A stretch of DNA of 37,636 bases, from positions 1-37,636 of the forward strand of contig JARGFK010000038.1 of assembly GCA_029211065.1 (NCBI GenBank), given 5' to 3'. The position numbers and the translations under genes were made by a program. Below the pieces are notes generated by a model. The model saw nothing but the letters and a program-made list of their open reading frames with translations, was not told the origin of the DNA and did not search any database. This stretch comes from Desulfobacterales bacterium. GTDB taxonomy: Bacteria > Desulfobacterota > Desulfobacteria > Desulfobacterales > JARGFK01. This document shows, in pieces, positions 1 through 37,636 of the stretch. Every line of letters starts with the position of its first letter. Within the stretch, counting starts at the first letter, position 1.

Positions 1-910
1 TCTTTTGCTGATCAAGCGCAGAACCTTTTTCATCAAATAGTTGCCGATATTTTACATGCTTTTTTTCTTTCGCATACCAAATAAGATGGTCACCAATTCT
101 TGAAAGTGTCAGTGTGTCAAAACCGCCTGTAGTTGCATAATTAATTTGGCTTAAAAAATTTTCACTACCAAATACTTCATCAAGAACACAACGCACCAGA
201 TGTAGGTTTTCTTCACTAATCTGCACAAAGACGCTGCCTGTTTCGGTCAACAGATCCCTGGCCACTGACAACCGATCCCTGAGATAGGCCAGATAAGAAT
301 GAATGCCCAGCTTCCAGGTATCGCGGAAAGCACGCACCTGCTCGGGCTGGCGGGTGGCGTCCTCGGCTTTACCGTCCTTGACGTCGCGTTTGCGGGTGCT
401 CACCTGCCAGTTGGAGCCGAACTTGATGCCGTAGGGCGGATCAAAGTAGATGGTCTGCACCTTGCCTTTGAGGCCCTCTTTTTCAGCCAGACTCGACATC
501 ACCAGCAGTGAATCGCCCAGGATCATGCGGTTTGACCAGTTCTGATCGTGCTTATAAAAGTCGATTTTCTGCTCAAATCCTTCCGGTCCGCCGTTAAAGT
601 CGGCAAAGAGATCAAGCTGATTGTCGCCGGGCTGGGCCTTGCGCGGCAGATCGGCAATGATGGCCTGGGGGTGAATCTTTTCCTGGATGTAGATCGGGAC
701 CACCGGCACGGCCAAATCGGTGCGGTCCTGATCGTCTTTGCCCTTCCAGACGAGCTGCGGATCAAGCGACGGATCGCGGGGATACAGCATGGTTTTGGGT
801 GCGGCTTCATCATCAGCCACAAAGTCGCGCAGCTCCTCTGTGGGGATGTTCCGGCGCTTATCCTTGTGGTGGATGGATTCGAGCTTTTTTGCGCTATTCT
901 TTTTATTCAT
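1..910 (-). CDS. Type III-like DNA methyltransferase (Mod), C-terminus beyond the window
   Basis: Site-specific adenine methyltransferase of the N4/N6 family, the modification half of the restriction system whose nuclease lies upstream on the same strand. The frame is open from an ATG at 910 to the left edge with no stop, giving 303 residues of an incomplete protein. The N-terminus (MNKKNSAKKLESIHHKDKRR) is typical of Mod proteins of this type. The catalytic motif DPPYG follows a YF at about residue 155, just after an ILGDSL segment that fits the substrate-lining motif. The TRD and AdoMet-binding FxG region should lie beyond the edge. The start is chosen as the only in-frame ATG before the conserved part; its ribosome site is weak, so translation may be coupled to the preceding antitoxin message. 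The family is sure; the sequence recognised is not predictable. Confidence 0.9.
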   Translation of the reverse strand, partial: MNKKNSAKKLESIHHKDKRRNIPTEELRDFVADDEAAPKTMLYPRDPSLDPQLVWKGKDDQDRTDLAVPVVPIYIQEKIHPQAIIADLPRKAQPGDNQLDLFADFNGGPEGFEQKIDFYKHDQNWSNRMILGDSLLVMSSLAEKEGLKGKVQTIYFDPPYGIKFGSNWQVSTRKRDVKDGKAEDATRQPEQVRAFRDTWKLGIHSYLAYLRDRLSVARDLLTETGSVFVQISEENLHLVRCVLDEVFGSENFLSQINYATTGGFDTLTLSRIGDHLIWYAKEKKHVKYRQLFDEKGSALDQQK

Positions 911-940
911 TTTTCCCGGGCTCTGCGGTTTGAGTTTCCG

Positions 941-1042
941 TTATTTCATACTCACAACTCTCTGTAATAAAATATCTTCTATAATCTCTTTTAAATCATT
1001 CTCCGCAACGCGAGCCCATCTGATTTCATACCCTTGATTCAT
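941..1042 (-). pseudogene. Truncated ParE/RelE-type toxin remnant
   Basis: A 33-codon frame begins at an ATG that overlaps the antitoxin stop codon (ATGA), the usual coupling of an antitoxin-toxin pair. Its first ~25 residues (YEIRWARVAENDLKEIIEDI) match the N-terminal strand and helix of ParE/RelE toxins. It then runs into LLQRVVSMK and a TAA about 30 bases before the methyltransferase start. A full toxin of this family has about 90-100 residues, so the strand bundle with the active residues is missing. The rest of the toxin is not found in another frame, because mod begins directly after. I infer a deletion between the toxin 5' end and mod. Confidence 0.75.
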
Positions 1043-1320
1043 TTAAGCTTGCCTTCAAGTGAGCTTTCTATTTCCCTGAACACTTCGTCCTGAGATCTGG
1101 TTTTTCCGCTTTTAATATCGGCCTCGCCCTGGGAAAGCGCCTTCAATATTCCGATTGCATTGCGCATATTTTCATAGCTTTCAGGGTCCTGAAGAATGGC
1201 GCGCGGTTCCCCGTTTTGGGTAATAATGACAGGACATCGGGTCTCGTTGATTTGATTGAGTAAATCTGCTGCTTTGGATTTCAGGTAAGTAACCGGCTTG
1301 ATATCGCGTGTAATGTTCAT
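1039..1320 (-). CDS. Phd/YefM-family antitoxin, apparently orphaned
   Basis: A 93-residue protein with the N-terminal DNA-binding fold of Phd/YefM antitoxins: ARDIKPVTYLK-like strand (here TRDIKPVTYLKSKAADLL), then PVIITQNGEPRAIL, the signature segment of the family, then a charged C-terminal helix that would normally wrap the toxin. The family binds its own promoter and neutralises a RelE/ParE toxin. A GTG at 1329 is also in frame, but it lies inside the AGGAGG ribosome site (1329-1334), which is 8 bases from the ATG at 1320, so the ATG is chosen. The partner toxin gene directly downstream is truncated. The gene sits between res and mod, so it may now act only as a repressor of its own transcript, which could include mod (inference). 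Confidence 0.85.
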   Translation of the reverse strand: MNITRDIKPVTYLKSKAADLLNQINETRCPVIITQNGEPRAILQDPESYENMRNAIGILKALSQGEADIKSGKTRSQDEVFREIESSLEGKLK

Positions 1321-1342
1321 TTTTTTCACCTCCTGTCCGAAT

Positions 1343-1370
1343 ATAATACTAAATTCAGACCGATTATCAA
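1343..1370 (-). promoter_or_regulatory. Sigma-70-type promoter for antitoxin (and possibly mod)
   Basis: Reading the minus strand, TTGATA (1365-1370), a 16-base spacer and TATTAT (1343-1348) precede the antitoxin ribosome site. The -10 box ends 8 bases before the AGGAGG, which leaves a very short leader. A/T-rich flanks would suit autoregulation by a Phd-type antitoxin. Assigned from box match only. Confidence 0.55.
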
Positions 1371-1409
1371 GCGTATTATTCTTTACCGGCAGCGAGGCGC
1401 CTTTGTTTT

Positions 1410-4385
1410 TTAACCGGCCTTCTGTTTAAGACTGCCGCGAATCAGGTTCTGTGCATCCCAGGGATCGGCAATCTCGATAAAATCCCAACGGCCGAAGCCG
1501 CCGTGGTTGTTTACGGCCGGAATCCAGAGGGCGCGGGCCGTGGTGACTTTGGCTGCCTTGTCTTTTTTGGCTTCGCCGGTGACCTCGATGATGAGGTTCA
1601 GCAAATCGCCGTCGCCTCTGCCGTCGTCAAGGCAGGCAATAAAATCCGGGTTGTAATTCTTTTCTTTGCCGTTAAATATGTAAGGAATGGTAAACCCGAG
1701 ATGGTAGTTTTTGACATACCGGCGCACCTCGTTCATATCCTCTAATGCCTGAGCCATTTTCTGCTCCCAGGAGTCGGTATCGGCCACAACATGCGACACC
1801 TGGCATTTATCTTCTTTTGTGGCATAGACCGGCCGGATCGTATCAAAATCCACATAGCGGGTAGAACCGAGCGTGTCATAAGGGCGCAGGATCGGCTTTA
1901 AGGCAGGTATGCCGTAGCTCGACTGTACAATGGCCTTGTAGATCCGGTCTGCGGCAGCATGGGCAAAATCGATCAGCAGAAGGAGCTGCGGAAAGGTATG
2001 GTCTTTGAGCGTTACACACTGAGCCAGCCAGCGTTTGGCAATCGCCAAAAGCTGCGGAAAAAGCCAGGGCTTGTCGTTGCCGTCGTCATCGCGAAAGTAC
2101 TGCTCCAGGGTAAGTTTGGCGAGCAGAAAGGCGATTTCGTTGGACCGGCGGCGTTTAAGATCCTCCAAGCGATGTTTCTCTGTGGCACCGACAATCGGGG
2201 ACATTTCAGTTTCGGTAGGAACGTCGGCGGTGGAAAGCGAAAGCCTGGAGTCTTCGCCAAAGGTTGCGATGAGCTTTTCACCGGGCACATCGTAGCGGTA
2301 GCCTTGCAGGCGAGGGAAGGTGATTTCGCAAGAAAGCCGGTTTTCCAGGGCGCGCACGCGGGTCGGCACGGGCCCGGGTTTCGGTTCTTTGGTGGATCCG
2401 CTGCAGGGGATGAAAGAAAACGGTACACCGTAAACCTCGGCATACTCGGGCGGATATAGATCCAGGTCCGGCGGGTAGGACATGCGCCGCAGAGCCCGGC
2501 CGACCACCTGCTCGCACAGAAGCTGGGTGCCGAAGGCGCGCACACCCAGGACATGGGTAACGGTGTTGGCATCCCAACCTTCCGTCAGCATGGAAACGCT
2601 GACAACGCATTTGACGTGCTCGCCCAGCTTGCCGGATTTGCCGACCGTGTTCATCACCTCACGAAGCAGATCTTCATCCGTGAGATCTTCCGCATCCCGG
2701 CCGGGAAAGCGCAGGCGGTATTCATCCTTAAATTCCTCTATTTCGCGGGCGGCTATTTTTTTAAATTCGGCGCTCATGGACTCCCCCGATTCAAGCTGCC
2801 AGCTGTCCACCAGAATCGTGTTGGGACGTTTCAGCCAGCCGCCCCGGCTGTCGTCGTTGCCAAAGATAGGGAGCTGGCCGGACTGGACAACCGTGGCTTC
2901 GCCAATCGGTTTTTCCCATCCGGCAATATAGTCGAAAACAAGCTTCGAGACATTGGTATTGTTGCAGACTACGATAAAGACCGGCGGGGTAAGGCCCTTG
3001 GCCCTGGCCTCATCGTTTTTCTCCCACAGACGGTAATATTTCTCGTAATTGCTGTAGAGGCTGTGCAAAGCGCCCTGAAGCTCGGCCGGCAGCTTGGGTT
3101 CACCACTGACCGCCTGGGTTCTGCGCCCTTTTTTGGGGAGCTCCTCGCGGATGCGCAGCCAGAGATCACGATAGGTGGGCTGCTCGCCGGTCATGGAATC
3201 GTCGGCAACCGGCACGCGCGGAACCTTGACAATGCCGGCCTCAATGGAGTCGATCAGCGAAAAGTCGGAAACGACCCAGGGAAAGAGGATGCCTTCCGGG
3301 TAGCCGGAGCCGCGCAGAAAAAACGGCGTGGCCGAAAGATCATAGATGACTTTCACGCCGATCTTGGCCTTGACCGCCTCAATGCCGGAAATCCAGACCC
3401 GGGCCTCTTCCTCGCGCTGTTTGGCTTCAATCCGGTCATCACCGGTAAGTTTAACGTCGTCGCCGTCCGGCTTGCGCCGGTAGCAGTGGTGGGCCTCGTC
3501 ATTGATAATGACAATGTTTTTCTTGCTCCCAAGCTCGCGGCAGACGCGGCGCACCATCTGAGCGGGCGTTTCGGTGAATGCACTGGTATCACCCCTGGCA
3601 AGGATGGTTTTGGTGAGCTTGCCGGCGGCAACCTTTTCCCGCTGTTGGAAAGCATGGAAGTTGGTGATGAGGATCTTGGCCCGGTCAAGTAGTTTGAGCT
3701 GGTCAGCCGGGAGGACGTCGCGCTGGCGGTAATAGTTCTGCGGGTCGTTGGGGAAGAGGACGCGCAAACGGTCCCGGATCGTGATGCCGGGGGCAATCAG
3801 TAAAAACGTATCGGAAAAGCGCGCCGCCTGGGGGTCGGCCAGCTTGTTGAGCGCCTGCCAGGCGATCAGCATGGCCATGACCACGGTTTTGCCGGAGCCG
3901 GTCGCCATTTTAAAGGCTGTGCGCGGCAGGCCCGGATTGGAGGTGTCGTTGGCAGCCCGAAGATCATTTTCGATCCAGGCATCGCCGAATTTGCGGGCCA
4001 CCTCGGTAATATAGATTGCGGTTTCAAGGGCTTCTATCTGGCAGAAAAAGAGCTTTTTCTCGCGGTCGGGATCGGTCCAGTACTTAAGCAGCCGGGTCGT
4101 GGTGGGCGTAACCCCGAGATAACCGCCTTTGCGCCACAGGCTGACGCGGCGCCGGACTTCGTTGACGAATTTATTTTCTTCGATGCGGTCCTGGGTCCAC
4201 TCGGTTTCGAAAAGGGCGCGCTGTTTTCCTTTTTTCTTGGGGCGGGCGATGGGCACGAAATAGGAGCTGATCCTGCGGCCGTCCTCAATTTCATTGGTGA
4301 TGCCTTCGTCGGTGAAGCGAAAATGGCGGGTGGGCTCGCGAAAGGGCGAATTTAAAACCGGGTTTTCGATGACGACCTGTTTCAT
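1410..4385 (-). CDS. Type III-like restriction endonuclease subunit (Res; helicase-nuclease)
   Basis: A 991-residue ATP-dependent restriction subunit. In order: an N-terminal domain of ~150 residues; superfamily 2 helicase core with Walker A ATGSGKT (161-167), DEAH box (296-299), SATPF motif III (351-355), and motif VI QVVGRALRR (626-634); then a C-terminal nuclease-like domain with NPDF (~912-915) and IIEVTGE (~932-938) in the place of a PD-(D/E)xK site. The last part is close to restriction proteins that pair with DPPY methyltransferases. The usual catalytic lysine after the glutamate is not obvious (EVT rather than ExK), though I believe relatives share this. Res precedes the antitoxin and mod on the same strand, 89 bases upstream of the antitoxin ATG. 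The reading frame is intact. The ribosome site before the ATG is poor. Confidence 0.9.
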   Translation of the reverse strand: MKQVVIENPVLNSPFREPTRHFRFTDEGITNEIEDGRRISSYFVPIARPKKKGKQRALFETEWTQDRIEENKFVNEVRRRVSLWRKGGYLGVTPTTTRLLKYWTDPDREKKLFFCQIEALETAIYITEVARKFGDAWIENDLRAANDTSNPGLPRTAFKMATGSGKTVVMAMLIAWQALNKLADPQAARFSDTFLLIAPGITIRDRLRVLFPNDPQNYYRQRDVLPADQLKLLDRAKILITNFHAFQQREKVAAGKLTKTILARGDTSAFTETPAQMVRRVCRELGSKKNIVIINDEAHHCYRRKPDGDDVKLTGDDRIEAKQREEEARVWISGIEAVKAKIGVKVIYDLSATPFFLRGSGYPEGILFPWVVSDFSLIDSIEAGIVKVPRVPVADDSMTGEQPTYRDLWLRIREELPKKGRRTQAVSGEPKLPAELQGALHSLYSNYEKYYRLWEKNDEARAKGLTPPVFIVVCNNTNVSKLVFDYIAGWEKPIGEATVVQSGQLPIFGNDDSRGGWLKRPNTILVDSWQLESGESMSAEFKKIAAREIEEFKDEYRLRFPGRDAEDLTDEDLLREVMNTVGKSGKLGEHVKCVVSVSMLTEGWDANTVTHVLGVRAFGTQLLCEQVVGRALRRMSYPPDLDLYPPEYAEVYGVPFSFIPCSGSTKEPKPGPVPTRVRALENRLSCEITFPRLQGYRYDVPGEKLIATFGEDSRLSLSTADVPTETEMSPIVGATEKHRLEDLKRRRSNEIAFLLAKLTLEQYFRDDDGNDKPWLFPQLLAIAKRWLAQCVTLKDHTFPQLLLLIDFAHAAADRIYKAIVQSSYGIPALKPILRPYDTLGSTRYVDFDTIRPVYATKEDKCQVSHVVADTDSWEQKMAQALEDMNEVRRYVKNYHLGFTIPYIFNGKEKNYNPDFIACLDDGRGDGDLLNLIIEVTGEAKKDKAAKVTTARALWIPAVNNHGGFGRWDFIEIADPWDAQNLIRGSLKQKAG

Positions 4386-4846
4386 GGGCGGTTCACTTTT
4401 TCTGCCGGTTTGCTAAAGTAGATAAATTTAAGGACATTGCGAACGGGCCAAGATGCAGTTTTAAACTCGAAACCCGCAGGGGCATGAAGGCGCGTAGCGT
4501 TCAGGACGATGTTCCTCTTCATGATGAAAACATCTCCGATTGGCCGGCGGTGAGGAATCAGTCCGGATTTATAGGATGATTGCTGATAACTTATTAAATC
4601 GAATACAAAAATATTAATAAAGAGTCAATCTTAAAATGCTTCGCAGCGGCTTTCCGCGATCACTTTAAGAAACTGAAGCCGGGCCGACTGTTCGAATGGG
4701 CATCCCCATCTATATGGGAAGGGGGAATTTCACCTGCGTAAAGACTGAATAACTATTGTCTTTGGCTTCTACTACGGCAATAGGGTTATTGTATCTAAAA
4801 ATTGATAACAGCGCCAGCGATAGCATCGTTGGCTTGACGCCCTTGC
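4386..4846. other. 461-base gap between res and the HigA-like gene
   Basis: No intact gene. It holds the probable HsdR scrap listed separately, a short imperfect hairpin at 4813-4833 (9-base arms, one mismatch), and a small palindrome around 4704-4717. A plus-strand open stretch near 4635-4740 reads FAAAFRDHFKKLKPGRLFEW, which I do not recognise. The region looks like degraded coding DNA rather than a regulatory spacer. Confidence 0.5.
4710..4796 (-). pseudogene. Probable scrap of a type I restriction R subunit (HsdR)
   Basis: One minus-strand frame reads RYNNPIAVVEAKDNSYSV and then stops at TAG (4710-4712). The stretch PIAVVEAKDN matches the nuclease-site strand of type I R subunits, in which the E-x-K residues are catalytic. 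Nothing else of the ~800-1000 residue protein is present on either side. Too short for certainty, but it fits the restriction context. Confidence 0.4.
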
Positions 4847-5284
4847 TTAATTGCGGGGGCGTTTCTTTTTTGATCTGATTATTCCATAACCGGCTTTTTT
4901 TTCGGCAACCATTAGCCGTTTTGGACAGCTTCCGCGCTGAATTTGAACATGGATCGTCGCCCCAAGAACCTCCGACACACGTCGCAACATGCTCAGGGAA
5001 TGCCCTTCATATGAGGGTGATTCCAGTCGACTGATCTGCTGTTGAGACGTTCCCGCTAGATTTGCCAGCTCTTTTTGAGACAACCCGCATTCCTCTCTTA
5101 AAGCAGCGAGTTGCAAGGCAATATCCCAGGCTTTACCAGCCTTTTTAAAGCGCTCCACGAAATCCGGATCTTTCAACTGTTCTTCAAGATATGCGTTAAA
5201 ATCGATTTCCTTCAAATCGTTGAGAAACTCCTGCATGGGGGATCGTCCTGAAATTGTTTTGTAAAATTCTATCGCAAATTCCAT
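4847..5284 (-). CDS. HigA-type antitoxin fused to the N-terminus of its HigB toxin
   Basis: A 145-residue reading frame with two parts. Residues 1-24 (MEFAIEFYKTISGRSPMQEF and on) match the start of HigB/Gp49-type RelE-family toxins. From about residue 27 it turns into a HigA antitoxin: DFNAYLEEQLKDPDF is the usual N-terminal arm and ~60-115 is a Cro/C1-type helix-turn-helix with GLSQKELANLAGTSQQQISRLE. A basic tail (KKKRPRN) follows. In the normal operon these are two genes, toxin first. Here the middle and end of the toxin are gone and the join is in frame, so the antitoxin uses the toxin start codon. Toxin activity is not expected. It may survive as a DNA-binding regulator. Confidence 0.7.
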   Translation of the reverse strand: MEFAIEFYKTISGRSPMQEFLNDLKEIDFNAYLEEQLKDPDFVERFKKAGKAWDIALQLAALREECGLSQKELANLAGTSQQQISRLESPSYEGHSLSMLRRVSEVLGATIHVQIQRGSCPKRLMVAEKKAGYGIIRSKKKRPRN

Positions 5285-5378
5285 ATCGGGTCAACACCAA
5301 ATTTGATGTAATGGTTTTATAACGGAGATACATTGCAACCGTTTAAAATATTTAGCGACAACAATGTTGAATTGAATG

Positions 5379-6107
5379 TTATTTTTTACTTTGCAAGTTA
5401 TCGATCGCCTCTTCCACAACCCCTCGCAGCTCCTCGGTTAATTCCGCTGACCGATAGGCTTCCAGACGGGAAAACCATCCCGCATCCCCCGTTAACCCGA
5501 ATAGATAGAGCATGTCTCCCCTGACACTCTCGTCCACGGCATCCAGTTTTTGCCAGATGGGGTCAAGGGCCGTTCGGGCCAGCGCCGGGCTGCGCTCGGC
5601 GATATCTTCGAACACGACCATGGCCCCCAAACGCGTCTGGAAATCAGGATGCATCAGCGTTTCCAGGAATCCGGGAAAAATATTGAACAGCGGCAGCGGC
5701 ATAATGCGCGTGACCACATCCCGGCAGTGGGGGCAGTAGTTGGTCAGGTAGATTTTTATGCGTGACGGCAACTGGACAGCCTTGAGGGAAGCGGTGTCGA
5801 ATTCCGGCAGCTCACCGGAATCCTGAGCGATCATGGCCGCAAGTTCAAAAAAAGGTTTAAGTTCTGCACCCGCCGGCACCAGGTGATAGCGCCATGCGTT
5901 TCCCGGCAACAAGGCGGGGATTTCCGTCCCCTCCCCGTTCTCCGTAATGAATCCAACTTTTGACGCAAGCTGCGACAGCATTCCGCCGAATTTTTCAAAC
6001 AGCCCGGTTCTTTCATCGGCTATCTGGTACAGCCGAATGGATATGGGTTTCGACAAGCGTCTATTCCATTCACGGATAAAGTCGACCTGGCCTGAAGTTA
6101 AATCCAT
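5379..6107 (-). CDS. Thioredoxin-fold protein with CPHC site and HEAT-like C-terminus
   Basis: 242 residues. The first ~135 resemble the tandem thioredoxin folds of AhpF N-terminal or glutaredoxin-like (PDO) proteins: a first half without cysteines containing an AWRYHLVPAGAELKPFFELA segment, then a second half starting IKIYLTNYCPHC with the redox pair at C125/C128. Instead of completing the second fold, the protein continues into helical repeats (about 140-240; PDFQTRLGAMVVFEDIAERS, ...VRGDMLYLFGLTGD) that look like HEAT repeats. No signal peptide, so cytoplasmic. It is divergent from the radical SAM operon with 144 bases between, and may supply thiol redox to it (inference). No close named family is known to me. 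Confidence 0.65.
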   Translation of the reverse strand: MDLTSGQVDFIREWNRRLSKPISIRLYQIADERTGLFEKFGGMLSQLASKVGFITENGEGTEIPALLPGNAWRYHLVPAGAELKPFFELAAMIAQDSGELPEFDTASLKAVQLPSRIKIYLTNYCPHCRDVVTRIMPLPLFNIFPGFLETLMHPDFQTRLGAMVVFEDIAERSPALARTALDPIWQKLDAVDESVRGDMLYLFGLTGDAGWFSRLEAYRSAELTEELRGVVEEAIDNLQSKK

Positions 6108-6124
6108 CCCATTTAATCCTTAAA

Positions 6125-6153
6125 TTGACAACGAACAACGGTGACGTTAATAT
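6125..6153 (+). promoter_or_regulatory. Near-consensus sigma-70 promoter of the GNAT-TraB/radical SAM operon
   Basis: TTGACA (6125-6130), a 17-base spacer and TAATAT (6148-6153) give an almost perfect housekeeping promoter. Transcription would begin near 6160, leaving a leader of about 90 bases before the TTG start at 6252. It lies within the divergent gap to the thioredoxin-HEAT gene, so one regulator could act on both. Confidence 0.65.
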
Positions 6154-6239
6154 TCGAAATAAATAGCGGCTTTTTGAAATTTTATCCAGTTAATATTGAA
6201 CAGTCCGGCGGTTGAAACGCTGCATTATTAAAAACCATC

Positions 6240-6244
6240 GGGAG
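6240..6244 (+). promoter_or_regulatory. Ribosome site that fixes a TTG start
   Basis: GGGAG lies 7 bases before TTG at 6252. The ATG at 6247 between them is out of frame (ATG ATT TGA). The next in-frame ATG is at 6318 and has no comparable site, so the TTG is preferred. Confidence 0.5.
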
Positions 6245-6251
6245 TTATGAT

Positions 6252-7943
6252 TTGAACCCCCCGGAATTGCATACAATCCTGGAAAATGCCTCTATCCCCG
6301 AACATTCCGCTCAATTTATGAGCGCCATGTCAGGGGGTGAGCCGTTTTTGGAGGGCCCCTATCTTTTCATTGCCGCCGAAGATTGGCTCCTGGCGGTGGG
6401 TTACCCCCTCGATGGCGAATACCGGGCCGAAGAATTTGGTGCAGCCCTGTCCCGGGCCCTGCAACGCACCCGGGCGCGCGACTGCTGGGCCATCTCTCCG
6501 GACCTGCCCGGGAATTTAAAACCCCACTGCTGCGACCGGGACCGGTATTACATTCTGAATGCCGACGCTACGGTGTCTCCCCGGCTGGATCGTCTTTCCC
6601 AACGGGCAGCCGCCTTGCTGCAAGTGGAAGAAGGCGCTGTTTTTACCCCGGCGCACCGGCGTCTGTGGGCTGAATTCGTGGGTCGTAAAGGATTGCCGCC
6701 AACCGTACGGGAACTGTTCGCCCGAACCGAGACGGTTTTAAAGTACGCTCCCGGCCTGTCGCTCTTAAATGCCTGGGATGGCGACGGCAACCTGGCGGCC
6801 AGCCTGCTTTTGGATTCGGCGCCGCACCGTTTCTGCTCCTATCTCATCGGCGCCCACTCCCGCACCCACCATACCCCGTATGCTTCCGATCTGCTCTTTC
6901 GTGAAATGATTCGCCGGGCCGCTGAAAGCGGAAAAACCTACCTGCATCTGGGTTTGGGCGTCAATGCGGGAATCCGCCGTTTCAAGACAAAGTGGGGTGC
7001 AGCACCCGGCCCGGCATATGAAATGGCGCAGTGGCAGGAAAACGGTACAGAACGGGCAGGCGCCGGGTTGCTCATGGACATGCTGGCAGCCCTGCCCCGG
7101 GAACCCGTGTCCAAGGAACAGTTTATGGCAAGCCTGCCGAAGCAGCGGCGCTTTAACATGCTCTGGGAAATCGAAAAAAACGGACGCACGTCATGGATCG
7201 GCGGCACCGCTCATTTTTTCTGTTACAGCTTTGAGTTTTCCCTGCGGAAACTCTTTGAAAAAGTCGACACGGTCTTGTTCGAAGGGCCGCTGGATTCGAC
7301 CAGCCTGGAACAGGTATCCGAAACCGGCCGCCATCCCGATCCGGAAAGTCCCCGGCTCATGGACGCACTGACCGAAGCCGAAGTCCGTAGTCTGGAAAGG
7401 GTCGTCTGCGGCCCCCGGGGTTTCTGGGCCGCTCTCATAGGCACCCGCATGCCGGACCCGCCCGATGTAAGCTATTTCTTGTCCCGGACCCGTCACTGGA
7501 CGGCTTTTTTCTCGCTTTGGTCCGAATTTCTCAAACGACAGGGCTGGACGCAGTCCGTCGATCTGGAAGCCTGGCATCTGGGCCATGACATGGGAAAATC
7601 GGTTGTCGCCATGGAGACCATCCCGGAACAGATCCAGACCCTGGAAAGCATCAGCATTGAGCGAATCGTCAATTTCTTTCGCCAATCTCACCTTTGGCAA
7701 GGGTATATCAAGCGCTATGTGCGCGCCTATCTCAAGGGGGATGTGGATAATCTGTATGGGACCAGCGCTGAATTTCCCACCCGCTCCGAGTTCGTCATCC
7801 ACCGCCGCGACGCCGTCTTTCTGGAACGCATGGGCCCCCACCTGGAAGAAGGGCGCTGTGCGGTGTTTGTGGGATCGGCGCACATGATCAACCTGCGCCG
7901 GATGCTGGTCGAAGCCGGGTTCATGGTCCGGAGGGGCCGATGA
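6252..7943 (+). CDS. GNAT-like acyltransferase fused to a TraB/GumN-family domain
   Basis: 563 residues in two parts. Residues 1-260 form a GNAT-superfamily domain of the CelD/BioF2-like (Acetyltransf_6) kind, ending in LHLGLGVNAGIRRFKTKWG (231-249), the typical G-x-G...K-x-x-WG end of that family. Residues ~300-563 are a TraB/GumN (PF01963-like) domain: it starts MLWEIEKNGRTSWIGGTAH, with a first GxxH at 318-321, an acidic FEGPLD at 343-348, and a second GxxH in VFVGSAHMINLRRML (541-544). TraB/TIKI relatives are thought to be metal-dependent hydrolases or proteases. No signal peptide or membrane anchor is seen, though many relatives are exported. First gene of a three-gene operon; its stop overlaps the next start (ATGA). 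The combination is unfamiliar to me, and the substrate is unknown. Confidence 0.7.
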   Translation: MNPPELHTILENASIPEHSAQFMSAMSGGEPFLEGPYLFIAAEDWLLAVGYPLDGEYRAEEFGAALSRALQRTRARDCWAISPDLPGNLKPHCCDRDRYYILNADATVSPRLDRLSQRAAALLQVEEGAVFTPAHRRLWAEFVGRKGLPPTVRELFARTETVLKYAPGLSLLNAWDGDGNLAASLLLDSAPHRFCSYLIGAHSRTHHTPYASDLLFREMIRRAAESGKTYLHLGLGVNAGIRRFKTKWGAAPGPAYEMAQWQENGTERAGAGLLMDMLAALPREPVSKEQFMASLPKQRRFNMLWEIEKNGRTSWIGGTAHFFCYSFEFSLRKLFEKVDTVLFEGPLDSTSLEQVSETGRHPDPESPRLMDALTEAEVRSLERVVCGPRGFWAALIGTRMPDPPDVSYFLSRTRHWTAFFSLWSEFLKRQGWTQSVDLEAWHLGHDMGKSVVAMETIPEQIQTLESISIERIVNFFRQSHLWQGYIKRYVRAYLKGDVDNLYGTSAEFPTRSEFVIHRRDAVFLERMGPHLEEGRCAVFVGSAHMINLRRMLVEAGFMVRRGR

Positions 7944-8767
7944 TCGGGCCCGACCGGCTGGACCGGGTCAGCGCCGGCGCCGTGGTTCCCGAACAGGTCA
8001 TTTCCTACGTGCGTTCTGTGGCAGGGTCGCGACCCCGCCTGTTCGGCGCTTGCGTGGGCTATGAGACGGAAGGACAACTCGTTCTCATCGGATACCCGCT
8101 GCACGATCCCGTGGATAGCAACGCCATGTCCCATGCCGTGGATCAGGCGTTGAAGATCCCCGGGTTGCAGAAGATCACCGTCATCAGCCCTACCCGGCCG
8201 CCCCAGGCCCCCGGGAAAATCCGATCCGGCCGGGACGACTACTTTGTATTGCCGGTACCGGCGCCGCCGCCCGCAGCGAAACTGAGAAATCTGTTGCGCC
8301 GGGCGGACCGCGAGCTGACCATCGAACACGGCCGGCAGCTTGAACACGACCACCAGGCCCTGGTGGATCGCTTTTTGTCACAGCGAACACTGGCAGCCGG
8401 CACACGCCGGATTTTCAGGCAAATCCCCCGCTACCTCCAGGCGTCTCCCGGCAGTATGCTTGTCTCCGCCCGGACCGCCGGGGGGCGGCTGGCCGCGTTT
8501 GCCGTGGGAGAATACGCGTCGCTGCATACCGCTTTGTTCATGTTCTGCTTCCGGGATCCATCCCTGGCGCCGCCGGGCAGTTCCGACCGGGTCTTTTCCG
8601 GTCTAATGGACGAAGCGGCCCGGCGCGGACATACCCGTATGAATTTGGGCCTGGGGGTCAACGCGGGTATCCGTTTTTTCAAACGCAAATGGGGCGCTCA
8701 GCCATTTCTGCCCTGCATCCAAACCGAGTGGGAGATAAAACCGGCGGACCCGGTGTCACGGCTGTAA
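7940..8767 (+). CDS. GNAT-like acyltransferase, paralogue of the preceding N-terminal domain
   Basis: 275 residues that align end to end with residues ~30-265 of the upstream fusion: GYPL near residue 51 in both, a D-x-YY/YF-x-L step near 100, and the same end motif MNLGLGVNAGIRFFKRKWG (234-252; the fusion has LHLGLGVNAGIRRFKTKWG). It lacks the TraB part. The start overlaps the previous stop by four bases and has GGAGG upstream, so translation is probably coupled. A duplicated acyltransferase pair next to a radical SAM protein suggests two related transfer steps or a heterodimer (inference). The acyl donor and acceptor cannot be told from sequence. Confidence 0.65.
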   Translation: MIGPDRLDRVSAGAVVPEQVISYVRSVAGSRPRLFGACVGYETEGQLVLIGYPLHDPVDSNAMSHAVDQALKIPGLQKITVISPTRPPQAPGKIRSGRDDYFVLPVPAPPPAAKLRNLLRRADRELTIEHGRQLEHDHQALVDRFLSQRTLAAGTRRIFRQIPRYLQASPGSMLVSARTAGGRLAAFAVGEYASLHTALFMFCFRDPSLAPPGSSDRVFSGLMDEAARRGHTRMNLGLGVNAGIRFFKRKWGAQPFLPCIQTEWEIKPADPVSRL

Positions 8768-8773
8768 AATTTT

Positions 8774-8779
8774 GGGAGG
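8774..8779 (+). promoter_or_regulatory. Ribosome site that fixes the radical SAM start
   Basis: GGGAGG lies 10 bases before the ATG at 8790. A TTG at 8772 is in frame but overlaps this site, so the longer version (6 extra residues) is rejected. Confidence 0.55.
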
Positions 8780-8789
8780 CACTGAACAC

Positions 8790-9836
8790 ATGAATTTAAA
8801 TAAGCTCACACCGGCAAATCGTAAATTCCGGGGTCCCGGCTTCTGGGAAACCTTCAAAGAGACATTTCTAGGCGTCCGCCGACCCCTGGACTGCCTTCAG
8901 GTGGAAGTTACTTCCCGCTGCCCGGGCCGCTGCACCTATTGCCCCCGAACGGTTTTACAGGAAAACTGGCTGGGTCGCGACATGGCGGGAGACACCTTTG
9001 TCCGGCTGTGGCCCCTGATGCGGCGGGCAGGCCGGGTTCATCTCCAGGGTTGGGGGGAGCCGCTCCTAAACCCGTTCTTTTTTGAAATGGTCGCCCTGGC
9101 CCGCAAGGCCGGCTGCAGTGTTTCCACCACCACCGGCGGTCTGCTCATGACGCCGGACCTGGCGCTCCGGATCGTTGACAGCGGGATAGACATCGTGGCG
9201 TTTTCTCTGGCCGGTACGGATTCCACCGGCAACGCCCCCCGCCACGGCATGGATTTCGGCCAGGTGTGTGCCGCGATATCGACGTTGCAGATGGTCCGGG
9301 AAAAACGGCAGGGCGTCCACCTGGAAATCCATATTGCCTATCTCCTGCTGGCATCCAACCTGGACAACGTACGCGGACTCCCCGACCTGATGAAACGGCT
9401 GGGGGTGCACGCCGTCGTCATCAGCACGCTGGACTTCCTTCCGGACCCACAATTGACCGGGGAAGCTTTCTCACTTCAGGATCCCCATAAACTTGCCCGT
9501 GCTGCCGTCGTCCTGGAAGAGACCGCCATCCGGGCACGGGAACTGGATTTAGGGTTTCACTTCGAACTTCCCGATCCAGACGCCCCCGGCAACAACTGCC
9601 GCGAAAACATCCAGCGCTCCCTGTTTGTCTCGGCCGACGGCGCGGTGTCTCCCTGCGTTTATGTGAATGTGCCCATGAGCTGCCAGGATCCCAACCGCCG
9701 GGTTTTCGGGAATGTCCGCGAGCAGGACCCCATGGAAATATGGGACAGTGAAGCGTTTCGCAGCTTCCGCGACAGCCTCGCCCAGGGGAATCCTAACACG
9801 CCCTGCCGGTCCTGCCCGAAACGGATGATGAAGTAA
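8790..9836 (+). CDS. Radical SAM protein with SPASM-like cysteine-rich C-terminus
   Basis: 348 residues. The AdoMet-cluster motif is CPGRCTYC (C44, C48, C51), followed by a WGEP segment (a GGEP-type AdoMet-binding strand) near residue 90. The C-terminal ~80 residues carry NNCRENIQ, SADGAVSPC, a GNV turn, an MEIWDSEAFRSFR helix and a final CRSCPKR, the layout of SPASM/twitch domains that hold auxiliary 4Fe-4S clusters in peptide- and substrate-modifying enzymes. Third gene of the operon, 22 bases after the GNAT paralogue. No precursor-peptide gene is obvious nearby, so a small-molecule or protein substrate is as likely as a RiPP. Also compatible with MoaA/AlbA-like roles; the exact subfamily is not recognised. 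Confidence 0.8.
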   Translation: MNLNKLTPANRKFRGPGFWETFKETFLGVRRPLDCLQVEVTSRCPGRCTYCPRTVLQENWLGRDMAGDTFVRLWPLMRRAGRVHLQGWGEPLLNPFFFEMVALARKAGCSVSTTTGGLLMTPDLALRIVDSGIDIVAFSLAGTDSTGNAPRHGMDFGQVCAAISTLQMVREKRQGVHLEIHIAYLLLASNLDNVRGLPDLMKRLGVHAVVISTLDFLPDPQLTGEAFSLQDPHKLARAAVVLEETAIRARELDLGFHFELPDPDAPGNNCRENIQRSLFVSADGAVSPCVYVNVPMSCQDPNRRVFGNVREQDPMEIWDSEAFRSFRDSLAQGNPNTPCRSCPKRMMK

Positions 9837-9910
9837 TCGCAGGTCATCGCAGTCCTGAGACCTTGTGGTGTGGTTCTGGAATGTATACCTACAGGATTTC
9901 ACTCGATATT

Positions 9911-10058
9911 TGAAATTCCAAGTATCAAATCCCAATTCTCAAACAAACATCAATGACCAAAATCCCTAAAATGAAAACAATAAATCATAAAAGGTTTCGG
10001 AAATTGATTATTGGCAACTGAAATTTGTTTGTATTTTGGTGCTTGGATTTTGTGATTA
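9911..10058. repeat. AT-rich imperfect inverted repeat after the radical SAM operon
   Basis: The left arm (9911-9965, with CCAAGTATCAAAT and CAAACAAAC) and the right arm (10001-10058, with GTTTGTATTTTGGTGCTTGG) are imperfect reverse complements around a ~35-base AT-rich centre. Similar TTTGGTGCTTGGATTTTG strings occur between genes in many environmental genomes. It lies in the 297-base gap between convergent genes, where nothing else was found. It may act as a weak bidirectional terminator or be a decayed mobile repeat. Confidence 0.4.
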
Positions 10059-10133
10059 TACAAAGATAAGTACAAAGTAAATCAGGTAAACTCTGATCTT
10101 TTCCCCGAGGAATCATTATCGTCTCTGCAGTAT

Positions 10134-11030
10134 TCATCCGCGCGGATGAAACTGCTCATGGACGATTTTCAGCCGCTCCCGGGCCACATGGGTATAGATC
10201 TGGGTGGTGGAGATATCCACATGCCCCAGCATGATCTGCACCGCCCTTAAATCCGCGCCGCCTTCCAGCAGATGACTGGCAAACGAATGCCGCAGCGAAT
10301 GCGGCGTGACATTTTTATGAATGCCGGCCCGCAGGACATACCGCCGGAGCAGTTTCCAGAACCCCTGGCGGGTCATGGGCTTACCCGCCCGACCCACAAA
10401 GAGGTGGGAGCTGATATGTGTCTTTAACAGCAGCGGCCGGAATGTTTCCAGATAGGTATTGATTTTTTCCTTGGCGTAAAGACCGATGGGCACCACCCGC
10501 TCCTTGGCGCCTTTGCCGAACACCCTGACAAAACCGGCTTCAAGGTTGACATCGCGAACCTTAAGATTGACCAGTTCGGAAACCCGCAGCCCGGCTGCAT
10601 AGAGAAGCTCGATCATGGCGGCATCTCTGGTCTCTTTGGGTTTGCCGGGGTCCGGCGCATTTAAAAGCTTCTCAACATCTTTGATGGACAGAACATCCGG
10701 CAGCCGCAGCCCGCTTTTGGGCATATCGATCTGACGCGACGGGTCCTGGGTCAATAGTTTCTCCTGGACCAAGAAACGAAAAAAACCCCGCAGCGTTACC
10801 AGATGGCGGGCCCTGGAACGGGGGCCCAGGCCGCTGTTCCGGAGGGATATCAGGTGTTTCAATAATACCGCCGGATCCACAGATGCAACCTGATCGATTC
10901 CGGCTTGTTTGAGAAAATTCAGGAACTCGGATAGATCAAGGCTGTAGGCTTCAATGGTTTTAGCGGCCAGGCCTTTTTCAACCAGCATGTAATTGATATA
11001 ACGGTCGACAAATTCATCCATTGCAGACAT
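10134..11030 (-). CDS. xerD: Tyrosine recombinase XerD
   Basis: 298 residues, normal XerC/XerD length. The N-terminal SAM-like core-binding domain spans ~1-95 and the catalytic domain ~105-298. All catalytic residues are present: R149 (AAGLRVSEL), K173 (FGKGAKER), H244 and R247 (HSLRHSF), H270 (LGHVDIS) and Y279 (TQIYTH). It would resolve chromosome dimers at dif with a XerC partner and FtsK. XerD is preferred to XerC from the HSLRHSFASHLLEGGADLRAVQ style, not from a test. It starts 2 bases after the aminopeptidase stop, so the two are co-transcribed. No integrase-type extensions or nearby attachment sites were seen, so it is probably chromosomal housekeeping. Confidence 0.85.
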   Translation of the reverse strand: MSAMDEFVDRYINYMLVEKGLAAKTIEAYSLDLSEFLNFLKQAGIDQVASVDPAVLLKHLISLRNSGLGPRSRARHLVTLRGFFRFLVQEKLLTQDPSRQIDMPKSGLRLPDVLSIKDVEKLLNAPDPGKPKETRDAAMIELLYAAGLRVSELVNLKVRDVNLEAGFVRVFGKGAKERVVPIGLYAKEKINTYLETFRPLLLKTHISSHLFVGRAGKPMTRQGFWKLLRRYVLRAGIHKNVTPHSLRHSFASHLLEGGADLRAVQIMLGHVDISTTQIYTHVARERLKIVHEQFHPRG

Positions 11031-11032
11031 GC

Positions 11033-12151
11033 TTATACTCCCAACCGGACTTCGTCCACGGTCGTTCTGTTCAGAACATCGACCCCGTCAGCCGTGACCA
11101 CAATCATATTCTCCAGGCGGACACCGCCCCAACCCGGCAGATAGATGCCCGGCTCCACCGTGCATACCATTCCTGCCGCCAGTTTTTTATCGCCCAGGGG
11201 ACTGAGCCGGGGCTGTTCGTGAATGGCCAGGCCGACGCCGTGACCCAACCCATGGCCGAAGCAATCTTTAAAACCCATCTTTTCAATATGGCGCCGGGCA
11301 ATCTCGTCCACGGCTTTGGTGCCGATTCCCGGTTTTATGGCTTCAATGGCCATTTCCTGGGCTTCCCTGACGGTTTGAAAGACTTTTTGAAAGGTTGTAT
11401 CCGGTTCCCCCATGACCAGGGTACGGGAAATATCCGAGCAATACCCTTCCAGGCGGATCCCCCAGTCAAACAGGATCGGTTCGTCCGACCGCAGCGGACG
11501 GTCCCCGGGAATGGCGTGGGGCAGCGCGCTGTTGGGTCCCGAAGCCACGATGGCAGGAAAGGACAGCCCGTCTGCACCCGCTTCCCGCAGCGCCTTCTCC
11601 AAAGACCAGGCCGCCTCTTTTTCGGTCATGCCCGGTCTTATATCAGCGGCAACCTGGCCGAAAACGGATTCCGCCAGCCCCAGGGCGTTGCGGATGGCCC
11701 CGATCTCGGGTTGTGTTTTCTCAACGCGCAGCGTTTCGACAATATCCTCGGTATCCGCCAGTTCGACCGCCAGATGGGCATCTTTCAAAGCTGTTATCAT
11801 TTTCCGGTGCTGGGCCCGGGAGACGCGGATGCTTTCAAAACCCAGACGTCTGGTTTGGTATCCTTTCAGAATTATCGGCAATTCCTTGGCCAACCCTTCC
11901 CTGTATATGATGGTTTCATAGTCGGGGGCTTCCTGCCGGGCTTGCAATTCAAAGCGGGAATCGGTTGCCAAGAGCAATTTTTCGGCTGTAATCAATAGCG
12001 CCCCGGCCGACTCGTCAAACTGGGTGTCTTCACCGGTAAATCCGCTTAAATAGCGGCGGTTTTCGGCAATGAGCACCAGAAAGGCGTCCAGCTCTTTTAG
12101 CTGCATAGCCTCTCGGACCCGGTCTATTCGAACCTGATGAACATCTTTCAA
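11033..12151 (-). CDS. M24B metallopeptidase (Xaa-Pro aminopeptidase/dipeptidase)
   Basis: 372 residues: creatinase-like N-terminal domain (~8-135) and pita-bread catalytic domain (~145-365). The five metal ligands are visible: D229 (LFDWG), D240 (SDISRT), H304 (GLGHGVG), E333 (TVEPGIY) and E347 (VRLEN). It removes residues next to proline in peptides, in the cytoplasm. The start is a TTG at 12151 with a GGGGGA ribosome site 5-6 bases upstream; no better in-frame start lies nearby. First gene of an operon with xerD, and divergent from the formyltransferase gene over 268 bases. PepP and PepQ cannot be separated by eye. Confidence 0.88.
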   Translation of the reverse strand: MKDVHQVRIDRVREAMQLKELDAFLVLIAENRRYLSGFTGEDTQFDESAGALLITAEKLLLATDSRFELQARQEAPDYETIIYREGLAKELPIILKGYQTRRLGFESIRVSRAQHRKMITALKDAHLAVELADTEDIVETLRVEKTQPEIGAIRNALGLAESVFGQVAADIRPGMTEKEAAWSLEKALREAGADGLSFPAIVASGPNSALPHAIPGDRPLRSDEPILFDWGIRLEGYCSDISRTLVMGEPDTTFQKVFQTVREAQEMAIEAIKPGIGTKAVDEIARRHIEKMGFKDCFGHGLGHGVGLAIHEQPRLSPLGDKKLAAGMVCTVEPGIYLPGWGGVRLENMIVVTADGVDVLNRTTVDEVRLGV

Positions 12152-12419
12152 GTTAATCCCCCAATCAAAAGTGCTTCCGGGATGAATCCGTTCCAGCCGG
12201 AAAGTATTTTTCCAGTCACTCTAATCAAATTTTACGGCGGGAATCAAGATGATAACTTGCCCGGGCCAATAAAACCCTTGAAAGCGGTTTTTTTTTATGT
12301 GATGAAGCAAATATAATTTCGTTAACGATTACATAGCCATTTGCTCTCCGATCAACGAGACGGCAGAATCCACTTTTCGGTTTGGGAAACTGTTTAAACG
12401 AAATTACAAGGAGGAACCT

Positions 12420-13352
12420 ATGCGTATCGTGTTTATCGGCCAGGCGCCTTTCGGCAAGGATTCGCTGGCTGCGCTCATCCAACAGGGTGAAAACATTGTC
12501 GGCGTGATCACCGTGCCGGATCTGCCCGGACAAAAACGCCCCAATCCGGTTAAAGCGCTGGCATTGGAACAGGGGCTGCCCCTGCTGCAGCCGGCAAAGC
12601 TGAAACATCCGGAAAGCGTCGCCTGGGTGCGTGAACTGAAACCGGATTTGCTGGTCCTGGCGTTTGTGACTCAATTCGCACCGCTGGAGATGATTAAGTC
12701 CGCCACCCACGGCGGCATCAATTACCACCCTTCCCTGCTGCCCAAATACCGCGGCGGTTCCGCCATCAACTGGGCCGTTATCCGCGGCGAGCGGGAAACC
12801 GGCGTCACCATCCACCTGATCGATGAAGGCGTGGATACCGGCCCCGTCATCCTCCAGGAAAAAGTGGATATCAGCCCGGATGATACCGTCAAAAGCCTCT
12901 ACTTTGAAAAGCTGTATCCCCTGGGAATCAATTTGATCGCCCGGGCCGTCGCACTCGTCCGGGAAGGCAAGGCCCGGCCGATTCCCCAGGATGAATCCAA
13001 GGTTTCTTTCCAGCCGGTTATTACAGAATCGGATACCGTCATCAACTGGAAGCATTCCACCCAGGGGGTATATGACATGATCCGCGGGTCGAATCCCAGT
13101 CCGGGAGCGGTTACAACCTTTGAGGGCCGGGCGCTGAAAATCTGGGAAGCCAAACCCTACCCGTTGCAGGGACGAGCCGGCGATATAATTGAAATTGTTG
13201 AAGATAGGGGTTTTGTGGTCTCCACTGCCGACGGGGGCATCCTTGTGGAACGGGTCCAGTTTGACAATGTTAAACTCGCGGCCGTCGATTTCAGTAAAAG
13301 CCGGGGCCTCCGGACCGGTGACCGCCTGGGGGGGGTGAGAAAAACAGGCTGA
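12420..13352 (+). CDS. Formyltransferase, 10-formyl-THF dehydrogenase hydrolase-domain type
   Basis: 310 residues: N-terminal formyltransferase Rossmann domain (1-~200) and a C-terminal OB-like domain (~215-305). The catalytic triad is kept: N101 and H103 in INYHPSLLPKYRGG and D139 in DEGVDTGP. The layout (IGQAPFG start, TVPD at 31-34, YHPSLLP, SAINW, DDTVKSLYFEKLYPLGI) resembles the N-terminal domain of ALDH1L1/FDH more than classical Fmt, but N101 is as in Fmt. Possible jobs are 10-formyl-THF hydrolase, formyl transfer to an unknown amine, or Met-tRNA formylation. A strong AGGAGG lies 6-7 bases before the ATG. No def gene follows, which speaks against the usual fmt-def operon. Confidence 0.75.
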   Translation: MRIVFIGQAPFGKDSLAALIQQGENIVGVITVPDLPGQKRPNPVKALALEQGLPLLQPAKLKHPESVAWVRELKPDLLVLAFVTQFAPLEMIKSATHGGINYHPSLLPKYRGGSAINWAVIRGERETGVTIHLIDEGVDTGPVILQEKVDISPDDTVKSLYFEKLYPLGINLIARAVALVREGKARPIPQDESKVSFQPVITESDTVINWKHSTQGVYDMIRGSNPSPGAVTTFEGRALKIWEAKPYPLQGRAGDIIEIVEDRGFVVSTADGGILVERVQFDNVKLAAVDFSKSRGLRTGDRLGGVRKTG

Positions 13353-13448
13353 TGGGGTTTAGGCCGAAGGCAGTTAGGCTAAATATGGATGGTCCCGACC
13401 CCGGAAAGCTTCAGCCTTCAGCCTATCCGCCTAATTATTTAAACTAAA

Positions 13449-15353
13449 TTATTCGGAAGCCGGTTTTAACCTGCCTGTTTTTTTAATTAAAATAACCTGC
13501 CATCCCATACAAACGACAAACAGTCCGAACCCGGCGTAAAAGAAAACCGCCGCCTTGGTCAGTATCGCAAACAATCCCAGGATCGAAGCCAGGATAAACC
13601 CGAACCGTTCCAGCCGCTCCAGATAATTAAAACAGTAATTGGAAATGCCGATCTGTAGCGTGGCAATCACCACCAGGATCGTAATCAGTTGCAGGGCAGA
13701 GAACCAAAATCCGGCTTCCGGCATCAGGATGGTAACCGGTGCATAGATAAAGAATATGGGGAGCAGGTATTTGGCAAAAGCCGCTTTGACCGCCTCCCAG
13801 GCCGTCTTCCAGTAATCGGCGCCGGCTATCTGGGCTGCCACCAGGGCTCCCACAGCCACCGGCGGGGTAATATGAGAACAGATCGCAAAGTAAAAACAGT
13901 ACAGATGAGCGGCCAAGAGCGGCACGCCCATGTTGAGAAGGCTCGGCACAGCACCCACAGCCACCAGCATATAGGCGGCCGGTGTGGGAACGCCGATTCC
14001 CAGGATGATTGAACTGACCATGGTAATAAACAGGGCCACGGCCAGGATGCCGCCGCTCAGGTCTTCAATGGCAAGGGGCAGTTTGATGCCAAGCCCGCTG
14101 CTGACGATGGCGGAGACCACCACCCCCAGCAGGCCGCAGATCATGGCCACAGAACAGGCCGAGTTGGTGCTTTTAACGACATCCCTTAATATGTGACGGA
14201 GGCTCAGGCGTGCATCCTTTCGCAAAATACCGGTAAGGGTGCCCACGACAATGGTGGTGATGATGCTCCAGAATCCGACAAACGGCAGGGTATACCCCTC
14301 TGCCAGCAAATAAACCAAAACCCCCAGGGGGAAAAAGAAGATAGGCGAATCCAGCAATACCTGCCGGCCGCTGATTTTTTCGACGATCGGCCGGATTTCC
14401 ATTTTATAAGCCGTCAGGGTGATATACAGAAACACGCAGCCCACGTATAACAGGGCCGGTATAATGGCAGCCTTTACGATCTCGATATAGGGGATATTGG
14501 TGTAACTGGCCATCAGAAAGGCCGTGGCCCCCATGATCGGCGGAATGATCTGCCCGCCGTTGGAGGATACGGTTTCAATGGCGCCGGCCTGTTCGGGCGT
14601 ATACCCGCTCTTTTTCATCATGGGGATGGTAAAGCTGCCGGTAATGGTGATGTTGGCAACGGTGCTGCCGGTAACGGTCCCTAATAGAGAGCTGCCGATC
14701 AGGGCAACCATGGCCGGGCCCGCCCGCATCTTCGAACCCACCCAGCGCCCCAGACCGATGATAAACCGGGTGCCGCCGAAAGCATCCAGGATGCCGCCGA
14801 AAAATATAAACAGAAACAGGTAGTTGGCGGAAAGTTCGAGGATATCGCCGTACACCCCTTTTCCGGTTCCCAATTCCACGCTCATCCACATCAGCAGGCG
14901 CCAGTAGGATATGTCCGGCACCGTAAACGGAGGCGGCAGATACCGGCCGAAAATCAAGTAAACGATGGCGATCATGCAGACGATGGGAAAACTGCGGCCG
15001 AATATGACCCAGTTGCCCACGATCAGAATGATGATGATCAGGGTGCCGGCCACCAGGTCGGATGGGGCCGGTATGGAGGTGCGATATTCCAGGATTTCGT
15101 CCAGCTCAATCATTAGATAGCCGGTTACCGCCACCGACAGAAGAAACAACCCCAGGCCGATATACCAGCGCGATTTTGTATCCGCACTCAGCATCAGCGA
15201 CAAAAAAACCACCACCAGTGCCAACCCCAGATGGGTGATGACATGGCCGTCCGGATCCTGGATCAGCATCTGGGTATACATCATCTGATAAACAGCCATC
15301 GCTATCGCCACAATGGGCAGGACGACAGCGATGACTTTATTGACAATCTTCAT
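13449..15353 (-). CDS. TAXI-TRAP transporter permease (fused small and large subunits)
   Basis: 634 residues, almost wholly hydrophobic, with the DctQ-like four-helix part (~1-175) fused to the DctM-like part (~180-620), as is usual for TAXI-type TRAP systems. Family marks include GGILDAFGGTRFIIGLGRW, TGSTVANITITGSFTIP, NGGQIIPPIMGATAFLMA and SHITPPVAVGALVAAQIAG, the repeated loops of the large subunit. It imports an organic acid or amino acid using an ion gradient, in the inner membrane. The binding protein lies just upstream, 40 bases away, on the same strand. The substrate cannot be told. Convergent with the formyltransferase; the 96-base gap has only AGGCT/AGCCT palindrome fragments. Confidence 0.92.
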   Translation of the reverse strand: MKIVNKVIAVVLPIVAIAMAVYQMMYTQMLIQDPDGHVITHLGLALVVVFLSLMLSADTKSRWYIGLGLFLLSVAVTGYLMIELDEILEYRTSIPAPSDLVAGTLIIIILIVGNWVIFGRSFPIVCMIAIVYLIFGRYLPPPFTVPDISYWRLLMWMSVELGTGKGVYGDILELSANYLFLFIFFGGILDAFGGTRFIIGLGRWVGSKMRAGPAMVALIGSSLLGTVTGSTVANITITGSFTIPMMKKSGYTPEQAGAIETVSSNGGQIIPPIMGATAFLMASYTNIPYIEIVKAAIIPALLYVGCVFLYITLTAYKMEIRPIVEKISGRQVLLDSPIFFFPLGVLVYLLAEGYTLPFVGFWSIITTIVVGTLTGILRKDARLSLRHILRDVVKSTNSACSVAMICGLLGVVVSAIVSSGLGIKLPLAIEDLSGGILAVALFITMVSSIILGIGVPTPAAYMLVAVGAVPSLLNMGVPLLAAHLYCFYFAICSHITPPVAVGALVAAQIAGADYWKTAWEAVKAAFAKYLLPIFFIYAPVTILMPEAGFWFSALQLITILVVIATLQIGISNYCFNYLERLERFGFILASILGLFAILTKAAVFFYAGFGLFVVCMGWQVILIKKTGRLKPASE

Positions 15354-15393
15354 GCGGGCCTCGTTTCAGCAAAACGAACTGACGACAGAAAAC

Positions 15394-16425
15394 CTACTTC
15401 AGCAATTCCACCAGGTCCTGGACCTTGATCCCTTTTTCATCGTAGTATTTCTTGGCGCCCGGATGAAGCTTGTTCAGCTTCAGAGAAGGCGGGGCCGGTT
15501 TAAACTCCGGCGTCATATGTGCGCCGATGGGATGCCACTTGGCCCATTCTTCCGCCGGGGTTTCCCAGATTACCCGGGTAACCTCATATACGATCTTGGG
15601 ATCCATCCTTTCATCGGCGATAAAAAAGGTGGGATCGTTGAAAGCCCAGATGTCATTGGGCTGGGTGACCGGATCGAGGGCCTTGGCAGGCACCCGCACC
15701 GGCAGGACGGCAAATTCCTGCTCCATCAGTGCCAGCAGTTTATCCCGATCAAAACCAATGTAGTAAACCGGCGCTTTGGTTTCCAGTTTGTCGATCAGCC
15801 CCCCCTTGCTGAAAGTGCGGGGATAAATGTGATTAAACAGCAGAAAGGACGCGTCCACCAGCCCATCCATCATCTTGCTGGCTCCGCCGCCGTAACCGGT
15901 GTATACGATCTCCTTGACTTTGTCATCGACCCCGTAAGCTTTCAGGATGGCCATATGGTCAGGAGTGTTGGCAGCGCCCTTGCGGCCGACATCCACAACC
16001 TTGCCTGCCAGATCTTCAACCCGTTTTATTTTAGCGTCATAGGTGATCAGGCACTGGGTCATGGTGCTGGCCGTGGCAATGAAGCGGTCTCCGGTATGGG
16101 GCACCCTTTTCTTGCTGTAGTCATGACCCGGTCGGTAATGGATCTGGGAGAAACTGGAAATGCCGATATATTTATCGGGCTGTTCCTTGACCATGTCAAA
16201 ATTGCCGGAAATGCCGGCGGTTGAAACCGCGTCGGCCTTCAGCCAGGTTGATTTTTCATTGATGAATTTTGCCAGGGCTTGGGAAAACGGATACCAGGCG
16301 TCGTCCGTGCGGCCGCCGCCGATCAATATCTGGCTGGTCGTCTGGGCCGGCGCTTCCGGAACGATGAAGCCGCTTAAGCCGAACAAAACGGTCAGTACAA
16401 TTACCATCACACTCAATCGTTTCAT
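15394..16425 (-). CDS. TAXI-family TRAP substrate-binding protein
   Basis: 343 residues with a Sec signal peptide (MKRLSVMVIVLTVLFGLSGF, cleavage probably after APAQ near residue 28). The mature protein begins TSQILIGGGRTDDAWYPFSQALAKFIN, the start of the TAXI fold (DUF/NMT1-like), and continues with ISGNFDMVKEQPDKYIGISSF and a GYGGGASKMMDGLVD segment. It captures the solute in the periplasm for the fused permease downstream. AGGGGG precedes the ATG at 16425. The stop codon is TAG, which shows that TAG is used as an ordinary stop here. Confidence 0.92.
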   Translation of the reverse strand: MKRLSVMVIVLTVLFGLSGFIVPEAPAQTTSQILIGGGRTDDAWYPFSQALAKFINEKSTWLKADAVSTAGISGNFDMVKEQPDKYIGISSFSQIHYRPGHDYSKKRVPHTGDRFIATASTMTQCLITYDAKIKRVEDLAGKVVDVGRKGAANTPDHMAILKAYGVDDKVKEIVYTGYGGGASKMMDGLVDASFLLFNHIYPRTFSKGGLIDKLETKAPVYYIGFDRDKLLALMEQEFAVLPVRVPAKALDPVTQPNDIWAFNDPTFFIADERMDPKIVYEVTRVIWETPAEEWAKWHPIGAHMTPEFKPAPPSLKLNKLHPGAKKYYDEKGIKVQDLVELLK

Positions 16426-16628
16426 TTGTTACCCCCTTTTTGAATGTTATGATGATGATATCGGCATACGCCCCTGATTCTTGCGCAGGACGATGTTTTG
16501 GAACCGCTTGATAGCTGGAATGTAACTAAATTAGTTATTACCTTTTCCGGACTATGTCAAGAGTATTTCCGGCGGCCGTTATTCTCGACATCTACGGTTT
16601 TGTTTACCTCTGTCGTAATTTCATTCGC

Positions 16629-16697
16629 CTTCGCCTTTCATCCCTGCTGCTTGTCGAAGATCCCGGTTTATCGGGGCAGCAGGGATGAAAGGCGAGG
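16629..16697. repeat. 20-bp perfect inverted repeat (interspersed palindrome)
   Basis: TCGCCTTTCATCCCTGCTGC (16631-16650) is the exact reverse complement of 16676-16695. The 25-base loop itself contains CCCG-GTTTAT-CGGG. The pairing continues outward past one mismatch to 16629/16697. This would form a stable cruciform or RNA hairpin, but no T-run follows, so it is not a standard terminator. It is probably a REP/MITE-like unit or a processing site. Confidence 0.6.
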
Positions 16698-16761
16698 TGA
16701 ACCGCGCCGAAGCTCAACTGAGCGTAGTCGGGTTAAAGCCACGACCAATTCCGCTTTGATA

Positions 16762-16781
16762 CCCCGCAGTTGGCTGCGGGG
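16762..16781. repeat. GC-rich REP-like hairpin
   Basis: CCCCGCAG-TTGG-CTGCGGGG has perfect 8-base arms and a 4-base loop, followed by AGCTTCATTC. The same hairpin-plus-tail form (CCGCAG..CTGCGGGGAGCTTCATT) is common between genes of Desulfobacterota in my memory. It lies between the longer palindrome and the pckG promoter. Confidence 0.5.
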
Positions 16782-16866
16782 AGCTTCATTCAAAAATACC
16801 GGGACATGTCTTCATATAAACGACCGCTTTCGATTTTGGAGATTATGAATAACTTCTAAAATAATA

Positions 16867-16895
16867 TTGACTGTATGTCGTGTCTTATTTAATAT
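16867..16895 (+). promoter_or_regulatory. Sigma-70-type promoter of pckG
   Basis: TTGACT (16867-16872), a 17-base spacer and TAATAT (16890-16895) precede pckG by about 80 bases. AGGAGG at 16963-16968 lies 9 bases before the ATG. Confidence 0.6.
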
Positions 16896-16977
16896 GGAAT
16901 TATAAAAAATCAGCGGTGCGCTGTCTATAGATTACAGCAGGCTTTGAATTTCAATATATAAGAGGAGGATAAATTCT

Positions 16978-18771
16978 ATGACAACCCAGGTACGCAACAA
17001 AAAGCTGGATAATTGGGTAAAGGAAGTCACGGACATGTGCCGGCCTGACAATATTTACTGGTGCGACGGTTCCAGGGAAGAATACGACCGCCTGATGTCC
17101 CGGATGGTCCGGGACGGTAGCGCCATCCCGCTGAAAAACCGACCCAACAGCTTCCTGTTCCGTTCCGACCCCAGTGACGTGGCCCGGGTGGAAAAACGCA
17201 CCTATATCAGCACGCCGCTGAAGATAGAAGCCGGCCCCACCAATAATTGGATCGATCCGGATAAGCTGAAAACCACGTTAAAAGGCCTCTATGAGGGCTG
17301 TATGCAGGGCCGCACCCTGTACGTCATCCCTTTTTCCATGGGACCGATCGGGTCGCCCATTGCAAAAATCGGAGTCGAAATCACCGACAGTCCCTACGTT
17401 GTATGCAACATGCATATCATGACCCGCGTCAGCCCGAAGGTACTGGAAATCCTGGGAACTGACGGCGAGTTTATTCCGTGCCTGCATTCGGTCGGGGCGC
17501 CGCTGAAAAAAGGCCAAAAGGATGTTCCCTGGCCGTGCGCTCCCATCAAACAAAAATACATCAGCCATTTTCCGGATGAAAATCTCATCTGGTCCTACGG
17601 TTCCGGCTACGGCGGCAACGCCCTCCTGGGCAAAAAATGCCTGGCCCTGCGCATTGCATCCGCACTCGCCAGACGTGAAGGTTGGATGGCCGAACATATG
17701 CTGATATTGCGGTTGACCAATCCGGAAGGCCGCCGGTTCCATATTGCCGCTGCATTTCCATCCGCCTGCGGCAAAACGAACCTGGCCATGTTGCAGCCCA
17801 CGATTGCGGGCTGGAAATGTGAAACCATCGGCGATGATATTGCCTGGATGAAGATCGGGGCCGACGGCCGTCTGTACGCCATCAATCCGGAGTATGGTTT
17901 CTTTGGGGTTGCCCCCGGCACCTCCTATGAATCCAATCCCATGGCAATGGACACCATTAAGGAAAACATCATTTTTACAAACTGCGCGCTCACGGATGAC
18001 GGCGACATCTGGTGGGAGGGACTGGACGGCGACCCGCCGGACCATGCCATCGATTGGAAAGGGAACCAATGGAGCCTGGCCGCAGAAACCCCTGGTGCAC
18101 ATCCCAATGCCCGATTCACGGCCCCGGCAGCCCAGTGCCCCTCCATCTGTCCGGATTGGGAAAAACCCGAAGGGGTTCCCATCGATATTTTTATTTTCGG
18201 CGGCCGCCGCGCCAAAGTGGTTCCCCTGGTTCAGGAAGCCTACGATTGGGACCACGGTGTTTTTCTCGGCGCCACCGCCTCTTCCGAGACAACCGCGGCC
18301 AATATCGGCGATGTCGGCAAACTGCGGCGCGACCCCTTTGCCATGAAGCCGTTCTGCGGCTACAACATGGGAGATTATTTCCAGCACTGGCTGGACTTGG
18401 GTGACCGGCTGGGCGACAATGCACCCCGGATATTCTACGTCAACTGGTTCCGCAAAAGCCCGGAAGGTAAATTCCTGTGGCCCGGTTTCGGAGAAAACAG
18501 CCGGGTGTTGAAATGGATGTGCGAACGGGTCGAGGGTAAAGCCGGCGCGCAAAAAACCCCCATCGCCCTGATGCCGAACAAGGCCGACCTGGATCTGGAG
18601 GGCCTGGATATACCCCCTGAAAATATAACGGAGCTGTTAAAAGTCGATACTATCGCCTGGAAGGCTGAAGTGCCGGATATCCGCAAACACTTTGAACAAT
18701 TCGGAGACCGCCTGCCCAAAAGGTTGAAGGAACATCTCGAAAAGATGACTTCCCGCCTGGATCAGATGTAA
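16978..18771 (+). CDS. pckG: Phosphoenolpyruvate carboxykinase (GTP)
   Basis: 597 residues, the usual length of GTP-dependent PEPCK. It interconverts oxaloacetate + GTP with PEP + GDP + CO2, in gluconeogenesis or, in anaerobes, in the anaplerotic direction. Visible marks: the kinase-1a loop FPSACGKTN (260-268) with the reactive cysteine C264, the R-loop region [25 protein letters not shown] (206-221), the metal-site GDDIAWM, and the nucleotide-loop region FGGRR and [13 protein letters not shown]. Reading frame intact; strong promoter and ribosome site. Monocistronic, since a terminator-like hairpin follows within 130 bases. Confidence 0.97.
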
Positions 18772-18852
18772 TTGACCGTAAATCTGCTATAAGTTGGGGG
18801 TTACGGATGGCGGCTGAAACGCCATACATCTGTTTATGTGCCGATTATAGCG

Positions 18853-18896
18853 GTTGTCAAAAAAACGTTCCGTTATCTCAACGTTTTTTCTACAAC
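18853..18896. terminator. Intrinsic terminator-like hairpin after pckG
   Basis: AAAAAACGTT (18860-18869) pairs with AACGTTTTTT (18880-18889) over a 10-base loop. The stem extends after a 2-base internal loop by GTTGT/ACAAC (18853-18857 and 18892-18896). The T-run lies inside the 3' arm, so the element is symmetric and could act on either strand. Not GC-rich; assigned from shape. Confidence 0.45.
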
Positions 18897-19013
18897 TGCT
18901 TATACCGCAATTCATTGTTTCGGAACTTTATTATGGAAAGCAGTATAGCCGAATACAGCGGATCAGCTATCCAGTTAATTTTGAACTACTGATTCATGGT
19001 TCCCGGCTTTATC

Positions 19014-19943
19014 ATGCAAAAAAAATATTCATTTGTTTTTTTCTATTTTTTTCTCTTATTTCTTCTCGGTCTGACGCTGAACGTTTCTCCTGCAGCGTCC
19101 CAATCCGAGAACAAATTAATCGATATCAATTGGTCTTTTTCCGCAGCGCCCATTTTTCAATCAGAAAGTGATCTGGATCGCGGCGGAAAATTCAGCCTCA
19201 ACCACTACCAGGTCCGGTGGGCCGCAACAAAATCGGTTTCCGATTCAACCCGTCTGGGATTCAGCATCGGGTATGATTACCTTGACTTTGACTTTTCCGG
19301 AACCATCGCTTTTTCCGGCACTGAGCCTTGGCGCGAGGTCCATCGCATCAGCTTCGCTTTGCCTGTTTATTACCGGGCGGACGAAGACTGGCAGCTTTTC
19401 ATCACCCCCTCGATAAATTTTTCAGGCGAATCTGATGCGGATTTCAGCGAATCTTTGAGATATGGCGTTGTAGCGACTGCGACGTATCGATTCAGCCCTG
19501 ATTTTTCTTTCGGCGCCGGTCTCGGCATCTTTCAAGGTCTGGAAGAAACCAACGTTTTTCCTTTTTTAGCGGTGTACTGGAAAATCGGTGAAAAATGGCT
19601 GATGGCAAATCCGTTCAGCGCCGGTCCCATCGGCCCTGCCGGCCTGGAGGTGACATACTCCCCTTCAGACCTCTGGGAATTGGGCGGCGGCGGTGCATTT
19701 CGCTCCAGTCGTTTTCGGTTGGATAACGATGGGTCGGCACCGGACGGTATCGGTGAGTCGTCCGGGTTGCCGGTCTGGATTCGGATTACGCGAAAATTCA
19801 GCCGGCAGTATAAACTGGATTTCTATGGCGGTGTTTTGCTCAACGGTGAACTCCGTATTGAAGACCGAAGCGGCCGCAAACTCGGCTCGGATGATTTCGA
19901 TCCGGCCGCCTTCATGGCGGTCAATATATCGGCAAGGTTTTAA
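19014..19943 (+). CDS. Outer-membrane beta-barrel protein (DUF6268-like), exported
   Basis: 309 residues from the preferred start. The signal peptide is MQKKYSFVFFYFFLLFLLGL ending near PAASQ. The rest alternates polar and hydrophobic residues in short strands with turns (FSLNHYQVRWAATKSV, LGFSIGYDYLDFDFSG, GVVATATYRFSPDFSFGAGLG), and the last residue is phenylalanine (NISARF), as in barrels inserted by BAM. An in-frame ATG at 18996 adds MVPGFI but gives a poorer signal peptide; neither start has a clear ribosome site. The function is unknown. It lies between pckG and the convergent methyltransferase operon and is probably transcribed alone. Confidence 0.7.
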   Translation: MQKKYSFVFFYFFLLFLLGLTLNVSPAASQSENKLIDINWSFSAAPIFQSESDLDRGGKFSLNHYQVRWAATKSVSDSTRLGFSIGYDYLDFDFSGTIAFSGTEPWREVHRISFALPVYYRADEDWQLFITPSINFSGESDADFSESLRYGVVATATYRFSPDFSFGAGLGIFQGLEETNVFPFLAVYWKIGEKWLMANPFSAGPIGPAGLEVTYSPSDLWELGGGGAFRSSRFRLDNDGSAPDGIGESSGLPVWIRITRKFSRQYKLDFYGGVLLNGELRIEDRSGRKLGSDDFDPAAFMAVNISARF

Positions 19944-19973
19944 TGGAAGCTATCTCAAACTTGAACCAAAATC

Positions 19974-20705
19974 CTATTTTTGAGATGGCTTCCAGTATTT
20001 ATCACCCCTTCGTCGGAAGCAGTTCCTGCTTTCACATATTTTACAGGGATAGTCGCGAAGTTTAACTTTTTTTCCAATGCCGATAATGCCGCTGACCGAC
20101 TTTATCGGCAGCATCAATGCTGATTCCGTCAGTTTTATACCGCAGAAATTCCCGGGCAGGAGCGAGAACAACTGCCGCTGGGCGGAAATGTCCCAATCAC
20201 AATAGCCCGGACTGAACCGGTTCGTAATCTTTCTCCCGCTGCGGCGCTCTGTCTCCGCAAGTTTTTGCTGGATGACATCCATGGCTTTTTCCACGGCCAC
20301 CGACCCGATCGTGTCCAGGATGTAGCCCTGGATCATATCTCCGTTTTCCATAGCGCTTTTTGACAGGTCGGAAATTCCGGACCCGATGGTACAGGCAAAA
20401 ACCGCAATCGATTCCGACCTTTGAATCTGGCGGCCGATGATTCGCCCGGTGGAAAATGTGACATTTTCCATCTCCAGCGTCGATCCGTCCGGAGCAAGAT
20501 CGATGGTGTAAAAACAGCGGTAGCCGCCCCGGATATCCATTCGGGCGGCGACATCGGCAAGCGCCTTATTGATCAGGTCCGGGAAAGGCGCCGGCGCCCC
20601 TTTTTCATATTGCCCCATGGCATTTGCAACATCCAGACCGTTAAGGCGCAAGCTTTCAAAGGACAGCATATATTCTTCTAAATCCTGATGAATCCGTCCA
20701 CTCAT
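19974..20705 (-). CDS. MetH activation-domain-like protein (corrinoid reactivation)
   Basis: 243 residues. The middle and end match the AdoMet-binding reactivation domain of cobalamin-dependent methionine synthase: FACTIGSGISDLSKSAMENGD, LDTIGSVAVEKAMD, then FSPGYCDWDISAQRQLFSLL and a LTESALMLPIKSVSGIIGIG segment. Such stand-alone proteins are thought to reductively methylate inactive Co(II) corrinoid. The C-terminal CKICESRNC (C-x2-C-x4-C) could hold a metal or cluster, an addition to the usual domain. It overlaps the methyltransferase gene by four bases (ATGA) and ends the operon, which fits a job in maintaining the corrinoid protein two genes upstream. Confidence 0.8.
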   Translation of the reverse strand: MSGRIHQDLEEYMLSFESLRLNGLDVANAMGQYEKGAPAPFPDLINKALADVAARMDIRGGYRCFYTIDLAPDGSTLEMENVTFSTGRIIGRQIQRSESIAVFACTIGSGISDLSKSAMENGDMIQGYILDTIGSVAVEKAMDVIQQKLAETERRSGRKITNRFSPGYCDWDISAQRQLFSLLPGNFCGIKLTESALMLPIKSVSGIIGIGKKVKLRDYPCKICESRNCFRRRGDKYWKPSQK

Positions 20706-21496
20706 TCCAGCACGCCCTCGCGATAGGCCCGGATCAATCCCATGCAGAATTCATCCCGGCCGCTGACAGCCAACGCTGCTTTCAATGCCCCGTAGAGTTG
20801 CCGGTCGGTGGGATCCATGATCACAGAATCCAGACCGCGCAGGATCGCCGCCGTTAAAAATGTCCGGTTCACCAGCTTCCGGCCGGGAAGGCCATACGAG
20901 ACATTCGTCAGCCCGCAGGTGGTATGAACGCCCGGAAACGCCTTCATAATCTTTTCAATGGCATTTAAGGTCTCCGTGGCAGACCGGATGTCGGTTGAGA
21001 GCGGATAGACCAGCGGATCAATATACAAGTCATCCAAGGCGATTCCCGCGGCAGTTACTTTTTCCACCAGCTTTTCGGCCAGCTTCACCTTGTCTTCGGC
21101 CGTTTCCGCCATGGCGTCCTTTGACTGACACAGGGCGATCACTTTGGCTTTCCGCTCTGCCGCCATGGGAAGGATGCCTTCCAAGCGCACAGGCTCAAGG
21201 GTAATGGAATTAATCATGGGTGCTTTTTTCGCCAGCGGAACCACGGCACTGATAACTTTCGGGTCCGGGCTGTCGATACAAAGGGGTTTGTCCGTAGCCG
21301 CCTGAACAGCCGCGATGATCCATTGGAGCTTTTCAATCTCTTCCCCCACAAAGGTGCCGGCATTGACATCGATGTAGTCGGCCCCGGCCAGGTCCTGGGC
21401 CTTGGCTTCGTTCCGGATAAATGCGGCGTCACCCGCTGTAATGGCAGCGGCAATGGTTTTCCTGGATGAGTTGATCCTCTCGGCGATAATAATCAC
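20702..21496 (-). CDS. Methyl-tetrahydrofolate:corrinoid methyltransferase (pterin-binding, MtgA/AcsE-like)
   Basis: 264 residues forming a single DHPS-like TIM barrel. Visible marks: MIIIAERINSSRKTIAAAI start, DLAGADYIDVNAGTF (~35-49), PLCIDSPDP (~71-79), DDLYIDPLVYPLSTD (~147-161), GLTNVSYGLPGRKLVNRTFL (~187-206). These are the pterin-contact strands of the AcsE/MtgA/MetH group. It moves a methyl group between THF and the corrinoid protein encoded upstream. The start is GTG with GGAGGG four to five bases before it. It is separated from the corrinoid gene by 198 bases that hold a mobile-type palindrome. Confidence 0.85.
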   Translation of the reverse strand: MIIIAERINSSRKTIAAAITAGDAAFIRNEAKAQDLAGADYIDVNAGTFVGEEIEKLQWIIAAVQAATDKPLCIDSPDPKVISAVVPLAKKAPMINSITLEPVRLEGILPMAAERKAKVIALCQSKDAMAETAEDKVKLAEKLVEKVTAAGIALDDLYIDPLVYPLSTDIRSATETLNAIEKIMKAFPGVHTTCGLTNVSYGLPGRKLVNRTFLTAAILRGLDSVIMDPTDRQLYGALKAALAVSGRDEFCMGLIRAYREGVLE

Positions 21497-21556
21497 GAAC
21501 CCTCCCGGATTTGTTCAAATGCAATTATTGATAATTTCGTAAAAAGTACTTCAATT

Positions 21557-21649
21557 GTCATGCCGGACTTGATCCGTCATCCAGAACCGTCTGAAATTCC
21601 TGGATTCCCGCCGCAGTTTATCCCGCACCTGATGCGGGGCGGGAATGAC
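21557..21649. repeat. REP/MITE-like element within the methyltransferase operon
   Basis: 93 bases bounded by GTCATGCC (21557-) and GGGAATGAC (-21649), which are near-inverted ends. Inside are a TCCAGAACC...CTGGA step, GATTCCCGCC against GGCGGGAATG, and a CCCGCA-CCTGA-TGCGGG hairpin. Strings of the form GTCATGCCGGACTTGATCCG...CTGGATTCCCG...GGGAATGAC are among the most widespread intergenic repeats of proteobacteria. It sits between the corrinoid and methyltransferase genes and may weaken or process the transcript. Confidence 0.65.
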
Positions 21650-21694
21650 GCAAGAGGCGCATTTTCGACTTTTTACATGATCATCATTATTGGG

Positions 21695-22330
21695 TTATGA
21701 GATAAAACCTCTGGCTATTTGGACGGCTTCGGCAGCATCTTTGCCATAGCCGTCCGCACCGATCTTTCCGGCAAAGGCGGCATCCACCGGGGCGCCTCCC
21801 ACCATGACCTTGATGTCTTTTCGCAGGCCGGTCTCTTCAAGGGATTCAATGACCCGGCGCATTTCAGGCATGGTCGTCGTCAATAAGGCCGACAGGCCCA
21901 GTATGTCGGGCTTTGTTTCCTTTACCTTTGCAATCAGGGTTTCAACGCTCTGGTCCACGCCCAGGTTGATGACGGTAAAACCGGCGCCTTCCAGCATCAT
22001 GATGACCAGGTTTTTTCCGATGTCGTGAACATCCCCCTTTACGGTGCACATCATGATGGTTCCCTTTGGTTCGGCGTTCTCTGATTTTAAAAGCGGTTTT
22101 ATAAGATCAAGACCCTTTTTCATGGTAACCGCCGCAACCAGCATTTCCGGAACAAAAATGGCGTTTTGACTGAATTGCCGACCCACCACATCCATGCCGG
22201 CGATCATGGCCTCATCGATGATCTTTTCAGGGCTTTCATTGTCGTCCAGGGCTTTTTTGACCAGAATCTCGATTTCCTTGTGGGCCCCGCTGATCACGGC
22301 CGCTTTAATGGTTTCAATATGGTCCGCCAT
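21695..22330 (-). CDS. Corrinoid (B12-binding) methyl-carrier protein
   Basis: 211 residues. An N-terminal helical cap domain (~1-85; IDEAMIAGMDVVGRQFSQN, FVPEMLVAAVTMKKG) is followed by a Rossmann-type B12 domain with the cobalt-ligand motif D100-V-H102-D-I-G105 and later LGLSALLTTTMPEMR and VGGAPVD. Close in form to MtbC/MtgC/MttC proteins. It shuttles methyl groups between a substrate methyltransferase and the THF enzyme encoded downstream. An upstream in-frame extension of 23 codons was rejected: AAGGAGG lies 11 bases before the ATG at 22330, and the extension overlaps the preceding gene. Confidence 0.92.
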   Translation of the reverse strand: MADHIETIKAAVISGAHKEIEILVKKALDDNESPEKIIDEAMIAGMDVVGRQFSQNAIFVPEMLVAAVTMKKGLDLIKPLLKSENAEPKGTIMMCTVKGDVHDIGKNLVIMMLEGAGFTVINLGVDQSVETLIAKVKETKPDILGLSALLTTTMPEMRRVIESLEETGLRKDIKVMVGGAPVDAAFAGKIGADGYGKDAAEAVQIARGFIS

Positions 22331-22370
22331 ACTGTTCACTTCCTCCTTGTGATTGGATTGTTTTTTGGTT

Positions 22371-23381
22371 TCAATACCCTTTGCGAACCGCTTTAACAAT
22401 CGCTTTTAGATTTTCAAGTGGCGTCGCCAAAGGGATGGCGCACTCCGGACCGATCATCTGAACCCCCGCCTCAATGGCATATCGGGCCTGTTGATAAACA
22501 TCTTCAGGAGTGCCCTGGTAAAGCACCTGGGCGTTGTTGATGTTGCCCACCAACGACATGCGGCTGCCGACCCTTTCCACGGCCGACCGGGCATCCACCG
22601 CCCACTCGAAATGGTAGGCATCGAATCCGGCATCGGCAAAGAGCTCCAGCCGGTCCGTACAGTTGCCGCAGACATGCAGGATCAGCGGCCCTTCTATTTC
22701 AGCCGTCAGGATTTTATGATAAGGCAGCAGCAGTTCTTCATAGTGATAGGCGCCCACCAGATTGCCGGTGGCATGATCAGCCAGTACGACAATATCGGCG
22801 CCGGCTCGAAACTGGGCTTTTGCCGAAGCAATGGTCACCGGCAACAGCTGGTCGAGCATTTTTCTGACTTTGTCCTTCTCCCCCAGTCCGATCTGGAGCA
22901 GAAAATTCTGGGTCCCCGCCATGTGGTAGGAAATCGTCCATGGCCCCATCACTTTTCCGATGATGGCAACCCGGCCCCCCAAATGACGCCGAAGAATCGA
23001 AAGCGCATCCAGCAGTACACGTATGGATGGCCTTTCCAGAAAATGTTCAGGGACGATGACATCGGAAAAATCTTCATATAAAAACGACTTGGTGTCCGGC
23101 ATCCTGTTTCTGTCTCCCCAATCCACCTCGCTGCCCAGGGCGGCCACCTCCTGGACCACACTGTACTCCGGCATGACCGTATCGAAGCCGACCATTTCGT
23201 GACCGGTCAGGGCCAATTCCGCCATGGCGTTTGCATCCAGGTGCGCTTCCGGGAATGAAACATGGGCCGCATCCATCAGATCGTGGCAGGCGATGGAGGT
23301 GGGGTTTACCGCCGGCGGCCGCTCACCCTTGCGGCCGTTGAAAAGGGCCGACATAACCAAATTATAGCTTGTTGACTTCAT
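22371..23381 (-). CDS. UroD/MtaA-like methyltransferase
   Basis: 336 residues of the uroporphyrinogen-decarboxylase superfamily, MtaA/MtbA/CmuA branch. The zinc-site motif is present: H236-x-C238 in LILHVCGNCTD, plus C314 in GPECAIPLATPLENLKA, as in methylcobamide:thiol methyltransferases. Conserved start MKSTSYNLVMSALFNGRKGERPP. Since a methyl-THF enzyme is the other partner of the corrinoid protein, this enzyme probably demethylates or methylates the unknown substrate through the zinc-bound thiol or a ligand. True heme-pathway UroD lacks the H-x-C motif, so that role is unlikely. First gene of the operon; ribosome site AGGAG 9-10 bases before the ATG. Confidence 0.85.
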   Translation of the reverse strand: MKSTSYNLVMSALFNGRKGERPPAVNPTSIACHDLMDAAHVSFPEAHLDANAMAELALTGHEMVGFDTVMPEYSVVQEVAALGSEVDWGDRNRMPDTKSFLYEDFSDVIVPEHFLERPSIRVLLDALSILRRHLGGRVAIIGKVMGPWTISYHMAGTQNFLLQIGLGEKDKVRKMLDQLLPVTIASAKAQFRAGADIVVLADHATGNLVGAYHYEELLLPYHKILTAEIEGPLILHVCGNCTDRLELFADAGFDAYHFEWAVDARSAVERVGSRMSLVGNINNAQVLYQGTPEDVYQQARYAIEAGVQMIGPECAIPLATPLENLKAIVKAVRKGY

Positions 23382-23435
23382 GATCTTTTCGCTCCTTGGG
23401 GTTTATCAGGCATAATCGTATAATGCTGCAGACCA

Positions 23436-23464
23436 TTTATAATCGCCAAATCTTTTTAGCGCAA
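23436..23464 (-). promoter_or_regulatory. Candidate promoter of the corrinoid methyltransferase operon
   Basis: On the minus strand TTGCGC (23459-23464), a 17-base spacer and TATAAA (23436-23441) lie about 55 bases before the UroD-like start. The gap to the divergent flavoprotein gene is AT-rich. No corrinoid riboswitch-like B12 box was recognised. Confidence 0.35.
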
Positions 23465-23577
23465 TTAAAAAAAACATTGAATCTCACCCGTAGATCGGTA
23501 CATGATAGATGTATTGAAAAAATACAAAAATTATGACTGCAAAATTCAAATAACCGTTTTGAACAGGGGAATTTAGA

Positions 23578-24186
23578 ATGCGGCGCAAGCACAGTGAAGT
23601 AACGGATACTGAAAAAATCGATCAGATTCTTCTATCGGCCACCATCGGCAGGCTGGCCACCAACGGCGCGGACGGGTATCCCTATATCACACCGGTAAAT
23701 TTCGTCTATTACAGGGGGAATATTTATTTTCACTGCGCCCCTAAAGGTGAAAAGCTGGACAACATCGCCAGGAATCCGAAAGTCTGCTTCCAGGTGGATA
23801 TACCCCTGGCCTATCTCGGCAAGGGGTATAACTTAAGCCGCAACAGCGATAACATCTGCGGCCTGCATCAATTCTATCATTGTGTCATCATACGCGGTGA
23901 GGCAAGGGTCGTTCCGGACAGTCCGCTTAAGATCGACGCCCTCAACGAATTGATTGCATCGCATGAAAACCACCGCGATTTTGAGAAGGTGCACGGCGAC
24001 CTGCCGGCCTACCATGCCTGCACGGTGGTGGAAATCAGACCTGAAACAATATCCGCCAAAAGTGATTTGCATCAAAAAAAATCCGCCGAAGAAAGATTGG
24101 CCATGGCGAAATATCTTAAAACCGGCCGCGTGCCGAAAGGGATTGAAACGATTAAAGCGTTCGGCTTTGATCCGGCGGAAATATAA
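23578..24186 (+). CDS. Pyridoxamine-phosphate-oxidase-fold flavoprotein (NimA-like)
   Basis: 202 residues. The split-barrel FMN-binding fold is shown by MRRKHSEVTDTEKIDQILLS, IGRLATNGADGYPYITPVNF (about 22-42), YFHCAPKGEKLDNI and VCFQVD, the pattern of the NimA / nitroimidazole-resistance branch. H-C-A in strand 4 is typical. A C-terminal tail (EERLAMAKYLKTGRVPKGIE) is usual for longer members. Substrate unknown; relatives reduce small molecules or bind heme or F420. Divergent from the methyltransferase operon and followed 42 bases later by a ferredoxin-like gene, suggesting a shared electron route (inference). Confidence 0.8.
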   Translation: MRRKHSEVTDTEKIDQILLSATIGRLATNGADGYPYITPVNFVYYRGNIYFHCAPKGEKLDNIARNPKVCFQVDIPLAYLGKGYNLSRNSDNICGLHQFYHCVIIRGEARVVPDSPLKIDALNELIASHENHRDFEKVHGDLPAYHACTVVEIRPETISAKSDLHQKKSAEERLAMAKYLKTGRVPKGIETIKAFGFDPAEI

Positions 24187-24228
24187 TCCGGCACAACTGT
24201 CGGCGGTGTTAAATGAAGGAGAGCTGCA

Positions 24229-25395
24229 GTGGAACAGAATGATAACGTCTATATTAGACTGCAACAGCATTTAGACCGTCAGGCCGTGGGGTTTCCGGCT
24301 ACCCGCTCGGGTGCGGAAATCAGAATCCTGAAGCATATTTTTACACCGGAAGAGGCCGAGATCGCCGCCTTTTTAAGCTACCGTCCGGAGCCGCTCCAGA
24401 CGATTTTCGAAAAAGTCGCACCCCTGCTGGATTCACCCGAAGCGCTGGAAAAGATGCTCGACGGCATTCAGAAAAAAGGCGGAATCGAAACCCGGATTAA
24501 GAACGGCCAAAAGCACTACGGCTGTTCCCCCCTGGTGGTGGGGATGTTCGAACTCCAGCTCGGGCGGCTCACCCCCGAGTTTGTCAGGGATTTCAACGAG
24601 TACACCTCGAACAGAAAATTCGGCATCGCATTATTAAGCACGGCGCTTCCCCAGATGCGAACCATCCCGGTGGCCAAGAGCATCCGGCCCCAGCAGCAGG
24701 TCAGCACCTTTGATGAAGTGGCGACGCTGCTGGAGACGGCCCAAGCGCCCTTTGTCATCATCGAATGCATCTGCCGCAAGAAAAAGTCTATGGAAGGCAA
24801 AACCTGCCGGGTGACCGATCGCCGGGAAACCTGCCTGGGCATAGGCGACATCGGCCAGGCGCTCCTGCAATGCGGCATCGGCAGACAAATCCCAAAAAGC
24901 GAGGCGATGTCGATCCTCGAACAGAATCAGAAACAGGGTCTGGTGCTTCAGCCGTCCAATACGGAAAAGGCCGATTTCATCTGTTCCTGCTGCGGATGCT
25001 GCTGCGGAATGCTGGGCATCCAAAAAAGCCTTCCCAGGCCGCTGGATTTCTGGGTGTCAAATTACCAGGCCGCGGTGGACGCGGAAACCTGCAAGGGCTG
25101 CGGCATCTGCCAGGCGCACTGCCAGGTGACAGCCGTAAGTGTTCCCGAAAAAAAAGAACCCGCCCGGGTGAATCTGGACCGCTGCATCGGGTGCGGCGTC
25201 TGCGTGGCCGCCTGCCCCACCGGGTCCATCACTCTCTTGAAAAAGCCGACCGAAGTCCGGCCCCCCAAAACCCGGGAAGATCTTTACGATATCATCATGG
25301 CCAATAAAAAACACCGCCTGGGGAAAATGAAGATGACCGGCAAGCTGATCGCAGATGCCGTCCTGACAAAACAGACGAATCTGCTTAAACCATAA
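24229..25395 (+). CDS. 4Fe-4S protein with helix-rich N-terminal domain and two ferredoxin clusters
   Basis: 388 residues. The N-terminus (~25-130) looks like a winged-helix or sensor-like domain (LKHIFTPEEAEIAAFLSYRPEPLQTI). A middle cysteine set follows: C180/C182 in IIECICRKK, C193 and C202, then a dense CSCCGCCCGM (252-260). At the end lie two ferredoxin motifs, CKGCGICQAHC (288-298) and CIGCGVCVAACP (319-330). The first motif has a QAHC ending rather than the common CP. Start is GTG with AAGGAG 7 bases before it. Probably an electron-transfer or redox partner of the flavoprotein upstream; a RamA-like role in activating the corrinoid protein is possible but unproven. Confidence 0.82.
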   Translation: MEQNDNVYIRLQQHLDRQAVGFPATRSGAEIRILKHIFTPEEAEIAAFLSYRPEPLQTIFEKVAPLLDSPEALEKMLDGIQKKGGIETRIKNGQKHYGCSPLVVGMFELQLGRLTPEFVRDFNEYTSNRKFGIALLSTALPQMRTIPVAKSIRPQQQVSTFDEVATLLETAQAPFVIIECICRKKKSMEGKTCRVTDRRETCLGIGDIGQALLQCGIGRQIPKSEAMSILEQNQKQGLVLQPSNTEKADFICSCCGCCCGMLGIQKSLPRPLDFWVSNYQAAVDAETCKGCGICQAHCQVTAVSVPEKKEPARVNLDRCIGCGVCVAACPTGSITLLKKPTEVRPPKTREDLYDIIMANKKHRLGKMKMTGKLIADAVLTKQTNLLKP

Positions 25396-25519
25396 GGGCC
25401 GAATGACCCTGCCTTTCCTTGACATTTATTTTTTCAGCAGCCGGTTAGATATTATCCGTTTGGCCCATTGGGAGAAGAAGGCATTTCTCTATAAATAACG
25501 AAACTTTTCCGGTTCCGGT

Positions 25520-25592
25520 TTTTTCTGCTGTAGAGACTGAATAATTTAGATTTATGATGCAACCCTCTTACCTACTTGCAGCAGCAGAAAAA
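25520..25592. repeat. Inverted repeat with 11-base arms after the ferredoxin-like gene
   Basis: TTTTTCTGCTG (25520-25530) pairs exactly with CAGCAGAAAAA (25582-25592) over a 51-base loop. It is the only structure seen in the 297-base gap 25396-25692. The loop is too long for a confident terminator call. Confidence 0.35.
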
Positions 25593-25692
25593 GTGGCTGT
25601 GTCCGAGAGACTTATATGATCTAAGGCAGCATATCATTGATTTTTGACTATTTATTCGATATGATGAAACATAAATTTGTTCGAGGGATTAC

Positions 25693-25872
25693 GTGATAAA
25701 AACAGTGAAAAAATATGCCATGGGGAGAGAGCCGAAAGAAAGAGATTATTGGCTTACCAGACCGGCCGTTGAAAGATTCCAAGCGCTTGAACAACTGAGG
25801 CAAAGCTTCTATGACAACGCTTCCGAAGGATTTCAAAGAGTTTATCGAATTATTAAACAAGAATACCGTTAG
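25693..25872 (+). CDS. Small basic protein overlapping a nucleotidyltransferase gene (toxin-antitoxin-like)
   Basis: A 59-residue frame from GTG (MIKTVKKYAMGREPKERDYW, basic and aromatic) to TAG, with GAGGG seven bases before the start. It overlaps the following gene by 62 bases in another frame. Small proteins with the phrase ERDYWL...P...R...LEQLRQ are in my memory often encoded directly before nucleotidyltransferases of this size, so the pair is probably a real module. The charged C-terminus (FQRVYRIIKQEYR) is helical. Function unknown; antitoxin or partner is a guess. Confidence 0.6.
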   Translation: MIKTVKKYAMGREPKERDYWLTRPAVERFQALEQLRQSFYDNASEGFQRVYRIIKQEYR

Positions 25873-26251
25873 ATATATCATTATTGGTGGTTATGCCGTC
25901 GTCTATCATGGTTATGTCAGATCAACAAATGACATAGACATATGGATTGATATCCACAGCGATAATATCAAAAAGGTATTAAAGACACTTGACGAGTTCG
26001 GGTTTTCGTCATTAAACATCAAAAAAGACGATTTCTCAGCTAATCAAGTCATTCAGTTGGGCTTCCCACCCAACCGGATTGACCTCATTACCACTCCTGC
26101 CGGAATTGACTTTGAATCGTGTTACGAATCCAGAGAACAGGTTATCATTGACAAAATTACACTTAATATCATTGATTTAGAAAGCCTGATAAAGTCAAAA
26201 CAGGCAAGCGGCCGTACAAGAGACCTCGCTGGCGTTGAGGAACTCACCTGA
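25811..26251 (+). CDS. Nucleotidyltransferase-fold protein (AbiEii/DUF6036-like)
   Basis: 146 residues of the minimal nucleotidyltransferase superfamily: KNTVRYIIIGGYAVVYHGY with the GG helix (~22-23), then RSTNDIDIWID with the D-x-D metal pair (~37-41), and a later GFPPNRIDLITT strand carrying the third acidic residue. The C-terminal half is short and ends NIIDLESLIKSKQASGRTRDLAG, as in AbiEii-like proteins, where a K-x-x-x-R-x-K/RD helix follows. Some members are toxins that modify tRNA with nucleotides. It is coupled to the small upstream gene. Intact frame. Confidence 0.75.
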   Translation: MTTLPKDFKEFIELLNKNTVRYIIIGGYAVVYHGYVRSTNDIDIWIDIHSDNIKKVLKTLDEFGFSSLNIKKDDFSANQVIQLGFPPNRIDLITTPAGIDFESCYESREQVIIDKITLNIIDLESLIKSKQASGRTRDLAGVEELT

Positions 26252-26365
26252 ACGCATCACCTCATAGTAACCAAGCCCTTTAATTTAAGGGTTGAAATAG
26301 GCAACTTCCTGATTTTACCGCGCCTACCCTCCGAAACCCGAAACGAGCATTCCGCAATAGCTTCC

Positions 26366-26623
26366 TCATTTTCCAAAGGTAACCACCTGACCGATGGCGT
26401 AATGATTAACATCGAGATACATCGCCAGTATCACGGCAACAGCGCCGCCCAGGCTGTGACCGGTGGTGTCGATTGTGAAGTCTTTGCGCAATTGAGGCTT
26501 GATTTCTGCGAAAATACGCTGGGATGCCGCTTCTTCGGCTGTACAATACAAAGGACTGACAAATATAACGGCAAATACAAAACCGGAAACAATAAGACGA
26601 TTGATTGACTTTTTCAGGTCCAC
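26366..26623 (-). pseudogene. Truncated class 3 lipase
   Basis: 85 codons: a signal peptide (INRLIVSGFVFAVIFVSPLY), then directly RIFAEIKPQLRKDFTIDTTGHSLGGAVAVILAMYL, the nucleophile elbow G-H-S-L-G-G of lipase_3 enzymes, then GQVVTFGK and stop. A full enzyme has ~250-350 residues. The stretch between the signal and the elbow (lid and oxyanion region) is missing, and so are the catalytic aspartate and histidine after VVTFG. The following bases show no continuation. An internal deletion and a 3' loss are inferred. Confidence 0.65.
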
Positions 26624-26631
26624 GCGGCGAG

Positions 26632-26898
26632 CTACGATGCTTCATTCTCGATGCGATTGCACTCCATTTCGTAGTCCGTCACCACAGTTTCCAGTGATTC
26701 ATGAAATGCGTTTTGGTGAGAGAGCAACAGCTCAATTTTTTTCGCTATTTCTTTCTGCTTCATTTCTCCTTCAAGGAGCAGCCAAAACTCCGTAAGCTTT
26801 TCTATATTCGTCTTCGAGTAGTGGCGCATTTCTTTGAGCTGAGAAATGATGTCTCTCGATTTCTCCAGATCGGTTTTTTCGTCTGCTGGGTCTGTCAT
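26632..26898 (-). CDS. Small coiled-coil-rich hypothetical protein
   Basis: 88 residues, highly charged (MTDPADEKTDLEKSRDIISQ...), predicted as long helices with heptad-like leucines (NIEKLTEFWLLLEGEMKQKE, IELLLSHQNAFHESLE). No signal peptide, no known motif. GGAGG lies 7 bases before the ATG, so translation is likely. It precedes the lipase remnant by 8 bases on the same strand and may once have belonged to its operon. Confidence 0.5.
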   Translation of the reverse strand: MTDPADEKTDLEKSRDIISQLKEMRHYSKTNIEKLTEFWLLLEGEMKQKEIAKKIELLLSHQNAFHESLETVVTDYEMECNRIENEAS

Positions 26899-26992
26899 GT
26901 TTTCCTCCTGGTGTAAGTGGATACAGGTCGGTAAGGCAAAAACATATTGTTTATCCTGTAATCCTGCCTAAAGATAGATGAGCCTGTCCGGA

Positions 26993-27643
26993 TCAGGCTG
27001 CTGAAAACCTTTTAACAACTTTTTCGACATCCTTTGTTTTGCCGATGACGATTACCTGATCGCCCGCATTCAATTGGGTGTTGCCATCCGGTATAATAAC
27101 TTCCTCGCCCCTTTTGACAGCCGACACCAGGGCTTCTTTGGGCAGTACAATATCCTTTAATAATTTGTTGACGACATTCGATTGCTTGGAAATAATCACC
27201 TGATCAATAATCGCGTTGGCTGATGAAAGGTCCTCGCTGAGCTTTTCAATAACATAATTATCAGAATGTTTCTTCTTTAATTGTTCGTAATCATTCTGTT
27301 TCATTTTAAGGGTGCCGTCCAATTCCTCAAGCTTTTGAAGCTGTTTCCGGAAGGTTTCGTTTTCAGGGGAAAATTCGCCATTCCGTCGAAGGGTTAAAAC
27401 CAGTCTCCCAAGATTTAACGCTTCCCCGTCCAACTGCTTTGTAAAAGCGGATAATTCATATTTTAATTTGGCCAGGGCCGTTACATCGGACGTTCTCTCA
27501 CTGATTTTTGTGAAAATGTCCCGGGTGGCTTCAACGCCCTCGGCGCCGACCTTTTTTCCTTTTTCCACGATCTTATCCGTAACGTCGGTTATCTTTTCCG
27601 AACCCTGAAACAAGCCTTCTTTTATTTTATCCAATAAACCCAT
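26993..27643 (-). CDS. Helical protein with C-terminal TrkA_C (RCK_C) domain
   Basis: 216 residues from the chosen start. An amphipathic N-terminal part (MGLLDKIKEGLFQGSEKITD and on) is followed by a coiled coil (~85-140; LQKLEELDGTLKMKQNDYEQ) and then a TrkA_C domain (~155-213): LPKEALVSAVKRGEEVIIPD, LNAGDQVIVIGKTKDVEKVV. TrkA_C binds small ligands in K+ channels and transporters, but the NAD-binding TrkA_N part is absent here. An ATG at 27736 would add 31 residues, but AAGGAG at 27651-27656 points to 27643. Shares its N-terminal pattern with the next gene upstream. Possibly a regulator of the permease upstream. Confidence 0.6.
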   Translation of the reverse strand: MGLLDKIKEGLFQGSEKITDVTDKIVEKGKKVGAEGVEATRDIFTKISERTSDVTALAKLKYELSAFTKQLDGEALNLGRLVLTLRRNGEFSPENETFRKQLQKLEELDGTLKMKQNDYEQLKKKHSDNYVIEKLSEDLSSANAIIDQVIISKQSNVVNKLLKDIVLPKEALVSAVKRGEEVIIPDGNTQLNAGDQVIVIGKTKDVEKVVKRFSAA

Positions 27644-27650
27644 CGCATGA

Positions 27651-27656
27651 CTCCTT
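27651..27656 (-). promoter_or_regulatory. Ribosome site that fixes the TrkA_C protein start
   Basis: AAGGAG on the minus strand lies 7 bases before ATG at 27643. It rules against the longer frame that begins at 27736 and would overlap the previous gene by 62 bases. Confidence 0.5.
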
Positions 27657-27674
27657 ATGTATATTTTTTTAATG

Positions 27675-28208
27675 TTATTCTTCGGCCTTATCCAGTTGCT
27701 TGCCGATATCAATGATCTGCTGATCGTAGATTTCAATTTGATTGAATTGGTCCATTATCTCTTTTCCATTGAAAAAGGATTCCACTACCTTACCCTTTTC
27801 AAGATAACATTTGAAAATAGAATGACCCAATTGCGTCAGGAGCAGATCTTTCTTGCCGTTCAGTTTTTTGATTTCCGATTCAGCCTTGTACTTTTCGGCA
27901 TAGTCATGGGCAGCCTGGGACACGTCATCCACGACCTTAGCGCCGACCCCGTATGCCTGTGACCAGCCTTTTTTCAATTTTTCGACGACCGTGTCGGTTA
28001 ATTCAGCCGCTTTTTCCCCTACCCTTTTTGCGCCTTCTCCGATATTTCCGGCGGCCTCAGTTAAAAAACCTTTTTCTTTCTCCTTTTGGGCGCTGGATGG
28101 ATCGGTCGCGACTGTTTCCTGCCCGGTCATCTCTTGGGATGGTATTTTATCTTTCGCAATTTCTTCCCCGGCGGGAAGGTCCTTATTTGCATTTTGAATA
28201 TCTGACAT
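27675..28208 (-). CDS. Amphipathic helical protein, paralogue of the TrkA_C neighbour's N-terminus
   Basis: 177 residues without signal peptide or membrane segment. An acidic, low-complexity start (~1-45) is followed by ~46-110 of amphipathic repeats (GAKRVGEKAAELTDTVVEKL), then YKAESEIKKLNGKKDLLLTQLGHSIFKCYLEKG, which corresponds to LAKLKYELSAFTKQLDGEALNLGRLVLTL in the downstream protein. So the two genes share a domain of unknown function, and only the downstream one has TrkA_C. They are 31 bases apart and follow the permease-UspA gene. Likely an LEA- or apolipoprotein-like helix that lies on a surface (inference). Confidence 0.55.
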   Translation of the reverse strand: MSDIQNANKDLPAGEEIAKDKIPSQEMTGQETVATDPSSAQKEKEKGFLTEAAGNIGEGAKRVGEKAAELTDTVVEKLKKGWSQAYGVGAKVVDDVSQAAHDYAEKYKAESEIKKLNGKKDLLLTQLGHSIFKCYLEKGKVVESFFNGKEIMDQFNQIEIYDQQIIDIGKQLDKAEE

Positions 28209-28283
28209 TCGGCGCCTCCTTTATGGATAATCCTTTTATACGGTTAATATAATTAAACTTCCTTAACCCGGCCCGGACCTCGG

Positions 28284-30578
28284 CTAACCCATCACCCTTT
28301 TTACAAGCGTTTTGACCGGACCTTCGTAGCGCTGCACGATCATCACCGGCGTCTGGGCGTAACGGGAAACTTTTTCGGGAATTTCACCGAACAGAACATT
28401 TGAGAAGACCCCTTCCCTGGAGGCCCCCAGGGCGATCAGGTCGTAATCCGCCGCTGCGCGGATCAGCGTTGTCGCCACTCTTTTGCCTTCCAGGAGACGC
28501 ATCTCGGCTTTGCCTTCAAGATTCGTGAGATGAATGGTCTTTTGAATCCATTGACGCGCTGTTTCCCGATCGTTTTCCCCGGCATTGGGTTCCACCACGT
28601 AGCAGCACGTCACCTCGTGTCCATCCGCGCCATGGTATATTCCTACGTATTCAGCAGCAAGGGTTGCATGCGGACCGCCGGCCGATGTGATTAATATTCG
28701 CTTGATGGGACGATCTCCCATTAACTTTACGGTGATAATATCACAGGGGGCATGCCTCACAACTTTATCGGTGACTTCGCCCATAATCCGGTCGCGTGTT
28801 GTAGTGTAACCTTTCCAGCCCATCAACACAAGCGTTGCTTTTTCAGCTTCGGCTGCATGCAGAATGCCGCCCCACACCTGATGCGCAATGCGGATCGCCG
28901 AGCGGGTTTCGACTCCCTGCGCGATGCCGTATTCGATCGCTTTTTTCAAAAGCGGCTTTTTATGATGGACAAATCGCATGCCTTCATGGGGCGGAAGGTT
29001 GATGGGAACATCGATGACGCCGAGCACGATGATTTCACCCGCGTGGGCCTTGGCAATGGGTAATGCCAGTTTCATCAGCGGGATCACGTGATCGGGATTG
29101 TGCAGGGGAACCAGGACCCGGTACGGAATGGCTTTCGCACTTTTCGACTGTTGGACTTCGATCACCTGGGGCATATCGGCATCCGTGGCTTTTTCAAAGT
29201 AGATAAAATAAATAAACAGACCGACGATGACCCAGGCAATGGCGATGTACCACGCCCGGGGATCAAAATTGAACTGATAGATCGCCAGAAACATGTTGAG
29301 GACGATGGCGGCAATGGGGGTAGCCGGGTATAACGGCACGCGAAAACCGCCTTTTAATTCAGGAAACTTGCGGCGCAGCGCAATGAGCGCAAGATTGACC
29401 AGGGAAAATGTCAGTAAAAACATGACGCTGGCAGCGGAACCGATCACGTGAATCGGGAAAAGCAAGGCCATGACCAGGACAATTGCTCCGGTAACCGCGA
29501 TGGCAATGTGCGGTGTGCGACGCCTGGCATGGATCGTACTGAGGGATATGGGCAGCATTTTATCGCGGCTCATGGAAAAGGCTACCCGCGATGACGCCAG
29601 GATGGTTGCATTCAAAGCGGATATCGTCGAAAGCAGCCCCCCCGAAGATAATCAGCGCCACGCCAAAAGCAGGCATGAAATTATGCGCTGCCCGTGCAAT
29701 CGCCGTTTCCTGATACTGGCCCAGAAACTGCCAGGATTTGCCCGACTCGGGCTGAATGGCGCCGATACAGACTATCAGGATCAACAAATAGATGAAGACG
29801 GTGACGACAAGCGAAATCAAAGTGGCCCGGGGAATGGTTTTTTCAGGCGCTTTGATCTCCTCGGCAACAGTTGCGATCAGGTCATAGCCTTCAAAGGCGA
29901 TAAATGTCAATCCCATGGCAATGATCACACCGCCGAAACCGTTCGGCATAAAGGGGGTGAAGCTTGCCGCCGCTTCGGTGGGGATTGAAAAATCCGCTTG
30001 AGCCCATACGCGATAAATATGCCCAGAATAATGATCTTGCCCATGGTCATGATATTTTCGACCTTGCCGGTTACGGCCGTGCCCCGCATATTGATGAGAA
30101 TGAAAAAGATGCATACCAAAGCGGTCATTATCAGCGCCGGGATTTTGTGACCGGCAATGGTAAAGACCAGATTAGCGATCGGAGGGAAATAGGTGTGGAT
30201 AAATTCCCAGAAATAGCTGCCGAAACCAAGGGCATAAAGCGCGCACGCAATGATATAGCAGAACCACAGCATCCAACCCGAGGCAAACGCTGCCGGACCG
30301 GGGAATGCTTTGGCGATAAAGGCGTAGCCGCCGCCTGATTTGGGGTAGGCCGAGGCCAGTTCGGCATATGCCAGTGCCGTCAGCAGGGTTACCAGACCGT
30401 TCAGGAAAAATGCCAGCAGCGCAGCAGGTCCCGCTTCACCGGCGGCGATGCCTGTGAGCACAAAAATTCCGGCGCCGATCATGGCCCCGATTCCAATCAT
30501 GCTGGCATCAAAAAGACCGAGGTCGCGGGCAAAGGTAACTTCAGCTTCCGGTTGAGTGGGTTTGGGGGGTGCCGCCAT
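28284..30578 (-). pseudogene. APC-family permease with two UspA domains, carrying two frameshifts
   Basis: When joined, the gene encodes 764 residues: an APC-superfamily amino acid/cationic permease (about 1-450; LGLFDASMIGIGAMIGAGIF start, GFGGVIIAMGLTFIAFEGYDL, ASSRVAFSMSRDKMLP) followed by two universal-stress domains (YRVLVPLHNPD..., LVLMGWKGYTT, then KRILITSAGG..., LIALGASREGVFSNVLFGE). Two shifts break it: a missing base in the A5 run at 29988-29992, and an extra base in the C7 run at 29637-29643. The two cancel, and the total length is a multiple of three. Both are at homopolymers, so sequencing or assembly error is as likely as decay. If real, only the first ~190 residues are made. 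Upstream of the two helical genes. Confidence 0.75.
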
Positions 30579-30752
30579 AAATATGTCCTTTCAAGCTTTC
30601 GTTTCATTTGGGGTTTTCGCTACAGTTTTGTTTTGTGTCCCTTTGATATCCTTCATTATGTGTTCATTTTAGAACAGTTGTGACCTTTTTTCAATGTCGC
30701 GCGTAAACCCGTTGCCGGGCCTTTGCCGCAGCCGTCAGGACGTCCCCCTGGA

Positions 30753-32027
30753 TTATGTCTGACTTATATTTATTTTATTGGCACTTCTCCTAATTGCTTT
30801 AATCCTGTCAATGACCGGCGGGTGGCTGTATTCAAGAAATACCTTTAGCGGATGCGGCGTAAGGTTTGATAAATTTTCAACACTTAGCTTTTTGAGGGCA
30901 GATATCATCACTTCAGGTTTTCCGAGAGTTGAAACAGCGTATGCGTCAGATTCATATTCGTATTTCCGCGAAAGAATATTGCCTGCAATGGATATAACGG
31001 TACTAATCGGTACATAGAGAAAACCAAAAAAGACGAAACTTGCATATATGGAAATCTCCTCCATCCTGAAAGCCGTGAAAAGCAGGCTGTTATTGATGAA
31101 CAAAGAAAGAATGAAGAACATAAGTCCGGTATTTATGACGGAAATAAGTATCTGTTTCAGGATGTGTTTTTTCTTATAATGGCCCATCTCATGGGCAAGC
31201 ACGGCGACGAGTTCATCCACCGTATGCTTTGCGATAAGGGTATCAAAGAGAACGATCCGTCTGAATCTTCCGAAGCCCGTGAAGAAAGCGTTTGCCTTGG
31301 TGGAGCGCTTTGAGCCATCCATTTTAAAGAGGCCCTTCATTTTGAAATCTTCCGCCGCTGCGTATTTTTCAATGGCGCTCTTAAGCTCTCCATTTTCAAG
31401 TGGCACGTACTTGTTGAATAGCGGCATTATCACGACGGGCGCTATAAATAACATAAAGATTTGAAAGATTGTTACTGCACACCAACTGTAAAACCAGGCA
31501 GCCTGACCGAATTTCCCGAAGAACCACAATATCCCCAAAAATACGGATCCCCCGATAAGCCCGACCAGAATCCAGCTCTTAATCACATCAAGTACAAATG
31601 TTTTAACCGTTGTCTTGTTGAACCCATATTTTTCTTCGATGATGAATGCATGATAGGCCGAGGCGGGAATTCTAAGAAGTTCCGCAAGGAGCATTATGGT
31701 GCCGGCAAAGATCAGTCCGGTAACGATATCGCCGAATCCGAAACTTCTTACAAAACGGTCAATGTAATTGAACCCGCCCAGCAGAATAAATAGAACGATT
31801 GCGACTGTTGATATCCCGCTGGTGACAAGTCCAAAATACGTGTTTTCTCTAAGATAGCGATGAGATTTACGGTACTTTTCGTTATCATAAAAACCAACGT
31901 ATTCATCCGGCAAAACAGGGGATGCATACCTCAGATTCAAACTTTCAACGATCCATTCAAGAAGATAACCGCCCCCGAGGATCGCCATGATTATGATCAA
32001 ATAAATGTTTATGCCCATACCCACCAT
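30753..32027 (-). CDS. M48 family membrane metalloprotease (Ste24-like)
   Basis: 424 residues with several hydrophobic helices (from residue ~8, then ~65-85, 100-118, 150-200, 288-345). The zinc site is H279-E-M-G-H283 in VAVLAHEMGHYKKKH; the third ligand is probably E357 in SRKYEYESDAYA. This matches the CAAX-protease Ste24 branch of M48, including PLFNKY(V)PL and the ANAFFTGFGRFRRIVLFDTL strand. Bacterial members take part in membrane protein quality control. It follows rhuM by 37 bases on the same strand, which is probably chance. Intact frame. Confidence 0.9.
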   Translation of the reverse strand: MVGMGINIYLIIIMAILGGGYLLEWIVESLNLRYASPVLPDEYVGFYDNEKYRKSHRYLRENTYFGLVTSGISTVAIVLFILLGGFNYIDRFVRSFGFGDIVTGLIFAGTIMLLAELLRIPASAYHAFIIEEKYGFNKTTVKTFVLDVIKSWILVGLIGGSVFLGILWFFGKFGQAAWFYSWCAVTIFQIFMLFIAPVVIMPLFNKYVPLENGELKSAIEKYAAAEDFKMKGLFKMDGSKRSTKANAFFTGFGRFRRIVLFDTLIAKHTVDELVAVLAHEMGHYKKKHILKQILISVINTGLMFFILSLFINNSLLFTAFRMEEISIYASFVFFGFLYVPISTVISIAGNILSRKYEYESDAYAVSTLGKPEVMISALKKLSVENLSNLTPHPLKVFLEYSHPPVIDRIKAIRRSANKINISQT

Positions 32028-32064
32028 GACACCATGTCAAAATGTTGATCGCCTCATTATCGTT

Positions 32065-33210
32065 TCATTTCTCGGATGCCGGATGCTTTTTACTTGTTTG
32101 GTTACTTGTTCGGCGTTCATTGCCAGATCGTTTGCCACGAATCTTCGGCGATGCTCGTTTGGAAGATGGCTTCTTTTGACCTCTCTCAAACGCCTCGGCC
32201 GAAATTCGCAGGTCGTCCAGATAACGAGCCTCGGCACCCTGCTCCGCATCCAATCGCCGTCTTTCGATGAATGCATCGTACTGGGCCTCCGCCCAGGAAA
32301 CTGCATCTTCATGGCTCACGGAACCGGGTCCCTCCAGCACCGGCAGTTCGGTGTCCCGCAGGAATTTGTCCAGGAAGAAGGTCCAATCTTTCATCTTGAT
32401 GTCCTGTCGCCGCTGGGCGCGGAATTCGGCTTGATCCAGGTACATGACCACGATGCGGTTGAGCGTATCAATTTCCTTTTCGTCCAGGTAGTTTTTGGCT
32501 GTCGGCACATCGCGTTTCAATACCCGTCCGCCGCTCCATGCGGTCAGACCCATGTTGGCCTGATTCGCATCGGCACGTCGGCGGACGATCTCTGCCGCAG
32601 TCATGCCGGTGGCAGCAAAGTGCATTTTGTTCTGCATGACGGCAAAGAATGCCTGTGTTTCCTGTTCACCTTCCCGATAGTCGGAGGCCATTGCAAAAAT
32701 CTCGCGGATACGCTGATAGACACGCTTCTCGCTGGCCCGGATCTCGCGGATGCGCGCCAGCAATTCGTCGAAGTAATCCGCAATGCGGTCACGCCCCTTC
32801 AGGCGGTCATCGTCCAACGTGAACCCTTTGATGAGGTATTCCCGCAGGCGTTCGGTAGCCCACTGGCGGAACCTGGTGGCAACGCCGGACTTGACCCGGT
32901 AGCCAACGGAAATGATCATATCCAGGTTGTAATAGTCGAGCAGCCGCTTAACCGACCTCGAGCCCTCCTGTCGAACTGTCAAGTGTTTCTTGACAGTTGC
33001 CTCGGGGGTATGTTCGCCTTCTTCGTAAATGTTTTGGATATGGAGACTGATGTTCTGTTTGGTCGTCTGATACAATTCGGCCATCAGGTTCTGCGTCAGC
33101 CAGACCGTCTCGTTCTCCAATCGCACCTGGACACGACTTTGCCCATCCTCCGTCTGGTAGAGGACTACTTGAGAACCGCCTTCAGGAATCTTGTTGGACT
33201 GATCGCTCAT
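32065..33210 (-). CDS. rhuM: RhuM family protein
   Basis: 381 residues of the RhuM family named after a Salmonella SPI-3 gene. Typical marks: VWLTQNLMAELYQTTKQNIS, IYEEGEHTPEATVKKHLTVR, LDYYNLDMIISVGYRVKSG, ATRFRQWATERLREYLIKGF, DYFDELLARIREIRASEK and VMYLDQAEFRA. The N-terminal part resembles phage Bro/KilA-type DNA-binding modules. A basic, serine-rich tail (KKPSSKRASPKIRGKRSGNE) follows the conserved part. Function unknown; members are found in defence islands and prophages. GGGGAG lies 8 bases before the ATG. Confidence 0.9.
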   Translation of the reverse strand: MSDQSNKIPEGGSQVVLYQTEDGQSRVQVRLENETVWLTQNLMAELYQTTKQNISLHIQNIYEEGEHTPEATVKKHLTVRQEGSRSVKRLLDYYNLDMIISVGYRVKSGVATRFRQWATERLREYLIKGFTLDDDRLKGRDRIADYFDELLARIREIRASEKRVYQRIREIFAMASDYREGEQETQAFFAVMQNKMHFAATGMTAAEIVRRRADANQANMGLTAWSGGRVLKRDVPTAKNYLDEKEIDTLNRIVVMYLDQAEFRAQRRQDIKMKDWTFFLDKFLRDTELPVLEGPGSVSHEDAVSWAEAQYDAFIERRRLDAEQGAEARYLDDLRISAEAFERGQKKPSSKRASPKIRGKRSGNERRTSNQTSKKHPASEK

Positions 33211-33707
33211 ACTTCATTCTCCCCGGTTTCCGCTTTGCCTGTTCGCTATTTGATTTTATAGCCGAAAATTTTATTATTTTATGGAAAAAGACCTAAGGTC
33301 GTACTTGATATAGTCTTTTGCGCCAAGTTTCGTTAAAAGTGTTTCAGCATCGAAGAGAAATTTGCCCCAAGACACGGGCCGTTCAGGTGCTTTCATGTGA
33401 TTCAGCTTGCCCACTTTCCAGATAGCGAAATAGGGTCGGACCAAGGCAACCTACAGATATCAAATAATCAAATGGATAACGATCAAACTACAGGCTCTTT
33501 CTTTCCCCTATACCACACTTTTTAACCCCAAAAAGCGAGATATAAAAAATAGCCCCCTGACCCTTCCGGTCCTATAACGCGCATTTTACCCCTGAAAACG
33601 TCCATATAGCCCTGTTTTCGGGAATCATTTTAAGTCTATATTTTTTAGTTGGCTTGGTTCGACTCCAATGGCCCTGTCCGGCCGCAATAGAACAGATATC
33701 CCCTGTT
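33211..33707. other. 497-base gap between rhuM and the truncated MFS gene
   Basis: Holds the short open frame listed next and no other recognisable gene. The stretch 33480-33700 is AT-rich with scattered GGG/CCC runs and shows no clear promoter, RNA or repeat. It looks like degraded DNA. Confidence 0.4.
33274..33450 (-). pseudogene. Unidentified gene 3' scrap
   Basis: A 58-codon open frame after an in-frame TAG (33451-33453), ending TAA. It reads like real protein (LVRPYFAIWKVGKLNHMKAP, then WGKFLFDAETLLTKLGAKDY) and has no good start; the only ATG is 18 codons in. It is probably the C-terminus of a gene whose front has been deleted. I do not recognise the family. Confidence 0.35.
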
Positions 33708-34493
33708 TTACGCATGCTCACCCTGAATCAGAAAGCTCAAGCCAAAAATAGCCAGGCACAGGACAGCCATGAAATAGCCCGTTGCGGTGAAGCCCCCGGT
33801 CCAATCGACCAGCATGCCGATTACCAACGGGGCCATGAACCCGCCTATTTCAGATATGCAAAAGAAAATGCCTCCCGCGGAGCCCATGTATTTTGATCCC
33901 ACTTCCGGGGTATCCATCAGCGTGAGCGTTATTAACGGAAAGAGTGTGTAGGATCCGATGCCATAGAGAAAGAGCCCGGCAAATGCGATTAGGCCGGTAA
34001 ATCTGAAAAACATCCAGATGGACGCCAGTGTGGCGAGAGCCGTTACAGCAATGGCGGTATTTCTTCTATGGGATGGAATGATTCGCGGCATTGTCAGTAC
34101 GGAAAGGATGCCTAACACGAGCGGAATCGAGGATAAATAACCTGCCATCGTCGGAGAAAAACCGTTGTTCTCAAGGATTTTCGGAAGCCAGCCTAAGAAG
34201 CTGTGAATGACGGCAAACGTGAGCAGCCCCAAGACAACGGCGACCTGCACGTTCCGGACCCGTATCAGTTTCAGGAAAACGGACTTCATCCCGATATCCG
34301 TTGAACTTTCCGTTGCTTCGGGGTCTCTGGATAGAAACCACCAGAGAATAGCAATGGCAAGGGCAAGGAGCCCATAAAAAGCAAACGCCAACCGCCAGCT
34401 GTTGCCGGTCAGCGGCATGACCCATCGGTATTTATCGGGCCTGTAATCAGACGACAACGGGTCGGAAGAAAGGTTTTTCTGTTCCAATTTCAA
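33708..34493 (-). pseudogene. MFS transporter lacking its N-terminal half
   Basis: 261 codons that start with ~25 unrelated residues and enter the family at PLTGNSWRLAFAFYGLLALAIAILWWFLSRDP, the end of the N-terminal six-helix bundle, followed by a complete C-terminal bundle (VRNVQVAVVLGLLTFAVIHS, FLGWLPKILENNGFSPTMAG, GIGSYTLFPLITLTLMDTPE). Complete members have ~400 residues and 12 helices. The missing ~150-170 residues are not found upstream. The family resembles CynX/NNP-like anion permeases. A functional half-transporter is unlikely. Confidence 0.65.
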
Positions 34494-34900
34494 ACCGGAA
34501 TCTAAGCTGCATTAAAAACAAAGAACCTGCAAAACTTACATGTTTTAATCTGTTCTAGTCAATCATGGAAAAAAGGGGCTTTTGTTGATAAATGAATCCG
34601 GCATTTATTTCAACTTAATTCTTTAATAGTAAACATTTCAACCTGTTAAGACAAGTTAGGTGTAAGCGGGACACCCTGTTGTCCCCTTTCCCGGATGACC
34701 GCGATATAGCGAATCAAGCAGGTCACGTACACGGGTCGATCACCATACAAAATAGCGCTGCATTTCCGGTAAGCGCAGTTCCTCCCTTTCGATCATACCG
34801 ACAAGCTCTTCCACCGATGCTTCAGGCTTGGTCCGGCCCCAGAATCCTTCAGAATCCTAAATTGGCCCGGCCCCTGAACCCGGACAGCAGTTTACCCGGC
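34494..34900. other. 407-base gap containing a DUF262 scrap
   Basis: No intact gene. Apart from the DUF262 remnant (34692-34856), the part 34500-34680 is AT-rich and shows nothing recognisable. GGATTCTGAAGGATTCTG at about 34844-34861 (minus strand) is a short tandem duplication. Confidence 0.4.
34692..34856 (-). pseudogene. DUF262 (GmrS/ParB-like) N-terminal remnant
   Basis: One minus-strand frame reads GFWGRTKPEASVEELVGMIE, then REELRLPEMQRYFVW, a TGA (34740-34742), and then STRVRDLLDSLYRGHP in the same frame. This is the signature start of DUF262 proteins (found in GmrSD-type IV restriction and related defence genes): E-L-x-x-x-I...G/E-L-x-L-P-x-x-Q-R-x-Y-V-W...R-x-x-x-L-L-D-S-L-x-x-G-x-P. 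No start codon, an internal stop, and no continuation after the glycine-proline. Clear remnant of a lost defence gene. Confidence 0.65.
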
Positions 34901-35803
34901 TCAGTGGAGGAATTTTTCATACCACTGAAAAACCCTTTTCCAGCCCTCAAACGCAGCCGCCTGCCGAAAACGGGGATTGTCCACCCAAAAGAAAGCGTGC
35001 CCGGCATTGTCGTACGTGTGGAACTCGTAGGTCTTTCCCTATTTCTTGAGTTCAGCTTCGGTCTTGGCTACATGCTCGGGCGAGGGACGCTTGTCCTCCC
35101 TGCCGAAGAGCCCGAGCAACGGACAGCTCAGGTCCTTCGTGTAATCGAGCGGATCCACGGGTTGGCGCGGTGTAAGCCCCTCCGGGCCCGCCCCTACACC
35201 ACCGCCGTAGCAGTCTACCGCGGCATCGATCCCCTTGAGCGTGCAGGCGGCCAGGTAAACCTGCCGGCCTCCGGAACAGTAGCCGATAATGCCCACCTTG
35301 CCGTTGAGATCGGGCAGGGTGCGGAGATACTTGATGGCTGCCTCGACATCGCCCATGGTGCGGTTGTCGGGCATGCCGCCGGCTTCGCGCACGCTGGCGC
35401 TGTTTGCCTCGGGCGAGCCCTTGCCTTCGCGGAAATGCAGATCCGGGCAGATGGCTGCATAACCGTGGTGCGCGAACTTGCGGGAGATCTCCATGATCGA
35501 ATCGTCCCAGCCGGGCATGTGATGGATCACCACGACCCCCGGATGGGGGCCGGGTTCCGTGGGACGCGCCAGGTAGGCATCGATCATGTCGCCTTCATGC
35601 CCGCGGATCTGTACGGTCTCGGCCGACATGGCGCGAAAAAATGGCCTGACGGACGACGGCCGTGGCTGCGGCTTTTCCATTGGCGCCGCTGCCGGAACGG
35701 TTCCCGCAGCGCCGACCACCATCCCTCCCACGGCTCCCGCGGCAGTCCCCTTGATGAAATCCCTTCGGGTCACACCTTTCCTCTTTTTCTCAATGGAATT
35801 CAT
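34901..35803 (-). pseudogene. Tat-exported dienelactone hydrolase interrupted by an in-frame TAG
   Basis: 301 codons with TAG at codon 255 (35039-35041). The N-terminus has a twin-arginine signal (GVTRRDFIKGTAAGAVGGMV). The alpha/beta-hydrolase core shows VVIHHMPGWDD, the nucleophile elbow GYCSGG with C176, and D237 in GREDKRPSPE. After the TAG the frame continues for 45 residues, including KTYEFHTYDNAGHAFFWVDN with the catalytic histidine H269, and ends at TGA. Without readthrough the enzyme loses its histidine. A CAG-to-TAG change is the simplest cause. Start at 35803 chosen for AAGGAGG at 35811-35817; a longer frame to 35887 is rejected. TAG as pyrrolysine is possible but unsupported here. 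Confidence 0.75.
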
Positions 35804-35850
35804 GACGGTTCCTCCTTGCCTGGTTGAATGCCGTGAATTTAGCGGGGTCC

Positions 35851-35902
35851 GACCCCCGAATCCCAAGTTGGTCCTGCTAGTCAACAATTTCCCCTTTTAC
35901 AG
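35851..35902. repeat. 52-bp direct repeat, copy 1
   Basis: Starts GACCCCCGAATC, ends CCCCTTTTACAG. Identical to copy 2 at 46 of 52 positions. It lies 48 bases upstream of the hydrolase start. Confidence 0.75.
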
Positions 35903-35913
35903 GTAGACACTTT

Positions 35914-35942
35914 ACCGAAATCAGGTTTGACCTGAAATCGGT
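35914..35942. repeat. Hairpin between the direct repeats
   Basis: ACCGAAATCAGGT (35914-35926) and ACCTGAAATCGGT (35930-35942) form 13-base arms with two central mismatches and a 3-base loop. The flanks (ACTT/AAGT) extend the dyad. No T-run follows, so operator or repeat is more likely than terminator. Confidence 0.5.
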
Positions 35943-35977
35943 AAGTCCGTTTTTCCATAACCTTCCCCGAATCAGGG

Positions 35978-36029
35978 GACCCCCGAATTCCAAGTTCGTC
36001 CTGATAGTCAACAACGACCCCTTTTACAG
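35978..36029. repeat. 52-bp direct repeat, copy 2
   Basis: Starts GACCCCCGAATT, ends CCCCTTTTACAG; start-to-start distance from copy 1 is 127 bases. It is followed by a partial third unit, ACCCCTTTTATGG. Degree of match shows a real duplication rather than chance. Confidence 0.75.
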
Positions 36030-36136
36030 ACCCCTTTTATGGATAGCGCTCACTGATATCCTGGATATAATCCGGATGTTCGCAGGACCAGCAGAAAGTT
36101 AGTTAATTATTTCAGGACGTCTCCAATGGTCTAAAC

Positions 36137-36688
36137 TTAAAAGCTGTTTCGATGAATACAGCTTCCATCCGGGTTAAGACTTCGCGGCTTTGGCGCTTCT
36201 GCCGGCACACCAACGGATATGGCAGCGACGAGGTCCACCCCTTCGGGAGCCTTCATCAGTCTGTTGATCTCTTTTACCGAATCTCCCTTGAAACGGGCGA
36301 TCCGTGTTCCCAGTCCCTCTGCCACGGCGGCAAGCAGCATATTTTCGATGCAGCACCAGACCCCGGCGGCGTCTGAAAGTTTCGAATTGTGAAAAACCAG
36401 GACCAGGCTGGCATTAGCAAAAGAGTCCTTCTGTTTCTGGGCGGCGGCTTCCTGCTCCTGCGACACTTCCTCTCCCCGCGGTTTGCCCCTGTTCAGCAGG
36501 TATTTTATCTCGCTGACCTTATCAATGCGTGTCTGGTCGTCGACAATGACAAACTCCCAGTTTTGACTATTTTGTCCCGAAGGCGACTTGGTGGCTGCTG
36601 TGATGATCCGTTTTAACTGTTCTTCTGTGGCAGCACCTTTATATTTCCGTATGGTTCTGCGCTTTTCAATGGCTTCATATATGTCCAT
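36137..36688 (-). CDS. Nitroreductase-family flavoprotein
   Basis: 183 residues from ATG at 36688, supported by GGAGGG at 36696-36701; a longer frame (21 more codons) begins inside the previous gap and is rejected. The fold is shown by MDIYEAIEKRRTIRKYKGAA, the FMN-binding R-R-x-I-R start, AATKSPSGQNSQNWEFVIVD, CCIENMLLAAVAEGLGTRIA and a final PKPRSL. These NAD(P)H-dependent enzymes reduce nitro groups, quinones or halogenated phenols in the cytoplasm. It lies 180 bases downstream of the DjlA-like gene on the same strand; that gap shows nothing more than GC-rich sequence. Confidence 0.88.
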   Translation of the reverse strand: MDIYEAIEKRRTIRKYKGAATEEQLKRIITAATKSPSGQNSQNWEFVIVDDQTRIDKVSEIKYLLNRGKPRGEEVSQEQEAAAQKQKDSFANASLVLVFHNSKLSDAAGVWCCIENMLLAAVAEGLGTRIARFKGDSVKEINRLMKAPEGVDLVAAISVGVPAEAPKPRSLNPDGSCIHRNSF

Positions 36689-36868
36689 GTTCCAACCCTC
36701 CTTTTTTCTGAAAATGATTATTCCCTTGGGCCGGCCCCGGCCCGCCCTCACTGCAGCGACGGTTTTCTGCCGGCCGCCATTACGATGCCGCCGGCTTCCT
36801 ACCGCCGTTCAACAACCTGACCGTTTCCATGGGAATTGACCTTGATTGTTCCGGCTTCCCGCCCGGTT

Positions 36869-37636
36869 TCAGGAAAGGTTTCGTTCCTTTTTGACCCTTT
36901 CATAGGCCTCCTGAATTTCACGAAACCGTTTGGTTGCAAAATCTATAAATTCCTCCGGCAGGCCTTTTGCAATAATTGTGTCGGGATGAAAATCTTTTAC
37001 CAGTTTCTTATAATTCGATTTGATTTCCTGATCGGAACTTTCCGGGGTGCAGCCGAGGATTTTGTAATACTTATCAATATCATTGAAATACACCGCCTGG
37101 ATGTTTTCGTATTGTTGATCCCTGATTTTGAAAATGTTTTTCAATGTTTGCATCGCAGCCGCCTCAGCCGGATGAAGTGTGCCGTCCGCCGCTACAATTT
37201 GGAACAGGAGATTAAAAAAAGAAATCAGCACCGTGGGCTGATGATGAGTGCTCCGATATAATTGTATGGCAAAATCCTCAAGGGTGTATTCGGAAGTTTT
37301 GGCTTCATTAAAAATTTGCCTGGCAAATTGTTTTTCCCCTTCCGTCATTTGCAAATTATTGATGAAGTTTTCAACAACGGCAATTTCGCTCCGGGCCACA
37401 GCACCATCTATTTTCGAAAGCTTGCCAAGGATTGAAAATAGACTGATAAAATGGGCAGCCTGGGTTTGTTCCCTGCGTTCTAAAATCGGCGCCTGCTCCC
37501 GATAATACAGACGGTTCGTATAATCGACTTTTTTATCGACAAGATGATGCCCAAAAGCTGCTCCGGCAATGGCGCCGAGCGGGCCGCCCAGAAAAAGACC
37601 CAATGCGCCGAATGTAAGTTTTCCATACCAACCCAT
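36869..37636 (-). CDS. djlA: DjlA-like co-chaperone (TerB domain plus J domain)
   Basis: 255 residues; the ATG is the last three bases of the window, so the upstream region is not visible. A glycine/alanine-rich membrane-inserting N-terminus (FGALGLFLGGPLGAIAGAAF) is followed by a TerB-like helical domain (~60-175; LSKIDGAVARSEIAVVENFI, VAADGTLHPAEAAAM) and a C-terminal J domain (~188-252; KYYKILGCTPESSDQEIK, with H217-P-D219). This order is that of DjlA, which stimulates DnaK at the inner membrane. Symbol given by domain order; sequence closeness to E. coli DjlA was not tested. Confidence 0.85.
   Translation of the reverse strand: MGWYGKLTFGALGLFLGGPLGAIAGAAFGHHLVDKKVDYTNRLYYREQAPILERREQTQAAHFISLFSILGKLSKIDGAVARSEIAVVENFINNLQMTEGEKQFARQIFNEAKTSEYTLEDFAIQLYRSTHHQPTVLISFFNLLFQIVAADGTLHPAEAAAMQTLKNIFKIRDQQYENIQAVYFNDIDKYYKILGCTPESSDQEIKSNYKKLVKDFHPDTIIAKGLPEEFIDFATKRFREIQEAYERVKKERNLS

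Follow-up and report, generated by a model that had tools for sequence, protein, structure and literature searches.

A recurring four-part gene module of tandem-GNAT, TraB and radical SAM domains in Thermodesulfobacteriota

Do closely spaced genes of a Desulfobacterales contig belong to a single functional unit and, if so, what would this unit do? The stretch of DNA analyzed here, called the window (37,636 nucleotides), carries between positions 5379 and 9836 three plus-strand genes and a divergent fourth one, encoding a thioredoxin-HEAT protein. An earlier note, made from the window alone, had offered a modification pathway as one reading of this set. The features discussed below are the following:

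5379-6107, minus strand: thioredoxin-HEAT gene, not counted in the module; related to a protein of about 330 aa, from which it differs by an internal deletion
6125-6153, plus strand: TTGACA-17-TAATAT, a sigma-70-like promoter by consensus alone (10 of 12 positions agree), ahead of FUS
6252-7943, plus strand: FUS, fusion of GNAT1 and a TraB/TIKI-type hydrolase domain; TTG start; assigned by Pfam and homologue comparison
About 6252-7070, plus strand: GNAT1 sub-domain of FUS, a tandem GNAT
7125-7940, plus strand: TraB/TIKI-type sub-domain of FUS
7940-8767, plus strand: GNAT2, second tandem GNAT, aminoacyl-transferase-like; assigned by Pfam and homology to FUS-N
8790-9836, plus strand: radical SAM/SPASM(Twitch) enzyme (rSAM); ATG start; CX3CX2C and four C-terminal Cys

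Gene order, recurrence and correlated distances

The tight coupling of the three plus-strand genes described in the earlier note is borne out. FUS starts at TTG 6252, GGGAG standing at 6240, and shares its last 4 bases (7940-7943) with GNAT2, an overlap found identically in loci L040-L047; for rSAM, the most likely start is ATG 8790, 22 bases past the GNAT2 stop, with TTG 8772 as an in-frame alternative. The near-consensus promoter announced for the gap is also present, as a consensus match only, the gap containing two overlapping matches versus a shuffle mean of 0.7. A redox protein with a CPHC motif is indeed encoded in the opposite direction from this same gap. We excluded this thioredoxin-HEAT gene from the module because a scan of 51 other loci with its model gave no match and because its relatives are widespread, occurring in 150 of the 241 class genomes. 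Six longer relatives carry about 83 residues after CPHC that are missing from the window copy; the gene, unlinked to the module, encodes a widespread protein from which an internal piece has been deleted.

We observed that FUS, GNAT2 and rSAM represent a recurring four-part module, GNAT1-TraB-GNAT2-rSAM, whose parts follow one another without interruption, in this order, in two named MAGs and in 22 loci of seven families. As the grouping recurs in other loci, that of the three plus-strand genes is not due to chance. The co-occurrence of four genes in the same order, envisaged at the outset, holds for FUS-GNAT2-rSAM, within one phylum, but fails for the thioredoxin-HEAT gene. GNAT homologues were found in 30 of the 395 phylum genomes (23 genera), and FUS relatives in 13 of the 241 class genomes. 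Among the 44 carriers (i.e., 42 genomes with handles and the two named MAGs), the GNAT-to-TraB linkage is found in 41, the same-strand GNAT-to-rSAM linkage in 34 and both in 32, counts that take in broken copies in G291 and G030. In five carriers (G066, G266, G477, G332 and G260), rSAM is absent from the region examined, with no contig end explaining it.

The distances between the four parts are also strongly correlated, with a Mantel r of 0.92-0.95 that none of 2000 permutations reached. This comparison covers the 22 loci where the order is complete; in one of them, L042, rSAM is cut. In a tree of 79 GNAT domains, each with at least 200 model positions (78 of them forming the motif alignment), the GNAT1 domains make up a single clade of 41 rows with support 100/100; GNAT fragments from L051-type or contig-end loci (e.g., L058, L105, L107, L108, L120) were omitted from this tree. 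Fusions link the parts as well, GNAT1 and TraB sharing a single frame in 18 of the 43 TraB rows, and a GNAT and rSAM sharing one frame of 702 codons in L099.

The distribution of the module across Thermodesulfobacteriota is patchy; in family f64, just 5 of 17 genomes have a match. Beyond the phylum, the searches consisted of a tblastn search of plasmids with FUS, which gave no match, of viral contigs, where no GNAT relative was found among 46 pattern matches (GNAT alignment), and of one genome-contig scan with GNAT2 alone; they hardly cover other phyla. This last scan returned three close relatives, one of which (L039) is apparently G227:C33, with the same gene coordinates.

Domains and conserved residues

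The two related acyltransferase-like domains previously noticed are confirmed: FUS-N and GNAT2 share 29% identity (E 2e-29), and both FUS (26.5 bits) and GNAT2 (24.3 bits) exceed the Pfam Acetyltransf_6 cut-off of 22. Against PF09924 (MprF C-terminal, cut-off 27.5), GNAT2 scored 25.3 and the L110 GNAT 29.6, FUS and the L098 GNAT1 being unmatched. The structural comparison was made with the GNAT1 domain of FUS alone, GNAT2 entering through its homology to FUS-N. With Z scores of 16.5-19.5, the structures closest to the GNAT1 part of the FUS model were FemX, FemA, MprF/PG-synthases, Sbb17/Sba18 and the uncharacterised 2hqy; the tandem GNAT ranking after them reached Z 14.7. In this model, the best fit for the double GNAT fold of GNAT1 is with FemX, FemA, MprF and other aminoacyl-tRNA-dependent transferases.

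The CoA P-loop pattern, usually located between beta4 and alpha3, is missing there in 77 of the 78 module GNATs and present in one, versus 10 of 13 matched stretches in Acetyltransf_1 controls (9 of 13 at the usual place, by eye), the spans searched being of 30 residues in the module GNATs and of 98 aa on average in the controls. In the control L143, it occurs only well away from this position. When the whole C-terminal GNAT is considered (mean 142 aa), the pattern occurs somewhere in 12 of 78, and anywhere at all in 17 of 78. Moreover, an F-K-x-K-W motif is invariant in all 78 module GNATs. Judging from VIA ranges, its Phe-Lys would lie near the expected active-site place; FemX Lys305 and DhpH-C Phe328/Lys329 are reported as key residues (PMC12945691). 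At E ≤ 1, the GNAT profile gave no sequence match to solved structures and, as single queries, GNAT2 gave two and FUS none. As the profile found no such match, the use of aminoacyl-tRNA by GNAT1 and GNAT2, which we infer, would rest on the fold of the model, the missing P-loop and one motif.

Could the GNATs instead be CoA-dependent acyltransferases acting on a lipid, a sugar or an amine, with TraB as an esterase, the whole tailoring an envelope or storage molecule? The Acetyltransf_6 scores of both proteins, the same general fold of tandem CoA-dependent GNATs (Z up to 14.7) and the 12 P-loop patterns lying somewhere in the C-terminal GNAT would agree with this, but the near absence of the P-loop at its usual place (1 of 78, against 9-10 of 13 controls) and a structural ranking in favor of tRNA-dependent enzymes make it an unlikely explanation.

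For the TraB domain recognized earlier in FUS, the Pfam score is 102.2 bits (cut-off 26.8), and the domain also passes the PF01963 cut-off in L048, L098 and L110. In the alignment, TraB retains its catalytic residues, i.e., GxxH, Glu, two Arg and GxxH, in 39 of 39 sequences. Foldseek gave no hit at all for the TraB model at E ≤ 0.001. VIA listed a Tetrahymena complex IV subunit (Z 10.5), ChaN (6.3), HopBA1 (5.2) and BcR135 (5.0-5.2), as well as EreC, mixed with unrelated proteins of similar Z such as phosphoglycerate mutase (6.2); because ChaN, HopBA1, BcR135 and EreC rank among these unrelated rows, we do not claim a TIKI fold from VIA. The TraB profile had two matches to solved structures, both due to chance.

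The last gene had been described as encoding a radical SAM/SPASM enzyme with extra cysteines. The radical SAM domain (PF04055, 50.0 bits, cut-off 29.5), the Pfam SPASM match (54.2 bits, cut-off 21.5) and the extra cysteines stand, but not a full SPASM domain. Indeed, a full SPASM domain holds two auxiliary clusters and seven Cys. The 12 aligned rSAM rows have four C-terminal Cys, the invariant C276, C295, C345 and C348 (numbered from TTG 8772) and, because there are four and not seven auxiliary Cys, the auxiliary domain is predicted to be Twitch-like. The CX3CX2C motif is present in 22 of 22 module rSAMs, and C276 and C295 in 21 of the 22 of the wider set, which has one cut rSAM. In NCBIfam, the window rSAM comes closest to TIGR04311 (125 bits, E 4e-36) and TIGR04317 (120.7 bits, E 7.5e-35), whose curated cut-offs of 400 and 380 it does not reach; the same two families come first in six further loci (seven examined in all).

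Possible link to sulfite metabolism and proposed pathway

The carriers are scattered among Thermodesulfobacteriota, and a dissimilatory sulfite reductase is present in most: 38 of 42 have dsrA above its cut-off. YeiH, a sulfite-resistance protein, is likewise encoded by 38 of 42. Neither association was within reach of the earlier note, made without tools. We compared carriers with other genomes in a sample of 118, taken as a subset of the 395 phylum genomes from the handle range of the listed genomes. There, dsrA is present in 9 of 10 carriers versus 49 of 108 others (p 0.008) and YeiH in 10 of 10 versus 33 of 108 (p 2e-5), by Fisher tests that ignore shared ancestry. The two genes are not independent, as dsrA is also present in 36 of the 43 genomes of the sample that encode YeiH. 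Within dsrA genomes, YeiH is found in 9 of 9 carriers versus 27 of 49 others (p 0.01); within YeiH genomes, dsrA is found in 9 of 10 versus 27 of 33 (p 1).

Four genomes, G319 and G547 of family f64 and G412 and G362 of f109, have module genes at 3.5-8 kb from dsrA. In G319, the module stands beside dsrAB, a cobB-type (dsrN-like) gene, dsrC and a dsrK-like gene, and in G412 GNAT2-rSAM stands beside iscU-like, iscS-like, dsrAB and cobB-type genes. The module might mature the sulfite-reduction apparatus (DsrAB, DsrC, sirohaem or the NF038143 protein), the transferases and rSAM modifying it in place and TraB editing. Besides these two neighborhoods and the frequency of dsrA among carriers, the presence of NF038143 in 7 of 30 carriers versus 8 of 365 others and the matches of rSAM, below cut-offs, to haem-modifying and PqqE-type enzymes point in this direction. 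However, 49 of the 58 dsrA genomes of the sample are devoid of the module, and therefore Dsr works without it; NF038143 is missing from 23 of the 30 carriers, and module and dsrA are on separate contigs or far apart in most carriers, dsrA being on another contig in the window's own genome. We consider such a maturation role improbable.

Radical SAM/SPASM peptide maturases act on peptides or proteins. A RiPP pathway would make use of this property, which TIKI proteases share (PMC6254334): a small ribosomal peptide precursor would be modified by rSAM and capped by the GNATs, and its leader taken off by TraB. Such a pathway is nevertheless very unlikely: the NCBIfam peptide-maturase matches are far under cut-off and, as already remarked in the earlier note, no precursor peptide is visible, none being recognized in the 1.2-kb flanks of TraB-bearing loci or among recurring neighbors, though a distant or unconserved one may exist. 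The sole short-ORF cluster of these flanks found in three families (f64, f76, f81) is, by eye, the C-terminal tail of rSAM, and three further clusters have 2-3 members each, from two families. No constant or specific extra partner was found among the recurring neighbors: the clusters present in at least four families were labeled by eye as ABC ATPases, sensor kinases, a pseudouridine-synthase-like protein and flavin/iron-sulfur oxidoreductases, another one being apparent shadow frames of the latter. Finally, a defence or conflict system made of a viperin-like radical enzyme and GNATs is hardly credible, since the patchy distribution and a weak match of rSAM to PADLOC pVip (E 3.2e-9) are set against far stronger matches to TIGR04311 and TIGR04317, a score of 27.5 bits for the prokaryotic viperin NF038283 (cut-off 180) and no PADLOC match for FUS and GNAT2.

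Two side observations concern the surroundings of the module. An Rnf operon is located nearby in families f14, f32 and f34. In L050, a cysteinyl-tRNA synthetase gene adjoins GNAT1-TraB; we dropped it as a clue to the amino acid used, as a second strong cysS match exists in that genome, and no other carrier has a strong cysS beside the module among the matches listed.

The module probably marks an undescribed biochemical pathway tied to sulfur respiration. The view that no described pathway has this composition agrees with our survey, curated families and a literature search having yielded no description of a function for the four-part set. The modification pathway first suggested is supported in part: the folds and the conserved residues are compatible with two aminoacyl or acyl transfers, a hydrolase and a radical reaction. 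We tentatively propose, stopping a little short of calling it probable and with a confidence slightly reduced by the interdependence of dsrA and YeiH, a tRNA-fed aminoacyl transfer followed by a radical step and a hydrolytic release, serving sulfite respiration or tolerance. GNAT1 and GNAT2, as Fem/MprF-type transferases, would draw amino acids from charged tRNAs and, in two steps, attach them to an acceptor by amide or ester bonds. The added residue or the acceptor would be altered by the Twitch-type radical SAM enzyme, and the TIKI-type TraB hydrolase would cut the amide or ester, whether for release, trimming or proofreading of the product. This product, or the modified target, would serve sulfite respiration or sulfite tolerance. 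In a narrower version, which is rather unlikely to be right in full, a new aminoacyl-tRNA-dependent pathway of sulfate- and sulfite-reducers, composed of two Fem-like enzymes, rSAM and a TIKI hydrolase, would build and release a small amino-acid-derived cofactor, carrier or protectant acting with YeiH and NF038143 in dissimilatory sulfite metabolism.

The module points to a hitherto undescribed set of enzymes that, across many families, is associated with sulfate and sulfite reduction, which ranks among the oldest and most studied respirations. Should the tRNA reading be true, sulfur respiration would be connected with charged tRNAs and with radical chemistry, and a new cofactor or modification may come to light. 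YeiH and NF038143, two poorly understood proteins, also gain functional neighbors.

Comparison with known systems

Several known systems resemble parts of the module. The TIGR04311 (rSAM_Geo_metal) and TIGR04317 (tungsten-oxidoreductase) rSAM maturases are the top NCBIfam matches of the module rSAMs, whose scores of 89-166 bits are nevertheless far from the cut-offs of 380-400; nor was an oxidoreductase partner noticed among the recurring neighbors. With the TraB/PrgY/GumN proteins (TIKI superfamily), the module shares a Pfam TraB match over cut-off and the invariant GxxH, Glu, GxxH and two Arg, but its TraB is fused to, or beside, a tandem GNAT. Module genes adjoin the dsr gene cluster in two genomes each of f64 and f109, whereas they match no dsr family and dsrA is found in 49 of the 108 non-carriers of the sample. 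The FemABX/MprF-type transferases share with the module the modeled double GNAT fold of GNAT1 (Z 16.5-19.5), the P-loop missing from its usual place in 77 of 78 and, as a putative counterpart of their key residues, the invariant Phe-Lys in the C-terminal GNAT; on the other hand, module GNATs have no sequence match to their solved members, and the module has two adjoining paralogues, one of them fused to TraB, plus a radical SAM enzyme.

In PEARL pathways of the 3-thiaglutamate type, an amino acid is added from tRNA, modified and released by proteolysis (PMC9016710). The proposed pathway would follow this same add-modify-release logic, as other aminoacyl-tRNA-fed pathways do. However, no scaffold peptide was recognized in the 1.2-kb flanks or recurring neighbors of the module, its ligases would be non-homologous (Pfam gave no LanB-like ligase among the window proteins), and a radical SAM enzyme takes the place of the non-haem iron enzyme.

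Organisation and parts of the module

The window corresponds to contig C38 in a draft genome of 4.94 Mb. Three of its genes, FUS, GNAT2 and rSAM, carry the four parts of the module; they are listed here together with the site and the divergent gene that precede them:

5379-6107, strand opposite to FUS: thioredoxin-like gene, 242 aa, with CPHC
6125-6153: TTGACA-17-TAATAT site
6252-7943, + strand: FUS, a tandem GNAT (GNAT1) fused to a TraB domain
7940-8767, + strand: GNAT2, the second tandem GNAT, overlapping FUS by 4 bases
from ATG 8790, + strand: radical SAM/SPASM gene (rSAM), 22 bases past GNAT2, with an alternative in-frame start at TTG 8772

Upstream, compared with six relatives, the thioredoxin-HEAT protein (5379-6107) lacks about 83 residues just past CPHC; most of the CPHC-bearing fold is absent and the reading frame is nevertheless open. 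Beyond it lie an HTH protein gene (4847-5284, HTH from Pfam), whose N-terminal residues we take to be similar to the beginning of a RelE-type toxin, as though part of a toxin had been joined to its antitoxin, and a large gene of 991 aa (1410-4385) with a weak PADLOC match to a type III restriction enzyme (28.8 bits).

FUS-N and GNAT2 share 29% identity by sequence comparison (E 2e-29). In Pfam the window GNATs match broad superfamily models only, and no NCBIfam model reaches its cut-off on them or on rSAM. In the structure model of FUS (pLDDT 80, pTM 0.48), residues 1-267 match FemX, FemA, MprF/PG-synthases, Sbb17/Sba18 (aminoacyl-tRNA-dependent peptide synthases) and the uncharacterised protein 2hqy with Z scores of 16.5-19.5, the next tandem GNAT after these reaching 14.7, and the first Foldseek rows agree with this ranking. 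The CoA P-loop pattern between beta4 and alpha3 was found in 1 of 78 module GNATs, versus 10 of 13 Acetyltransf_1 controls of the window genome within the matched stretch (9 of 13 at the usual place, by our reading); the pattern, which is short, occurs at some place in the C-terminal GNAT in 12 of 78. Phe-Lys-x-Lys-Trp is present in 78 of 78. In FemX, Lys305 is essential, and in DhpH-C Lys329 is essential and Phe328 contributes, according to a review (PMC12945691). From the fold of the GNAT1 model, the missing P-loop and this motif, we infer that GNAT1 and GNAT2 are putative tRNA-dependent aminoacyl transferases.

All 39 TraB sequences compared keep both GxxH motifs, the Glu and two Arg, which is the pattern of TIKI hydrolases, reported to cleave esters and proteins (PMC6254334); the structure model of TraB is good (pLDDT 91), with low scores for its solved relatives. 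The rSAM motif CX3CX2C is conserved in 22 of 22, and the enzyme is Twitch-like because four C-terminal Cys occur in all 12 rows of alignment A3. TIGR04317 and TIGR04311 are the best matches of the window rSAM and of six further module rSAMs, always far below cut-off.

Recurrence and joint evolution

The module recurs in other genomes. Relatives of FUS were found in 13 of 241 class genomes, a search biased in that its query was the fusion itself; an alignment of the GNAT alone gave relatives in 30 of 395 genomes of the phylum, from 23 genera. Three named relatives were also retrieved, two Desulfobacterales MAGs and one deltaproteobacterial MAG. Part models, run over all reading frames of wide regions around the hits, revealed a usual arrangement in which GNAT1, TraB, GNAT2 and rSAM follow each other on a single strand, separated by short gaps. 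Among 44 carriers (42 genomes with G handles and two named MAGs), a GNAT directly precedes TraB in 41, an rSAM lies no more than 2.5 kb after a GNAT on the same strand in 34, and 32 show the two linkages together, in some genomes at two loci; these counts take in the broken copies of G291, where GNAT1, a piece of TraB and the rSAM C-terminal portion run in a single frame, and of G030, where GNAT1-TraB is frameshifted. The background is one Radical_SAM match per 87 kb (57 in the 4.94 Mb of the window genome). Ten carriers do not show the GNAT-rSAM linkage (G066, G198, G266, G376, G410, G451, G477, G332, G260, G386): a contig ends where rSAM is expected in G198, G376, G410 and G386, rSAM is convergent in G451, and it was not found in the fetched region of five.

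In the 22 loci with all four parts in order, the pairwise distances show correlations of 0.92-0.95 between the parts, some of which is expected from the shared descent of the genomes alone, and 0 of 2000 permutations are as high. A tree built from 79 GNAT domains places those directly preceding TraB in a single clade (41 rows, 100/100) and divides GNAT2 into three groups. A third GNAT type, also one clade (100/100; loci L052, L053, L055-L057, L091, L095, L099), accompanies a different rSAM type or the protein family NF038143. GNAT1-TraB and a second GNAT unit lie at separate places in G144, G077, G075, G198, G266 and G412. GNAT1-TraB is a single gene in 18 of 43 rows; because this fused type spans families of the window's order (f1, f14, f17) and families elsewhere in the phylum (f71, f96, f128, f139), its distribution suggests transfer as a unit.

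Further fusions and broken copies were observed. GNAT and rSAM form a single open frame of 702 codons in L099 (9840-11948), and at two loci of the third GNAT type, L055 (6910-8796, by Pfam) and L056 (6268-8154, by length and homology), the fusion partner of the radical SAM enzyme is a short-chain dehydrogenase. In L103 (5443-7429), GNAT1, the beginning of TraB and the end of rSAM share a single frame, a layout that would result from loss of GNAT2 and of the cysteine motif of rSAM. GNAT1-TraB in L052 (6086-7838), TraB in L051 (6256-7316) and GNAT2 in L105 (6591-7354) are frameshifted or split, through either decay or assembly errors. A cysteinyl-tRNA synthetase gene lies directly upstream of GNAT1-TraB in one genome (L050, 7216-8838), and none was seen beside other modules among the matches listed. 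The window genome itself holds a second module (L054, contig C76, 568-6834), with the sulfite-resistance protein YeiH, two NF038143 genes, FUS and rSAM; GNAT2 is missing there.

Association with YeiH, dsr genes and NF038143

In four genomes (G319, G412, G547, G362), the nearest module gene lies 3.5-8 kb from dsrA, the dissimilatory sulfite reductase gene. In these regions, where some neighbours are named by homology, the G319 module adjoins YeiH, a split-Soret-cytochrome-like gene, dsrA, dsrB, a cobB-type (dsrN-like) gene, dsrC and a dsrK-like gene; in G412, the genes after GNAT2-rSAM-YeiH are iscU-like, iscS-like, dsrA, dsrB, cobB-type and dsrK-like; G547 and G362 hold part of such a neighbourhood. 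In the window genome, dsrA is on a contig other than the module's.

We compared carriers with other genomes, all p values ignoring shared ancestry. Of 42 carriers, 38 have dsrA above its cut-off; G467 has two pieces below it, G221 has pieces, G332 (a genome 80% complete) a weak hit and G386 none. YeiH (PF03601) is likewise present in 38 of 42, and in 11 of 44 genomes, from eight families, it lies within the region retrieved. In a 118-genome sample, dsrA occurs in 9/10 carriers vs 49/108 others (p 0.008), and YeiH in 10/10 vs 33/108 (p 2e-5), two of these ten, G291 and G332, having a weaker, partial type of match. The two markers overlap, dsrA being present in 36 of 43 YeiH genomes, and the module is absent from 49 of the 58 dsrA genomes of the sample. 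Since YeiH marks carriers among dsrA genomes (9/9 vs 27/49, p 0.01) and dsrA does not among YeiH genomes (9/10 vs 27/33, p 1), YeiH is statistically the better partner of the module, and the link with dsr may follow from that with YeiH.

NF038143 is found in 7/30 carriers vs 8/365 others (p 3e-5). YeiH and NF038143 also lie 0.15-8 kb apart at L146 and L148-L151, loci without GNAT, TraB or rSAM matches, and therefore seem to form a separate unit.

Proposed pathway and known systems

In the pathway that we propose, a charged tRNA would supply GNAT1 and GNAT2, the radical enzyme would alter the residue or the acceptor, and TraB would cleave. YeiH may export a product, or merely handle sulfite in the same cells; yeiH deletion reportedly renders Salmonella sulfite-sensitive (PMC12880088).

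Literature searches on TraB together with GNATs and radical SAM enzymes, on tRNA-dependent FemABX proteins in radical SAM clusters, on TraB-family fusions and on TraB, radical SAM and dsrAB taken two at a time showed no description of the set in the titles and abstract starts of the papers listed, and a search for NF038143 found nothing, subscription journals being mostly outside the scope of both. A term search of the main text of a 2023 dsrAB diversity review gave no 'YeiH', 'exporter' or 'acetyltransferase'. We found no precedent for the composition or for the sulfite link, whereas the proposed logic of the module has precedents: its putative order of addition, modification and release is taken, by analogy, from 3-thiaglutamate biosynthesis (PMC9016710).
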